52,158 nucleotides of DNA, taken from positions 1 through 52,158 of the forward strand of contig JAKSOV010000004.1 of the NCBI GenBank assembly GCA_024405415.1, read 5' to 3'. The notes beneath the pieces were generated by a model. The model saw nothing but the letters and a program-made list of their open reading frames with translations, was not told where the DNA came from and did not search any database. The number at the start of each line of letters is the position of its first letter. The first letter of the stretch is position 1. Source of the stretch: Akkermansia sp. GTDB lineage: Bacteria > Verrucomicrobiota > Verrucomicrobiia > Verrucomicrobiales > Akkermansiaceae. The translations under genes were made by a program, and so were the position numbers. Below, in pieces: positions 1-52,158 of the stretch.

Positions 1-53
1 AAAATAGTACATAGTACCTAGTACATAGTAAATCTACAAATCCCCATTTGTCG
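1..53. repeat. heptad array and cap palindrome at the left window edge
   Basis: The first 30 bases are tandem 7-mers of the TAGTACC/TAGTACA type (TACTATG/TACTAGG on the other strand), followed at about 34-53 by the cap palindrome ACAAATCCCCATTTGT. This matches, in inverted order, the array at the right window edge and the left arm of the copy at 14236. It looks like one arm of the composite repeat family with the rest lying outside the window. It sits just after the 3' end of nadE. Bases 54-66 show nothing else. Confidence 0.8.
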
Positions 54-66
54 AGCACCGGTATAC

Positions 67-2007
67 TCAAACCTCGGCGTTTTCGAGACGTGACAGCCAC
101 TCGTTCGCCACGGCATCGGAGGGCATGCGCCAATCGCCGCGAGGGGAGAGGGCTATGGTGCCGACCTTCGGGCCGTCGGGGATGCAGCTGCGCTTGAACT
201 GCTGCATGAAGAAGCGGCGAATGAAGGTCTTTAATGTGCTGTCCACCAGCTCGTCCGCATATTCACCTGCGAAGGCGTGTTTGGCGAGATAGGCCAGTTT
301 CTCCGGCTCCGCACCGTACTTGATGAAGTGGTAGAGGAAGAAGTCGTGCAGGTCGTAGGGCCCCAGAATATCCTCCGTCTTCTGCTCGATGGAGCCGTCG
401 TCGCTCGGCGGCAGCAGCTCGGGGCTCACGGGCGTGTCGATGATATCTTGGAGCACGGCGGCAAGCTCTTCCCCGCTCTGCTTCGCCACGTGGGAGATGA
501 GGCAGCGGATGAGCGTCTTAGGGATGGAGCAGTTGACGGCATACATGCTCATGTGGTCGCCGTTGTAGGTAGACCAGCCCAGCGCAATCTCCGAGAGATC
601 GCCCGTGCCGACCACCATGCCGCCCGTCTTGTTGGCGAGATTCATGAGAATCTTCGTGCGCTCGCGCGCCTGCACGTTCTCGTAAGTCGTGGTGCGCAGG
701 GCGGGGTCGAAGTCGAGGTCCTTGAAATGCAGCAGGCAGGCTTCTTTGATGTTCACCGCCTTGAAATCCGCACCCAGCAGCTCAATCATCTTCACGGCGT
801 TGGCATAGGTGCGCCCCGTGGTGCCGAAACCGGGCATGGTGACGGCGCGGATGGTGCTCATGGGCAGACCGAGCAGCTTGCAGGCGCGGGCGCAGATGAT
901 GAGCGCCAGCGTGCTGTCCAAACCGCCCGAGACACCGATGACCAGCGTCTTGGCGTGCGTGTGTTCCATGCGCTTGGCGAGCCCCGCCGTCTGAATGGAG
1001 AGAATATCCTCGCAGCGTTCAGGGGCTTCCGCCTCACTCGGCAGGAAGGGGCGCGGCGGCAGCGCGGCGTAGACAAGGTCGCAGCCGTGGATGGCCACAG
1101 GCACCTCCACCACGCGGGCAGCGGGCACAGCGGCATGCGCACGGCTGTCGTTGAACGAGCTCTCGCTCAGGCGGGCGGCACCGAGGCGGGCGCAGTCGAT
1201 GTCCGCATAAATCACCTGCGAGTCGCGGCAGAAACGCTCGCTCTCGGCGGCAATGCGGCCGTTGTCCGCAATGAGGGCATGCCCGCCGTAGACGACATCC
1301 TGAGTGCTCTCCCCCACTCCTGCGGAGGAGAAGACGTATGCCGCGAGGCAGCGGGCACTCTGCTGCGCGATGAGGGCACGGCGGTAGGGAGCCTTGCCCG
1401 CCAGTTCATCGCTGGCGGAGGGGTTGAAGATGACACGCGCGCCCTGCAAGGCAAGGCGGGAGCTGGGGGGCATGACGCTCCACAGGTCCTCGCAAATTTC
1501 GATACCGAAAGTGAGGTCCGCATTGTTGGCGTCGCGGAAAATCAAATCCGTACCCAGCGGCACGCGCACGCCGGCAAAGGTCACGCAGTCCGCCGTGAGT
1601 TCCCGCGCGGAGCGGAACTGGCGCTGCTCGTAGAACTCGCGGTAGTTCGGCAGAATGCTCTTGGGCACAAAGCCGTGCACGCGACCGCCCTGCACCACTG
1701 CGGCGACATTGAAAAGCCCGTCTTGGATGACCATCGGGATGTCGATGATGGCGGCGATATCCGTTTCCTTGGTCTCCGCCGCAATCTCCTGCAAGCCCCA
1801 CAGGGCGGATTGCAGCAGCGTCGGCTGGTGAAAGAGATCACCGCAGGTGTAGCCCGTCAAACACATCTCGGGGAAGAGGACGATGTGGGCGCCGTTCGCC
1901 GCGGCTTCCTTCAGACAGGCCGTCACGGCGGCGGTGTTGAACTCCACATCCGCCACGCGCACCTGCGGCGTAGCAGCGGCAAAACGATAGTATCCGAACG
2001 TACTCAT
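67..2007 (-). CDS. nadE: glutamine-dependent NAD(+) synthetase
   Basis: Cytoplasmic enzyme that amidates deamido-NAD to NAD, using ammonia released from glutamine; last step of NAD synthesis. The 646-residue product has the two-domain layout of glutamine-using NadE. An N-terminal nitrilase-type glutaminase (about 1-300) carries the Glu-Lys-Cys triad candidates E47 (FPEMCLTGY), K116 (VPKSILPN) and C172 (EICEDLW). A C-terminal synthetase domain has the ATP-pyrophosphatase loop SGGLDS at 360-365. Length is normal for the long form. A promoter-like pair on the reverse strand (TTGACT, 17 bp, CATAAT at 2018-2046) ends 10 nt before the ATG, so the leader would be only a few bases. It is monocistronic; the downstream side runs into the repeat at the window edge. 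Confidence 0.97.
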   Translation of the reverse strand: MSTFGYYRFAAATPQVRVADVEFNTAAVTACLKEAAANGAHIVLFPEMCLTGYTCGDLFHQPTLLQSALWGLQEIAAETKETDIAAIIDIPMVIQDGLFNVAAVVQGGRVHGFVPKSILPNYREFYEQRQFRSARELTADCVTFAGVRVPLGTDLIFRDANNADLTFGIEICEDLWSVMPPSSRLALQGARVIFNPSASDELAGKAPYRRALIAQQSARCLAAYVFSSAGVGESTQDVVYGGHALIADNGRIAAESERFCRDSQVIYADIDCARLGAARLSESSFNDSRAHAAVPAARVVEVPVAIHGCDLVYAALPPRPFLPSEAEAPERCEDILSIQTAGLAKRMEHTHAKTLVIGVSGGLDSTLALIICARACKLLGLPMSTIRAVTMPGFGTTGRTYANAVKMIELLGADFKAVNIKEACLLHFKDLDFDPALRTTTYENVQARERTKILMNLANKTGGMVVGTGDLSEIALGWSTYNGDHMSMYAVNCSIPKTLIRCLISHVAKQSGEELAAVLQDIIDTPVSPELLPPSDDGSIEQKTEDILGPYDLHDFFLYHFIKYGAEPEKLAYLAKHAFAGEYADELVDSTLKTFIRRFFMQQFKRSCIPDGPKVGTIALSPRGDWRMPSDAVANEWLSRLENAEV

Positions 2008-2017
2008 CTCGCCCGGT

Positions 2018-2046
2018 ATTATGGCTTTTTTCCTCCGCTAAGTCAA
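2018..2046 (-). promoter_or_regulatory. predicted nadE promoter
   Basis: Reverse-strand TTGACT (2041-2046) and CATAAT (2018-2023) separated by 17 bp; the -10 box ends 10 nt before the nadE ATG. Seen in sequence; activity inferred. Confidence 0.6.
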
Positions 2047-2079
2047 GAACGGCGGCGAAATGGGGGAAGAGAGCAGAGA

Positions 2080-2097
2080 GACAAATGAGGATTTGTC
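2080..2097. repeat. solo cap palindrome
   Basis: GACAAATGAGGATTTGTC is a perfect 7-bp inverted repeat around GAGG. The same box caps composite repeats at 4796, 14236 and 52106 (with loop CCTC, GAGG or GGGG), but here it stands alone between nadE and the MerR gene, without heptads or terminator hairpin nearby. Confidence 0.75.
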
Positions 2098-2140
2098 GAA
2101 CCTCCTCTGCCATTCACCGGCGTTTCGCTAAATATTTTTA

Positions 2141-2150
2141 GAGTATACTC
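2141..2150. promoter_or_regulatory. 10-bp perfect palindrome upstream of the MerR gene
   Basis: GAGTATACTC is self-complementary and lies about 10 bp upstream of the predicted -35 box of the MerR gene. It could be an operator, but a 10-bp palindrome in an AT-rich gap may also be chance. Confidence 0.25.
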
Positions 2151-2159
2151 AAATATGTC

Positions 2160-2188
2160 TTGCATTGCACAACAGAATATGATGTAAT
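2160..2188 (+). promoter_or_regulatory. predicted promoter of the MerR gene
   Basis: TTGCAT (2160-2165), 17 bp, TGTAAT (2183-2188); the ATG follows after 12 nt. The spacer is ordinary, not the 19-20 bp of many MerR-activated promoters, so this promoter need not be self-activated. Confidence 0.45.
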
Positions 2189-2200
2189 AGGCGCGTTGCA

Positions 2201-2692
2201 ATGAATTACACTATTTCAGCCTTGTCTCGTGAGTTCGGCCTGTCCGTGCACACGCTTCGTTTCTATGAAAAAGAGGGCATTCTGAAATATGTGGAGCGCA
2301 CCAAGTCCGGCCGCCGCATCTACGGCGAGGCCAGCCGCGCCCGTCTGCTGGGCGTGCTGCTGCTCAAACAGGCCGGGGTGACGATTCCCAACATCAAGAT
2401 GTTCCTCGATGCCACCACGGAGGGCGATTCCACCCTTCAGGAACGTATCGACATGATGGAAGGCGAGCGCAAGCGTCTGCTGCAAAGCATGGAGGATTTG
2501 CGCCGAGGACTTGCCATTGCGGATTTCTTCATCGACGGTGCCAAGAAGATGCTCGATGCAGCCAAGCGCGGTGAAAGCACGGCAAAGGCCTTCCCCTACC
2601 TGACGCTGGAGGGCGTCTCGGATTTCCCCTTCATCCGCGACAACACGGGCAAGCTGGAACCCGGAGCCCCCTGCGACTGCACCAAGGCCTGA
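2201..2692 (+). CDS. MerR-family transcriptional regulator
   Basis: DNA-binding regulator of 163 residues. Residues about 2-70 form the MerR winged helix-turn-helix (ISALSREFGLSVHTLRFYEK, then a wing), followed by a long helix (about 75-125) expected to form the antiparallel dimer coiled coil. The C-terminus ends with a Cys-x-Cys pair (PCDCTKA), a possible metal or redox site, but the classical metal-binding cysteine at the start of the dimerisation helix is not evident, so the effector is unknown. It stands alone between nadE and ompH and is followed by a strong intrinsic terminator at 2718. MerR proteins commonly act at adjacent promoters; the nearest candidates are its own and that of ompH. 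Confidence 0.9.
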   Translation: MNYTISALSREFGLSVHTLRFYEKEGILKYVERTKSGRRIYGEASRARLLGVLLLKQAGVTIPNIKMFLDATTEGDSTLQERIDMMEGERKRLLQSMEDLRRGLAIADFFIDGAKKMLDAAKRGESTAKAFPYLTLEGVSDFPFIRDNTGKLEPGAPCDCTKA

Positions 2693-2717
2693 TTCGCCCC
2701 CTATTTCCCTTTTTTAG

Positions 2718-2749
2718 AAAGCAGATGCGCCCGCATCTGCTTTTTTGTT
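2718..2749 (+). terminator. rho-independent terminator after the MerR gene
   Basis: GC-rich hairpin with arms GCAGATGC and GCATCTGC and a short loop, flanked by AAA on the left and a run of six T on the right. Confidence 0.85.
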
Positions 2750-2803
2750 TGAACGGAAACAGGATAGAACGTGTCATTTTATGCAAGCGGTTTATCTGTG
2801 TGC

Positions 2804-2831
2804 TTGACTTATGCGCCCGAAGCCGTACAAT
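2804..2831 (+). promoter_or_regulatory. predicted ompH-lpxD promoter
   Basis: TTGACT (2804-2809), 16 bp, TACAAT (2826-2831), 26 nt before the ompH ATG. Its position shows that translation cannot start at the in-frame ATG at 2771, which lies upstream of the promoter. Confidence 0.65.
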
Positions 2832-2857
2832 ATCCCCGATACAAAACCTCATCTATC

Positions 2858-3523
2858 ATGAAGTTCCCCATCATCTCCACCGCTATTGTCTCCCTGCTGG
2901 CTATCGTCGGCACGGCTCAGGCTGATGTCAAGGTTGCCTCCGTCAACGTGCGCGAGCTCTACACCATGTATTACAAGCGCTTCGACACGGAAAACGTGCT
3001 CCAGAAGCAGCTCGCCGACATTAAGGCCGATGTCAAGGTCCGCGAGGACAAGCTCCGCGCTCTGCAGGAGGAAGACAAGAAGATTAAGGACAAGTACGAC
3101 TCCAGCCTCTCCGAGACAGCCGTGGCTAAGCTTCGCGAGGAGCACAACGCCAAGGTGAACGAAATCAAGGCTGCTGATCAGGAGCTGAAGGACTTCGTCC
3201 AGCGCCGCTCCGTGGCTTTCCGTGAGCTTCGCAACCGCGAGATGCGCCTCCTGCTCGAGGACGTGCAGAACAGCATCAACAGCGTGGCCGAATCCACGGG
3301 TGCTGACCTCGTGATTGACGCTGCCGCCGTCTCCGCTCAGCAGGATATCGGCATCGCCACTTCCGCCTTCCCCTACATCAAGAAGGGCTTCGACATCACC
3401 CCCGAGGTGCTCAAGACCCTCAACGCTGACGCTCCCCAGGGCTTCGACCCCGAGGCTGAGCTGAAGCGCCTCTACGGCCAGCAGCAGCAGCAGGAGGCCC
3501 CCGAGGCTCCTGCCGCCAACTGA
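2858..3523 (+). CDS. ompH: OmpH/Skp-family periplasmic chaperone
   Basis: Periplasmic holdase that keeps unfolded outer-membrane proteins soluble on their way to the BAM complex. The 221-residue product starts with a clear Sec signal peptide (MKFPIISTAIVSLLAIVGTAQA, cleavage near residue 22). The mature protein opens with VKVASVNVRELY, typical of the family, followed by a long charged coiled coil (about 45-135) rich in Lys, Glu and Asp: the tentacle helices. A Gln/Pro/Ala tail (QQQQQEAPEAPA) ends it. The start at 2858 is chosen because it gives the signal peptide and lies downstream of the predicted promoter. lpxD follows within about 30 bp, the usual skp-lpxD order, but bamA, fabZ and lpxA are not here. 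Confidence 0.92.
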   Translation: MKFPIISTAIVSLLAIVGTAQADVKVASVNVRELYTMYYKRFDTENVLQKQLADIKADVKVREDKLRALQEEDKKIKDKYDSSLSETAVAKLREEHNAKVNEIKAADQELKDFVQRRSVAFRELRNREMRLLLEDVQNSINSVAESTGADLVIDAAAVSAQQDIGIATSAFPYIKKGFDITPEVLKTLNADAPQGFDPEAELKRLYGQQQQQEAPEAPAAN

Positions 3524-3553
3524 GACTGAATGTCTTCCCCCCATCCTCGAGCT

Positions 3554-4627
3554 ATGAACCTCACTCTCTCTGACGTTCTCGCTCTCACGGGTGGCAAACT
3601 TCACAACGACACAACGCCGGAGATTTCTATCTCCGGCGTTGCTACGTTATCTGAAGCCTGCCCCGGTGAGGCTGCCTTCCTCGGCAACGAAAAGTATTTC
3701 CAAGACTTCCTCAAGACCAAGGCAAGCCTTGTGCTGGTGCCCCCTGCACTGCCCCAGTACCCCGAAGGCCCCGCCTATGTGGAAGTGGAAAATCCCTCTC
3801 TGGCCTTCAATGCGCTGGTGGCCCACTTCATGAAGGCCGCCACGGAGTTCACGCCCGGTGTACACCCCAGCGCCGTCATCGCCCCGAGCGCCAAGCTCGA
3901 CCCCACCAAGACACGCATCGGCGCCAACGTGGTCATTGAGGCGGACGCCGTCATCGGCGACGGTAGCGATATCGGCCCGGGTTGCGTCATCGGCAAGGGC
4001 GTCACCATCGGCGAAAGCTGCAAGTTCTTTGCCCGTGTCGTCGTACGCGAGCGCTGCGTCATCGGCCACCACGTCGTCATCCAGCCCGGTGCCGTCATCG
4101 GCGGCGACGGTTTCGGCTTCCTGCTCAACCCGCAGACCATGACCTACGACACCATCGATCAGGTAGGCATCGTCGTCATCGGCAACCACGTGGACATCGG
4201 CGCCAACACCACCATCGACCGCGCCCGCTTCGGCCGCACGGTCATCGGCGACGGCTCCAAGATTGACAACCTCGTCCAAATCGGCCACAACTGCAACATC
4301 GGCAAGAACACCGTCATCTGCGCGCAGAGCGGTGCCGCCGGCAGCACCAACATCGGCAACTACGTCGTCGTTGCGGCCCAGGTCGGTCTCGGCGGCCACC
4401 TCACCGTCGGCGACCAAGCCCAAATCGGTGCCCGCGCCGGTGTGATGGGCGACCTCGAGGGCGGCAAGAAGTACTGGGGAGCTCCCGCCTGCGACGCCAA
4501 GGACGCCGCGCGCCAGTTCGCCGCCATCCGCAAACTGCCCGATGCCTTCAAGGAGCTGAAAGCTCTGGAGAAGAAGGCCGAGGAAATCAAGGCTCTCATC
4601 GACCAAGCGGTTGCCGGGCAGCTGTGA
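3554..4627 (+). CDS. lpxD: UDP-3-O-acylglucosamine N-acyltransferase
   Basis: Third step of lipid A synthesis: adds the second hydroxyacyl chain from acyl-ACP to UDP-3-O-acyl-glucosamine, at the inner face of the cytoplasmic membrane. The product (357 residues from this start) has the LpxD layout: an N-terminal uridine-binding domain (about 1-105), then a left-handed beta-helix built of many hexapeptide repeats (IGANVV, IGDGSD, IGKGVT and so on, about 110-310), and a C-terminal helical part. The FLLN and IGHNCNIG segments fit the catalytic region. An in-frame ATG at 3530 is possible, but MNLTLSDVLALTGG matches the usual LpxD start. A composite repeat with a terminator hairpin begins about 12 bp after the stop. 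Confidence 0.96.
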   Translation: MNLTLSDVLALTGGKLHNDTTPEISISGVATLSEACPGEAAFLGNEKYFQDFLKTKASLVLVPPALPQYPEGPAYVEVENPSLAFNALVAHFMKAATEFTPGVHPSAVIAPSAKLDPTKTRIGANVVIEADAVIGDGSDIGPGCVIGKGVTIGESCKFFARVVVRERCVIGHHVVIQPGAVIGGDGFGFLLNPQTMTYDTIDQVGIVVIGNHVDIGANTTIDRARFGRTVIGDGSKIDNLVQIGHNCNIGKNTVICAQSGAAGSTNIGNYVVVAAQVGLGGHLTVGDQAQIGARAGVMGDLEGGKKYWGAPACDAKDAARQFAAIRKLPDAFKELKALEKKAEEIKALIDQAVAGQL

Positions 4628-4638
4628 TAAGTTTGTAA

Positions 4639-4813
4639 GTACAACGTACAATGTACAAAGTACAAATCATTGAATAGAGTGCGGCTACGCCGCAAGGTTC
4701 AAGAAAACGGTCTGGCGCGTGCGTCAGACCGTTTTTGCGTCCCGCGGCGTCAGCCGCCTAAATTTCTGATTTGTACATTGTACTTTGTACATCTCGACAA
4801 ATCCTCATTTGTC
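4639..4813. repeat. composite nested-palindromic repeat, copy B
   Basis: Fills the gap between the convergent ends of lpxD and oppC. Left arm: four heptads GTACAAC, GTACAAT, GTACAAA, GTACAAA (4639-4666). Then a GC module with mini-hairpin GCGGCTACGCCGC (4681-4693), the terminator hairpin (4704-4735), the inverted GC module GCGGCGTCAGCCGC (4744-4757), inverted heptads TTTGTAC, ATTGTAC, TTTGTAC (4770-4790), and the cap palindrome GACAAATCCTCATTTGTC (4796-4813). This is the most complete copy. No reading frame in it looks coding. Confidence 0.9.
4704..4735. terminator. bidirectional terminator hairpin in copy B
   Basis: Arms AAAACGGTCTGGCGC and GCGTCAGACCGTTTT, a 15-bp stem with one G-T wobble. 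The A-run on one side and T-run on the other let it act on both strands, suiting the convergent lpxD and oppC transcripts. Confidence 0.85.
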
Positions 4814-4816
4814 TCC

Positions 4817-5764
4817 TCAGTCTTTCGCGGATTTCGGATCAAGGGCATCCCGCAGACCGTCGCCGAGGAAGTTGAGCGCCAGCAGCGTGAGACAGAAAAA
4901 GAGCGCGGGGAAAATCAGCAGCTCGGGGCTGACCTCCATGCGGTCGGCACCTTCTTTAATGAGCGTGCCCCACGAGGAGTTCGGCGGGCGCACGCCGAGG
5001 CCGATGAAGGAGAGGGTCGATTCCGTGAGCATGATGCCGGGCACAGCGAGCGTCGTGTAGACCACCACGGTGCCGAGCAGGTTCGGCGCAATGTGGCGGA
5101 AAAGGATGTTCAGGTGCCCCAGCCCGAGAGAGCGGGCCGCCAGCACGTATTCCATGCTCTTAATCTCCAGGGTACGCGTGCGCACAATGCGCGCGAGCGT
5201 CAGCCAGCCGAGCGCACCGATGGCAATGAAGAGCGGCACAAGCCCGAAGATGGGGGCTACGCTGTCGCGGCTCCAGCCCGTCAGCTCCACCACGCTGTTT
5301 GTCAGCTCACGGCAGGGTTCTTCAATGGAGAGGGAGAAGACAATCACCAGCACGATGAAAGGCAGCGCAAAGAGCACATCCACCGTGCGCATCAACACCG
5401 CATCGGTCTTACCGCCCACATAGCCGGAGACCAGACCGTAGCACAGGCCGATGACGAAGGCCACAAAGGTGGCCACCACACCGACGAGCAGCGAGATGCG
5501 CCCGCCGTAGAGCACGCGGGCCAACAGGTCGCGCCCGAGTTGGTCGGTGCCGAAGGGGTGCTCCCAGGAGCAGGATGCGGCAATATTGCTCAAATCCGCC
5601 GCGTTGGGATTCGCAATGCAGGGGAAGAGCGGCAGCACGAAACAGGCCAGCGCCATGAACACGAGGAACACGAGCGAGGCCATGGCGGCGCGGTTGCGGC
5701 AGAGGCGCAGTCGCGCATCTTTCCACAGGGAGTTGCCCTGTTCGTATGAGGTAGGAGCAGACAT
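4817..5764 (-). CDS. oppC: peptide ABC transporter permease, OppC/DppC type
   Basis: Inner-membrane permease subunit of an oligopeptide-class importer. 315 residues with an N-terminal OppC-N segment (LRLCRNRAAMASLVFLVFMALACFVLP) and a binding-protein-dependent transport domain of five to six membrane helices (about 90-300). The EAA-like coupling loop is visible around YVLAARSLGLGHLNILFRHIAPN. It is last in nagZ-oppA-oppB-oppC; its ATG shares one base with the oppB stop (TGATG), implying translational coupling. No OppD or OppF ATPase gene follows; the repeat element with its terminator comes directly after the stop. Confidence 0.93.
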   Translation of the reverse strand: MSAPTSYEQGNSLWKDARLRLCRNRAAMASLVFLVFMALACFVLPLFPCIANPNAADLSNIAASCSWEHPFGTDQLGRDLLARVLYGGRISLLVGVVATFVAFVIGLCYGLVSGYVGGKTDAVLMRTVDVLFALPFIVLVIVFSLSIEEPCRELTNSVVELTGWSRDSVAPIFGLVPLFIAIGALGWLTLARIVRTRTLEIKSMEYVLAARSLGLGHLNILFRHIAPNLLGTVVVYTTLAVPGIMLTESTLSFIGLGVRPPNSSWGTLIKEGADRMEVSPELLIFPALFFCLTLLALNFLGDGLRDALDPKSAKD

Positions 5765-6693
5765 CAGGCGGCACCCTGCGAGCGCAGGCGGGGGTTGAGA
5801 GCGACGAGAACGAGGTCCACGCTCAGGTTGGCAATGACAATCAGGACACCGTAGCAGAGCACGAGTCCTTGGATAAGGAAGTAGTCGCGGTCAGTCGTGG
5901 CGTTGACGAAATGCAAGCCCATGCCCGGCACCTGAAAACAGGTCTCCACCACGAAGGAGCCTGTGATGAGCGCCGCAAAGGCCGGCCCGAGGTAGGAGAC
6001 GGCGGGCAACAGGCCGCTGCGCAGCGCGTGGATGAAGAGGATGCGCGGCGCGCTCGCGCCCTTGGCTCGGGCCGTGCGGATGAAGTCCGCCGACAGAACC
6101 TCGGCCATGCCGCCGCGGGTGAGTCGGGCGATGGAAGCCGCCGTCACCAGCCCCAGCGTGAGCGAGGGCAACACGGCGCAGAGCGGGTCATCCCACCCTG
6201 CCACACTCAGCCCGGGGATGTGCATGCCGAGACTCAGGCCGAACAGAGGCGCGATGACGAAGGCGGGGATGCAGATGCCAGCCATGGAGAAGGCCATGAT
6301 GAGCGCATCGGGCCACTTGTTGCGCCACCATGCGGCGAGCATGCCCGCGGGGATGCCCAGCCCGATGGCAATGAGCATGCCGAGTACGCCCAGCTCCAGC
6401 GACACAGGGAAGGCCTGAGCAATGAGGTCGCTGACCTGCACGCCCTCATGCACCAGCGAGGGGCCGAAATCCCCGTGCAACAGAATCCCCTTCCAATAGT
6501 TGGCGTACTGCACCCACGCGCTTTGGTCCAACCCGTAGAGGCTGTTGAGCTGCGCCATGATGTGCTCAGGCAGTTTGCGCTCGCCGAGGAAGGGGTTGCC
6601 CGGCAGCAGGCGCACGAGGAAGAAGGTGAGCGTCTGTAACACGGCAATCACGAGCACGCCCTGCCCCAGGCGGTTGAGCAGGAGCTTAATCAT
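5764..6693 (-). CDS. oppB: peptide ABC transporter permease, OppB/DppB type
   Basis: Inner-membrane permease partner of OppC. 309 residues starting with the family-typical helix (LLNRLGQGVLVIAVLQTLTF) and the FFLVRLLPGNPF segment, then a transport domain of about five more helices. The coupling loop reads FIRTARAKGASAPRILFIHALR, close to the consensus. The start overlaps the last 8 bases of oppA, so the two are probably translated together. Substrate choice is set mainly by the binding protein next door. Confidence 0.94.
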   Translation of the reverse strand: MIKLLLNRLGQGVLVIAVLQTLTFFLVRLLPGNPFLGERKLPEHIMAQLNSLYGLDQSAWVQYANYWKGILLHGDFGPSLVHEGVQVSDLIAQAFPVSLELGVLGMLIAIGLGIPAGMLAAWWRNKWPDALIMAFSMAGICIPAFVIAPLFGLSLGMHIPGLSVAGWDDPLCAVLPSLTLGLVTAASIARLTRGGMAEVLSADFIRTARAKGASAPRILFIHALRSGLLPAVSYLGPAFAALITGSFVVETCFQVPGMGLHFVNATTDRDYFLIQGLVLCYGVLIVIANLSVDLVLVALNPRLRSQGAA

Positions 6694-8329
6694 GGTGCGC
6701 CTCCCCCTGTTGTACGCTCACGGCATCGAGCGGATGGTTGTCATGCAGCAGGGGGTAGAAGCCCTGCACGGCGCGGGATTTGAGGTAGGCTCGCTCGCTG
6801 TGGTAGAGCGGGATGATGGGCTGAGCCTCCAGCATGGCTGACTCCGCCCGCAGGAGGGCTGCACGGCGGGCATCGGGTGTGGCGGACTGCTGAGCCTCGG
6901 CCAGAGCGGCATCGCACTCGGCGCTGCCCCAGCCCGTGCAGTTGTTGCCGCCGCCGCTGCGCCACAACTCTACGAAGGTGGCAGGGTCGAGGTAGTCCCC
7001 GCTCCACGAGGAGGAGGACATGTCATAGTCCCCGTTCTGCTGAGCGGCCTTGTAGGCCGTCCACTCACAGGCGCGGATTTCCGCATGCACGCCGAGCACA
7101 CGCGCCCACATGCTCTGGATAGTCTCGGCCATCACCTTCTGCACATCGCGGCTGGTGGTCATGATTTCAAGGTTCGGGAACCCGCGGCCCTCGGGATACC
7201 CCGCCTCCGCCAGCAGACGGCGGGCCTCCGCCTCGCGCTCGCCTTGTGTCTGCGCCGCAGCGGGTGTTGCAACGCCCGCATACCCCGCCCCGGGCGGGGT
7301 GAAGCCGAAGGTGGCGCGCCCTGCCCCGCGCACGACATCGTTCACCAGCGTGTCGCGGTCAATGGCCAGCGCCAGCGCGCGGCGCACGCGAACATCGTTG
7401 AGCGGCGGGCGCTGCGTGTTGAGGCGGTAGAAGATAGTGCAGTAGTAGGCGTCCTGACAGAACTCCTGCGGCGCACGGGAGCGGGCGAAGGCCATCAGCT
7501 CCGGGGGCACATTGTTGGAGAGGTGCAGCTTGCCGTCAAGGAACATGCGCGTCTCGGTGTAGCCGTTGACGATGGGCAGGAAGCGGATGCCGCGGTTGCG
7601 CACTTCTGCCGCGCGCCAGTAACAAGGATTGGCGCGCACCTCGTAAAAATCATTGAAACGGTGGCCGACCGGCACATAGGCGCCGTTGCACACCCATGTG
7701 TCGGGCTGCGCCCAGAGGCTGCGGCGGTCAAGCATGCCGCCCAACGCCTCCACGCGGTGCTCCGGCAGCGGGAACCAAGTGAAATGCAGCAGCAGTTGCA
7801 GCAGGTGCGGGGTCGGGCCGATGAGGGTGAGCCTGAGCGTGCGGTCATCAAGCGCGGCCACGCCCACATCCGCCCATGGAGCCGTCCCCTTGTTAAAAGC
7901 CTCCGCCCCGCGCAAGGGGTAGAGCATCTCGGCGTATTTGCCGCCGAACTGCGGGTGCAGGAGGCGGTGGTAGGCATAGACAAAATCCTGCGCGCGCACA
8001 GGGCGGCCATCGCTCCATTGAGCCTCGCGCAGGTGAAAGGTCCATTCATCCGCTGAGGCGTTGTGCTCCCAGCTCTCCGCCATGCCGGGGAGGATGCGGG
8101 CGGCGTCCTGCGCATCGGGGCGCACCAGCCCCTCCAGCAGGGCGCTGATGATTTTGCCGTCCGCCACGGCGGTGGCCTTGTGGGGGTCAAGGCTCAGCGG
8201 CTCCTGATTGTTGCCGAAGAGGAGGATACCCTGCGCCGAGGCTCGCTCGGCGGAGCTGCGGCCGTCCCCGCAGCTGCACAGCAGCGCAGCGCAGAGGCAA
8301 AGGGCGGAGAGGATGCGGCAGCGGGTCAC
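6686..8329 (-). CDS. oppA: peptide-binding lipoprotein, OppA/DppA type
   Basis: Solute-binding protein of the SBP family 5, which captures peptides outside the inner membrane and hands them to OppBC. 547 residues. A lipoprotein signal peptide ends at a lipobox (LLCSC, lipidated Cys at residue 20). The mature part shows family hallmarks: NQEPLSLDPHKATAVAD near the N-terminus, GLVRPDAQ, WTFHLREAQWSDGRPVRAQDFVYAYHR, and a C-terminal WSGDYLDPATFVELW. It lies 6 bp after nagZ and overlaps oppB by 8 bases. The nagZ link suggests that cell-wall (murein) peptides are one substrate, as for MppA-type proteins, but this is inference. Confidence 0.93.
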   Translation of the reverse strand: MTRCRILSALCLCAALLCSCGDGRSSAERASAQGILLFGNNQEPLSLDPHKATAVADGKIISALLEGLVRPDAQDAARILPGMAESWEHNASADEWTFHLREAQWSDGRPVRAQDFVYAYHRLLHPQFGGKYAEMLYPLRGAEAFNKGTAPWADVGVAALDDRTLRLTLIGPTPHLLQLLLHFTWFPLPEHRVEALGGMLDRRSLWAQPDTWVCNGAYVPVGHRFNDFYEVRANPCYWRAAEVRNRGIRFLPIVNGYTETRMFLDGKLHLSNNVPPELMAFARSRAPQEFCQDAYYCTIFYRLNTQRPPLNDVRVRRALALAIDRDTLVNDVVRGAGRATFGFTPPGAGYAGVATPAAAQTQGEREAEARRLLAEAGYPEGRGFPNLEIMTTSRDVQKVMAETIQSMWARVLGVHAEIRACEWTAYKAAQQNGDYDMSSSSWSGDYLDPATFVELWRSGGGNNCTGWGSAECDAALAEAQQSATPDARRAALLRAESAMLEAQPIIPLYHSERAYLKSRAVQGFYPLLHDNHPLDAVSVQQGEAHHD

Positions 8330-8335
8330 GGCGGG

Positions 8336-9400
8336 TCAGTACGTTTGCACGGCGGAGGTCGGCAGCGCGGCGCTCGGCTCGGGCACGCGCTTGCAGAAAG
8401 CGGCGGTGTTGTTCAGGTAGTCGTTCCACTCGAGGAAGCTCATGGCGCGCTCGCTGTGGCAGTAGAAGCGGAACTGCATGATGCGCTCCTCCGCCTCGCG
8501 AAGAACGGCTGCGGGCACCTGTTCGGCGATAGCGGCGGCGATGCCCTCCAGATGCTCACAGGCATCGTGGCAGACGAGGGGCAGATCGCAGCCCGCGAGC
8601 AGCGACAGGGGCACGGACTGCTCCGGCGTGTAGCGCTTGGCAATGGCGCCCATGCAGAGGTCGTCCGTAAAAACAACGCCTTCGTAGCCCAGCTGGCGGC
8701 GCAGGAAATCGCGGATGAGTGCGGGGGAAAGGGAGGTGGGCAACGCAGGGTCAATTTCGGGGATGAGGAGGTGGGCAATCATCACCGAGGGCAGCTCGGG
8801 GGCCAGCGCGTTGAAGGGGATGGCCGCGCTTGTCAGAAAATCATCCGTGGTGCCGTGGAGGACGGGGAGGTCGAGGTGCGGGTCGCTCTCGGCCTCGCCC
8901 ATGCCGGGGAAGTGCTTGCCGCAGGTGGCGATGTCGCGCTGCCGCATTTGGCGGTTCCAGACGCCGGCGTTGGAGATGACCTGCTCCGGGTCGCGCCCCC
9001 AGCAGCGGCCGGGCAAGGCGTTGGCGTGGCGGCTCGCCATGTCGAGCACGGGGCCGAACACGGTGTTGACGCCGAGCGTGTGCAGCCCCGCAGCGTTGTA
9101 AAGAGCAGCCTGGCGGATGAGGTGTTGGTCCCCCTGCTCCGCCAGCGCCGCGGCGGAGGGCAGATGCACGCCGATGTCCGCGGTGCGGACAACGCGGCCG
9201 CCCTCCTGGTCGATGGCGATGATGGGGTCATCCCCGTCCCGCGTGAGGCGGCGCAGCTCATCGGTCAGCTCGCGGCACAGCTCGTAGTCCGTGATGTTGC
9301 GGGTGAAAAGGATGTAGCCCGCGGGTTGCAGGCGCGCAAAGAGCCGCCGCTCACGCTCCGTGAGCACGGGGCCTTCGATGCCTGCAATGAGGGGAAGCAT
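8336..9400 (-). CDS. nagZ: beta-N-acetylhexosaminidase, GH3 (NagZ-like)
   Basis: Glycoside hydrolase family 3 enzyme; NagZ removes GlcNAc from peptidoglycan fragments in the cytoplasm during wall recycling. 354 residues, the single-domain NagZ size, without a signal peptide. Key motifs: AIDQEGGRVVR (about 62-72), GKHFPGMGEAESDPHLDLP (about 161-179) containing the Asp-x-His dyad D173/H175 found only in the NagZ branch, and VFTDDLCMGAI (243-253), where one of D246/D247 is the nucleophile. The usual KHFPGHGDT has become KHFPGMGEA. It heads nagZ-oppABC. The start codon lies 5 bp from a heptad array that contains promoter-like hexamers. Confidence 0.9.
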   Translation of the reverse strand: MLPLIAGIEGPVLTERERRLFARLQPAGYILFTRNITDYELCRELTDELRRLTRDGDDPIIAIDQEGGRVVRTADIGVHLPSAAALAEQGDQHLIRQAALYNAAGLHTLGVNTVFGPVLDMASRHANALPGRCWGRDPEQVISNAGVWNRQMRQRDIATCGKHFPGMGEAESDPHLDLPVLHGTTDDFLTSAAIPFNALAPELPSVMIAHLLIPEIDPALPTSLSPALIRDFLRRQLGYEGVVFTDDLCMGAIAKRYTPEQSVPLSLLAGCDLPLVCHDACEHLEGIAAAIAEQVPAAVLREAEERIMQFRFYCHSERAMSFLEWNDYLNNTAAFCKRVPEPSAALPTSAVQTY

Positions 9401-9405
9401 GGGGA

Positions 9406-9433
9406 ATTACAAATTACAATTTACAAATTACAA
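9406..9433 (-). promoter_or_regulatory. promoter-like hexamers inside a heptad array before nagZ
   Basis: On the reverse strand the array gives TTGTAA (9428-9433), 16 bp, TGTAAT (9406-9411), 5 nt before the nagZ ATG. The same hexamers at the same spacing precede the ABC gene at 51222. Promoter function is inferred. Confidence 0.4.
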
Positions 9434-9470
9434 ATTGAAATTTCGGCTCGCTACGCTCGCGGGATAGGAG

Positions 9471-9501
9471 AAAACGGTCTGACATGCTGTCAGACCGTTT
9501 T
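9471..9501. terminator. terminator hairpin in copy C
   Basis: Arms AAAACGGTCTGACA and TGTCAGACCGTTTT, a perfect 14-bp stem with a 3-nt loop, A-run and T-run flanks. It would end pyrE transcription before nagZ. Confidence 0.85.
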
Positions 9502-9523
9502 CGGAAAGAAGCGAGCGATAGAT

Positions 9524-10090
9524 TTACTTATCGCCGAAGATGCTCTTGCGGGTGAAGAGGGGGAAGACGGGGACGCCGCGGCCTTCGATGGCTTCGCGGC
9601 CGCCTTCTTCGCGGTCCACGAGGACGAGCGCGGCGACAACCTTACCGCCTTCGGCTTCGATAGCGTCGATGGCCTTAATGGTGGAGCCGCCCGTGGTGAT
9701 GACGTCATCCACCACGATGATGCTCTGACCGGCGGAGAAGTTGCCCTCGATGCGCTTGCCGCGGCCGTGGTCCTTGGCCTCCTTGCGGACGGTGAAGACG
9801 TTGAGGGGCTTGTCGGCGGAGGCGCTGTACATGCCGATAGCCAGCGAGATGGGGTCGGCGCCCATGGTCATGCCGCCGATGGCGGTGGCCTCGGGGAACT
9901 TGGGCAGGATTTCGTCCTTCACGAGCTGCCAGCCGACCTCGCCGATGAGGTTGGCGCCCTTGGCGTCCAGCGTGGTGACGCGGCAATCGCAGTAGAGGTC
10001 GCTCTCTTTGCCGGAAGCGAGGATGAAATGACCCGTCTTGATGGATTTAGCGAGGAGAATCTGCAGCAGTTCGTTCTTGGCGTTACTCAT
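9524..10090 (-). CDS. pyrE: orotate phosphoribosyltransferase
   Basis: Pyrimidine biosynthesis: joins orotate to PRPP to make OMP. 188 residues with the type I phosphoribosyltransferase fold. The PRPP-binding motif IIVVDDVITTGGS is near residues 128-140, and the family segment KEAKDHGRGKRIEG, with the catalytic flexible-loop lysine, precedes it. FILASGKESDLYCDCR is the usual orotate-site start. A promoter (TTGATT, 17 bp, TAGAAT) ends 9 nt before the ATG. It is separated from nagZ by the repeat hairpin. pyrC, two steps earlier in the pathway, is at 32401, not linked. Confidence 0.96.
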   Translation of the reverse strand: MSNAKNELLQILLAKSIKTGHFILASGKESDLYCDCRVTTLDAKGANLIGEVGWQLVKDEILPKFPEATAIGGMTMGADPISLAIGMYSASADKPLNVFTVRKEAKDHGRGKRIEGNFSAGQSIIVVDDVITTGGSTIKAIDAIEAEGGKVVAALVLVDREEGGREAIEGRGVPVFPLFTRKSIFGDK

Positions 10091-10099
10091 AACGCGGCT

Positions 10100-10128
10100 A
10101 TTCTACCCCGCCCCGCCGCGAAAATCAA
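10100..10128 (-). promoter_or_regulatory. predicted pyrE promoter
   Basis: Reverse-strand TTGATT (10123-10128), 17 bp, TAGAAT (10100-10105), ending 9 nt before the ATG. The rest of the 10129-10339 gap shows only a small hairpin (CTGTC/GACAG near 10230) and no gene. Confidence 0.65.
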
Positions 10129-10339
10129 CGCAAAAGCGCGCTTTGCTCTGCGCAATTTCCGCCCCTGCATTTGCATGTGAACGTTTCAGCTGAAGGGCAG
10201 AAGCACATGATGATGTCTGCATTCTTCTCTGTCCGATAGAGACAGGGAATGAAAAATTGATTCCGCGATTTGCATTTCGTTTTCCTCTTTCTGTTATTGA
10301 GGTCCCCTTTTTCTCTTAAGTATGACAAAACAACATTGC

Positions 10340-10368
10340 TTGCCTTTTCCGCGCCGGTTTTCTAACAT
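10340..10368 (+). promoter_or_regulatory. predicted promoter of the AT-rich membrane-protein gene
   Basis: TTGCCT (10340-10345), 17 bp, TAACAT (10363-10368), ending 6 nt before the ATG: predicts a leaderless mRNA. Confidence 0.55.
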
Positions 10369-10374
10369 GCGGAA

Positions 10375-11031
10375 ATGGATCTTCTCATCCGCTTCAACAG
10401 ATCAAGCGCCCCCATTCCGAAAAAATCCAATTCAACAGAGCTGCAAAGTAGCCTCAGTGACGACAAAAAATTACTCTCCTACCAAGAGGCGTTGAATCAA
10501 CTGAGATTGCATGCACCTCTTATCTGGAGACGTAATGCATTCTATACCACGTTACAGGCCGCACTTTTTGCCTATTACTTGCATAACGGAGCTGCGAAGG
10601 ATGTTAGTGATTGGTCGATGCAGGAGCATATTATTGCCGTTCTTATCCCCCCGCTTGCGCTATATATCTCGATTGCATGGTTTCGCACGATTAAGGCTGG
10701 ACAAAAAATTCAGAGGCAGTGGCGGCTACTGTGCGTTCAAATTGAGAACGAGTATTTTGGCGATTCCGTCGGTCCCCTTAGCCGCGCAAACGGATTAATC
10801 GGGGAAGGGACAAAAAAAGACATTTCCATCACCTCAATCATGATAAACATTACAAAACTCTTCATTGTATTGTGGATGGCTCTGATTGCATTTCGCATTT
10901 TTGATTATTACCGTGTTTACGTTTCACCTCAATTCCCAGACAAGGTTTTCATCCCCGAGCAAATATTACCTCAAAATAGCGTCGCAAAGGACAAAATAGA
11001 ATCTCAAGTCAATTGTCAGCATCTTCGATGA
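10375..11031 (+). CDS. hypothetical membrane protein, AT-rich
   Basis: 218 residues, not confidently recognised. Three hydrophobic segments at about 54-70, 84-105 and 155-178 are separated by a charged stretch (FRTIKAGQKIQRQWRLLCVQIENEYFG). The WFRTIK...IENEY pattern after the second helix weakly recalls the RipA-type small membrane proteins, which is unproven. Base composition is clearly more AT-rich than the neighbours (many AAA, ATT and TTT codons), suggesting recent acquisition. It is a single gene; the 160 bp after it hold only an 8-bp inverted repeat (GAAATGAG/CTCATTTC, 11118-11142). No partner gene suggests its role. Confidence 0.75.
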   Translation: MDLLIRFNRSSAPIPKKSNSTELQSSLSDDKKLLSYQEALNQLRLHAPLIWRRNAFYTTLQAALFAYYLHNGAAKDVSDWSMQEHIIAVLIPPLALYISIAWFRTIKAGQKIQRQWRLLCVQIENEYFGDSVGPLSRANGLIGEGTKKDISITSIMINITKLFIVLWMALIAFRIFDYYRVYVSPQFPDKVFIPEQILPQNSVAKDKIESQVNCQHLR

Positions 11032-11190
11032 GACCTTTTCTATTTGTGTCGACTTTCACACATCGACCTCTGTATGGGTGTCACCAATGGTGCTCGACCC
11101 GCTGTTTTCCCGCGCTCGAAATGAGCGTACAGACCTCATTTCTGCAATTGCACCGATCTTTTACGCCCGCTATCACCCATCTCTGCAAGT

Positions 11191-11955
11191 TCATCGCAGC
11201 AATGCGGCCATATCCGCGGGGAGCGGAGATTCTACGGTGACGGTGCTGCCGCGCCACGGGAAGCGGAGGCGACAGGCGTGCAGGGCGTGGCGCGGGAGGA
11301 GGAGGCGTGCGGCCAGCTCGGGAGTCCACCCGCAGTCGATGAAGTCGAGGTAGTTGCGCTCGTCGCCGCCGTAGATTTTGTCCCCTACCAACGGGTAGCC
11401 GAGGTGGGCCAGATGTACGCGGATTTGGTGCATACGCCCCGTGTGCGGGCGGCAGCGCAGCAAGGCCATGGGCGGCGTGAGGCTGTTCCCTGCCCGCCGC
11501 TCCAGCACCTCGAACTCCGTGCGGCAGGGCTTGCCGCTCGGGTGGCAGCATTGGCGGATGTGGATGCGCGTCTCCGCCACGCTCTCCATGCGGGTGATGG
11601 GTTCCGCGCAACAGGCGGCATGCCACGCGGGACTTCCCTGCACCACGCAATAATACTCTTTGTGCAACTGCCGCGCCATCATGGCCTTGCCCAGCTCCGC
11701 TGCAGCCTCCGCCGTCTTGGCGATAAGGACGATACCGCTCGTCTCGCGGTCCAATCGGTTGATGAGCGATACCTGCCCGCCCGTCGCCAGCTCAAAAGCC
11801 AGCAGCTCGCGCACGCCGTGCCACAGGGTCGGCTCATTCTTCTCCCCCGTGGGGTGCGTCAGCAGCGGGGCCGCCTTGTCCACGGCGAGCACGCCCTCGT
11901 CCTCATACAGGACGCGGAACTCCGGCACCACGGCGATGGGCATGTCGTAAGGCAC
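11191..11955 (-). CDS. RluA-family pseudouridine synthase
   Basis: Isomerises specific uridines in rRNA or tRNA. 254 residues forming the catalytic domain only, with no N-terminal S4 domain. The catalytic motif is INRLDRETSGIVLIAKT (catalytic Asp within RLDRETSG); further family segments are HKEYYCVVQG, the CRPHTGRMHQIRVHLAHLGYPLVGDKIYGG block and LHACRLRFPW near the end. The S4-less form resembles RluA or TruC-type enzymes; the exact target cannot be told. It follows the RsuA-like gene by 8 bp on the same strand, so the two are probably co-transcribed. Confidence 0.93.
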   Translation of the reverse strand: MPYDMPIAVVPEFRVLYEDEGVLAVDKAAPLLTHPTGEKNEPTLWHGVRELLAFELATGGQVSLINRLDRETSGIVLIAKTAEAAAELGKAMMARQLHKEYYCVVQGSPAWHAACCAEPITRMESVAETRIHIRQCCHPSGKPCRTEFEVLERRAGNSLTPPMALLRCRPHTGRMHQIRVHLAHLGYPLVGDKIYGGDERNYLDFIDCGWTPELAARLLLPRHALHACRLRFPWRGSTVTVESPLPADMAALLR

Positions 11956-11963
11956 AGGCTCAA

Positions 11964-12659
11964 TCAGTTATCAAACAAATGCGGGTCGATGGCGCACCAT
12001 TCGCCGGGGGCGAGGTTGAGGTCCGCGAGGCGCAGGGGGCCGATGGCGAGGCGCTCCAGCTCGATAACGGGAGCACCCACGGCGGCGAGCATGCGGCGCA
12101 CTTGGTGGTACCGGCCTTCGTGCAGGGTCGGTTCACCCGCACAGGGGGCGGGGAGCGCCAGCTCCGGGGGCAGACAGGGCGTTTTTTCGCTCTCCAGCAT
12201 CAGCGTTCCCTCAGCAAAAAGCGCCGGGGCGCTCTCGGGAACGGGGGCGGAGGTCACAAAGCGGTACACCTTCGGCACGTGTTTCTTGGGACTGGTGAGG
12301 CGGTGTTCAAACGTGCCGTCATCCGTGAGCAGCAGCAGCCCGCTCGTTTCCTTGTCCAAACGGCCTACCGTGTTGACGCCGGGGTTGCGGCGCAGCCAGC
12401 GCTCAGGCAGCAGGTCATACACCAGCTCGCCGTCCTCTCGGTGGGAGCAGGTGCAGCCAAGCGGCTTGTTGAGCGCCACGTACAGCCCATCGGCAAACTC
12501 CACGGGAGCGCCGTCCACCAACACGTCCGCAGGCTCCACTTTTTCCTTACCGTTGCGGACAGCGATTCCCTTGCAGGTCACGCGGCCTGCGGCCAACCAA
12601 GCGGCGGTTTCGCGGCGGCTGCAATAGCCGTATCGGCTCAAAAGGGCGTCCGTTCTCAT
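11964..12659 (-). CDS. RsuA-family 16S rRNA pseudouridine synthase
   Basis: 231 residues from this start. An N-terminal S4 RNA-binding domain (MRTDALLSRYGYCSRRETAAWLAAGRV, about 1-55) is followed by the RsuA/RluB/E/F-type catalytic domain with LNKPLGCTCSHRED and the active-site motif VGRLDKETSGLLLLTDDG. YHQVRRMLAAVG near the C-terminus is also typical. The short size and CSHRED motif favour RsuA (16S rRNA) over RluB. A longer frame runs to 12809, but MRTDALLSR matches family starts; MPPEMRTD at 12671 is also possible. First gene of a pair with the RluA-like gene. Confidence 0.9.
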   Translation of the reverse strand: MRTDALLSRYGYCSRRETAAWLAAGRVTCKGIAVRNGKEKVEPADVLVDGAPVEFADGLYVALNKPLGCTCSHREDGELVYDLLPERWLRRNPGVNTVGRLDKETSGLLLLTDDGTFEHRLTSPKKHVPKVYRFVTSAPVPESAPALFAEGTLMLESEKTPCLPPELALPAPCAGEPTLHEGRYHQVRRMLAAVGAPVIELERLAIGPLRLADLNLAPGEWCAIDPHLFDN

Positions 12660-12699
12660 TTCGGGAGGCATTTTGCCATGTTTTTTTGAAAAAACAAGG

Positions 12700-12728
12700 T
12701 TGAAATCAGGCCCTGCTTGTGATAGATA
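12700..12728 (+). promoter_or_regulatory. predicted promoter of the TPR gene
   Basis: TTGAAA (12700-12705), 17 bp, TAGATA (12723-12728); GATAAT two bases further is an alternative -10. An in-frame ATG at 12736 lies 7 nt after the -10 box and would be leaderless; the preferred start at 12793 leaves a leader of about 57 nt. Confidence 0.5.
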
Positions 12729-12792
12729 ATAAGGGATGAAACGCGGCGCATGTGCACCGTGCTCTTCTTGTGTCGATTTTCCTCCCCCTCTT

Positions 12793-14160
12793 ATGATTAC
12801 GATTATCACCGAACGTGAGCTGCCCGCCGACCTGATGAGTCTGTGGGTGAAGGCCCAGCAGGCCGTTCAAACCCGCAACTATAAATACGGCGTCAGCATT
12901 CTCAAAACCATCATCAAGCGCGCCCCCGGCTTCCTCGAGGGCCGCAAAGCGCTTCGCGCGTGCGAGGTGAAGGCCACTCCCGATGCGGGGCGCCGCTCCT
13001 CCCTCTTCGGCGGCATGCGCATCACCACCCGCAAGAACCCGGAAGAGACGCTGGTGCTCATCGAGGATGAGCTGGAGAAGGACCCCTACTCCGTCACCGC
13101 GAACGAAACGCTCTACACCGCGGCTGAGGCCGTGGGCTTCCACGATTTGGCCGCCTTCGCTCTGGAGACGATTTGCCAGGGCCAGCCCAACGCCAAGAAG
13201 CACCTCCACCTGCTCGCCAACCACTATATCAAATACGAGCAGTATGCCGAGGCCGCCGAGGCCTACCGCAAGGTGCTGGCCATCGACCACACGGACCCCA
13301 TCGCCATGCGCGGTGAAAAGGACTGCTCCGCCCGCGCCTCCATGCGCCAGGGCAACTGGGAGGGCAAGGGCGACTTCCGCACCAAGATGAAGAACTCCGG
13401 CGCCACCGCTGCCCTTGAGAGCCAGGACAAGATGGGCCTCACGGGCGCTGAGCTGGAAGCCCGCCTCGCCCAGCTCTCCGAGCAGTACGCTGCGGACAAC
13501 ACCAACCTGCAGGTGGTGCGCGACATCGCCGCCTGCTACGAGCAGATGGAGGATTTTGCCAACGCCTACTCTTTCTACGCCTACGCCTACCAGCTGGGCG
13601 GCTCCACGGACGTGTCCATCAACGACAAGGCCATGGAGATGCACGAGAAGGCCATGCAGGCCGAGCTGGACTACTACGAGCAGGTGCTCGCCGCCGACCC
13701 GAACAACGAGGAGGCCCGCGCCGCTCTCGCCGCCCGAAAGAAGGAGATTGCCGAGGCCGTGGTGGCCGACGCCCGCGCTCGAGTGGAGGCCAACCCCACG
13801 GATGCCCAGCTGCAGTTCAAGTTCGGTCAGGCCCTGTTCGAGGCCGAGCAGTACACGGAGGCCATCCCTGCCCTTCAGCGCGCCCGCACCAACCCCAATC
13901 TCCGCATCAAGGCCATGCTCATGCTCGGCAAGTGCTACCACGCCAAGAAGATGGTCGACATGGCCATCCGCCAGCTGGAGGAAGCCAACGGCGAGCTCAA
14001 CGTCATGGACGACACCAAGAAGGAGCTGCACTACATGATCGGCACCCTCTACGACGAGTCCGGCAACAAAGAGAAGGCTCTCGAGAACTTCAAGGTCATC
14101 TACGAGGTGGACTACGGCTACAAGGACGTCGCCACCCGCGTGGAATCCGCTTACAACTAA
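12793..14160 (+). CDS. tetratricopeptide-repeat protein
   Basis: 455 residues, helical throughout, rich in Ala, Glu, Lys and Tyr. TPR-type helix pairs are recognisable, for example YIKYEQYAEAAEAYRKVLAID (about 150-170), FANAYSFYAYAYQLG, ADPNNEEARAALAARKKE, and EKALENFKVIYEVDYGYKDVATRV at the end. No signal peptide or membrane segment, so cytoplasmic; probably a scaffold for protein contacts. Partners are not evident from neighbours, which are on other strands. Start 12793 (MITIITEREL) is preferred over 12736, whose extension (MKRGACAPCSSCVDF) looks non-coding. A strong terminator follows at 14187. Confidence 0.88.
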   Translation: MITIITERELPADLMSLWVKAQQAVQTRNYKYGVSILKTIIKRAPGFLEGRKALRACEVKATPDAGRRSSLFGGMRITTRKNPEETLVLIEDELEKDPYSVTANETLYTAAEAVGFHDLAAFALETICQGQPNAKKHLHLLANHYIKYEQYAEAAEAYRKVLAIDHTDPIAMRGEKDCSARASMRQGNWEGKGDFRTKMKNSGATAALESQDKMGLTGAELEARLAQLSEQYAADNTNLQVVRDIAACYEQMEDFANAYSFYAYAYQLGGSTDVSINDKAMEMHEKAMQAELDYYEQVLAADPNNEEARAALAARKKEIAEAVVADARARVEANPTDAQLQFKFGQALFEAEQYTEAIPALQRARTNPNLRIKAMLMLGKCYHAKKMVDMAIRQLEEANGELNVMDDTKKELHYMIGTLYDESGNKEKALENFKVIYEVDYGYKDVATRVESAYN

Positions 14161-14186
14161 AGCGAGCTTACCACCGACCTACCGCG

Positions 14187-14225
14187 CCGCCGCAGGACTC
14201 TCTCCCCTGCGGCGGACGTTTTTTT
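14187..14225 (+). terminator. rho-independent terminator after the TPR gene
   Basis: Arms CCGCCGCAGG and CCTGCGGCGG (perfect 10 bp) with a 9-nt loop, followed by ACG and a run of seven T. Confidence 0.9.
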
Positions 14226-14235
14226 GCGGTTGTTC

Positions 14236-14462
14236 GACAAATGAGGATTTGTAGATTTACTATGTACTAGGTACTATGTACTATTTTTGAATAGAGTGCG
14301 GCTGTCGCCGCAAGGATGGAAAACCCGTTCTGACGCTTGCGTCAGAACGGGTTCGTTATCTCGCGGCGTCCCTGTCACGGCGTAGCCGTAGGCGAAGACG
14401 GAAGCCGCCGAACTTTACAAATAGTACCTAGTAAATAGTACCTAGTAAATACCCATTTGTCG
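14236..14462. repeat. composite repeat, copy D (TACTATG class)
   Basis: Occupies most of the 305-bp gap between the convergent TPR and MenC-like genes; nothing else but the TPR terminator is in that gap. Order: cap GACAAATGAGGATTTGT (14236-14252), heptads TACTATG, TACTAGG, TACTATG, TACTATT (14258-14285), GC module with GCGGCTGTCGCCGC (about 14299), terminator hairpin (14322-14353), an enlarged right GC module with extra small hairpins (about 14362-14412), inverted heptads TAGTACC, TAGTAAA, TAGTACC, TAGTAAA (14422-14449), and a half cap (CATTTGTCG). Confidence 0.9.
14322..14353. terminator. terminator hairpin in copy D
   Basis: Arms AACCCGTTCTGACGC and GCGTCAGAACGGGTT, a perfect 15-bp stem with a 2-nt loop. 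Compared with copies B, E and F the outer stem sequence differs on both arms while pairing is kept. Confidence 0.85.
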
Positions 14463-14465
14463 CAC

Positions 14466-15407
14466 TCAGAGCGTTTTCCACGGCTGAGCCGCCAACAGCT
14501 CATCAAAGCCGAGGCCCGTGCCTGCGGGCGGCACAAAGTCGGGGGTAATATCAAGACCCAGAGCCTCAGAGAAGTCATTGGGCTTGTAGATATTCTGCGT
14601 CACCAAACCGCACAGGGGCACCTCGTTCTCGGGCTTGTCATTGTAGAAAAGCGCTGCATTATAGGCTGCCCAGCATTGGCCGATGGGGTGGTCCATGTTG
14701 TTCTGGAATACGGGGTGGCCCGTATTGCTGTGGTGGCGGGCAGGCTTCACGATGCGCATCATGGGCTTGCTGGTGCGGGCGGGGATGTGGCCCTCCGTCA
14801 CAGGCATGTCATAGCCGAGGGGCATGCCGGCATCTTGGAGCTGCTGCCATACGGTCACATCGTAGGCGCAGGGGTCCTCCACATAATCGATGCGCTGCTT
14901 CATGGCATCGGAAAGCTCCTCCCAGAACTTGAGTGCCGCCTCGGGGGAAAGGGTGCAGTTGAAATCCACGCGCCACTTCCAATCGGGCACCATGGCGGCC
15001 AGATTCACCAAACGGTCCACTGTGGCGGCAATCTTGGGAATCACCTTGATTTTACCCACACGGAAGCCTTTCTGGTGCAGGTTGTACACCTGAGAGGGCG
15101 TGGCGCTCACCGTGAGCGTGGCGTGGCTGCGGGGAATGCGCAGGCCCGAGAAAAGGTTGACGCCCTTGGCACGGGCCTCGCCGTCAATCTCCATGCACTT
15201 GAGCGCGCGCTCACCGAGGCGCAGCGGCGTGCCGTCGCGCAGGGCATCCAGCTCATATTCCAGCGGGGCGTCACCCAGCTCGGGCCAGGCCTGCAAACAG
15301 GCGTAACCGCCGTTGTCACCGCGCAGCAACACGCCCTCGCGGGGCTGGGCTGCGGAACGGGCGCTCAGCGCGCCGACAGGATACAAGGTGTAAGGGCAAT
15401 ACTGCAT
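14466..15407 (-). CDS. menC: o-succinylbenzoate synthase-like enolase-superfamily protein
   Basis: 313 residues with the enolase-superfamily C-terminal barrel: a Lys-x-Lys pair in VGKIKVIPK, the first metal ligand in VDFNCTLS, the second in IDYVEDPCAYD, then LGYDMP and the second-side lysine in RIVKPA. This order fits MenC, which dehydrates SHCHC to o-succinylbenzoate in menaquinone synthesis; menA in this window (33720) shows that the classical pathway is plausible. The superfamily also includes dipeptide epimerases and N-acylamino-acid racemases, so function is probable, not certain. The N-terminal capping domain (MQYCPYTLYPVGALSARSAA) is as expected. No other men genes are adjacent. Confidence 0.75.
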   Translation of the reverse strand: MQYCPYTLYPVGALSARSAAQPREGVLLRGDNGGYACLQAWPELGDAPLEYELDALRDGTPLRLGERALKCMEIDGEARAKGVNLFSGLRIPRSHATLTVSATPSQVYNLHQKGFRVGKIKVIPKIAATVDRLVNLAAMVPDWKWRVDFNCTLSPEAALKFWEELSDAMKQRIDYVEDPCAYDVTVWQQLQDAGMPLGYDMPVTEGHIPARTSKPMMRIVKPARHHSNTGHPVFQNNMDHPIGQCWAAYNAALFYNDKPENEVPLCGLVTQNIYKPNDFSEALGLDITPDFVPPAGTGLGFDELLAAQPWKTL

Positions 15408-15413
15408 GCTTTT

Positions 15414-15442
15414 TATTAAATCAAAAATCGTGCGGATGTCAC
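15414..15442 (-). promoter_or_regulatory. predicted promoter of the MenC-like gene
   Basis: Reverse-strand GTGACA (15437-15442), 17 bp, TTAATA (15414-15419), ending 6 nt before the ATG. It lies in the short gap after the thiE stop. Confidence 0.4.
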
Positions 15443-15462
15443 GCTCATTCTGCGGCTCTCGC

Positions 15463-16098
15463 TCAAAAAGAGGCGAGTTGTCCGATGATGGTTTGAGCTG
15501 CTGCGGCGATATCCGGCTGCCGCAGCAGCCACGAAACGATGACCACGCGACGTGCGCCTGCCGCCTTCACAGCCGGGAGCGTGTCCGCGTTGATGCCGCC
15601 GATGCAAAAGACGGGCATCTCACCCGCGGCGGCCTGCACCGAGGCGATGTCCTGCAGGCCGATGGAGGGGCGTCCGGGCTTGGTGCCCGTGGGGAAAAGA
15701 GGGCCGAAGCCGATATAGTCCGCCCCCTCGGCATAGGCCGCAGCGGCTTGCTCGGGGCTGTGGGTGGAGCGACCGACAATCATCCTGTCGCCCACAACGG
15801 CACGCACGGAGGCGAGGGTACCGCCGTCCTGCCCGACATGTACGGCGTCCGCACCGATTTCCGCCGCCATCTCGGGGTAATCGTTGAGCACGAAGATAGC
15901 CCCGCCCTCGCGGCAGATGCGCTGCATCTTCACCGCCAATTCACGCACGGTCTCAAGAGCCACACCCTTGGCTCGCAGCTGGATGATGCGCACACCGCCC
16001 GCGATGAGCGCTCGCGTGCGCTCCTCCACCTGTTCAGGGCGCGTGTAGCCCATATCGACAATGCCGTACAATCGGCAGCTTTGCAGCAGCGTTCTCAT
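15463..16098 (-). CDS. thiE: thiamine-phosphate synthase
   Basis: Couples HMP-pyrophosphate with thiazole phosphate to make thiamine phosphate. 211 residues, TIM-barrel size of ThiE. Motifs: RIIQLRAKG (pyrophosphate-side), IFVLNDYPEMAAEIGADAVHVGQDGG, IVGRSTHSPEQAAAAYAEGADYIGFGPLFPTGTKP and the phosphate-binding FCIGGINADTLP. The frame extends to 16488, but the start at 16098 is supported by a promoter (TTGCTC, 17 bp, CAGAGT) ending 6 nt upstream and by the family N-terminus (MRTLLQSCRLYGIVD). Divergent from thi4, with back-to-back promoters in an 84-bp gap, so the thiazole and coupling steps may be co-regulated. Confidence 0.95.
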   Translation of the reverse strand: MRTLLQSCRLYGIVDMGYTRPEQVEERTRALIAGGVRIIQLRAKGVALETVRELAVKMQRICREGGAIFVLNDYPEMAAEIGADAVHVGQDGGTLASVRAVVGDRMIVGRSTHSPEQAAAAYAEGADYIGFGPLFPTGTKPGRPSIGLQDIASVQAAAGEMPVFCIGGINADTLPAVKAAGARRVVIVSWLLRQPDIAAAAQTIIGQLASF

Positions 16099-16104
16099 GC
16101 GCCT

Positions 16105-16133
16105 ACTCTGCCACAAAAAGCGTGTCAGAGCAA
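16105..16133 (-). promoter_or_regulatory. predicted thiE promoter
   Basis: Reverse-strand TTGCTC (16128-16133), 17 bp, CAGAGT (16105-16110); 6 nt to the ATG. No room for a TPP riboswitch. Confidence 0.5.
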
Positions 16134-16144
16134 CAAAAAACGCA

Positions 16145-16172
16145 TTGACGGCGGCGGCGGCTGTGGTAGGAT
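16145..16172 (+). promoter_or_regulatory. predicted thi4 promoter
   Basis: TTGACG (16145-16150), 16 bp, TAGGAT (16167-16172), 10 nt before the ATG. Its -35 box is 11 bp from the thiE -35 box on the opposite strand. Confidence 0.6.
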
Positions 16173-16182
16173 GGAGCGCAAC

Positions 16183-16953
16183 ATGGAAACGCTCATCTCT
16201 CAAGGTATCATTGAATCCTATTTCTCGAAATTGACCGGGTGTCTGGAGCTGGATGCCGCTATCGTCGGCGGCGGTCCCTCCGGCATCGTGGCGGCCTATT
16301 ATCTGGCCAAGGCGGGTCACAAGGTCGCCCTCTTTGACCGCAAACTCTCCCCCGGCGGCGGCATGTGGGGCGGCGCCATGATGTTCAACGACATCGTGAT
16401 TCAGGAGGAGGCACTTCCCATCATTCAGGAGCTGGGCCTCACCTACAAGCCCTATAAGGACGGCACCTACATCGTGGATTCCGTGCATGCCACCTCAGGC
16501 CTGCTCTATCAGGCGACGAAAGCGGGCGCCATCATCTTCAACTGCTACTCCGTGGAGGACGTGGTGTACAAGCAGGGCCGCGTGGGCGGCGTCGTGGTCA
16601 ACTGGACGCCCGTGCTCCGCGAGGGGCTGCACGTGGACCCGCTGACCATCATTGCCAAGACCGTGCTGGACGGCACGGGGCACGATTGCGAAATTGCCAA
16701 AACGGTGGCACGCAAGAACGGAGTGAAGCTGAACACGCCCACGGGCGGCGTCGTCGGCGAAATGAGCATGGACGCAGCGGAAGGCGAGCGCTCCACCATC
16801 GACAACACCAAGGAGATTTACCCCGGTCTCTTCGTCTCCGGCATGGCGGCCAACGGCGTGAGCGGCAGCTTCCGCATGGGCCCCATCTTCGGCGGCATGC
16901 TCATGAGCGGCAAGAAAGTGGCCGAGCTCATGGGCGCAGCTATCCGCGGCTGA
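16183..16953 (+). CDS. thi4: thiamine thiazole synthase, sulfide-dependent Thi4 type
   Basis: Makes the thiazole phosphate precursor from NAD and glycine; replaces the ThiG/ThiF/ThiS route. 256 residues. The N-terminal FAD/NAD-like Rossmann motif is AAIVGGGPSGIVAAYYLAKAG (about 25-45), followed by SPGGGMWGGAMMFN. At the position of the sulfur-donating cysteine of yeast Thi4 this protein has His150 (EGLHVDPLTI), as in methanogen enzymes that use free sulfide and turn over repeatedly. The C-terminal VSGMAANGVSGSFRMGPIFGGM is diagnostic. Start 16183 has a GGAG 7 nt upstream and is preferred over the ATG at 16171, which overlaps the promoter. Implies a sulfide-rich, anoxic habitat (inference). 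Confidence 0.93.
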   Translation: METLISQGIIESYFSKLTGCLELDAAIVGGGPSGIVAAYYLAKAGHKVALFDRKLSPGGGMWGGAMMFNDIVIQEEALPIIQELGLTYKPYKDGTYIVDSVHATSGLLYQATKAGAIIFNCYSVEDVVYKQGRVGGVVVNWTPVLREGLHVDPLTIIAKTVLDGTGHDCEIAKTVARKNGVKLNTPTGGVVGEMSMDAAEGERSTIDNTKEIYPGLFVSGMAANGVSGSFRMGPIFGGMLMSGKKVAELMGAAIRG

Positions 16954-17004
16954 TCCGTGGCAAGGCGGCTGCGCGTTCCCCGCAGACGGGGGATTTCCCG
17001 CAAA

Positions 17005-17092
17005 CGAAAAACGGTCTGACGCCATGCGTCAGACCGTTTTCGTTAACGTTGCGGCGTCAGCCGCACTCTATTCCATGATTTGTACTTTGTAC
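17005..17092. repeat. composite repeat, copy E (half element)
   Basis: Between convergent thi4 and tpiA. Contains the terminator hairpin (17008-17040), the right GC module (GCGGCGTCAGCCGC, 17051-17064, then ACTCTATTCC) and two inverted heptads TTTGTAC TTTGTAC (17079-17092), ending 4 bp before the tpiA stop. The left GC module and left heptads are absent; 16954-17004 shows no clear remnant. Confidence 0.85.
17008..17040. terminator. bidirectional terminator hairpin in copy E
   Basis: Arms AAAACGGTCTGACGC and GCGTCAGACCGTTTT around CAT; perfect 15-bp stem, serving thi4 and tpiA. Confidence 0.88.
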
Positions 17093-17096
17093 ATCA

Positions 17097-17858
17097 TCAG
17101 AGGGAAGCCTTGATGATGGCGGCGAAGGAATCGGGCTTCAGAGCAGCACCGCCGACGAGAGCGCCGTCGATGTCGGGCTGGCTCATGAGCTCCTTAGCGT
17201 TAGCGGGCTTCACGGAACCGCCGTACTGCAGACGCACCTTGTCAGCAGCCTCGGCGCCGAAGGTGTCGGCAACAACGCTGCGAATGAAAGCGTGAGCGGA
17301 CTGAGCGTCCTCGGCGGAGGCGGTCACGCCCGTGCCGATGGCCCAAACGGGCTCGTAAGCGATGACGAGGCCGGCCACCTGCTCGGCGGTCAGGCCCTCA
17401 AGACCTTCCTTCACCTGAGAGCCGAGCACGGCCTCAAGCTGGCCACCCTGACGCTGCTCCAGCGTCTCGCCGATGCAGTAGATGGGGATAAGACCGGCGG
17501 CAAGAGCCTTCTTAATCTTCTTGTTGATGTAGGCGTTCGTTTCGCCGTGGTACTGGCGGCGCTCGCTGTGGCCGAGCACGACGTAGGTGCAGCCGAGCTC
17601 GTTGAGCATCGTGGTGGAGATTTCACCGGTGAAGGCACCGTTGTCGCGGTCGCTCACGTCCTGAGCGCCCACGCCGATGCACTTGCAGCCGTTGAGAGCT
17701 TCCATGACGGCAGGAATGGTCACGAAGGGGGGCACAATCACCTTATCGACGGCGATTTCGCAGGTATTCTCGTTCTTGAAGGCGGCGAGGAAGTCCTTGG
17801 CTTCCTTGGGGCCCATGTTCATCTTCCAGTTAGCGGCAATGATGGGGGTACGGGACAT
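17097..17858 (-). CDS. tpiA: triosephosphate isomerase
   Basis: Glycolysis and gluconeogenesis: interconverts DHAP and glyceraldehyde-3-phosphate. 253 residues, full length. Motifs: IAANWKMNMG (substrate lysine), YVVLGHSERR with the catalytic His, AYEPVWAIGTGVTAS with the catalytic Glu and flexible loop, and LQYGGSVKPANAKELM phosphate site. A promoter (TTGACT, 17 bp, TAGGCT) lies 32 nt upstream of the ATG, giving one of the few genes here with a real leader. Monocistronic. Confidence 0.98.
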   Translation of the reverse strand: MSRTPIIAANWKMNMGPKEAKDFLAAFKNENTCEIAVDKVIVPPFVTIPAVMEALNGCKCIGVGAQDVSDRDNGAFTGEISTTMLNELGCTYVVLGHSERRQYHGETNAYINKKIKKALAAGLIPIYCIGETLEQRQGGQLEAVLGSQVKEGLEGLTAEQVAGLVIAYEPVWAIGTGVTASAEDAQSAHAFIRSVVADTFGAEAADKVRLQYGGSVKPANAKELMSQPDIDGALVGGAALKPDSFAAIIKASL

Positions 17859-17890
17859 AGTGATTTAAGTGTCTGTTGTTGACGGAGAGC

Positions 17891-17919
17891 AGCCTACCCC
17901 CGCGGGCTCGCGAAGTCAA
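17891..17919 (-). promoter_or_regulatory. predicted tpiA promoter
   Basis: Reverse-strand TTGACT (17914-17919), 17 bp, TAGGCT (17891-17896). The 311-bp gap 17859-18169 holds this and the promoter at 18083; the AT-rich middle (about 17960-18080) shows no gene. Confidence 0.65.
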
Positions 17920-18082
17920 GCAAAAACAGACGGCTGCGAGGGCGGAACCCCTTGTTCGATATAGGAAACGCTGCAAAAATGGCCGTCCTTTGCTCATTCA
18001 ATAAGTTTGAGAACGCTCAAATAAAATATTCCTTAATAAATGAAACTACGTCGCTTATACAAAAAAAATACAAAATATTCCG

Positions 18083-18110
18083 TTGACGCATACGCCATCT
18101 GTGCTATACT
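18083..18110 (+). promoter_or_regulatory. predicted promoter of the PUR-alpha-like gene
   Basis: TTGACG (18083-18088), 16 bp, TATACT (18105-18110): near consensus. A leader of about 50 nt with a GA-rich stretch (GAGAGAGAGAG) separates it from the ATG. Confidence 0.7.
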
Positions 18111-18169
18111 GAACGACAGAGAGAGAGAGCACACCTATACACAACCCGCTCTCTTCACACAATAAACAC

Positions 18170-18379
18170 ATGGACGACGATATCATCTGCACCGAAAAAA
18201 TCATTGCTGACCGCAAAACGTTTTTCCTCGATCTCAAGAGCAACGCTCGCGGCCGAGTGGTGAGAATCACCGAAAAGGTGAGCTCTAACAGGGACCGCAT
18301 CATGGTGCCCGCGGAGATTCTCGATGATTTCATCGCCGCCCTGCAGGACGTCCGCAAGGCGAACGAGGAACATTCCTGA
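18170..18379 (+). CDS. PUR-alpha-like small nucleic-acid-binding protein (DUF3276)
   Basis: 69 residues. KTFFLDLKSNARGRVVRITE matches the single PUR repeat of bacterial PUR-alpha-like proteins such as the Borrelia homolog, which bind single-stranded DNA or RNA as dimers. The remainder (RIMVPAEILDDFIAALQDV) completes the beta-sheet plus C-terminal helix. Cytoplasmic, probably a global nucleic-acid-binding factor; the target is unknown. It has a near-consensus promoter and a strong terminator, so it is a stand-alone, probably well-expressed gene. Confidence 0.85.
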   Translation: MDDDIICTEKIIADRKTFFLDLKSNARGRVVRITEKVSSNRDRIMVPAEILDDFIAALQDVRKANEEHS

Positions 18380-18412
18380 TTTTCGGTCCCTCGTGCACAC
18401 CTACCCAAGCCG

Positions 18413-18442
18413 CCCGGCTCTTGCGAGCCGGGTTTGTTTTTT
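18413..18442 (+). terminator. rho-independent terminator after the PUR-alpha-like gene
   Basis: Arms CCCGGCTC and GAGCCGGG with TTGC loop, then TTTGTTTTTT. Confidence 0.92.
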
Positions 18443-18575
18443 AGCGGGACGTGGCGTTTTTGTCATAGCTTGAACAGACTTTAAGCTCGACAAGTCACTT
18501 CCCTTGCGCTTAAATAAAGGAGAAGCTGGGCGTGTGTGTGCTACGCCCTCATTCCGTACTCAACACGAACCTTTT

Positions 18576-19880
18576 ATGAATAGTCGACGCATCAAAGTTT
18601 TGGAACTGGGCTGGGAGTTCCCGCCGCTGATTAACGGCGGTCTGGGCGTGGCGTGTATGGGCATCTCCCGTGCACTGTCGTCCAAGGTGGACCTCTCCGT
18701 CATCGTGCCGAAGGCAGACCCCTCCGCCGTGTACGACGGCTTTACGCTCAAGGGCCTGAACAACCTTGACCACGCTACCCTGCGGACGCAGGAGGAAGGC
18801 TACACCTACGAGAGTTTTTCCGTCGTGGGCAAAGCCCCCGTCAATCTCGACCCTTACGCCTGCTGCGAGGGCACACCCGGCCATATCACCTTCACCAAGG
18901 AAGGCAAGCTGCTCTTCAGCAAGGTGCATGAGGCGGACTTGGCCCTCTTCTCCGGCAAGGAAGACCTGTATGCGGGCGACCTCGCGCGCAAGGTGATTGA
19001 GTTCTCCAAAATTTGCGCTGTCATGGCCCGCAGCTATGACTTCGACGTGGTGCACGCGCACGACTGGATGACCTACCTCGCGGGCGTGGAAGTGAAGAAG
19101 GCCACGGGCAAGCCGCTTGTGGTGCATCTGCACGCCTCGCAGTTCGACCGCGCGGGTGCGGATGCCCGCGGCTGGATTTACGACATCGAGAAGTACGGCA
19201 TGGAACAGGCGGATGCGGTGATTCCCGTCTCCAAGTACACGGGTCTTGTGGCCGCGGGGCACTACGGCATCGACCCCTCAAAAATCTTCCCCGTGCACAA
19301 CGGAGCCGATCCCGTGCACGTCTTCCACAGCAAGAAGAAATTCCCCGAAAAACTTGTCCTTTTCCTCGGTCGCCTCACGGCGCAGAAAGGGCCGGAGTTC
19401 TTCCTGCAAATCGCCGCCAAGGTGCTGGAGCAGACGGACAACGTGCGCTTTGTGATGGCCGGCACGGGCGAAAAGCTCCGCCAGCTCATCGAGACAGGGG
19501 CCTTCCACGGCGTGGGCGACAAGTTCCACTTCACGGGCTTCCTGAACAAGCAGAAGGTAAACGAGTTGCTCTCCATGACGGATGTGTACTGCATGCCCTC
19601 CGTCTCCGAGCCCTTCGGTCTGTCCGCGCTGGAAGCCGCGCAGTTCAACATCCCCGCCGTCATCTCCAAGCAGAGCGGCGTGGCCGAGGTGATGAAAGGC
19701 GCGCTGAAGGCGGATTTCTGGGATGTGGACATGATGGCCAAGCACATCATCGACCTCATCACGGACGAAGAACTCTACAAGCGCGTCGCCGAGCAGAGCG
19801 CGCAGGACATCAAGAACTCCAGCTGGGAGACCGCCGCGGACAAGATGATTCGCGTCTATCACCATGTGCTCGGTTGGTAA
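18576..19880 (+). CDS. glycogen-synthase-like glycosyltransferase (GT-B fold)
   Basis: 434 residues. The N-terminus KVLELGWEFPPLINGGLGVACMGISRAL is the sugar-acceptor glycine loop of starch/glycogen synthase-like enzymes; FDVVHAHDWMTYLAGVEVKK follows. The C-terminal domain has LVLFLGRLTAQKGPEFFL and SVSEPFGLSALEAAQ, the Glu-x7-Glu donor-site motif. It probably elongates alpha-1,4-glucan from a nucleotide-glucose donor; CAZy GT4 versus GT5 cannot be settled by eye. The GH57-like gene starts 24 bp downstream, a pairing known from Bacteroidetes glycogen clusters. The frame extends 24 codons upstream, but MNSRRIKVLELGWEFPP fits. The promoter is unclear: TTGTCA, 16 bp, TAAGCT near 18460 is weak. 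Confidence 0.85.
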   Translation: MNSRRIKVLELGWEFPPLINGGLGVACMGISRALSSKVDLSVIVPKADPSAVYDGFTLKGLNNLDHATLRTQEEGYTYESFSVVGKAPVNLDPYACCEGTPGHITFTKEGKLLFSKVHEADLALFSGKEDLYAGDLARKVIEFSKICAVMARSYDFDVVHAHDWMTYLAGVEVKKATGKPLVVHLHASQFDRAGADARGWIYDIEKYGMEQADAVIPVSKYTGLVAAGHYGIDPSKIFPVHNGADPVHVFHSKKKFPEKLVLFLGRLTAQKGPEFFLQIAAKVLEQTDNVRFVMAGTGEKLRQLIETGAFHGVGDKFHFTGFLNKQKVNELLSMTDVYCMPSVSEPFGLSALEAAQFNIPAVISKQSGVAEVMKGALKADFWDVDMMAKHIIDLITDEELYKRVAEQSAQDIKNSSWETAADKMIRVYHHVLGW

Positions 19881-19904
19881 AAACGTTCAACCCACGACCC
19901 ACAG

Positions 19905-21089
19905 ATGAATATCACTCTCACCTTTCACGCGCATCAGCCCAACCGACTGATTCCCTACGACTTCTTCAAAATCGGCGAGCACGCCTTCTATGAGGATGAC
20001 CACCTCAACGGTCGCGTGCTCAGCGAGGTGGCGGAGCGTTGCTACCTGCCCGCCAACCGCATGATGAAGCAGCTTATCGAGCTGACGGATCATAAGTTCA
20101 AGTTTGCGCTCGCGCTCTCGGGCGTGATTCTGGAACAGGCGCACTACCACCGCCCCGATTTGATTGCCTCCTTCCGCGAGCTGGCGGAGACGGGCTGTGT
20201 GGAGTTCCTCGCCATGCCGTACTACGCCTCCCTCGCCTCGCTCTACAGCCCGGCGGAGTTCGCCGAGCAGGTGGAGGAGCATTGCGACCTCATCGAAAAA
20301 CTCTTCGGGCAGCGGCCCACCGTGTTGTGGAACACGGGCATGCTCTACTCCAACGCCATTGCAGCGCAGGCCTATGACATGGGCTTCGAGGGCATCATGG
20401 CCGCGAGCAACGGTCGCATGATGAACAACATGCACGTCAACAACGTGATGTGCGCCCCGCTCATCGCGAAAACAAAGACGCTTCTTCAGAACCGCCACAT
20501 GTCCAACGACCTCGCTAACCGCCGCGTGGATCCGACGTGGAGCGAGTACCCCCTCTCCCCTTACACCTACGCCGACTGGCTAGGGCAACAGGAGGGGCAG
20601 GTCGTCAACATCTCCATGGACTACGAAACGCTGGGTGAACGACAGCCCGACACCACGGGCGTCTTCGAGTTCTGGCGCACGCTGATTCAGACCTGCGTGT
20701 TCAACAATCACACCTTCCTCACGCCCACGGAAGCCGTCCGCACCCTGCCCTCCACGGGCACACTGGACTGCCCCAATCCCCTCACCTGCTCCACCTTCGG
20801 TACCACGACCCACTGGAACGGCAATGTGATGCAGCAGGAGGCTCTCAAGAAGATTTACGCACTGGAGAAGCCCGTGAAGGCCAGCGAGGACCGCGACATG
20901 ATTCACGTCTGGCGCAAGCTCCAAAGTGCCGACCACTTCCACTACATGGAGAAGAGCAACGGCTTCACCCCCTACCCCTCTCCCTACGACGCCTACATCT
21001 ACTACATGAACGCGCTGGCGGATTTGCAGGTGCGTGTCAAGCAGGAGGCCGAGCTGATTCACAAGGCGGATAAAGCCCACACGGCTTAA
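19905..21089 (+). CDS. GH57-like protein lacking the catalytic nucleophile
   Basis: 394 residues of the GH57 alpha-amylase type found next to glycogen synthases. Conserved region 1 is intact (TFHAHQP, H8/H10), and the acid/base region reads NISMDYETLGE with D239. In region 3, however, where relatives read NTELIY with the nucleophilic Glu, this protein reads NTGMLY: Gly145, codon GGC at 20337-20339. The preceding EFLAETYAHS of relatives (from memory) is here EFLAMPYYAS. The protein is therefore probably not a normal retaining hydrolase; GH57-like homologs without catalytic residues have been described. It may bind alpha-glucan or regulate the glycosyltransferase upstream. No signal peptide; cytoplasmic. 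Confidence 0.85.
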   Translation: MNITLTFHAHQPNRLIPYDFFKIGEHAFYEDDHLNGRVLSEVAERCYLPANRMMKQLIELTDHKFKFALALSGVILEQAHYHRPDLIASFRELAETGCVEFLAMPYYASLASLYSPAEFAEQVEEHCDLIEKLFGQRPTVLWNTGMLYSNAIAAQAYDMGFEGIMAASNGRMMNNMHVNNVMCAPLIAKTKTLLQNRHMSNDLANRRVDPTWSEYPLSPYTYADWLGQQEGQVVNISMDYETLGERQPDTTGVFEFWRTLIQTCVFNNHTFLTPTEAVRTLPSTGTLDCPNPLTCSTFGTTTHWNGNVMQQEALKKIYALEKPVKASEDRDMIHVWRKLQSADHFHYMEKSNGFTPYPSPYDAYIYYMNALADLQVRVKQEAELIHKADKAHTA

Positions 21090-21115
21090 GATTTTTATCC
21101 GCGGCCCCCTACAAA

Positions 21116-21148
21116 AAGGGCGGGTGCCTCACGGCACTCGCCCTTCTT
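21116..21148 (+). terminator. probable terminator after the GH57-like gene
   Basis: Arms AAGGGCGGGTGC and GCACTCGCCCTT with one mismatch and a short loop; the T-tract after it is weak. Confidence 0.5.
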
Positions 21149-21281
21149 GCTAACAATCATGAAAAAAACACTATTTAGCGTCTCGCTCTCGCGGGAACTG
21201 AAGATGAGACACACAGCGACGCTCCTCCGTTCAATTCTATTCGTTATATCAGACAAACAAGCGTAAACGGACAGAAAAATC

Positions 21282-21310
21282 TTGTTTTTGCCCTTCAGAA
21301 AAAGCAGAAT
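21282..21310 (+). promoter_or_regulatory. predicted promoter of the flavodoxin-like gene and GH29
   Basis: TTGTTT (21282-21287), 17 bp, CAGAAT (21305-21310), ending 6 nt before the ATG at 21317. Confidence 0.5.
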
Positions 21311-21316
21311 AGGCCC

Positions 21317-21943
21317 ATGCACGTTATCCTTGTCAACGGCAGCCCGCACCGCGATGGCTGCACCGCCACCGCCCTCGCCGAAGTCGCCCGCATGCTGGAG
21401 GCCGACGGCATTTCCACGGAAACGATTTGGCTGGGCGTCAAGCCCATCATGCCCTGCCTCGCCTGCGGCAAGTGCTACGCCACCAAACGCTGCTGCAACG
21501 ATGATGTGGTCAACGAGTTCCTCGCGAAGGCGGAGACCGCGGACGGATTCGTGTTCGGCAGCCCCGTCCATTATGCTGCCGCCAGCGGTCAAATCACCAC
21601 CTTCCTCGACCGCGCCTGCTTCGGCAAGAAAAAGATTTTCCAAGGCAAGCCCGCAGCCGCGGTCGTCAGCTGCCGCCGCGGCGGCGCGGCCTCGGCTTTC
21701 GACCAGCTCAACAAGTATTTCACCATCAACTGCATGCCCGTGGTCTCCTCCCAGTACTGGAACATGATTCACGGCTCGAACGCCGAGGAAGCAGCCCGGG
21801 ATGAGGAAGGCATGCAGACCATGCGCACACTCGGCCGCAATATGTCGTGGCTGCTGCGCTGCATCGAGCTGGGCAAGCAGAACGGCGTCCCCTTCCCGCA
21901 GCAGGAGAAAGTTATTTTCACCAACTTTATGGACGGCAAATGA
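21317..21943 (+). CDS. flavodoxin-fold NAD(P)H-dependent oxidoreductase
   Basis: 208 residues of the NADPH-dependent FMN reductase type. The N-terminus HVILVNGSPHRDGCTATALAEV is the FMN-phosphate loop; DGFVFGSPVHYAAASGQITTFLDR is the second FMN loop. A Cys cluster (PCLACGKCYATKRCC, about 51-65) is typical of the iron-sulfur-flavoprotein-like branch and may be redox active. The physiological substrate is unknown. Its last bases overlap the GH29 start (ATGA), so it is translationally coupled to a fucosidase, an unusual pairing for which I see no clear biochemical reason. Confidence 0.88.
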   Translation: MHVILVNGSPHRDGCTATALAEVARMLEADGISTETIWLGVKPIMPCLACGKCYATKRCCNDDVVNEFLAKAETADGFVFGSPVHYAAASGQITTFLDRACFGKKKIFQGKPAAAVVSCRRGGAASAFDQLNKYFTINCMPVVSSQYWNMIHGSNAEEAARDEEGMQTMRTLGRNMSWLLRCIELGKQNGVPFPQQEKVIFTNFMDGK

Positions 21944-23715
21944 AGAAGTTCCCCCTCACCCTGCTGTTGACAGCACTCGCCACCGTCTGCTCGGCGGCGC
22001 AGCCTCCCGCACCCTACGGCCCCGTGCCGACGGAGCCTCAGCTCCGCTGGCAGCGCATGGAGTGGTATGCCTTCATGCACTTCGGCATCAACACCTACAC
22101 GGACCGCGAATGGGGCTACGGCAACGAGGACATCAGCCTCTTCAACCCGACGAAGTTCAACGCGGACAAGGTGGTTGCCACGCTGAAGGAGGCGGGCATG
22201 CCGGCCTTCATCTACACCGCCAAACACCACGACGGCTGGTGTGCCTGGCCCACCAAGACGACGAAGCATAACATCACCCGCACCCCCTATAAGAAAGGCA
22301 AGGGGGACATCGTGCGCGCGTGGTCGAAGGCCGCGGCGAAGCACGGCATGAAGTTCGGTGTCTACCTCTCCCCCTGGGACCGCAACCATGCGGAGTACGG
22401 GCGACCGGGCTACCAAAAGGCTTACATGCAGCAAATCACCGAGTTGCTGACGAACTACGGCCCCATCTTCGAGATTTGGTTTGACGGGGCCAACGGCGGC
22501 GACGGCTGGTACGGAGGCGCACAGGAAAAACGCAACATCGGCGACGCAGCCACTTACTACAGGTTCCCCGAGGTGGTTGCGGCCATCCGCAAGCTGCAGC
22601 CGCAGTGCATCATCTGGGGTGCGGAGATGTATGGCGATGTGCATTGGGGCGGCTCTGAAAAGGGCTTTGTGAAATACCCCTGCCGCAATGTCACTAAGAA
22701 CCGTGAGGGCAAGGATATCTGGAACCCTCTGGAGGCGGATACGACCATCAACCGGCGCGGCTGGTTCTGGCACCCCAATCAACAGACGGCTGTCAAGCCG
22801 CCCAAGCAGCTCATGCAGATATACATGGACAGCGTGGGGCGCGGTGCAAACCTCATCCTCAATATCGCCCCCAACCGCGACGGTGAGCTGGACGCGGCGG
22901 ATGTCGCCTCCCTGCTCACCTTCGGCAAGGCGCGCCGCGAGTTGCTGGCGAAGGACTACGCCCTGCACGCCGCAGCACAAGCGGATGAAACGCGCGGCAA
23001 CGACCCGGCCTACGGCGCGGAGAAGCTGACGGACGGCGACATCGAGACCTACTGGAGCCCGAACGACGGCACGACCACGGGCACGCTGGAGCTGACACTG
23101 CCACAGCCCGAGACCTTTGACATCGTGCGCCTGCGCGAACAGATCCGACTCGGGCAGCGCGTGCGCCGCTTCCGCATTGAGGTTTGGCAGGACGGCGCAT
23201 GGCAAACGGCGGATGCCGAGGGGCAAAGCATCGGCAACCAAGTGATGCGGCAACTCCCCGCCCCTGTCACCACCGACCGCCTCCGCGTTGTCATCACGGA
23301 ATCGGACGCCTGTCCCTGCCTCAGCGAGATTTCCCTGCTGCGCATGCCCCTTGTCGGGGATGCGCCCGCCGTGGCGCAGGACAGCCCGCTACCTGCTCAC
23401 TGGCAACAGCGCGAGCAAGGTGTGAACATCACCGAATTCACGCAGGAGACATCTGTAGGCTCCATCGCTGTCACGCCGCGCAAGGACGGCACGTTAGCCG
23501 GCATGGTGAACCGTTTCCGTCTGGAAGCCTCGGATGACGGGCATTCTTGGCACACCGTCCTCGAGACGGAGCTGGGCAACCTGCGCGCCAACCCCATCGA
23601 GCAGCGCGTCAGCCTCCCCGCCCCCGTCAAGGCGAAATTCTTCCGCTTTACGCCCACGGGCACTCTGGAACCCGGCGACATACGAGTCGGCGGGCTGAAG
23701 CTCTACGAAAAGTAA
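21940..23715 (+). CDS. alpha-L-fucosidase, GH29, with C-terminal F5/8 type C-like domain
   Basis: Secreted or periplasmic enzyme releasing L-fucose from host or milk glycans. 591 residues. Signal peptide MKKFPLTLLLTALATVCSAA. The GH29 barrel (about 30-350) shows WQRMEWYAFMHFGINTYT, YTAKHHDGWCAWPT, GVYLSPWDRN and FEIWFDGANGGDGW, in which D182 is the expected nucleophile. About 350-470 is a discoidin-like sandwich (EKLTDGDIETYWSPNDGTTTGTLELTL), and the remaining 120 residues look like another beta-sandwich. The layout and the HHDGWCAW motif resemble the GH29-B branch, which prefers branched alpha-1,3/4-linked fucose (inferred). The chosen start gives the signal peptide. Confidence 0.93.
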   Translation: MKKFPLTLLLTALATVCSAAQPPAPYGPVPTEPQLRWQRMEWYAFMHFGINTYTDREWGYGNEDISLFNPTKFNADKVVATLKEAGMPAFIYTAKHHDGWCAWPTKTTKHNITRTPYKKGKGDIVRAWSKAAAKHGMKFGVYLSPWDRNHAEYGRPGYQKAYMQQITELLTNYGPIFEIWFDGANGGDGWYGGAQEKRNIGDAATYYRFPEVVAAIRKLQPQCIIWGAEMYGDVHWGGSEKGFVKYPCRNVTKNREGKDIWNPLEADTTINRRGWFWHPNQQTAVKPPKQLMQIYMDSVGRGANLILNIAPNRDGELDAADVASLLTFGKARRELLAKDYALHAAAQADETRGNDPAYGAEKLTDGDIETYWSPNDGTTTGTLELTLPQPETFDIVRLREQIRLGQRVRRFRIEVWQDGAWQTADAEGQSIGNQVMRQLPAPVTTDRLRVVITESDACPCLSEISLLRMPLVGDAPAVAQDSPLPAHWQQREQGVNITEFTQETSVGSIAVTPRKDGTLAGMVNRFRLEASDDGHSWHTVLETELGNLRANPIEQRVSLPAPVKAKFFRFTPTGTLEPGDIRVGGLKLYEK

Positions 23716-23724
23716 GCTCCTTTT

Positions 23725-24960
23725 TTACAGGCCGGCAAGCACGCTATGCAGGAGAGCCAGGCCCTCCTCCAACACCTCCTCGGGGATGTTGAGCGCGGGG
23801 ATGAGGCGCAGTGTATCGGGACCCGCGGGGCATGCGAGCAAACCGGCCTCGCGGCACAGGCTGTTGACGTAGGCGGCGGGTGTCATGCCCTCAGGCACGG
23901 AGAACGCGCCCTTCTTCAGCCCCACGCCGCGCAGCAGGCCGAGACCGCGCACGCCCTCCACGCAGGGGAGATTCCAGCCCTCCACCGTGCTCTTGATATG
24001 CTCGCCGAGCACCTTGGCACGCTCTGCATAATTGCCGCGCTGCAGCTCCTTCACCACGGCCAACGAAGTGGCGCAGGCAATGGGCGTGCCGCCGAAGGTG
24101 GAGCCGTGTGAGCCGGCATTCATGATAGAGGAAAGCGCCGTACCCTCCGCATCCATGGCGCGGTCACTCACCCAGAAACAGCCCATGGGGAAACCGCCGC
24201 CGATGCCCTTGGCGCAGGAGACAAGGTCCGGCTGAATCTCGGGGCAAACGGCCTTCCAACCCATCGTGGCGCCGCAGCGGCAGAAACCGCACTGCACCTC
24301 GTCCACCATGAGCAACAGGTCTTTTTCCTTGCAAAGCTCAGCCACGGCGCGCAGGAACTCGGGCTGCACGGGGTTCACGCCGCCCTCACCCTGAATCGCC
24401 TCCAGCATGATGCCGCAGGTTTCCTTGCCCACAGCCGCGCGCAAAGCCTCAAGATTATTGAAATCCACATACTTAAAGCCTACGAGCAGCGGGTCGAACT
24501 CAATCTGAATCTTTTTCTGCCCCGTGGCGGACATGGAGCCGAGGGTGCGGCCGTGGAAACTCTTATTGAAGGTAATCACCTCATAACGGGGGGAACCGTC
24601 CTCCGCAGGGCGGCGATGCCCGAAGCGGCGCGCCACTTTGATGATGCCGTCATTGGCCTCCGCGCCCGAGTTGCAGAAGAAAATTTTTCCGGGAATACCG
24701 ATGATGTGCTCCACAATCTGCTCGGCGAGCGCAGCCTGGCCGGGAATGCCGTAGAGGTTGGAGCAGTGCATGAGCTTGTGCGCCTGCTCGCACAGGGCCT
24801 CCACCACAATGGGATTGGCGTGGCCGAGGCAGCAGGTGGCAATACCCGCACAGAAGTCCACATAGCGGCGGCCCTCCGTATCAAAGAGGTAGGAACCTTC
24901 ACCGCGCGCCATATCCATGGGCGCCTGACCGTAGGTGGGGAGAACGTACTGATATTCCAT
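23725..24960 (-). CDS. argD: acetylornithine aminotransferase-type class III aminotransferase
   Basis: PLP enzyme, 411 residues. Motifs: GEGSYLFDTEGRRYVDFCAGIATCCLGHANP, FFCNSGAEANDGIIKVAR (PLP phosphate site), LLMVDEVQCGFCRCG (PLP-pyridine Asp) and LVSCAKGIGGGFPMG (Schiff-base Lys). This is the ArgD subgroup, acting on N-acetylornithine in arginine synthesis and often also on succinyl-diaminopimelate. Unusual detail: FCRCG where relatives have MGRTG. No arg genes adjoin. The promoter (TTGACT, 17 bp, TATGGT) ends 9 nt before the ATG. It ends 9 bp from the convergent GH29 gene with no hairpin visible. Confidence 0.88.
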   Translation of the reverse strand: MEYQYVLPTYGQAPMDMARGEGSYLFDTEGRRYVDFCAGIATCCLGHANPIVVEALCEQAHKLMHCSNLYGIPGQAALAEQIVEHIIGIPGKIFFCNSGAEANDGIIKVARRFGHRRPAEDGSPRYEVITFNKSFHGRTLGSMSATGQKKIQIEFDPLLVGFKYVDFNNLEALRAAVGKETCGIMLEAIQGEGGVNPVQPEFLRAVAELCKEKDLLLMVDEVQCGFCRCGATMGWKAVCPEIQPDLVSCAKGIGGGFPMGCFWVSDRAMDAEGTALSSIMNAGSHGSTFGGTPIACATSLAVVKELQRGNYAERAKVLGEHIKSTVEGWNLPCVEGVRGLGLLRGVGLKKGAFSVPEGMTPAAYVNSLCREAGLLACPAGPDTLRLIPALNIPEEVLEEGLALLHSVLAGL

Positions 24961-24969
24961 AGCGGCAAC

Positions 24970-24998
24970 ACCATACCCCCGCCCCTACGCGAAGTCAA
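24970..24998 (-). promoter_or_regulatory. predicted argD promoter
   Basis: Reverse-strand TTGACT (24993-24998), 17 bp, TATGGT (24970-24975); 9 nt to the ATG. Confidence 0.6.
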
Positions 24999-25017
24999 GC
25001 GCATTCCCCGCCGAGGC

Positions 25018-26589
25018 TCACTTCTTAGCCTGCTGCTGTGCTTCGGCTGCCTTTTTCATCTCCGCCCACTCCTTGGGGATGACGCACTCTGCCGTGCGTT
25101 CCACGGCCGGGCGATAGGGAGATTGCTTCGTCTCCTCCAGCGTGCGGAGCATCAGCTCACGCGCCGCATGATTCTCCTTATTGAGATGCATGACGGTGAT
25201 GAGCATGAGGGTGTTGCGCAACTTATCCGCAGGCTTGGAGGAGGCGTTGCCGGCCAGGCGGAAGAACTCAGCAGCCTGAGTCCACTTCTTCTCATCCGCG
25301 CAGATGTAGGCCAAGGCCTCCGCAAAAAGGGCGCCATGGGGTTTAGCCAGCTGAGACTTCACCACCGGGTCCATCGCATCGGGGCGTCCGGCATAGCGGG
25401 TTGCAATCTCCTGCCAAAGGGCAAAATCATTCGAGGGGGGCAGATGCTTCTGCTGTGCCGCAAAGGGGCGGTAGAGGGGGTCTCCGAACGTAACCTCCTG
25501 CCAGGAGAGAAGCGGCGTCGCCATCAACGCAGCCTCTGCCACAGTGTAGCCCTTGAGCAGGCGCTCGTAGAAGATGCCGAAATCATGACAGCCACCGAGG
25601 AAGGGCTCATACACGTTGCCGCAGGTCACGGCTGCGCCGCGCTTCAGCAGGGCGGGCGCCCAGAAAGAGGTATCCTTGAGATTGGGGCAGCTGAAGGAAT
25701 GCAAATGCCCCGCCACGGCGCCGGGGGCAAAGCGAAAATCCGCCCCCTTGGGACCGAAGGGCCCGTTCGCCTTGTACTCGTACCAACCGAAGTAGACCGC
25801 CGTCTGCCCCATGAGGGGGAAGCCGTCCGCCAGTGTATAATGCGAGGTTTCAAAGAAGAGCGGCAGGTGGGTATGGCGGGCAGCCTCGGCTGCTTTGTTG
25901 AACATTTTTTCCCCCTGCCCGTAGGGGCCGCCCAAATCCACCACGGACCAACCCCAAAGCCCCTTACGCTCCACGCGCACGGGGTCCTCCACCATGCGGC
26001 GGACGGAGGCCTCATCCGGTCCGTCGATACGGGTAACAGCCAGCACCAAGGGCTTAGAGGAAGAGATGTCGGCATCCTTGCCGAAGAAGGGGTTGGGAAT
26101 ACCGCTACCCAAGGGGTACTGCGCCCCCAGCAGGGACAGCTCGGAATCCACACAGGCGGCTTCCTCCGGGGTCCACTCCACCTCGCCCTGTTCCTTACCG
26201 GCCTTGATAGCCTCTGCCTTGCGGCGGCGCTTTTCCAAGACATGGCGGCTCTCCTGCACGCGCAGGGGGATATCCGGCATCAACACCATGGCGCGCATGA
26301 CGCGAGTGCCGCTGCCCCGCTGCGCAGGGAAACTCCAGTTGTTGCAGGATGCGGCAAAGAGCAGTTGGTTGCGAATTCTGCTCTCAAAATTCTCGCGGCT
26401 GATGTCGCCGCTCTTTACCCCGCGCAAGGGCACCATTTGCGCCACGGAGATACCGCGCTTGGTACAGTAGGAACGGGCGGTGCGCTCGCTGAAAGAAGAG
26501 TCCGCGTTGTACACCACCACGACCTCCGCGGGGGTGAGAGCCCACGCGGCGCAGCAACTCAGCAACAGGGCAGAAAGAGAGCGAAACAT
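25018..26589 (-). CDS. TIGR03790-family secreted protein
   Basis: 523 residues. Signal peptide MFRSLSALLLSCCAAWA, then LTPAEVVVVYNADSSFSERTARSYCTKRGIS, the opening typical of TIGR03790 proteins, known mainly from Verrucomicrobia, Planctomycetes and relatives and of unknown function. Further family features are the RAMVLMPDIPLRVQ segment, an ETSHYTLADGFPLMGQTAVYFGWYEYKANGPF block and AAVTCGNVYEPFLGG with ALMATPLLSWQEVTFGDPLYRPF, somewhat reminiscent of caspase-like folds (weak). The C-terminal 130 residues are helical and TPR-like. It follows ffh by 6 bp on the same strand, so it is co-transcribed with the SRP gene. Confidence 0.85.
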   Translation of the reverse strand: MFRSLSALLLSCCAAWALTPAEVVVVYNADSSFSERTARSYCTKRGISVAQMVPLRGVKSGDISRENFESRIRNQLLFAASCNNWSFPAQRGSGTRVMRAMVLMPDIPLRVQESRHVLEKRRRKAEAIKAGKEQGEVEWTPEEAACVDSELSLLGAQYPLGSGIPNPFFGKDADISSSKPLVLAVTRIDGPDEASVRRMVEDPVRVERKGLWGWSVVDLGGPYGQGEKMFNKAAEAARHTHLPLFFETSHYTLADGFPLMGQTAVYFGWYEYKANGPFGPKGADFRFAPGAVAGHLHSFSCPNLKDTSFWAPALLKRGAAVTCGNVYEPFLGGCHDFGIFYERLLKGYTVAEAALMATPLLSWQEVTFGDPLYRPFAAQQKHLPPSNDFALWQEIATRYAGRPDAMDPVVKSQLAKPHGALFAEALAYICADEKKWTQAAEFFRLAGNASSKPADKLRNTLMLITVMHLNKENHAARELMLRTLEETKQSPYRPAVERTAECVIPKEWAEMKKAAEAQQQAKK

Positions 26590-26595
26590 AGGCGT

Positions 26596-28143
26596 TTATC
26601 GGCGGCGGAAGAGACCGTTGAAAGCACTGATGCCGCTCGGTCCTTTGGGACGGCGCGCCCCGCCGCCCATCAGCGCGGAGAGGTCGGGCATGCCGCCTTG
26701 CATGCTGCGCATCTGCTCCATCATGGCATTCATATCCGGGGCTTCGCCGCCCTGCCCCTGCATCTGCTGCATCATCGCGTTCATGTCAGGCATGCCGCCC
26801 TTGGCACCGGCGGGGGCGTTCTTCATGAGCCCCTTCATCAGGCCGCCCATCTTGCCCTTACCGCCCATCATCTCCTTCATCTCGCGGAAGTTCTTGATGA
26901 AGCGGTTCACCTCAATCTCCGACACGCCGCTGCCCTTGGCAATGCGGCGACGGCGGGAGGGGATAAGGAGCTTGTAGTTAGCGCGCTCGGCGGGGGTCAT
27001 GGAGAGCACGATGGCCTCCATGCGCTTCATGCGCTTGGGGTCCAGTGCGCCGTCGGGCAGCTGCTTGCGAAGCTTGCTGAAGCCGGGCAACAGGCCGAGC
27101 AGGCCTTCCAGCGGGCCGAGGCTCTGCATCATCTTCATCTGGTTGAGGAAGTCGTTGAAATTGAACTCACCGCTCATCAGGCGGCTCATGGAGCTCATGG
27201 CGGATTCCTGATCAATCTTTTCCGCCGCCTTTTCCACGAGGCCGACGATATCGCCCATGCCGAGAATGCGGTCAGCCATGCGCTGCGGCACGAAGGCCAT
27301 GAGCATGTCGAGCTTTTCGCCCTCACCCACGTACTTGATGGGCTTGCCCGTCACCGCGCGCATGGAGAGCGCGGCACCGCCGCGAGCGTCGCCGTCCAGC
27401 TTGGTGAGGATGATACCCGTCAGCCCCACGGCGGCATCGAAGGACTGCGCCACGCGCACCGCCTGCTGCCCTGTGGCGGCATCAGCCACGAGCAGGGACT
27501 CCTGCGGCTTGAGGAAAGCGGCGAGCTTCTTCAGCTCGGCGATGAGGGCCTCATCCACCTCCTGCCGGCCCGCCGTATCGAAGATGATGACATCGTGCTC
27601 CTGCCCCTCAGCCCACTTGAGGGCATCCTTCGCCACGCGAATGACATCCTTCTCATCAGCAGAGGGCGTGTAGACGGGCACCTCAATCTGTGCGGCAAGG
27701 GTGGCGAGCTGGTCAATGGCTGCGGGGCGAATGAGGTCGCAGGCGACCAGAACGGGCTTCTTGCCGTCCAGCTTCAGGCGGCGAGCGAGCTTGGCGGAGG
27801 TCGTCGTCTTACCCGCGCCGTTGAGACCGACCACCAGCACACGAGCAGGAGCGGGCTCCAGATTCAGCCCCACGGCGTCGCCGCCTAACAGCTCCGCCAG
27901 ACGGTCGCGGAAAATTTTCACAATCTGTTCCCCGGGCTTCACCGTCTTGAGCACAGCCTCGCCCATGGCCTCCTCCTTCACATGCGCGATAAACTCGCGA
28001 GCCACGGTGTATTCCACATCGGCATCAAGCAAAGCCATGCGGATTTCGCGCAGCGCGTCCTTGATGTTGGACTCGGAAATCTTGCCGAGCCCGCGCAGCT
28101 TGCGGAAGGTATCATCAAGCTTGTCGGAAAGCAGGGAGAACAT
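26596..28143 (-). CDS. ffh: signal recognition particle protein Ffh
   Basis: SRP54 GTPase that delivers nascent membrane proteins to FtsY. 515 residues. N domain (1-85), G domain with VVGLNGAGKTTTSAKLA (about 104-120; the usual GxxGxGKTT has Asn-Gly-Ala), DLIRPAAIDQL, IFDTAGRQ and TKLDGDARGGAALS, then the methionine-rich M domain (about 300-440) binding 4.5S RNA and signal peptides. The tail (about 455-510) is unusually long and Met/Gly-rich, with near-repeats of PDMNAMM. A strong promoter (TTGACA, 17 bp, TACGCT) ends 6 nt before the ATG, predicting a leaderless mRNA. The 4.5S RNA gene is not here. Confidence 0.97.
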   Translation of the reverse strand: MFSLLSDKLDDTFRKLRGLGKISESNIKDALREIRMALLDADVEYTVAREFIAHVKEEAMGEAVLKTVKPGEQIVKIFRDRLAELLGGDAVGLNLEPAPARVLVVGLNGAGKTTTSAKLARRLKLDGKKPVLVACDLIRPAAIDQLATLAAQIEVPVYTPSADEKDVIRVAKDALKWAEGQEHDVIIFDTAGRQEVDEALIAELKKLAAFLKPQESLLVADAATGQQAVRVAQSFDAAVGLTGIILTKLDGDARGGAALSMRAVTGKPIKYVGEGEKLDMLMAFVPQRMADRILGMGDIVGLVEKAAEKIDQESAMSSMSRLMSGEFNFNDFLNQMKMMQSLGPLEGLLGLLPGFSKLRKQLPDGALDPKRMKRMEAIVLSMTPAERANYKLLIPSRRRRIAKGSGVSEIEVNRFIKNFREMKEMMGGKGKMGGLMKGLMKNAPAGAKGGMPDMNAMMQQMQGQGGEAPDMNAMMEQMRSMQGGMPDLSALMGGGARRPKGPSGISAFNGLFRRR

Positions 28144-28149
28144 GCCGCC

Positions 28150-28178
28150 AGCGTACCGAAAAACCCTTGTAGTGTCAA
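28150..28178 (-). promoter_or_regulatory. predicted ffh promoter
   Basis: Reverse-strand TTGACA (28173-28178), 17 bp, TACGCT (28150-28155); 6 nt to the ATG. Confidence 0.65.
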
Positions 28179-28229
28179 GCTCCGAACGCTACATGCAGCG
28201 CGCCCCTCTCCGCCTGTTTTGCAGATAGA

Positions 28230-28258
28230 TTGACGGCAGCCGCAGGATAGGCTACGAT
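28230..28258 (+). promoter_or_regulatory. predicted osmC-type gene promoter
   Basis: TTGACG (28230-28235), 17 bp, TACGAT (28253-28258); 7 nt to the ATG. Confidence 0.6.
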
Positions 28259-28265
28259 AGCGCCC

Positions 28266-28670
28266 ATGAACGCAACATCCATCACTACCCACACCGGAGA
28301 CGTGCGCTGCAATACCGTATTCACGCCGTCCAAGGAAGAGTTTATCACCGACATCGAAACCGCCTCAGGCGGCAAGGGAGAATATCCCTGCCCCGCGGAC
28401 ATGCTCGCCGCCACCGTGGCCTCCTGCATGCTGAGTATGATCGCATGGACCGGCAAGAAGCACGGCTTTGACACGCGAGGCATCTCCATCGCCGCCTGCG
28501 CCGAGGAAAAGGGCGGCAAGCTCACAGCCATGCACTTTCACATCACCGTGCCGCAGAACGCGGACGGCGGCACCCGACTGCACATGGAGGCTGCGGTGAA
28601 ACACTGCCCCGTAGGCAACGCCATCTCCCCCTCCGTGGAGAAGCACATCACCTGGGATGTCGCGGGCTGA
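28266..28670 (+). CDS. OsmC/Ohr-family protein
   Basis: 134 residues of the OsmC fold, thiol-dependent peroxidases that reduce organic hydroperoxides. The two redox cysteines are C54 (TVASCMLSM, at the start of the long central helix) and C114 (KHCPVGNAI). Length and motifs fit the YhfA/OsmC branch, whose members are not all proven peroxidases. Cytoplasmic dimer expected. Single gene with its own promoter; its stop lies only 4 bp from the convergent ccsA stop, with no visible terminator between. Confidence 0.88.
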   Translation: MNATSITTHTGDVRCNTVFTPSKEEFITDIETASGGKGEYPCPADMLAATVASCMLSMIAWTGKKHGFDTRGISIAACAEEKGGKLTAMHFHITVPQNADGGTRLHMEAAVKHCPVGNAISPSVEKHITWDVAG

Positions 28671-28674
28671 ACGC

Positions 28675-29433
28675 CTACGAGGCGTAGCTGTGCAAGGAGG
28701 AAATCTTGGGCAGCAGATTCACCACCAAGAAGGTGATGAGCACCGCCACCCAGGCGAGAATCAGCAGCGGGCGGCGGGAAAGGAGCGGGGTGCTGCGGCG
28801 CAGGTGGAACCACATGAGGTACAGACACCACGTCAGCAGCGCCCACGTCTCCTTGATGTCCCATGACCAGTAGGCGCCCCATGCCTCATCCGCCCATAGC
28901 GCACCGCTGCCCAACCCGAAGGTGAGCAAGGGAAACGCGAGCACGACCAGCGACTCCGCCGCGCGCATCTCCGCCTCTGCTCCGGCGGGACGGGCGTAGG
29001 AGCTGAGCGCCATGAGCGCTGCCACCGTCAGCCAGCCGTAGGAAATCACATAAGCGGTCACATGCGGGGCAAACCAAGCGGATTGCAGCGCCGGGGCCTG
29101 TCGCCATGCGGCTTGCAGGGGCATGATGAGCGCACCGATGAGCGCAATCATGCTCATAGCCGCCATCCAACCGTGCAAGCGCACGCCCTGTTTGCGGGCG
29201 AACAGAGGGAAAACACTCGCCAAGGGTAAAAAGCAGAGCACATGTCGCATGTTGCCGAATGGCAGCGCTGCCGCCAGTTCGGCATTGTAGATAAAGAGCA
29301 ACAGGCAGAGAGCCGCGCCGCCCGCCATGCAGCGGACAGTCAGGCGGTGTCGACAGCAGCACTCTGCGGCAAGAGCTGCGGTATAGCAGCCCAATGCCCC
29401 TGCCGTGCAGATGTAGATGAGAGCCGTCAGCAT
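28675..29433 (-). CDS. ccsA: cytochrome c biogenesis protein CcsA/CcmC-like
   Basis: Haem-handling membrane protein of System II cytochrome c maturation. 252 residues from ATG 29433, with six to eight hydrophobic helices. The Trp-rich haem-binding signature reads ADEAWGAYWSWDIKETWALL (canonical WGxxWxWDxKE). His residues suitable as haem ligands occur before helices (WFAPHVTAYVISYGW, MWFHLRRS). The start overlaps the resB stop (ATGCTGA), giving translational coupling. Last gene of DUF3592-lpxR-resB-ccsA. Implies periplasmic c-type cytochromes. Confidence 0.88.
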   Translation of the reverse strand: MLTALIYICTAGALGCYTAALAAECCCRHRLTVRCMAGGAALCLLLFIYNAELAAALPFGNMRHVLCFLPLASVFPLFARKQGVRLHGWMAAMSMIALIGALIMPLQAAWRQAPALQSAWFAPHVTAYVISYGWLTVAALMALSSYARPAGAEAEMRAAESLVVLAFPLLTFGLGSGALWADEAWGAYWSWDIKETWALLTWCLYLMWFHLRRSTPLLSRRPLLILAWVAVLITFLVVNLLPKISSLHSYAS

Positions 29434-30302
29434 GCGGGCGTCTCCTCCTCCTTGCGTCGCCAGCACCACGCGGCGAGGCAAATCACGATGCCCGCCACAC
29501 CGCTGCGGAAGGCAATGCGACCGGGCGCGCGGCGAGCCTGCATCATCACATGCGTCACCCCGCCGAGGGAGCGGTAGCTATCCAGCGAGATGAGCCAACC
29601 CTTGCATTCCAGCGGGTCGTTCACCGACAGCGTGCGGTCGTATTCCTCGCGACGGCCCTTGTGCTCCGTCTCGATGTGGCAGGTAGCGCGGTAGGATTTG
29701 ACACCGCCCACGTCATCGGGCTCCACGGCAAAATCCTTCACCGTGAGCTCAAAGCCGAGCGGCAGAATCTCGCCCTGCTCCGACACCAGCTCGGTAACAT
29801 TCGTCTGTCCGTCCGCAGGGAGCACCACGGGCTGCTTCACCTCCCACGCCACATCCGCCGCCACACCGAGCAGCAACACAGCGAGCCACAGATGCGCTCC
29901 GGCAAGCCAAAGCCGCGGGGTGTACAGGCGTGTCACCAGATAGCCGAACACGCCCGTGAAAATGCAGCCTACCAGCGCCGTGCACGACATAGCGAGTGCC
30001 GCCCACCACATCACCCCGCCCTGCGCGGCAAAGCCATAGGCCATCTCGCCGAACTGACGCAACACCGCCAAGCCCGCCACGGCGAAGAAGAGGAAGACGG
30101 CGCCGATGACGAGGCGCGCCCTTGCTCCCGCCGCAAGACTCCACGCGCCCCATGCGGCCAAAACGAAGCTCAGGCCGCCCGCGAGCAACATTGCGCCGCT
30201 GCGATACACACCTTCCGCCCCCATCAGGGGGAAACCGCCCGCCAGCAGCAGCACGCAAAGCGCGCCGAGCAGCATGAGCGTTGCCGATAATGCCTTCTTC
30301 AT
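29427..30302 (-). CDS. resB: ResB-like cytochrome c biogenesis protein
   Basis: 291-residue membrane protein, the usual partner of CcsA in System II. Four N-terminal hydrophobic helices (about 7-25, 35-55, 65-85, 98-125) and a fifth (about 135-157) precede a periplasmic domain with FELTVKDFAVEPDDVGGVKSYRATCHI and ECKGWLISLDSYRSLGG, resembling ResB periplasmic segments, then a last helix near 270. It is shorter than typical ResB (400 or more residues) and partly diverged; the assignment rests on these segments plus the overlap with ccsA. lpxR lies 3 bp upstream. Confidence 0.75.
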   Translation of the reverse strand: MKKALSATLMLLGALCVLLLAGGFPLMGAEGVYRSGAMLLAGGLSFVLAAWGAWSLAAGARARLVIGAVFLFFAVAGLAVLRQFGEMAYGFAAQGGVMWWAALAMSCTALVGCIFTGVFGYLVTRLYTPRLWLAGAHLWLAVLLLGVAADVAWEVKQPVVLPADGQTNVTELVSEQGEILPLGFELTVKDFAVEPDDVGGVKSYRATCHIETEHKGRREEYDRTLSVNDPLECKGWLISLDSYRSLGGVTHVMMQARRAPGRIAFRSGVAGIVICLAAWCWRRKEEETPAC

Positions 30303-30305
30303 ATT

Positions 30306-31247
30306 TTACCAGTTCCACTGCACCGAGAAGGTGCCGTAGGCGTGCTCCTTGTCCTCCGTACGATAGGTCTTCGTGTTGAACACGAACCCCGCGAAATAGT
30401 CAATTCCCTTGTACGCCACACCGAGACCGAGGGTCAGCTGCCCCTGCCACGGCGTGCGGCTGCAGCTTGAGTCGAAGTGGTGGAACATGCCGCCGTCCAC
30501 GGAAAAATCGCGGGCGACATAATCGAGCTCAGCCTGAGCCAACAGATAGTAGGAAGGCGCGGTGGGGTCGTAAGAGGCACGAGTCAGCGCGCCGCTACCG
30601 GCATTCGCCGCACGGCTGCCGATAACCTGATTCGTCTGCGGCAAATTCTTACCCACGCGGAAAGCCGTGCCGATACCCGAGGCGATGCGCAGGTTGCCCA
30701 ACTCCTCGCGGAGGTACACGAGACCGTCCGCACAGGGGCTGCCCACGGGCACATTGAAATCGATGCGAGTGGAAGACTGTGCCACGGCTTCGGAGGGCAC
30801 CTGGTCGTGCCAGCCGTCCCATGTCTCCATATTGCACGCGCTGTGGAGATTATTCTGGTTCTCTTTGGCGTAGGAATGCTCGCCCATCACACCCAGCTGT
30901 AGCTCGGTGGTGAGTCCCACGCTCTCGCCCTCCGCCTGCACGATGCCGCCCAGCGCCATCATGCCCGCATAGGGATGCTCGCCGCGGTTCGCGTGGCGGG
31001 AGTGCCGCTCGGGGGTGTAGATATTCTGCATCAGGCTGCAACCGATGCTCGCCCCCTTCGCCGTGCGTTGCATGTAGTCCAGGCGCGTGCCGTGCGTGTA
31101 CTTCTCGTCCGTATCCACGGCGGAGTCATTCTCAAACTGAATGCGGGCGTGGTGCGTCGGCTGCGCCGTGCAGGGCTGCGGGATAGGGTTGGTATAATCT
31201 GCCGCCAGCGAACCGGCGGCCATAATCATCCAAGGCAGAGCGCTCAT
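30306..31247 (-). CDS. lpxR: LpxR-type lipid A 3'-O-deacylase, outer membrane
   Basis: Outer-membrane beta-barrel that removes the 3' acyloxyacyl group of lipid A, modulating host recognition. 313 residues with a short signal peptide (MSALPWMIMAAGSLA). Diagnostic blocks: RIQFENDSAVDTDEKYTHGTRLDYM (Asn-Asp pair and active-site region) and LGVMGEHSYAKENQNNLHS followed by GWHDQVPSE, containing the catalytic His region. The last residues YGTFSVQWNW end in an aromatic, as in barrel proteins. Second gene of the DUF3592-lpxR-resB-ccsA operon; the lipid A step has no obvious link with cytochrome assembly. Confidence 0.87.
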   Translation of the reverse strand: MSALPWMIMAAGSLAADYTNPIPQPCTAQPTHHARIQFENDSAVDTDEKYTHGTRLDYMQRTAKGASIGCSLMQNIYTPERHSRHANRGEHPYAGMMALGGIVQAEGESVGLTTELQLGVMGEHSYAKENQNNLHSACNMETWDGWHDQVPSEAVAQSSTRIDFNVPVGSPCADGLVYLREELGNLRIASGIGTAFRVGKNLPQTNQVIGSRAANAGSGALTRASYDPTAPSYYLLAQAELDYVARDFSVDGGMFHHFDSSCSRTPWQGQLTLGLGVAYKGIDYFAGFVFNTKTYRTEDKEHAYGTFSVQWNW

Positions 31248-31256
31248 GCGCGCAGT

Positions 31257-32318
31257 TTACGCCCGCCGGCGCAAAAAAGCAAGCCCTTTCAGCGGGTTGA
31301 ACCTGCTGCAGCCGATAAGGAAAAGTATCATCCCCACGCCGCCGAAGCCCAAGGATTTGAAATACAGGTTGAGGGCGGAATCGACATCGGACTCCCGTGG
31401 GTCGGCGGGATTGTAGACCACGGGCAGCTTCTCCCCACTGCGGTAAGCGGGAGGATTACTCGACACCGACTCCTTGCCCTCATAGAGCATGTCGTTGACC
31501 TTGAACCGGTAGCACGCACGATAGGTTGAGTGAGAGCCGTGCCTGTCGTGGGACGTGCTGCGCTCCAGCGATGTTACCACGCCCTCGGTTTTCTCCCATG
31601 AGGAGAGGTTCTCATATGTTTCCAAGGCAGAGAGCAGCCCATACGCCCACGCACCTGCCGCCAACGTGAGGAAAAACACCCCGCTCTTCGCAGAGCGAGC
31701 CTTGGGGGCAGCAGCCTCGGCGGGGTCCTCTTCCGCCTTCGTTGTTGCGACATTCACGAGCCCCGCCATCAGCTCCCGCACCTGCGCGATATTCGGGATA
31801 TGCAACAGGCCGATGGGATTCACGCTGACGTTTCCCTTATTCTTCCGCACGCGGTATTCCATCACGATGTCGCCCGTGCCGTCCTTCTCTGCCGTCACCG
31901 CCAACGGCATTCCCGTCCACTCCTGCTGACGGAAACCGAGCAAGGGGTACTTGCAAACGGCAAGGTAGCGGCGGTCGGTGATGAGATAAAAGCTGTTCGC
32001 CAAGCGATACAGATACCACAGGGGAGAGCCCACCCCCACGATGAACACAATAGCCGGGATGGACAAAACGGGAAGACAGAGGAGCAACGCCGCCCCGAAA
32101 TCCGCCTTCTCCGTCATTCCGAAAAAGCCCGACCCCGCGATTTGCCACAAGATAAAGACGAACCCCGCCACCAAGACAACGCTGTGGAACAGCATCAGCT
32201 TCGGCAGCTTGCACACAGGCCGCCCCGCCCACAGCAGCGCCTCACCGCTCTGTAGAATGCTGTCCGCATAGGCTGTTTGCTCATAGCTCAACTCGCTGTC
32301 GGATAAGGAGAACTTCAC
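31257..32318 (-). CDS. DUF3592-domain membrane protein, predicted GTG start
   Basis: 353 residues from GTG 32318. Two hydrophobic helices in the N-terminal half (about 40-62 and 75-100) surround a PH-like region starting DSILQSGEALLWAGRP, as in membrane proteins with bPH domains. The C-terminal part has two further helices around a DUF3592 domain (LSSWEKTEGVVTSLERSTSH, then YRACYRFKVNDMLYEGKES and LPVVYNPADPRESDVDS). Function unknown. The frame allows ATG 32354, but a near-consensus promoter (TTGTTT, 17 bp, TATACT at 32326-32354) overlaps that codon and ends 7 nt before GTG 32318. Head of the lpxR-resB-ccsA operon. A second DUF3592 protein is encoded at 36814. Confidence 0.82.
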   Translation of the reverse strand: MKFSLSDSELSYEQTAYADSILQSGEALLWAGRPVCKLPKLMLFHSVVLVAGFVFILWQIAGSGFFGMTEKADFGAALLLCLPVLSIPAIVFIVGVGSPLWYLYRLANSFYLITDRRYLAVCKYPLLGFRQQEWTGMPLAVTAEKDGTGDIVMEYRVRKNKGNVSVNPIGLLHIPNIAQVRELMAGLVNVATTKAEEDPAEAAAPKARSAKSGVFFLTLAAGAWAYGLLSALETYENLSSWEKTEGVVTSLERSTSHDRHGSHSTYRACYRFKVNDMLYEGKESVSSNPPAYRSGEKLPVVYNPADPRESDVDSALNLYFKSLGFGGVGMILFLIGCSRFNPLKGLAFLRRRA

Positions 32319-32325
32319 AATGCAA

Positions 32326-32354
32326 AGTATATCAGGCCATTTCGCGACAAACAA
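32326..32354 (-). promoter_or_regulatory. predicted promoter of the DUF3592-lpxR-resB-ccsA operon
   Basis: Reverse-strand TTGTTT (32349-32354), 17 bp, TATACT (32326-32331); 7 nt to the GTG start. Back-to-back with the pyrC promoter. Confidence 0.65.
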
Positions 32355-32365
32355 GCCCTATTCCC

Positions 32366-32394
32366 TTGCACGGACTCAGAGTGCGTGGTAAAAT
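32366..32394 (+). promoter_or_regulatory. predicted pyrC operon promoter
   Basis: TTGCAC (32366-32371), 17 bp, TAAAAT (32389-32394); 6 nt to the ATG. Confidence 0.65.
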
Positions 32395-32400
32395 CAAGCC

Positions 32401-33408
32401 ATGCAAATCACCCTCTCTTCGCCTCTGGATATGCACCTGCACCTGCGCGACGGCGACATGCTGCGCCTCACGGCGCCGCTCTCGGCGGATTTTGCGGGGG
32501 CGGTCATCATGCCGAACCTCGTGCCGCCCGTCAGCACGCCCGAGATGATGCAGGCCTATGCCGAGCGCATTGAGAGCGCCATGGGCGGCGCGGACTTCAC
32601 GCGCTACATGACCCTCTTCTTCACCCCCCTGAGCGAGGCTCAGCTCGATGCTGCTGCGGCAGCACCGGGCTTCTTCGGCTTCAAGCTCTACCCGGCGGGC
32701 ATCACCACAAACAGCGAGGGCGGGCTGCGCGACTTTGCGGACGCCGAGCCGACCCTGCGCGCCATGGAGGAGCGCGGCATTCCCCTGTTGGTGCACGGCG
32801 AAAGCCACGGCTTTGTGATGGACCGCGAGGCGGAGTTCCTTGCCACCTACCGCGCGCTGGCCACCCGCTTCCCCAAATTAAAGCTCTGCATGGAGCACAT
32901 CACCACCGCCGCCGCCGTGCAGCTGCTGGATGAGTTCCCGAATATCTGCGCCACGGTCACGCTGCAACACCTGCTCATCACCCTCAACGATGTGGCGGGC
33001 GGCGCGCTGAAGCCCCACCTCTTCTGCAAGCCCATCGCCAAGCGGCCCGAGGATAAGGAGGCCCTTCTTTCCGCCGCGTTGGGTGGGCACCCGCGCCTCT
33101 TCTTCGGCAGCGACTCCGCCCCCCACCCGCAGCACAAAAAGGAATGCTGCGGCTGCGCGGCGGGCGTGTTCACCGCCCCCGTCGCCCTGCCCGCGCTGGC
33201 ACAGCTCTTTGCGGAGCACGGCGCGCTCGACAAGCTGCAGGGCTTTGTATCCGGCAACGCCTGCCGCCATTATGGCCTGGCCCCCGTTGAGAAAATCGTC
33301 ACGCTGCGCGACACGCCCATGCAGGTGCCCGCCGCCTACCGCAGTTTCGGCCAAACGGTCGTTCCCATGTTCGCGGGCGAGGAACTCGGCTGGAGCGTTG
33401 CTCATTAA
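32401..33408 (+). CDS. pyrC: dihydroorotase
   Basis: Cyclises carbamoyl-aspartate to dihydroorotate in pyrimidine synthesis. 335 residues, the class II (E. coli PyrC) type. The metal-binding pair is in DMHLHLRDG (H12, H14), the carboxylated Lys is K95 in FGFKLYPAG, further ligands in LLVHGES and [10 protein letters not shown], and the catalytic Asp in FFGSDSAPH. First gene of a five-gene forward run (pyrC, DUF3820, menA, TMEM43-like, DUF3592). The promoter ends 6 nt before the ATG, predicting a leaderless start. Confidence 0.96.
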
Positions 33409-33420
33409 AATTCGGACTTG

Positions 33421-33714
33421 ATGGAAGACGCGCCCATGCCGACGGCGGAGGACCTGCGGGCTCTGCTCGCGGAGATTGCTGCCATGCACATGCCCTACGG
33501 CATGTACGGCCCCGCGACCTACCCGCCGAAAGGTTGCCCGCTCATGGACCTGCCGACGGAATACCTCGACTGGTTCTGGCAGCGCGGCTTCCCGAAAGGG
33601 CGGCTGGGCGAGCTGATGGAGCAATGCCTACTCATCAAGAACGCCGGGCTGGACAAACTCTTTAACCCCTACCGCGCCGCCAACGGCGGCCGCCAACTCT
33701 ATCCCCGTAAATAA
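33421..33714 (+). CDS. DUF3820-family protein
   Basis: 97 residues. MPYGMYGP...GCPLMDLPTEYLDWFWQRGFPKGRLGELMEQCLLIKNAGL matches the DUF3820 pattern (small proteins of unknown function, annotated in some genomes as a putative quorum-sensing-regulated factor without solid basis). Relatives are about 70 residues; here a 25-residue N-terminal helix is added and the usual MPFGKYKG has an insertion. A TTG precedes the ATG in frame. Part of the pyrC-menA operon with gaps of 12 and 5 bp. Confidence 0.83.
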   Translation: MEDAPMPTAEDLRALLAEIAAMHMPYGMYGPATYPPKGCPLMDLPTEYLDWFWQRGFPKGRLGELMEQCLLIKNAGLDKLFNPYRAANGGRQLYPRK

Positions 33715-33719
33715 TTTTT

Positions 33720-34628
33720 ATGAGTAAATTCCTCGCCATTCTCTCCGCCACGCGTCCGAAAACCCTCGCCGCCACCATCGTGCCCGTGTGGGCGGGCGTG
33801 CTCATCGTGTGGAAGTTCCAGCACCACCTGCCCGCCCTCGGCCTGTCGGTGGATTGGTTCCTCGCCGCGTGCACGCTGGTGAGCGCCGTCTGCCTACAAA
33901 TCGCCAGCAATGTGTTCAACGATGCTATCGACGGGCTGCGCCATGCGGACACGGAGAACCGCCAAGGCCCCAAGCGCCTTGCGGGCAGCGGCACGCTCTC
34001 GCCCAAGGCGGTGCTCATGCTCGGCCTCTTCTTCATCGGCGCGGCCGCCGTTGCCGCCCTGCCCCTGCTGTGGTTCCGCGGCTGGCCCGTCATCGCCATC
34101 GGTCTGCCCTGCATGCTGATTGCCTACTGCTACACGGGCGGGCCCTACCCGCTCTCCTACCACGGCTTCGGGGAGCTGTTTGTGCTGCTTTTCTTCGGGC
34201 TGGTGGCCGTCATGGGCACCGTGTTCATGCAAATCGGCTGCAACCCCGCCTATGTAGAGCCGTATGCGGCGGCCTTCATCATCGGCGTGCAATGCGGCTT
34301 GCTCTTCTGCGTGCTGCTGGAAATCAACAACATCCGCGACCGAAAGGAGGACGCCTCCACGGGCAAGCGCACCCTCGCCGTGCGCCTCGGCGAAAAACGC
34401 GCCCGCGGGCTGGCCATGGCCTTCCTCATTGCACCCTACGTCACACTCAAACAAACGGCATTCTTCCTGCCGGGTTTTGAGTGGAACTTCGCGTGGCTCG
34501 CGGCCATTGCCGCGGGCGGCATTCTGCTGCTGCACATCTCCAAAATGCCCGCCGACAAGCGCATGAACAAACTGCTAGGCCTCACCTCCCTGCACGCCCT
34601 GCTCTACGTGCTTGCCCTCAGCCTGTAA
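33720..34628 (+). CDS. menA: 1,4-dihydroxy-2-naphthoate polyprenyltransferase
   Basis: Membrane-bound UbiA-family prenyltransferase that attaches the polyprenyl tail in menaquinone synthesis. 302 residues with eight to nine helices. The first Asp-rich motif is SNVFNDAIDGLRHADTENRQGPKRLAGSG, with the MenA-specific ENRQGPxR segment; the second is LEINNIRDRKEDASTGKRTLAVRLG. Together with the MenC-like gene this points to classical menaquinone synthesis. In the pyrC operon, 5 bp after DUF3820 and 5 bp before the TMEM43-like gene. Confidence 0.93.
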   Translation: MSKFLAILSATRPKTLAATIVPVWAGVLIVWKFQHHLPALGLSVDWFLAACTLVSAVCLQIASNVFNDAIDGLRHADTENRQGPKRLAGSGTLSPKAVLMLGLFFIGAAAVAALPLLWFRGWPVIAIGLPCMLIAYCYTGGPYPLSYHGFGELFVLLFFGLVAVMGTVFMQIGCNPAYVEPYAAAFIIGVQCGLLFCVLLEINNIRDRKEDASTGKRTLAVRLGEKRARGLAMAFLIAPYVTLKQTAFFLPGFEWNFAWLAAIAAGGILLLHISKMPADKRMNKLLGLTSLHALLYVLALSL

Positions 34629-34633
34629 CGCAC

Positions 34634-36817
34634 ATGAAACGACCCTCGCTCTCCGTCCTCCTGTTGCTCACAGTGCTTCTCGGCTGCTGCGCCGTGTTCT
34701 TCCGCTGCGGGTTGATGCCCGAACGCTACTTTGTGGAGCGCCCCGAGGTGGCGGACCTCTCGGCGCTTCACGCCGCCGATGCCGCCAACGAAGGAAAGCT
34801 GGTCTATGTTTGCGACACACCGAGTGAAGACCTGCCGCTGGAGGACAGGGATTTCGGTTTTACTTGCCGCGGCCTGAGCCTCAAACGCCGCGTGCTCTAC
34901 TACCAATGGACGGAGGTCGAGAACGAGCTGAACCGAGAGAAGCGCTACGAGCGCCGCTGGGTGGAGTCGTACATCCCCGCCACGAGCTTTGCCGCCGAGG
35001 GCTACCACAACGCGGCAGCCCTGCCGCAGCTGCTGAGCCTCGACCTGCAGGTGCAACCCACGCCCGTGCTCAACGGCTTGGAGACAGATGCCGCTCTCCT
35101 GCAGGAGCAATGGACGCCGCAGCCCGCCTCGCTACAGGGCTACGAGATACCCGGGGCCCTGCGCGAGCGAAGCTGCATCGTGGCGGGCAACACGCTCTAT
35201 GTGTTCATGCACCCCGGCGGCGACCCGCAGAAGCCCGAGGTGGGCGACATGATGATTCAATGGCTGGTGCAGCCCCTGCCCGCGGCTCTCTCCTGCATCG
35301 GCATGCAGAAGAACGGGCGGCTCGTCCCCGCGGCCAAGCCCGCGGGCTACCAGCCCGAGTTGTTTGCCATGCAGCCCGAGGCGCGCCGCTTCGGCACCAT
35401 CTGCGCGGACTTGGACAAGCGAGGCGAAGCCTCCGACCGCGCCTTCCTCGGCGGTGTGAGTTTCCTTTTCTTCTTGGTGGTCTATCTGCTGCGCCCCGCC
35501 ATGGGACGACTCCTGAGAGATGTAGGCGGCATGGATGAAAAGCGCGCGAAGTTGGGCTGCCTCACGAGCATCGGTCTTGCCATGCTGCTCATGATGGTGA
35601 GCTATCAGGCGGGCAAATTCGTCCATACGCCCGAGGAGGCATGGCCCTATGTGGTCATCCCCGCCGCGGTGGTGGTGCTCTGGCTGCTCTACCTTAACCA
35701 CCGCCGCCAACTGGCACTCGATGCCAAGCGCGAATCCGACAGTCTGAGACAAACGGAGGCTTTTCTCGCCGGCGAAACGGATACCCCGGCCCTGCCGAGC
35801 GAGGTGGAAGAGGAGAAAATTGTCGAGGAAGAAGCTCCGCCCCGGCCCGCACGCGCGCCGCAGGAAAAGAGCGGCGGCTGCGCCAAGCTCGCGGGGCTGC
35901 TCCTGCTGCTGCTCGGCGGCGGCCTGATGGTCGGCGGTGAGATTTACGCGTTCCGCACGGCGGATGCCCTTGCCGACGTGCGCACCAAGGTGCGGACGCT
36001 CTCGGCGCAGGAAGCGCCGCAGCAGACGGAGGGGCCCGTGTGTATCACCGGCACCGTGCTGAGCGAGGAAACGCTGCGCGACACAGCCTTCGGCGTGGAG
36101 CAGCGCGCGGTGAAGCTGGAGCGCCGGGCCTACGTCCGCCAGTGGGAGGAGATTTTGGAACGCGAGGTGCGCCACCACCGGCGCCGCCGCAGCCGCGATT
36201 CGGATGCGGACGAGGTGGTCTACCACTACCGCTACGATGAAAGGTGGGTGAAGGAGTACATCGATTCGAGCACCTTCCGCTACCGCAAGGAGCACACGAA
36301 CCGCCGCCCCATCGCCCCCGAGCTGGGGCCGCTGCAACTCTGCGCCGCAGACGTCCGCCTCGGCAGCTATACACTGTCGGATTCCGTGCTGGGCGAGATG
36401 GAGGCGGACGAGCTGCTGCCTCTGACCGAGGATTGGCGCGCACAGCCGAACTTGGCCCCGCATGTGGCCCTGCGCATGCAGGGGGGCGTGCTGGAGCTGC
36501 GCAGCAACCCCGCAGCCACCGCAGATTCCCCCGCCGACATCGGCGATCGCCGCTTCGCGTGGACCATCGTGCCCGAAGGGCGGGAATACACCGTTCTCGG
36601 CGCGCTGAAGGGCACCACGCTCACCCCCTGGGCGCAGGAGGGGCAAGCCCCCGTTCTCATCGTGAAAGAGGGTCCGTGGACGGCGGAGGAGTTGTTGCAC
36701 GAGGCCGATGAAGCCCGCTTCTACACGGTCATCGGCATGCGCACCTGTTACATCGCCATGCTGCTGGCGGGCCTGTGGCTCATCGGCCTGCTGCGCCGCC
36801 TTTTTTCCAAGCTATGA
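34634..36817 (+). CDS. membrane protein with two TMEM43-like domains
   Basis: 727 residues. A TMEM43-type block occurs twice: residues 85-120 (RRVLYYQWTEVENEL, then RRWVESYIPATSF) and 497-548 (RRAYVRQWEEILERE, then DERWVKEYIDSSTF). Predicted membrane helices lie near 5-24, 272-287, 309-326, 338-354, 419-437 and 703-722, so each block is in a large loop bounded by helices. An acidic/proline linker (PSEVEEEKIVEEEAPPRP, about 388-405) separates the halves. Bacterial TMEM43 proteins are of unknown function; the eukaryotic homolog sits in the inner nuclear membrane and ER. The start codon gives an N-terminal signal-anchor. Overlaps the next DUF3592 gene by ATGA. Confidence 0.8.
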   Translation: MKRPSLSVLLLLTVLLGCCAVFFRCGLMPERYFVERPEVADLSALHAADAANEGKLVYVCDTPSEDLPLEDRDFGFTCRGLSLKRRVLYYQWTEVENELNREKRYERRWVESYIPATSFAAEGYHNAAALPQLLSLDLQVQPTPVLNGLETDAALLQEQWTPQPASLQGYEIPGALRERSCIVAGNTLYVFMHPGGDPQKPEVGDMMIQWLVQPLPAALSCIGMQKNGRLVPAAKPAGYQPELFAMQPEARRFGTICADLDKRGEASDRAFLGGVSFLFFLVVYLLRPAMGRLLRDVGGMDEKRAKLGCLTSIGLAMLLMMVSYQAGKFVHTPEEAWPYVVIPAAVVVLWLLYLNHRRQLALDAKRESDSLRQTEAFLAGETDTPALPSEVEEEKIVEEEAPPRPARAPQEKSGGCAKLAGLLLLLLGGGLMVGGEIYAFRTADALADVRTKVRTLSAQEAPQQTEGPVCITGTVLSEETLRDTAFGVEQRAVKLERRAYVRQWEEILEREVRHHRRRRSRDSDADEVVYHYRYDERWVKEYIDSSTFRYRKEHTNRRPIAPELGPLQLCAADVRLGSYTLSDSVLGEMEADELLPLTEDWRAQPNLAPHVALRMQGGVLELRSNPAATADSPADIGDRRFAWTIVPEGREYTVLGALKGTTLTPWAQEGQAPVLIVKEGPWTAEELLHEADEARFYTVIGMRTCYIAMLLAGLWLIGLLRRLFSKL

Positions 36818-37257
36818 TACCGAAACGCCGATTCTTCCTCGCCTTCGTCCTCTCGCTCCTCCTCGGCCTTCTGGCAGGGGGCGCCGCGCTGAACGAGGTG
36901 CAGCATACCCGCACCATCATCGCCACCTACCCCACCGCCGAAGCTACGGTGAGCGATGTCACGTGGGATGAGGTCGGCAGCAGCAAAAACAAGCGTTGGA
37001 CCTGTTTCGTCACCTACGACTACCAAGTGGGCAAGCGCAGCTACCAAGGCAGGACGGACGCGTTCACGGAGTTTGACGAACCCGCCGCGGGCGACCTCAT
37101 CGAGATATACTACAACCCGCGCGTCCCCAAGGACTCCCACGTCAACAAGTTCATGGAGCTGTGGTTCGGCCCCCTCGTGAGCTGCGTCTTCTGGGGACTC
37201 TGCCCCTTGCTCCTCAGCGGGTACTTTCTCTCCCGCACACTGAGCCGCCGCAGCTGA
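36814..37257 (+). CDS. small DUF3592 membrane protein
   Basis: 147 residues: helix (about 7-24), a beta-rich soluble domain with TAEATVSDVTWDEV, RWTCFVTYDYQVGKRSYQGRTD and GDLIEIYYNPRVPKDSHV, the DUF3592 pattern, then helix (about 117-138). Function unknown. Its ATG overlaps the TGA of the double-TMEM43 gene, so the two products are probably made together and may form a complex. Its domain repeats the C-terminal domain of the protein encoded at 31257-32318. Confidence 0.85.
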   Translation: MIPKRRFFLAFVLSLLLGLLAGGAALNEVQHTRTIIATYPTAEATVSDVTWDEVGSSKNKRWTCFVTYDYQVGKRSYQGRTDAFTEFDEPAAGDLIEIYYNPRVPKDSHVNKFMELWFGPLVSCVFWGLCPLLLSGYFLSRTLSRRS

Positions 37258-37260
37258 ACC

Positions 37261-37782
37261 TTACAAACCCTCGCGGCGGCGTTTGCGCTTCTCCTCCCAT
37301 GCGGCTTTTCCTTCCAAGAAAAGCGCACGGTCCCGCTTGGCCAGAGCTACGCTCACGAGCCACAACACCAGACTGAACCCGCAGCCCGCGCCTGTGTAGA
37401 CCGCGCCGAAGTAACACATGGCAGCAGCCCCGCCGATACTGAGCACCCATGCGGGCTTTTTGAGAGCATCCAAAAGGGCGTCGCTCGTCGTGAAGGCAAG
37501 GATGATGGGCAGCGCACCGATGCAAAGGGCGACCAAGCCGAGCACGCTGTTCATCTCAGGAATCAACAGGCCGCAGCCGCCCACCACACACATGGGAAAA
37601 GGCATCACCGTCACCGCAAGGAAGGTGAAGCCCAGCAGAAAGACGCCGAGGCTGATCAGGATCTCGATATTCTCGATGTGGTAATAGCCACAGGCCGCGG
37701 CGCAAAGCAGCGTCCACGCGGCCACACCGATGCCGTAAAAAACGATAAAACGGCTCTCCTCGATGGGTTTCTCCTTAGCCAT
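37261..37782 (-). CDS. hypothetical multi-pass membrane protein
   Basis: 173 residues from MAKEKPIEESRF. Five or so hydrophobic helices (about 13-30, 38-58, 60-88, 105-125, 128-148) and a basic tail (AKRDRALFLEGKAAWEEKRKRRREGL) that should stay in the cytoplasm. Not recognised. The frame extends to 37869, but the start at 37782 leaves an 8-bp gap after the ankyrin gene stop, as expected for an operon partner. Its 3' end meets the DUF3592 gene 3 bp away, convergent, without a visible terminator. Confidence 0.7.
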   Translation of the reverse strand: MAKEKPIEESRFIVFYGIGVAAWTLLCAAACGYYHIENIEILISLGVFLLGFTFLAVTVMPFPMCVVGGCGLLIPEMNSVLGLVALCIGALPIILAFTTSDALLDALKKPAWVLSIGGAAAMCYFGAVYTGAGCGFSLVLWLVSVALAKRDRALFLEGKAAWEEKRKRRREGL

Positions 37783-37790
37783 GGGTCGGG

Positions 37791-39092
37791 TTAGTGTGCT
37801 TCCTTGGCAGAGAACTCCGCGCGGTGTTTCCAAATGGTGCGGGAAATCTCCGTCACGGCGGGATACCACGTTTCTTCCTCAAAAAAGCAGTCCATCTCCT
37901 CGGGCCGGCGCAACAGCTCATGGGCGCGTTCGAGGCCCATATCCTGATAGGCTTGTAGGAAAGAGGCCTGTTCTTCCGCGCTCAATTTACCGTCCATGTA
38001 GAGGTCCCACGAGGTCATGAGCACTAAGCGCTGCACTGCGGAGGACATTTTCTCCGCCTTCAGGCCGCGCTTGGCCAGCCACTCGGCAACCTCGCCCACC
38101 TCGGCCACGGGCAGTCCCGCCTTGGTGAGCTTCGCCTTCCACGCCGCGGCCTCCACGGCGGGCTCCTCATCATCCAAGAGGGATTCTATAAGCTCATCCG
38201 TCCCGTCAAAATAGCCGAGCATGGAGCAAAGGGGGTAGGCGATTTCGGGCTTGCGGTGCGCCAGCTCCGCAAGGTGGGCCGCATCGAGGCGGAAACCGGG
38301 TTCCCGTCGGGCGACCTCCGCCACGGCGTCCGTGTACTCCTCCACCAGCACATTTCCCACACGAGTAGCGCGGGCGGGGTCAGCGCGGTGCAGCAGCATC
38401 AGGGCCTCCACAAGGCTTTCCTGCAGCTTTCCGTCGAGCATCACCTTCTCCAGCGCCTCGGCAAAGGGAGCGGCGTCCGCATGAATCATAGCCATGCGGA
38501 TGATTTCGCGCTCCTGCTCCTCCATAGGATACTCGGGGGAAAGAGCAGCGGGCGCGGGGGCGATGGTGTAGCCCTTGGCGCGCAGACGCGCGGCAAACGC
38601 AGGGTGGGCCGCAATGTAATCCGCCGCGGAAAGACCGTCGCGCGTGCAGGAAGCATCCGCCCCGTGGGCCAGCAGCGTTTCCACCACCTGCTCCATCGCG
38701 GCATGCGGGAGCAAAGAGGCGGCAATCCAAAGAGGCGCGGGTTCCTCCGCCTCATGCGCATCGGGATCCGCTCCCGCCGCCAGCAGCATATCCAGCATCT
38801 CCTGCCAATGCGGCCCGCGCTCATCCGCCAGATACACCACGGAACTCAGACCGTCCTCTACGGGGCACCCGGCCTCCAGAAAGCGGCGCAGGAGGCGGGG
38901 CTGACTGCGAAACACGGCAGCGCTCACCAAGCCAGCTCTCTGCTCAGGGGCAGGAATGGCCTCCGCCGACCAATGGGCCAGCAGCGTCGCCTCATCCGTA
39001 TCGGTGTTGTCAAAGGCGGTGAGGAAGTCAGTCTCCGCGGCAAACAGAGAGGGACAGGCCAGAGCGGCGAACAGGAGAGCAGCAGTTTTCAT
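37791..39092 (-). CDS. secreted ankyrin-repeat protein
   Basis: 433 residues with a signal peptide (MKTAALLFAALACPSLFA). Residues about 30-170 contain ankyrin-type repeats, for example RLLRRFLEAGCPVEDG, MLDMLLAAGADPDAHE and VVETLLAHGADASCTRDGLSAADY. The rest (about 180-430) is helical without a recognised domain (AEWLAKRGLKAEKM, ASFLQAYQDMGLERA). Probably periplasmic and involved in protein contacts; partner unknown. Followed 8 bp later by the multi-pass membrane protein gene, a possible partner. Confidence 0.82.
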   Translation of the reverse strand: MKTAALLFAALACPSLFAAETDFLTAFDNTDTDEATLLAHWSAEAIPAPEQRAGLVSAAVFRSQPRLLRRFLEAGCPVEDGLSSVVYLADERGPHWQEMLDMLLAAGADPDAHEAEEPAPLWIAASLLPHAAMEQVVETLLAHGADASCTRDGLSAADYIAAHPAFAARLRAKGYTIAPAPAALSPEYPMEEQEREIIRMAMIHADAAPFAEALEKVMLDGKLQESLVEALMLLHRADPARATRVGNVLVEEYTDAVAEVARREPGFRLDAAHLAELAHRKPEIAYPLCSMLGYFDGTDELIESLLDDEEPAVEAAAWKAKLTKAGLPVAEVGEVAEWLAKRGLKAEKMSSAVQRLVLMTSWDLYMDGKLSAEEQASFLQAYQDMGLERAHELLRRPEEMDCFFEEETWYPAVTEISRTIWKHRAEFSAKEAH

Positions 39093-39147
39093 AGTGTCGC
39101 CTGATGTTAACGGGCAACGAGAGCAAAGTCAAGGGCATACCGCGCGG

Positions 39148-40383
39148 TCAATGAGCCTCGGGCAGCTGGTCCCAGCGGGTGGTGTACTCAGGGCTGCTGT
39201 GGTCGCTGTGCCAAAGCGGCGCGGCGGAGGACGAGGCAAAGTGAATGGGGTGTCCCGCCGCTTGGAGCTTGTCCAGCACCGTCATGAGCGGCGAGGTTGC
39301 AACCTCGGGGTGCTCAAAGGTGGGCTGCACGCTGCTTGCCGCCTGCAAATCCGCCAGCATCACGCCGAGTTTGCGATAGTCATAGCCCTCGCGGAACAGC
39401 CCTTCAAGCAAAGCCGAGGCTGCGCGCAGGAACACGCGGGAATCATCCGTCGGGCACGGCAGGGGCACCCCCGCGCTGTCGCAGGCCAAGTGCTCCGCCT
39501 GCTCGTAGCGCGAGGTGCGAAGAATCACGTAGAGCGAGCTTGCCATCAGCCCCTCGCGGCGCAGGATGCGCCCTGCCTTCTCCGTGAAACGGCTCAAGGC
39601 ATCCCGCAGCGTTGCGATATCGCGGATACCCTCCTTCATCGTGCGGGACACCATCACCTGAGTGCGCTCCGTCTCGCCATCCTCCTCATCCACACAGGGC
39701 AAACCGCGCAGCTCCAAGGCCAAGCGCTCACCGTGCACGCCGAAGGCACGGCGCAAACGCTCTAAATCCGCCCGCGCCACATCCGCCGCCGTGCGGAACC
39801 CCATGCCTCGCAGCCGCGGGGCCAAGCGACGGCCGATACCCCAGACATCTTCGAGCGGGCTTTGTTCGAGATACGGCAGCGTCTCCCCGGGCGTCACGAG
39901 GGCCAGCACGCCTGCATGGCGCTCCTCTTTCTTGGCGCGTTCGTTAGCGAGCTTGGCCAGCGTGCGGGTGGGGGCGATTCCCACGCTCACGGTGATACCC
40001 GTCCAGTGAGCAATGCGGCGGCGCAGGCTGCGGCAGAAGGGCACCCAATCCCGTGTATCGTCCACCACGCCGAAGGCCTCGTCAATGCTGTACTGCTGGG
40101 TCTCGGGCAACGCCTCTTCCAAAATGCGCATCACGCGCTCGGAGAGGTCATTGTATAGCGCGAAATTGCCGGAGCAGACCACACCGCCGATGCGCTCCAG
40201 CCGCTCGCGGCATTTGAAATACGGCTCACCCATGGCGATACCTGCCGCCTTGGCCTCCCTGCTGCGCGAGACCACGCAGCCGTCATTGTTCGACAGCACC
40301 ACCAACGGGCGGTTCCGCCAATCGGGGCGAAACACCTGCTCGCAGGAAGCAAAGAAATTATTGCAGTCGAAAAGAAGATACAT
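39148..40383 (-). CDS. umuC: Y-family DNA polymerase V catalytic subunit (UmuC-like)
   Basis: Translesion synthesis polymerase. 411 residues. YLLFDCNNFFASCEQVFRPD (metal-binding D6), SNNDGCVVSRSREAKAAGI and QYSIDEAFGVV with D101/E102 are the palm motifs. A helix-hairpin-helix region (VWGIGRRLAPRLRGMGFRTAADVARAD), the little-finger domain, and a C-terminal UmuC tail (SPEYTTRWDQLPEA) follow. The frame reaches 40482, but MYLLFDCNNF is the canonical start and a promoter (TTGACA, 17 bp, TACACT) precedes it. UmuC normally needs UmuD; no umuD is adjacent or elsewhere in the window. SOS control is expected, but I cannot identify a LexA box. Confidence 0.93.
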   Translation of the reverse strand: MYLLFDCNNFFASCEQVFRPDWRNRPLVVLSNNDGCVVSRSREAKAAGIAMGEPYFKCRERLERIGGVVCSGNFALYNDLSERVMRILEEALPETQQYSIDEAFGVVDDTRDWVPFCRSLRRRIAHWTGITVSVGIAPTRTLAKLANERAKKEERHAGVLALVTPGETLPYLEQSPLEDVWGIGRRLAPRLRGMGFRTAADVARADLERLRRAFGVHGERLALELRGLPCVDEEDGETERTQVMVSRTMKEGIRDIATLRDALSRFTEKAGRILRREGLMASSLYVILRTSRYEQAEHLACDSAGVPLPCPTDDSRVFLRAASALLEGLFREGYDYRKLGVMLADLQAASSVQPTFEHPEVATSPLMTVLDKLQAAGHPIHFASSSAAPLWHSDHSSPEYTTRWDQLPEAH

Positions 40384-40402
40384 CAGCGGGGAAGCCGTCT
40401 CC

Positions 40403-40431
40403 AGTGTAGCCACCACCCTCTTTCCTGTCAA
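40403..40431 (-). promoter_or_regulatory. predicted umuC promoter
   Basis: Reverse-strand TTGACA (40426-40431), 17 bp, TACACT (40403-40408); 19 nt to the ATG. Confidence 0.65.
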
Positions 40432-40489
40432 CCGCAGATTGCCATGCCTGATATTTCGGTCATGGCAGGGTGAAAAACGCAAATGATGC

Positions 40490-40518
40490 TTGCCATGGCG
40501 CGGGTTTCGGGGTATTCT
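40490..40518 (+). promoter_or_regulatory. predicted promoter of the disordered-tail protein and def
   Basis: TTGCCA (40490-40495), 17 bp, TATTCT (40513-40518); 29 nt to the ATG at 40548. Confidence 0.5.
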
Positions 40519-40547
40519 CGGCGGTAGATAAACCTTGTCCAGACGCT

Positions 40548-42035
40548 ATGACAGACGACAACACGCCTCTCAACCTTTCTGAGTTGACTGATTTCCAATT
40601 CGGGCCCGCTTGGGCGCGCGGCGGCGCAGCCTCCGCGGACTTTACTCGTCTCCCCCGTGAACAGCGCGCCGAGCGCCCCGACCGCCGTCCCCGCCGCGAG
40701 GACGGTGAGCACCGCGCCCCCCGACGCGATGCCCGTCAGGACAAAGAACAGCGCGGACCGCGCCCCGAGCGCCGCGAGGGCGGTCGCCCCTTCCGCCGCG
40801 GACAGCGCCCCGAACAGGCACCGCACCGCGAGCTGCCCCAACCCGCTGCCGGTTTCCGCGTGGAGCTGCGCCCCGCCAACAGCATTCTCGAAGTCTTTTC
40901 CGCGGAAATCCAGAAGCAGAAGCGCACCCTGCCCCTCATGAGTCTTGCGGGTGTTGTCATGGGTGCCAAGAACCGCTACGACCTCGTGTTCATGAAGATG
41001 GAAGGCGGCAGCGACCTCATCCACTCTCTCAAGGGTGACGGCGCTTGCTGGCTCACTAAGGAGGAGGCGCTGGCCTACCTCCCCAAGGCCCCCTGGTTCG
41101 GTGAGTTCTACACCTCGGAACAGGTGGAGACGGAGGCGCCCAAGGGCAGCTTCACGGGCGTGGCGGTCTGCACGCTGGGCAACGAAGTCATCGGGCCCGT
41201 CAACTGGCACGGCTATCAGTCCGCGCTCATGAACCTCTACCGCAGCAAGTACGCCAACATGCCGTTGGACGCCTTCAAGAACCGCGTCTCCGTCAACAAG
41301 GATGAGGAAGCCGTGGCCGCGTGGCTGGCAACGGCCTCTCACAAAACGGTGTGGAAGCCCGTGCGCGAGGGCGGTGCCGAGCTGGCTGACATGCGCGCCG
41401 TGACGGCGGACTTCGCCGAGCACCACTTTGCCGAGGCTTATGAGACCGTGGACAAGGTGTTCATCAACGGTGCCGTTGGCCGTGAGCTGGTGGCCCCCGG
41501 TCTGGCTGCCCACATGGCACTTCTTTCCGATAAGCACCGCCGCTTCCCGCAGATGCTCATCCCGAACCTCTGCCACGGCATGGCCCGCCACCACCTGCCC
41601 ATCTTCAAGTGGCACGGCAACCACTACACCGGCCCCAGCCGCATCCGCGCCATTGCGGAAGACACCGTGCTGGCCGACCGCATGATGGCCATCGTCAACT
41701 GGAGCAAGGAGAACAGCGGCAAGACCTGCGACCAGATGTTCGCCGAGCTTTCCGGCGTGTCCGCGGGCACGGATGAGGCCACCAAGCAGGCCGCCTCTGA
41801 TGCCTACGCCCCCTATGTGGCCGACATGATTTGGCTGCTCGAGCAGGGATACATCGTGGTGACGGGCGACAACGCCGTGTGGTTCCCCAAGGGAGAGCTT
41901 GCCCCCGAGGCGCCCAAGGCCCCTGCCCCCAAGCACGCCAAAGGCCGCAAGAATGCGCCCAAGCAGGCACCCAAGAAGAAACCTGAGGCCAAGAAGGAAG
42001 CCGCCCCTGCGGCCCCCGAAACTCCTGCCGAATAA
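40548..42035 (+). CDS. hypothetical protein with Arg-rich and Lys/Pro/Ala-rich disordered tails
   Basis: 495 residues, no family recognised. The N-terminus (about 35-105) is low-complexity and strongly basic (repeats such as RPDRRPRRED, RRDARQDKEQRGPRPERREGGRPFRRGQRP), like RNA-binding tails. The middle (about 110-455) is folded, with segments such as VFSAEIQKQKRTLPLMSLAGVVMGAKNRYD, NEVIGPVNWHGYQ and MLIPNLCHGMARHHLPIFKWHGNHYTGPSRIR. The C-terminus (about 456-495) is Lys/Pro/Ala-rich (PKHAKGRKNAPKQAPKKKPEAK). No signal peptide. It is 7 bp upstream of def on the same strand, so a role linked to translation or RNA is a reasonable guess, no more. Confidence 0.8.
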   Translation: MTDDNTPLNLSELTDFQFGPAWARGGAASADFTRLPREQRAERPDRRPRREDGEHRAPRRDARQDKEQRGPRPERREGGRPFRRGQRPEQAPHRELPQPAAGFRVELRPANSILEVFSAEIQKQKRTLPLMSLAGVVMGAKNRYDLVFMKMEGGSDLIHSLKGDGACWLTKEEALAYLPKAPWFGEFYTSEQVETEAPKGSFTGVAVCTLGNEVIGPVNWHGYQSALMNLYRSKYANMPLDAFKNRVSVNKDEEAVAAWLATASHKTVWKPVREGGAELADMRAVTADFAEHHFAEAYETVDKVFINGAVGRELVAPGLAAHMALLSDKHRRFPQMLIPNLCHGMARHHLPIFKWHGNHYTGPSRIRAIAEDTVLADRMMAIVNWSKENSGKTCDQMFAELSGVSAGTDEATKQAASDAYAPYVADMIWLLEQGYIVVTGDNAVWFPKGELAPEAPKAPAPKHAKGRKNAPKQAPKKKPEAKKEAAPAAPETPAE

Positions 42036-42042
42036 GCGAACG

Positions 42043-42624
42043 ATGATTCTGGACGTTACCCAATACGGCGACAAGGTGCTGCGCGAGGTCTGCGCCCCCG
42101 TGACAGACACGGCAGGGCTGGATGCGCTGGCCAAGGACATGCTGGAGACGATGTACGCCACGCACGGCATCGGGCTGGCGGCCCCGCAGGTCAACAAAGC
42201 TATCCGCATGGTCGTCATCGACGTCTGCCCGCCCGCTGAGGACGAGGAAGAACAGGCCGAGAACGATGAAGAAGGCGCTGAGCTCTGCACCGTCAACGGC
42301 GAAGAACGCACCGTGAAGAGCATCATGCCTCTCATCTTCATTAACCCTGAGATTGAACCCTACGGCAAGAGCTACCTCTTCACCGAAGGTTGTCTGAGCG
42401 TGCACAACATCCGCGCCAACGTCGCCCGCCCCGAGCGAGTGAAAGCCAAGCTCACAATGCTCGACGGCAGCACCATGGAGCTGGACTGCGGCGGTCTGCT
42501 CGCCCGCTGCCTGCAACATGAGTGTGACCACCTCGACGGGCATCTCTTCGTCGACCGCGTCTCCAGCGCTGCCCGCATCACGCTGACCAAGAAGCTCAAG
42601 AAGCTCGCGGAGTACAGGCGATAA
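42043..42624 (+). CDS. def: peptide deformylase with acidic insertion
   Basis: Removes the formyl group from new proteins at the ribosome exit. 193 residues. All three motifs are present: GIGLAAPQ (42-49), EGCLS (115-119, metal Cys) and HECDH (159-163, two metal His and catalytic Glu). Between the second and third strands there is an insertion of about 30 residues rich in Glu and Asp (PPAEDEEEQAENDEEGAE, 63-80, and on to about 92) absent from standard enzymes. Second gene after the disordered-tail protein. The composite repeat copy F starts 4 bp after the stop. Confidence 0.95.
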   Translation: MILDVTQYGDKVLREVCAPVTDTAGLDALAKDMLETMYATHGIGLAAPQVNKAIRMVVIDVCPPAEDEEEQAENDEEGAELCTVNGEERTVKSIMPLIFINPEIEPYGKSYLFTEGCLSVHNIRANVARPERVKAKLTMLDGSTMELDCGGLLARCLQHECDHLDGHLFVDRVSSAARITLTKKLKKLAEYRR

Positions 42625-42628
42625 AAAT

Positions 42629-42789
42629 GTACAAAGTACGATGTACAATGTACAAATCAAAAAAAATAGGCGGCTGACGCCGAAGAATTGAAAAACGGTC
42701 TGACGCAAGCGTCAGACCGTTTTCTTTAACCTTGCGGCGTCAGCCGCGCTCTATTCAACGATTTGTACTTTGTACATCTCATTTGTCTT
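42629..42789. repeat. composite repeat, copy F (GTACAAW class)
   Basis: Between convergent def and the first GH95 gene. Left heptads GTACAAA, GTACGAT, GTACAAT, GTACAAA (42629-42656), GC module GGCGGCTGACGCCG (42669-42682), terminator hairpin (42692-42723), right GC module GCGGCGTCAGCCGC then GCTCTATTC (42734-42756), inverted heptads TTTGTAC, TTTGTAC (42762-42775), and a half cap (CATTTGTC) that runs into the GH95 stop. Confidence 0.9.
42692..42723. terminator. bidirectional terminator hairpin in copy F
   Basis: Arms AAAACGGTCTGACGC and GCGTCAGACCGTTTT around AA; perfect 15-bp stem. Confidence 0.9.
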
Positions 42790-45331
42790 TCACCTCCGGC
42801 ATCACCTCGTGGGTTTCGCCGTTGACCTTCACGCGGACGGGCTGAGGATTCGGGGTCGTGGTGGTCAGACGGTAAGCGGTCACGAGGCCGTTGCTCCACT
42901 CCATATCGATGGTGATGTTGCCGCGGGCGCGGATGCCGCGGATGTGGCCGTCCTTCCAGGCTTCGGGGAGGGCGGGCAGCAACTCAATCTGTCCGGCGTG
43001 GGATTGCACGAGCATCTCGCTCATCCCGCCCGTCATGCCGAAGGTGCCGTCCATCTGCATGGGCGGATGGTTGCCGAAGAGATTGTCCAGCACATTGTAG
43101 AGAATGTAGCTCTGCACCATCTCATAGGCGCGCTCCGTCTGCCCGAAGCGGGCCCAAAGGGCCGTGCGCCACGGCCATGTCCAGCTGCGGCGGTTGTCGC
43201 CGCTGAGGCCGCGAAGCTCGAGGCTCTTCATGGCAGCGGCCGCCAGTTCGGGCGTGCGCTCACGCGTAATAGTGCTGCCGGGGAACACGCCAATGAGGTG
43301 CGAGGTATGGCGGTGGCCCGCCACCATGTCGGGGCGATCCACAATCCACTCCTGCAAATAGCCGCCCGCAGCCACGCGGTTGGGGGCCAGTCGGTTGCGA
43401 ATAGAGAGCATCTTCGCCTCTTGATCAGCATCGACCCCAAGCACACGCGCCGCCTTGACCGTGTTGTCAAAGAGCTCACGAATCAGCTGTTGGTCGTGCA
43501 TGCAGCCGTCCTCCACGGGGCCCCATTCGTGCGACCAACCGAGGGGGGAAACGAGCGTGCCCGCAGGAAGTTCTTTCAGCTCGGGGTGTTCCTCGGGGTC
43601 CAGCTCCTCAAACCCGTTCGGGGCTTTGCCCTTGCGGGCGGGGGCATACTTCGGTTTACCGTCCTGATCAAGGCGCTCGGGAATCTCCGTCACCAAGCCC
43701 TCACCATTCGGGCCCAGCTCCTTGAGCTGCTTCTCCCAGAACTGAGAAATCTCCTTCAGCAGGGGGTAGCCCACCTCGCGCAAGTACTGTTCATCGTGCG
43801 TGAACTGATAGTGGTCCCACACATGCAGCGCGTACCATGCGTTGACGGGCGGGTTCCACTTCACCCAACCGCCGCCGCCCCAGGGATTCTGGGAGATGCG
43901 TGTCGTCCAGCCGGGGGTATCCGCGCCGAACTCCTGCTGCGTCATGGCATGCAGCGGCTCGCTCATGGCCTTCATGTAGTCGATAAAGGTGCGGTGGCAC
44001 TCGGAGAGGTTGCCGACCTCCGCGCCCCAGTAACACATCTGAATGTTGATGTTGTTATGGTAGTCACAAGCCCAGGGGGCGTGTACCTTGTCATTCCAGA
44101 TACCCTGCAGGGTCATGGGCAGGTTGCCGGGGCGGGAGCCGGCGATGAGCATGTAGCGACCATACTGGTAGATAGTCGCCTCCAGCTCGGGGTCTTCCTG
44201 CGTACCGGCATACTTGGCGATGCGCACATCCGTGGGCAGAGACTGCGTATCCGCATCGCTCTTGCCCAACTCAATATCCATGCGCTCAAAGAGCGCCTTG
44301 TGGTCCGCCACATGATCGGCACGGACAGCGGCAACATCCTTGCCGGCCAATGCGGCGAGAACAGCCTCGTTACGCACGGCGGGGTCCTCCCCCTTCCAAT
44401 CGGCGCGGTAGTCCTCCTTGTAATCCGTCGCCAGCGTTATATAGACCGCGACGCTGTCCGCATTCTGCACCTGCACATAAGGAGCGCCGACGGCATCGAA
44501 GTTCGGGCGCATCATGTCGCCCTTGCCCACATAGTGTACGTCGAGCTCACAATCTCCGCCCTTCATCACAGCGCCCCCACCTTGCACCTTCACCTGCATA
44601 CGGCCCTCAAACAGCTCGCCGTTAGCCAGCTCGCCGCGCATGATAATCGTATCATCCCCCGACACACGGTAGGAAACTTTGTGACACGGGGTAAGCCCCA
44701 GTTTCACGGAAAGAGCACCGGGCTTATCCGCCGTCGCGGTGTACACCAGCACATCGTCGGGCTTGCTCACAAAGGCCTCGCGCACATGGCGCACGCCGCC
44801 GTTGGTGAATTCCGTGCGAGCGACGGCCGTATGCAAATCCAGCGAGCGACTGTAATCCTGCGTTTCACCGGGCAAATCAAACTCTGCCATCAGGTTGCCG
44901 AAGGGCTGGTAGCTGCCGAACTCATCCTTGCCGGAGGTGGGACCGTAGCTGTAGCCCGAACCGTTGCCGGGGGCGTTGAACCCGCCCGTCCAGAGCGAAA
45001 TTTCATTGAGATTAATACGCTCGCGGCGGTCTCCGCCGAAGACGGTACCGCCCACGCGCCCATTGCCGATGGGGAGAGATTGAGCCTCCCACGGGTCGGA
45101 GCAACGGCCCTTCTTCTCCGCCTGAACAGCATGCTGGGGCATCACGAAATCTATGCCCTCACCGCCCACGTTGCCGCTGTTGGTCAGGCCTGCGGCCCAC
45201 GGAACGGAAGCGGCATTCACCGTAGCCGGTTGACGATACCAGAGATAATCAGAAGAAGGATGGGCAGCCTGAGCCACCGAGGCCAGACCGCACAACGCGA
45301 CGCAAAGAGGAAAAGAGTATCGGTGCATCAT
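42779..45331 (-). CDS. alpha-L-fucosidase, GH95 (first of a tandem pair)
   Basis: Inverting fucosidase, usually acting on alpha-1,2-fucosyl linkages of mucin or milk glycans. 850 residues, signal peptide MMHRYSFPLCVALCGLASVAQA. The N-terminal beta domain includes WEAQSLPIGNGRVGGTVFGG and RINLNEISLWTGG, hallmarks of GH95. The (alpha/alpha)6 barrel has YHNNINIQMCYWGAEVGNLSE (the Asn-Ile-Asn pair corresponds to catalytic Asn residues), NPWGGGGWVKWNPPVNAWYALH and GWSHEWGPVEDGCMHDQQL (Glu region). It ends WTWPWRTALWARFGQTERAYEM. Very similar to the gene at 45778-48279: a tandem duplication interrupted by a small opposite-strand lipoprotein gene. Promoter at 45379-45407. Confidence 0.94.
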   Translation of the reverse strand: MMHRYSFPLCVALCGLASVAQAAHPSSDYLWYRQPATVNAASVPWAAGLTNSGNVGGEGIDFVMPQHAVQAEKKGRCSDPWEAQSLPIGNGRVGGTVFGGDRRERINLNEISLWTGGFNAPGNGSGYSYGPTSGKDEFGSYQPFGNLMAEFDLPGETQDYSRSLDLHTAVARTEFTNGGVRHVREAFVSKPDDVLVYTATADKPGALSVKLGLTPCHKVSYRVSGDDTIIMRGELANGELFEGRMQVKVQGGGAVMKGGDCELDVHYVGKGDMMRPNFDAVGAPYVQVQNADSVAVYITLATDYKEDYRADWKGEDPAVRNEAVLAALAGKDVAAVRADHVADHKALFERMDIELGKSDADTQSLPTDVRIAKYAGTQEDPELEATIYQYGRYMLIAGSRPGNLPMTLQGIWNDKVHAPWACDYHNNINIQMCYWGAEVGNLSECHRTFIDYMKAMSEPLHAMTQQEFGADTPGWTTRISQNPWGGGGWVKWNPPVNAWYALHVWDHYQFTHDEQYLREVGYPLLKEISQFWEKQLKELGPNGEGLVTEIPERLDQDGKPKYAPARKGKAPNGFEELDPEEHPELKELPAGTLVSPLGWSHEWGPVEDGCMHDQQLIRELFDNTVKAARVLGVDADQEAKMLSIRNRLAPNRVAAGGYLQEWIVDRPDMVAGHRHTSHLIGVFPGSTITRERTPELAAAAMKSLELRGLSGDNRRSWTWPWRTALWARFGQTERAYEMVQSYILYNVLDNLFGNHPPMQMDGTFGMTGGMSEMLVQSHAGQIELLPALPEAWKDGHIRGIRARGNITIDMEWSNGLVTAYRLTTTTPNPQPVRVKVNGETHEVMPEVKDK

Positions 45332-45378
45332 ATATTTAAAATTTCAGGAGCGGCTGCTTCACCGCTCATGCTCGGTAG

Positions 45379-45407
45379 ATGTTAGCATAAGACCGGAGTG
45401 AGAGCAA
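45379..45407 (-). promoter_or_regulatory. predicted promoter of the first GH95 gene
   Basis: Reverse-strand TTGCTC (45402-45407), 17 bp, TAACAT (45379-45384); 47 nt to the ATG, a longer leader than most genes here. Confidence 0.45.
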
Positions 45408-45466
45408 TCTCAAAATACGCGCATACGCGCGCCATCGTTACGACGCGCAGCTGTTAATCTATCTCC

Positions 45467-45496
45467 TTGCCTCGCCACGAGGCAGCAGACTACAAT
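45467..45496 (+). promoter_or_regulatory. predicted promoter of the small lipoprotein gene
   Basis: TTGCCT (45467-45472), 18 bp, TACAAT (45491-45496); 8 nt to the ATG. Confidence 0.5.
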
Positions 45497-45504
45497 AGCT
45501 CCGT

Positions 45505-45777
45505 ATGAAAACGATTCTGACCCTCATGATACCCGCTCTGCTGCTGACAGCCTGTCACCACTCCGACCGCCGCGATGACCGCAGGAGCACCCCCGACCAC
45601 CGCCGTAACGAGAGCTACCGGCAGGAGCGCGATCGCAGCCAACGCGAATGGCCTCGCCATAGCCAAACGGACGGCAGCCTCTACCGTCTGCACAGCCCGC
45701 ACGGCTCCCTGCCGCCCGTCGGCATGCGGTGGGATTGCCCCGCTGAGCCGCAGATGCTCGGCTATGTCACGCGGTGA
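45505..45777 (+). CDS. small Arg/His-rich lipoprotein
   Basis: 90 residues. Lipoprotein signal peptide with lipobox LLTAC (lipidated Cys at residue 17). The mature part is very polar and basic (HHSDRRDDRRSTPDHRRNESYRQERDRSQREW), then SLYRLHSPHGSLPPVGMRWDCPAEP. No family recognised. It sits on the opposite strand between the two GH95 genes, and its stop directly abuts the second GH95 stop. The lipobox and well-placed promoter support a real gene, but the composition leaves doubt. Confidence 0.65.
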   Translation: MKTILTLMIPALLLTACHHSDRRDDRRSTPDHRRNESYRQERDRSQREWPRHSQTDGSLYRLHSPHGSLPPVGMRWDCPAEPQMLGYVTR

Positions 45778-48279
45778 TTATTCCGCAGCAGGCGCGATAT
45801 ACTGAGGCTTGAGCTCGCGCTCCTCACCATTCAACACCACGGTGACGGGGGCATGGTCAGGCGTCGCGGTGTAAAGCGCATAATCGACCAGCTTGCCGTC
45901 CTTCCACGCCATGTTGATGGTGATATCTCCGCGTGCGCGGATGCCGGCGATATAACCATCCTTCCATGCGGTGGGCAACGCGGGCAAGAGCTCGATGCGC
46001 CCGTCGTGGGACTGTACGAACATCTCGCTCATACCGCCCGTCATGCCGTACACACCGTCCATCTGCATGGGCGGATGGTTACCGAAAAGGTTATCCAACA
46101 CATTGTAGCGGATGTAGCCCTGCACCATCTCATAAGCGCGCTCCGTCTGCCCGAAACGGGCCCAAAGCGCCGTGCGCCACGGCCATGTCCAGCTGCGGCG
46201 ATTGTCGCCGCTCATGCCGCGCAACTCCAAGCTTTTCATAGCGGCGGCAGCCAGCTCCGGCGTTTTGTGGCGGGAGATCGAGCTGCCGGGGAACACACCG
46301 ATGAGGTGCGAAGTATGGCGGTGGCCGCTCACCAAGTTCGGGCGATCCACCACCCACTCCTGCAAATAACCGCCGTCGGCCACGCGGTTGCCGACCAATC
46401 GGTCGCGCATGGAGATAAGCTTCTTGGCCCACGCCTCATCCGTGCCGAGAATGCGGGCAGCCTTGGCCGTGTTGTCAAACAGCTCCCAGATGAGCTGCTG
46501 GTCGTGCATGCAGGCGTCCTCCACAGGCCCCTGCTCGTGGGACCAGCCGTTCGGGGAGACAAGCGAACCGGCCTTGATACGCTTAAGCTCGGGGTACTGC
46601 GCGGCAGTCAGCGGGGTCTTGCCGTTGTCCGTCATCAGGCCCCTACCCTCAGCCCCCACCTCCTTGAGGTGCTTTTCCCAAAACTGAGCAATACTCTTGA
46701 GCAGAGGATAGCCCGTCCGGCGGAGATAATTCTTATCCTGCGTAAACAGGTAGTGATCCCACACATGCAGCGCATACCAGGCATTGACGGGCGGGTTCCA
46801 CTTCACCCAACCGCCGCCGCCCCAGGGATTCTGTGAGATGCGCGTTGTCCAGCCGGGGGTATCCGCGCCGAACTCCTTTTGCGTCATGACGTGCAGCGGC
46901 TCCTCCATCGCCTTCATGAAGTCGATGAAATTGAGGTGGCACTCGGAGAGATTGCCCACCTCGGGCCCCCAGTAGCACATCTGGAGGTTGATGTTGTTGT
47001 GGTAGTCGCTGCCCCACGCGGCATGCACCTTGTCATTCCAAATACCCTGCAAGGTGAGCGGCAGACTGCCGGGGCGGGAGCCGGCGATGAGCATGTAGCG
47101 GCCATACTGGTAAATCAGGGCCTCCAGCTCGGGGTCGGTCTGCTGCTCGCGGTACTTCGCCAAGCGCTCATCCGTCGGCAGAGCAGCGGTGGCGGGGTCC
47201 GTCTTACCCAGCGAAAGAGAAAGGCGGTTGAAGAGAGACTTATGGTCCGCAATATGCGCCTTGCGGATAGCGGAGAGTTTTTTGCCTCTCACGGCCTTGA
47301 GCACCTTGGCATTGTGCTTGGCGGGGTCCCCGCCCTTCCAATCCGCGCGGTAATCCTCCTTATAATCCGTAGCCATGGAGATATAGACGGTCACACTGTC
47401 CGCCTCTTTCACCTGAATGTAAGGAATCCCCTTAGCCTCCAGAACGGGGCGCACACCCGCCCCCTTGCCCTCGTAGCTGACATCGACACGGTGATTACCG
47501 CCGACGAGGGCCGCTTTGCCGCCCTTAGTCTTCACCATCAGTCGCGCCTCAAACTTCTCGCCGTTAGCCAGCGTGCCGCTCATCACCACGGTATCCTTGC
47601 CCGCGGGCGTGAACTCCGTGCTGTGGAAAGGGGTAAGCCCCAATTTCACCGTCAGCGCACCGGGCTTATCCGCCTTGGCCGTGTATACCACCACGTTGTC
47701 CGGGTAGCTCACAAACGCCTCGCGGGAGTGGCGCACGCCGCCGTTAACAAACTGCATGCGGGCGATACCGTCCACCAAATTCAGCGAGCGGGAATAATCC
47801 TCCGTCTCGCCGGGGAGCTCGAACTCCGCCCAGAAATTAGCGAAGGGCTGGTAGCTGCCGAAACCGTCCTTACCCGTCTTGGGACCGTAGCTGTAGCCCG
47901 ACCCATTGCCGCCGAGATTGGGTCCGCCCGTCCAAAGCGACACCTCGTTGAGATTGATGCGCTCGCGGCGGTCACCGCCGAAAACGGTACCGCCCATGCG
48001 CCCGTTGCCGATGGGCAGGGTCTGCGATTCCCATGGGTCGTCCAACCTGTTACTGAGCGCATCGTTAGCGCAAAAAGCCTCGCTGATTTCCGTCAGATCG
48101 CGACCATCGCCGCCGAGGTTATGGGCGGGCGTTTTCCCGGCAGCCCACGGCACGGGAGCCTCATTCACACGGGCGGGCAAACGATACCACAGCATATTTT
48201 GCGTCGCCTGTTCCTGCGCCGAAGCTGACGAAAGAGCGGCCGAAGCGACGAGAAGGAGTGTCGTGCTGAGCTTTATCAT
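45778..48279 (-). CDS. alpha-L-fucosidase, GH95 (second of a tandem pair)
   Basis: 833 residues, signal peptide MIKLSTTLLLVASAALSSASA. Same architecture as the gene at 42779: WESQTLPIGNGRMGGTVFGG and RINLNEVSLWTGG in the N-terminal part, YHNNINLQMCYWGPEVGNLSE, NPWGGGGWVKWNPPVNAWYALH and GWSHEQGPVEDACMHDQQL in the barrel. Long stretches are identical to its neighbour, so they are recent tandem paralogs. Differences cluster in surface loops and linkers, which may tune linkage preference. Promoter TTGTCA, 17 bp, TAAGGT (48316-48344) overlaps the 3' end of the EamA gene upstream. Confidence 0.94.
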   Translation of the reverse strand: MIKLSTTLLLVASAALSSASAQEQATQNMLWYRLPARVNEAPVPWAAGKTPAHNLGGDGRDLTEISEAFCANDALSNRLDDPWESQTLPIGNGRMGGTVFGGDRRERINLNEVSLWTGGPNLGGNGSGYSYGPKTGKDGFGSYQPFANFWAEFELPGETEDYSRSLNLVDGIARMQFVNGGVRHSREAFVSYPDNVVVYTAKADKPGALTVKLGLTPFHSTEFTPAGKDTVVMSGTLANGEKFEARLMVKTKGGKAALVGGNHRVDVSYEGKGAGVRPVLEAKGIPYIQVKEADSVTVYISMATDYKEDYRADWKGGDPAKHNAKVLKAVRGKKLSAIRKAHIADHKSLFNRLSLSLGKTDPATAALPTDERLAKYREQQTDPELEALIYQYGRYMLIAGSRPGSLPLTLQGIWNDKVHAAWGSDYHNNINLQMCYWGPEVGNLSECHLNFIDFMKAMEEPLHVMTQKEFGADTPGWTTRISQNPWGGGGWVKWNPPVNAWYALHVWDHYLFTQDKNYLRRTGYPLLKSIAQFWEKHLKEVGAEGRGLMTDNGKTPLTAAQYPELKRIKAGSLVSPNGWSHEQGPVEDACMHDQQLIWELFDNTAKAARILGTDEAWAKKLISMRDRLVGNRVADGGYLQEWVVDRPNLVSGHRHTSHLIGVFPGSSISRHKTPELAAAAMKSLELRGMSGDNRRSWTWPWRTALWARFGQTERAYEMVQGYIRYNVLDNLFGNHPPMQMDGVYGMTGGMSEMFVQSHDGRIELLPALPTAWKDGYIAGIRARGDITINMAWKDGKLVDYALYTATPDHAPVTVVLNGEERELKPQYIAPAAE

Positions 48280-48315
48280 ATCTGAGAGAGGGCGCGGGCT
48301 GCACGCCGATGCGGC

Positions 48316-48344
48316 ACCTTAGCACAAATAAAGTCAGTTGACAA
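48316..48344 (-). promoter_or_regulatory. predicted promoter of the second GH95 gene
   Basis: Reverse-strand TTGTCA (48339-48344), 17 bp, TAAGGT (48316-48321); 36 nt to the ATG. Confidence 0.45.
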
Positions 48345-49260
48345 TCTCCATTTTCTCCCGTCCGTCGTGCGTCACGAAGCGCACCCCGACGGCAATGAGG
48401 GCCATGGCCGCCATTTTCTGCCATGTCAGCAAATCCACCCCCAGCAGAATGCCCACCGTCGCAGCCACGGCCGGCTGCACGTAATTGTAGGTTGCCGCCG
48501 TGGGCGGCTCCAAGCGCTGTTGGGCGGTGATGAGCAGCAGGTAGCTCAGGAACGAACCGCCCGCCACAACATAACAGGCCCCGCCCCCGGCCGCCGGAGT
48601 CAACTCGGACCAAGGAGCCGAAGCAACATGCACCGCAAAGAACGGCAGCGTGACGAGCGCTGAGAGCCCGAAAAGCCACTTCATCATCGTGATGGGGCTG
48701 TAGCGGTGCAACACGCCGCCGAAAAATACGAAATAGCAGGCTGCGGCAAACTGCGCGAACAGGCAGAGCGCATCCCCCAGGGGATGCCCGCTCACCCCGC
48801 CCGTCGCGCGGGAACCGAGAATGAGCACCAGAGCACCGCAGGCCGCCAACGCCATGCCGAAGACTTTGCGTTTCGTCGTGCGCAAGTGCAGGAAAAGCAC
48901 GGAGAGCAACAGCGTGAAAACGGGAGTCGTCGTCGCCGCTACAGTACCATTCGTGGGCGAGGTATACTGCATCCCGCTCACATAGCAGAACTGGTTGATA
49001 GCCATGCCGCAGAGAGACATGCCGAACAGCGGCAACAGGTCGCGCCTGCGCACCTTCTCCTGCGGCCGAGTCAGCGACACGAGCCAGAACAGGAGCGCCG
49101 CGCCGCTCACGCGAAGAGTCGCCAGCGTCAAGCCGTCAATCACGCCGCCCTGCATCGCCACCTTGCACATAGGGCTCATCAGCCCGAAGCAGAGCATGGC
49201 CGACAGCGCTGCGAGGTGCCCCGTCGCCGCGCGGCCTGCCGATGGAGGCACCGCGCGCAT
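48334..49260 (-). CDS. EamA/DMT-family transporter
   Basis: Inner-membrane permease of the drug/metabolite transporter superfamily; substrates range from amino acids to metabolites and cannot be told here. 308 residues, ten predicted helices in two EamA repeats (about 12-140 and 155-295). Typical segments are LAALSAMLCFGLMSPMCKVAM, YTSPTNGTVAATTTPVFTLLLSVLFL, and the second-repeat VQPAVAATVGILLGVDLLTWQKMAAMALIAVGV. The frame extends to 49353, but ATG 49260 is 1 bp after the stop of the small membrane protein gene (TGATATG), so the two are an operon. Confidence 0.9.
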   Translation of the reverse strand: MRAVPPSAGRAATGHLAALSAMLCFGLMSPMCKVAMQGGVIDGLTLATLRVSGAALLFWLVSLTRPQEKVRRRDLLPLFGMSLCGMAINQFCYVSGMQYTSPTNGTVAATTTPVFTLLLSVLFLHLRTTKRKVFGMALAACGALVLILGSRATGGVSGHPLGDALCLFAQFAAACYFVFFGGVLHRYSPITMMKWLFGLSALVTLPFFAVHVASAPWSELTPAAGGGACYVVAGGSFLSYLLLITAQQRLEPPTAATYNYVQPAVAATVGILLGVDLLTWQKMAAMALIAVGVRFVTHDGREKMEIVN

Positions 49261-49261
49261 A

Positions 49262-49609
49262 TCACACCTCCGCCGCCGCATCGGCCGGCATGGCAGGCTT
49301 CTCCTCCGGGGCAGCCTCTGCCTCGTCCGACGGCCACCAACAATAAACGGCAACGCCGATGTATATCATCGTCAGCACCAACCCCGCCATATTCACCAGC
49401 TTCCCGATGATACTCCAGCGCGTCACAAAAGCCAGCAGCCACACCACCAACGCCACCACCAGCCCGATACCGGCCAGCAGCACCGTTGAGACAAGGTCCT
49501 TGTCGTTGAACACGAAATTCATAATAGCCGGGGTAAGGCCCAGCATGAGCGTCGCACCGAAACAATCCCAATGGGTGAACGCGTTAAAATCCTCCGGCTC
49601 CTGACTCAT
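49262..49609 (-). CDS. small hypothetical membrane protein
   Basis: 115 residues. Three hydrophobic segments (about 17-35, 41-62, 70-89), then an acidic Ala/Glu-rich tail (SDEAEAAPEEKPAMPADAAAEV). Not recognised. First gene of a pair with the EamA transporter. A textbook promoter (TTGAAG, 17 bp, TATACT) ends 6 nt before the ATG, giving a predicted leaderless mRNA and fixing the start. Confidence 0.78.
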   Translation of the reverse strand: MSQEPEDFNAFTHWDCFGATLMLGLTPAIMNFVFNDKDLVSTVLLAGIGLVVALVVWLLAFVTRWSIIGKLVNMAGLVLTMIYIGVAVYCWWPSDEAEAAPEEKPAMPADAAAEV

Positions 49610-49615
49610 AGCCCC

Positions 49616-49644
49616 AGTATACCCGCAAGGGAGCCGCGCTTCAA
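49616..49644 (-). promoter_or_regulatory. predicted promoter of the small membrane protein-EamA pair
   Basis: Reverse-strand TTGAAG (49639-49644), 17 bp, TATACT (49616-49621); 6 nt to the ATG. Confidence 0.65.
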
Positions 49645-49665
49645 GCCCGAAGTCGGACTTTGCTC

Positions 49666-49695
49666 TTGCTTCCTTCCCCCCGCGGGGTGTAGAAT
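49666..49695 (+). promoter_or_regulatory. predicted promoter of the M20 dipeptidase gene
   Basis: TTGCTT (49666-49671), 18 bp, TAGAAT (49690-49695); 7 nt to the ATG at 49703. Rules out the upstream in-frame ATG at 49571. Confidence 0.55.
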
Positions 49696-49702
49696 GGGCG
49701 CC

Positions 49703-51043
49703 ATGAAGCACCAAGATGATTTGTTTGCCTTTCTGAGCATTCCCGGCGTGTCCGCGGAGGCAGAGCACGCGGCGGATTGCGAACGCGTGGCGGATTTCCT
49801 TGTGGAGAAGCTGACGACGCTCGGTTTCTCCGCCACCAAGCACATGACGAAGATTCACCCCATCGTGGTGGCGCACAGCCCCAAGGTGGAAGGCGCGCCC
49901 ACCGTGTTGGTGTACGGCCACTACGATGTGATGCCCGTGGACCCCATTGCGGAGTGGAAGAGCGACCCCTTCAAGCCCGAAATCCGCGACGGCCGCATCT
50001 ACGCCCGCGGCGCGTCCGATGACAAGGGCGAAATCATGTGCCATGTGCTCGGCGCGCAGGAAATCATCGAGGAGGACGGCAAGCTGCCCCTCAACGTGAT
50101 TTACCTCTTTGAAGGCGAGGAGGAGCGCGGCTCCTACAGCCTGCATGAGTTTGTGCAGGACCCGGAGGTGCAGAAAGACCTCGCCTGCGATGTCATCGTG
50201 GTGAGCGACACGGGCATGGCCGCGCCCGACATCCCCTCCCTTTCCTACGGTCTGAAGGGGCTCTGCTGCTTCGAGCTGAAGGTGGAAGGACCCTCCATGG
50301 ACCTCCACAGCGGCATTTTCGGCGGCGCAGTGGCGAACCCCATCACCACGCTCTGCGAGATGATTGCCTCCACCCACGATGCGGACAACCACGTCACCGT
50401 CGAGGGCTTCTACGACGGCGTGCAGGAAATCGCCGACTGGGAGCGCGAGAGCTGGGCGCGCGTGCCCGGTGCCTCCGATACCGAACTGGCAGCACTCACG
50501 GGTGTCCCCGCGCTGCGCACGGAAACGGGTTACACGGGCACGGAATGCGCCTACGCCCGCCCCACGCTGGAGCTCAACGGCATCTCCGGCGGCTACGAGG
50601 GCGAGGGTTCCAAGACCGTCATCCCCACCCACGCCATTGCCAAGATGAGCTGCCGCCTTGTGCCCGGCCAGGACCCCGTGGACATCATGAAGAAGGTGGA
50701 GGCCCACTTCCGCAAGGTCTGCCCGCCGAGCGTCCGCATGACCTACACCATGCAGCACGCGGGCGATGCCTACATCGTTGACCCCCACTCCCCCTTCGGC
50801 AAAGCCGCCCAGCAGGCTTTGGAGATGACCTTCGGCAACCCGCCCGTGCTCGTGCGCGAAGGCGGTTCCATCCCCATCATCGCCGAAATCTCCAAGAAGC
50901 TCAAGAAGGACGCTCTCTTCCTCGGCCTCGACCTGCCCGACGCCCGCATCCACTCCCCCAACGAGAACATGCGCGTGGAAATCTTCGAAAAGGGCATCGA
51001 GATGGCGAAGAATCTCTTACGCTTAATGGCGCAGGTTAAGTAA
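49703..51043 (+). CDS. M20-family metallodipeptidase
   Basis: Cytoplasmic zinc-dependent dipeptidase of the M20 family (CNDP/PepV-like). 446 residues. Metal and catalytic motifs: VLVYGHYDVMPVD (His ligand, catalytic Asp), YARGASDDKGE (bridging Asp), FEGEEERGS (catalytic Glu and ligand), VVSDTG (Asp ligand) and LGLDLPDARIHSPNENM near the end (last His ligand). The lid and dimerisation domain lies about 190-330 (MDLHSGIFGGAVANP). It may degrade peptides brought in by an Opp-type system such as the one at 4817-8329, but is not linked to it. Confidence 0.92.
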   Translation: MKHQDDLFAFLSIPGVSAEAEHAADCERVADFLVEKLTTLGFSATKHMTKIHPIVVAHSPKVEGAPTVLVYGHYDVMPVDPIAEWKSDPFKPEIRDGRIYARGASDDKGEIMCHVLGAQEIIEEDGKLPLNVIYLFEGEEERGSYSLHEFVQDPEVQKDLACDVIVVSDTGMAAPDIPSLSYGLKGLCCFELKVEGPSMDLHSGIFGGAVANPITTLCEMIASTHDADNHVTVEGFYDGVQEIADWERESWARVPGASDTELAALTGVPALRTETGYTGTECAYARPTLELNGISGGYEGEGSKTVIPTHAIAKMSCRLVPGQDPVDIMKKVEAHFRKVCPPSVRMTYTMQHAGDAYIVDPHSPFGKAAQQALEMTFGNPPVLVREGGSIPIIAEISKKLKKDALFLGLDLPDARIHSPNENMRVEIFEKGIEMAKNLLRLMAQVK

Positions 51044-51050
51044 TCTGAAA

Positions 51051-51212
51051 ATTACAAATTACAAATTACAAATTACAATTTGGGAATTCGCGCGCTTTCA
51101 GCGCGGAGTAATACAGCAAGGTCTGACGGGCCGTCAGACCTTGCTTCCCAAATCCGCGAGCGACAGCGAGCCTCACTTCAAAAATTTGTAATTTGTAAAT
51201 TGTAATTTGTAA
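51051..51212. repeat. composite repeat, copy G (ATTACAA class)
   Basis: Between two forward genes. Left heptads ATTACAA four times (51051-51078), GC module (CGCGCGCTTTCAGCGCGG, about 51089-51106), terminator hairpin (51115-51145), right GC module (CCGCGAGCGACAGCGAGCC, about 51154-51172), inverted heptads TTTGTAA, TTTGTAA, ATTGTAA, TTTGTAA (51185-51212). Both arms belong to the same heptad class. The right array is nearly identical to the array before nagZ. Confidence 0.9.
51115..51145. terminator. terminator-like hairpin in copy G
   Basis: Arms AGCAAGGTCTGACGG and CCGTCAGACCTTGCT, a 15-bp pairing with a minimal central loop. The core GGTCTGAC/GTCAGACC is shared with the other copies; A and T runs are shorter, so termination may be weaker. 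Confidence 0.7.
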
Positions 51213-51213
51213 T
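51186..51213 (+). promoter_or_regulatory. promoter-like hexamers inside the right heptad array of copy G
   Basis: TTGTAA (51186-51191), 16 bp, TGTAAT (51208-51213), 8 nt before the ABC gene ATG at 51222. Same hexamers and spacing as before nagZ. Inferred promoter. Confidence 0.4.
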
Positions 51214-51221
51214 TCCCATAT

Positions 51222-52073
51222 ATGGTTGCTGTCGATATCAGCGGTGTCCACAAATCCTTCCCCGGTCATTGGGGCAAGGGCGGGGTATATGCGGTCAAGG
51301 GCGTGAGCCTGCGCATTCCCGAAGGCGGGGTGTACGGGCTGATCGGCCCCAACGGCAGCGGCAAGAGCACGCTCATGAAGATGCTCGTGGGCCTGCTGCG
51401 GCCGGATGAAGGGCATTGCCGCGTTTTCGGGCGCCCCGCAAGCGCGCCCGAAAACCGCCGCGAAATCGGCTTTCTGCCCGAGAATCCCTATTTCTACAAG
51501 TTCCTGACGGGCGAGGAAACCGTGCGTTTCTACGGTCGCCTTTGCGGGCTGCGCGGGGCGGCGCTCCGCGAGCGCACGGCAGAGCTGCTGCACCTCACGG
51601 GGCTGGAGGAAGCGGCCCACCGCCGCCTCGGCGGCTACTCCAAAGGCATGCTCCAGCGCATCGGTCTGGCGCAGGCGCTCGTGCAACAGCCGCGGCTGCT
51701 CGTGCTCGATGAGCCGACCGCGGGCGTGGACCCCATCGGCTCCCGCACCATCCGCGATATCATTGTCTCACTCAAAGAGCGCGGCATCACCGTCTTTCTC
51801 TGCTCCCACCTGCTGGAGCAGGTGCAGGAAGTCTGCGACCGCGCGGGCATCCTCTACCAAGGCAACCTCATTGCCGAGGGCAGCATGGCCGAGCTGACGG
51901 AGGAGCGCGGCAGCACCACCATCACCCTCAACGCCCCCTCCCCCGAGCTGCTGGCGGCCATGCAACAGCTGGCGGGCGACTCTTGGGCCGGGGCCTCCCC
52001 CGCACAGCTGCCGCTGGAAACGGTCTTCCTGCGCGGCATCCGCAAGAAAATGGCGGAAGCCAAGGCCGAATAG
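51222..52073 (+). CDS. ABC transporter ATP-binding protein (CcmA/NatA-type)
   Basis: 283 residues. Walker A GPNGSGKST (42-50), Q-loop region around GFLPENPYFYKFLTGEE, signature YSKGMLQRIGLAQAL, Walker B LLVLDEPTAGVDP and the H-loop in CSHLLEQV. A C-terminal extension (about 225-283) is typical of exporter ATPases paired with ABC-2 permeases, so it probably drives export or membrane remodelling rather than peptide import; it is not OppD- or OppF-like. The permease would be expected downstream, beyond the window. Expression may start within the heptad array just upstream. Confidence 0.92.
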   Translation: MVAVDISGVHKSFPGHWGKGGVYAVKGVSLRIPEGGVYGLIGPNGSGKSTLMKMLVGLLRPDEGHCRVFGRPASAPENRREIGFLPENPYFYKFLTGEETVRFYGRLCGLRGAALRERTAELLHLTGLEEAAHRRLGGYSKGMLQRIGLAQALVQQPRLLVLDEPTAGVDPIGSRTIRDIIVSLKERGITVFLCSHLLEQVQEVCDRAGILYQGNLIAEGSMAELTEERGSTTITLNAPSPELLAAMQQLAGDSWAGASPAQLPLETVFLRGIRKKMAEAKAE

Positions 52074-52105
52074 GCTTAGGGAAGCGCAATGCTGTTTCTC
52101 TGCTC

Positions 52106-52158
52106 GACAAATGGGGATTTGTCGGGATTTACTAGGTACTATGTACTAGGTACTATTT
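52106..52158. repeat. cap palindrome and heptad array at the right window edge
   Basis: GACAAATGGGGATTTGTC (52106-52123), then TACTAGG, TACTATG, TACTAGG, TACTATT heptads to the last base. This is the left part of a composite repeat of the class seen at 14236; the rest is cut off. Bases 52074-52105 show nothing. Confidence 0.8.

Follow-up and report, generated by a model that had tools for sequence, protein, structure and literature searches.

The BIMEs of enterobacteria are mosaics of exchangeable palindromic modules that lie in the gaps between genes, often at 3' ends, and inverted neisserial uptake sequences form repeated terminator hairpins at gene ends. Cyanobacterial STRRs are short intergenic heptanucleotide arrays. 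The TAACTGA arrays of Beggiatoaceae are short intergenic arrays of 7-bp units located immediately upstream of start codons (PMC4679880), and REP/REPIN-RAYT systems comprise short extragenic palindromes that occur as inverted pairs, at high copy and free of target-site duplications (TSDs) (PMC3116915, PMC3733652). Here we describe a dispersed family of nested palindromes in Akkermansia. We favor, with moderate confidence, the reading that these elements are REPIN-like mosaics, non-autonomous and related to the RAYT elements found in Akkermansia, some of them probably serving as bidirectional terminators.

The window analyzed is a whole contig (C57, 52,158 nucleotides) of an uncultured gut Akkermansia MAG, and the genome (G000) is a fragmented assembly of 1.98 Mb in 122 contigs that is 95% complete. 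Judged by the relatives of a window protein, it belongs to Akkermansia and groups with herbivore- and gut-associated species. An earlier note on this DNA had described six gaps sharing one architecture, and this holds in full for the copies at 4639, 14236, 42629 and 51051, all four of which carry the 14–15-bp central hairpin between inverted heptad and GC arms. The other two are halves: the copy at 9406 consists of a left arm and hairpin only, and that at 17005 of a hairpin and a short right arm only. All six gaps are real, but the tally had missed truncated copies at both ends of the window and a lone cap palindrome. The features are as follows.

1–52, minus strand: truncated capped copy at the contig end (heptad array 4–30, cap 35–52)
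2080–2097, no strand: lone cap palindrome GACAAATGAGGATTTGTC, at a divergent junction
4639–4667, plus strand: copy 1, left heptad array, GTACAA type, 11 bp past the lpxD stop codon
4680–4698, plus strand: copy 1, left GC palindrome
4704–4735, no strand: copy 1, terminator-like hairpin AAAACGGTCTGGCGC/GCGTCAGACCGTTTT (covariation of the hairpin class)
4743–4758, minus strand: copy 1, right GC palindrome
4768–4792, minus strand: copy 1, right heptad array
4796–4813, no strand: copy 1, cap palindrome GACAAATCCTCATTTGTC
9405–9436, plus strand: half copy 2, left heptad array, ATTACAA type
9444–9464, plus strand: half copy 2, GC module
9470–9502, no strand: half copy 2, hairpin GAAAACGGTCTGACA/TGTCAGACCGTTTTC; right arm absent before the pyrE stop
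14236–14252, no strand: copy B, left cap
14255–14291, plus strand: copy B, left heptad array, ACTAKGT/TAGTACC type
14294–14315, plus strand: copy B, left GC palindrome
14322–14353, no strand: copy B, hairpin AACCCGTTCTGACGC/GCGTCAGAACGGGTT
14360–14409, minus strand: copy B, right GC palindrome, apex interrupted (uninterrupted in relatives L070, L083, L104)
14370–14402, no strand: copy B, ~33-bp REP-like insert CCCTGTCACGGCGTAGCCGTAGGCGAAGACGGA at the GC apex
14414–14451, minus strand: copy B, right heptad array, then a degenerate cap (to about 14461)
17008–17040, no strand: half copy 4, hairpin
17050–17066, minus strand: half copy 4, GC palindrome
17078–17095, minus strand: half copy 4, short right heptad array, reaching the triosephosphate isomerase stop
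42628–42658, plus strand: copy 5, left heptad array, 4 bp past the peptide deformylase stop
42669–42683, plus strand: copy 5, left GC palindrome
42692–42723, no strand: copy 5, hairpin
42733–42748, minus strand: copy 5, right GC palindrome
42760–42778, minus strand: copy 5, right heptad array, touching the GH95 stop at 42779
51043–51081, plus strand: copy 6, left heptad array, ATTACAA type
51089–51106, plus strand: copy 6, left GC palindrome
51115–51145, no strand: copy 6, hairpin AGCAAGGTCTGACGG/CCGTCAGACCTTGCT
51155–51172, minus strand: copy 6, right GC module
51183–51221, minus strand: copy 6, right heptad array, stopping at the start codon (ATG, 51222) of an ABC transporter gene
52106–52158, plus strand: truncated capped copy at the contig end (cap 52106–52123, heptad array 52130–52155)

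The cap lies to the right of the copy at 4639 and to the left of that at 14236, is degenerate on the right of the latter, and is not present at the other four window copies (9406, 17005, 42629 and 51051). Seven period-7 runs and one period-14 run were detected in the window, with none otherwise at periods 4–13 and none in shuffled sequence. Both window ends are truncated capped copies because the assembly breaks inside the repeat; among the matches listed, many G000 contigs start or stop within the same heptad array, and the repeat itself therefore fragments the Akkermansia assembly. A neighboring pair of GH95-family glycoside hydrolase genes occupies the minus strand at 42779–45331 and 45778–48279. 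An Rfam search of the window gave zero matches, a plasmid search with the 139-bp unit matched nothing, and viral contigs held a few unrelated heptad arrays but not the element itself. The literature searched contains no account of these repeats in Akkermansia and no name for the four-layer combination, which the earlier note had likewise been unable to name.

The composite, dispersed, nested-palindromic family proposed in that note is real, but not as a single fixed unit of four layers; its parts are separable, and the copies make up a mosaic series, any of which may lack the terminator, the cap or even one arm. Lone caps occur at 2080–2097 in the window and at three further G000 loci (L310, L311 and L320), and L312 consists of a cap, two to three heptads and a cap. 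A terminator-free form of 139 bp (L307–L309 and L315–L317) reads cap, heptad, GC palindrome, heptad, cap; the same layout with a TCTGACG hairpin measures about 190–217 bp, and the hairpin form with a ~33-bp REP-like insert in its second GC palindrome 222–236 bp. Inverted cap pairs bound 18 distinct copies, with an end-to-end length of 139–236 bp. Uncapped, more diverged copies use other heptads (GTACAAT, ATTACAA, TTTATAA and TTTGTGA), and half copies are common. Of 68 distinct TCTGACG-type hairpins, 32 are flanked by two arrays, 25 by a single array and 11 by none. The earlier note had held that the composite element would not exist if its modules occurred independently and in no preferred order; the outcome is mixed, in that modules do occur alone but their order is constant in the copies that combine them. 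Both arms carry the same heptad type in 28 of 29 typeable copies, which are partly clonal and in which unit order need not match; arms of mixed heptads also exist (L060, L066 and L069).

Several related arrangements were observed alongside this series. A heptad-free capped class (L296, L297, L299, L301, L319 and L325) consists of a cap, a GC palindrome and a TCTGACGGAACGTCAGA hairpin, and its longer nested hairpins may enclose another repeat. Some element halves (L072, L118 and L241) end in or adjoin different repeats, for example GGTGGATGTTTGAAATAGGG...GGTACCACCCTGCCA in L072 and L118. In other Akkermansia species (G139, G019 and G024), loci L287, L288, L289 and L291 hold terminator-free heptad-GC-heptad units whose arms differ, ATTACGA versus GTACATC.

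The heptad pattern GTACNNNGTACNNNGTA matched G000 1,010 times (512 forward and 498 reverse) against 0 in the control, and the cap palindrome 256 times against a single control match; these counts are based on pattern searches and fetched stretches, and copy number above the listed matches is an estimate. Fetched G000 loci contained 97 period-7 runs versus at most 3 at any other period from 4 to 14, and shuffled sequence contained none. The sampled loci were similarity matches to three window copies, and rarer element classes are therefore under-represented. Across 240 other genomes of the phylum, a sample that leaves aside the closest heptad-rich sisters, G001 and G003, GTAC-heptad matches reached at most 11 per genome with both strands summed. 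Copy B (14232–14465) has more than 10 relatives at unrelated sites with 91–99% identity over ~220 bp, from which it follows that the element disperses, and the similarity ends sharply at the caps. No excess of target-site duplication was found at lengths 2–9 in 18 copies; the cap flanks lean toward GNNC on both sides, with C at +4 in 15 of 18 and G at -4 in 12 of 18. Around the thi4-like gene the neighboring window genes are not conserved, so synteny there yields no empty sites. Taken together, these data show that the family has dispersed at high copy, with sharp ends and without TSD.

Two other accounts of this pattern can be weighed here. Heptad number differs from copy to copy, single arrays exist, and both arms usually share a heptad type while unit order need not match, as might be seen if heptads had arisen independently by slippage, as STRR-like arrays, and flanked terminators by chance, with template switching generating the inverted symmetry. 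We consider this account improbable, since the constant order, the outward arms, the common caps and the long identical copies at unrelated loci require dispersal of the whole unit. Equally doubtful is the idea that these are classical MITEs whose DDE transposase is missing from the assembly: the elements are noncoding and at high copy, and the caps could act as terminal inverted repeats, but the TSD signal is lacking at lengths 2–9 in the 18 copies, no larger cap-bounded element appears among the cap matches listed, and in the search, which covered Y1 families, the only kind of transposase that accompanies such palindromes in Akkermansia is Y1.

At the eight extension positions of 32 distinct hairpin stems, 89% of cells pair, compared with a mean of 52% and a maximum of 58% in 1,000 column shuffles, and T-rich tails follow the hairpin on both strands (mean of 4.6–4.9 T per 8 nt). 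The hairpin thus looks like a bidirectional intrinsic terminator with a stem conserved by covariation, and judged from these sequence features, some copies probably terminate transcription in vivo. A reading of TCTGACG as a DNA uptake sequence was not supported: its singletons show no notable enrichment in the window, with counts of 5 and 6 versus 3.1 and 3.5 expected, elements included. Gene positions came from a simple codon-usage gene caller, and by these approximate calls none of 118 arrays lies within a predicted gene, the outer neighbor being a stop codon for 84 and a start codon for 33. Counted per array, the junctions are convergent in 44 cases, tandem in 43 and divergent in 3. By the same calls, convergent junctions make up 7 of the 42 in the window yet carry four of the six copies, the other two lying at tandem junctions. 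Overall, the arrays do not overlap coding sequence and are concentrated at the 3' ends of genes. In the sister species G001, single heptad arrays adjoin start or stop codons, and several of them are located in prophage gaps, between genes for exonuclease VIII, a DnaC-like loader, a tail protein and a Holliday junction resolvase. In a sister-species prophage (L233, G001:C12:65000–74000) single arrays occupy the gaps between consecutive genes, and one array apparently falls within an open reading frame.

These observations bear on whether the elements might simply be host gene punctuation, that is, ordinary bidirectional terminators with arms selected at gene ends and spread by gene conversion rather than transposition. 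In that case the heptads would be bound by a protein at the borders of genes, or would function within leader or trailer RNA, akin to the proposal for the TAACTGA arrays, which lie just 5' of start codons (PMC4679880). The covarying stems, the T-rich tails on both strands, the 3'-end and convergent bias, the absence of all 118 arrays from genes and the single arrays beside start and stop codons in the sister species, prophage included, are all consistent with such a role. We nonetheless regard it as rather unlikely: a recent burst of 91–99% identical copies in a single lineage and the lone caps look selfish, the 139-bp copies have spread despite having no terminator, and no single RNA-level role fits arms that face outward symmetrically at gene starts and ends. 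The same outward orientation argues against a purely translational role for the heptads, whose function is the weakest part of our interpretation.

A REP-like hairpin of ~33 bp (CCTGTCACGGCGTAGCCGTAGGCGAAGACGG) is found across the genus, mostly at the apex of other palindromes (window 14370–14402; L057–L059, L075, L085; L127–L144; L236). With at least 5 bp of flanking complementarity as the criterion, 14 of the insert's 21 distinct contexts are palindrome apices, compared with 4% for random window sequence and 17% for cross-pairing. The host palindromes include GCGGC/GCCGC, CCCAGGGC/GCCCTGGG, CCCTGCC/GGCAGGG and CCCCGCC/GGCGGGG, and two inserts are located inside heptad arrays (L034/L085 and L236). 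Either the longer forms arose from the 139-bp form through an insertion at the GC apex, or the 139-bp form arose from them when sequence between direct GCGGC repeats was deleted. It is possible, and we suggest it only tentatively, that a Y1 transposase puts new hairpins into single-stranded apex loops, so that elements grow in the manner of a Russian doll, with terminators, REP-like inserts and the transposase gene as successive inner layers and the heptads as the outer, gene-border layer. As a counterpoint to the RAYT reading, apex nesting could also come from central deletion.

The earlier note had raised the possibility of a distant RAYT with matching repeats. None exists in the G000 assembly, where a genome-wide search of the Y1 families (Y1_Tnp/RAYT) gave zero matches in the 95%-complete genome; sister Akkermansia species do contain RAYTs centered in related nested-palindrome elements, some with cap-like ends. 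At RAYT loci of these species, inverted flanking repeats with E ≤ 1e-6 were found in 11 of 13 cases versus 0 of 200 random intervals, and they are nested GC palindromes of 25–185 bp with 80–100% identity. The cap itself, with at most one mismatch, occurs in 12 other Akkermansia genomes. A cap-bounded sequence in G011 is 100% identical over 140 bp to the 3' flank of a G010 RAYT, the match beginning 35 bp beyond the stop codon, and cap-like palindromes lie on one or both sides of RAYT genes in G002, G010, G020 and G280 (on both sides in G280). The G272 RAYT, a 154-aa protein, is 99% identical to that of G010, and G272 also holds a capped GTACAA-heptad element without a terminator. Most RAYT loci have no cap match above chance level, heptads occur at RAYT flanks in only 2 of 18 loci, both in G002, and G001 and G003 have RAYTs and heptads and no caps. 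The presence of a RAYT at the center of similarly bounded elements in sister species points to a mobile element built on hairpins, one that provides terminators for the ends of genes as well.

Under the REPIN-like reading that we prefer, two inverted cap hairpins (the CGACAAATNRGRATTTGTCG class) enclose a stack of palindromes. From the outside inward these are heptad arms, a GC palindrome and, in many copies, an apical hairpin of the bidirectional terminator type, with a REP-like hairpin sometimes added at a GC apex. A Y1 (HUH, RAYT-type) transposase would mobilize the elements in trans by way of single-stranded hairpins and may insert new hairpins into existing loops, and the burst in the G000 lineage would stem from a transposase that has since disappeared or that the assembly lacks. 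Intergenic copies, most of them at 3' ends where the hairpin may stop transcription from both sides, would then be what purifying selection leaves. The result is a natural series from a 20-bp lone palindrome through nested elements of 236 bp to transposase-centered elements in sister species, which makes the origin of extragenic palindromes and repeated terminators testable.

How the family compares with described systems can now be stated. With MITEs it shares small size, noncoding content, high copy and terminal inverted repeats in the form of caps at both ends; it differs in that TSDs are lacking and no DDE transposon was found as a parent, the genome-wide search being of Y1 families. Like STRRs and the TAACTGA arrays, its 7-bp unit arrays are intergenic and near start or stop codons, but the Akkermansia genome has several heptad types, and these form the inverted arms of a palindromic element. 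The recurrent species-specific core TCTGACG...CGTCAGA at Akkermansia gene ends recalls the neisserial uptake sequences. As with BIMEs, the elements are intergenic palindromic mosaics often at 3' ends; they differ in their strictly symmetric, nested order, in having arms of tandem heptads and in the terminator hairpin that occupies the apex. The likeness to REP/REPIN-RAYT systems lies in a high-copy extragenic short palindrome (256 caps, 0 of 118 arrays in genes), in caps paired and inverted about a spacer (18 copies, 139–236 bp) and in Akkermansia Y1 transposase genes located among related palindromes. In contrast to those systems, the GTAG/CGTC tetranucleotide was not found and the cap flanks are GNNC-like, G000 is without a RAYT and cap-like ends surround RAYTs in only some sister-species loci, and the Akkermansia units extend over 139–236 bp with heptad arms and nested hairpins.
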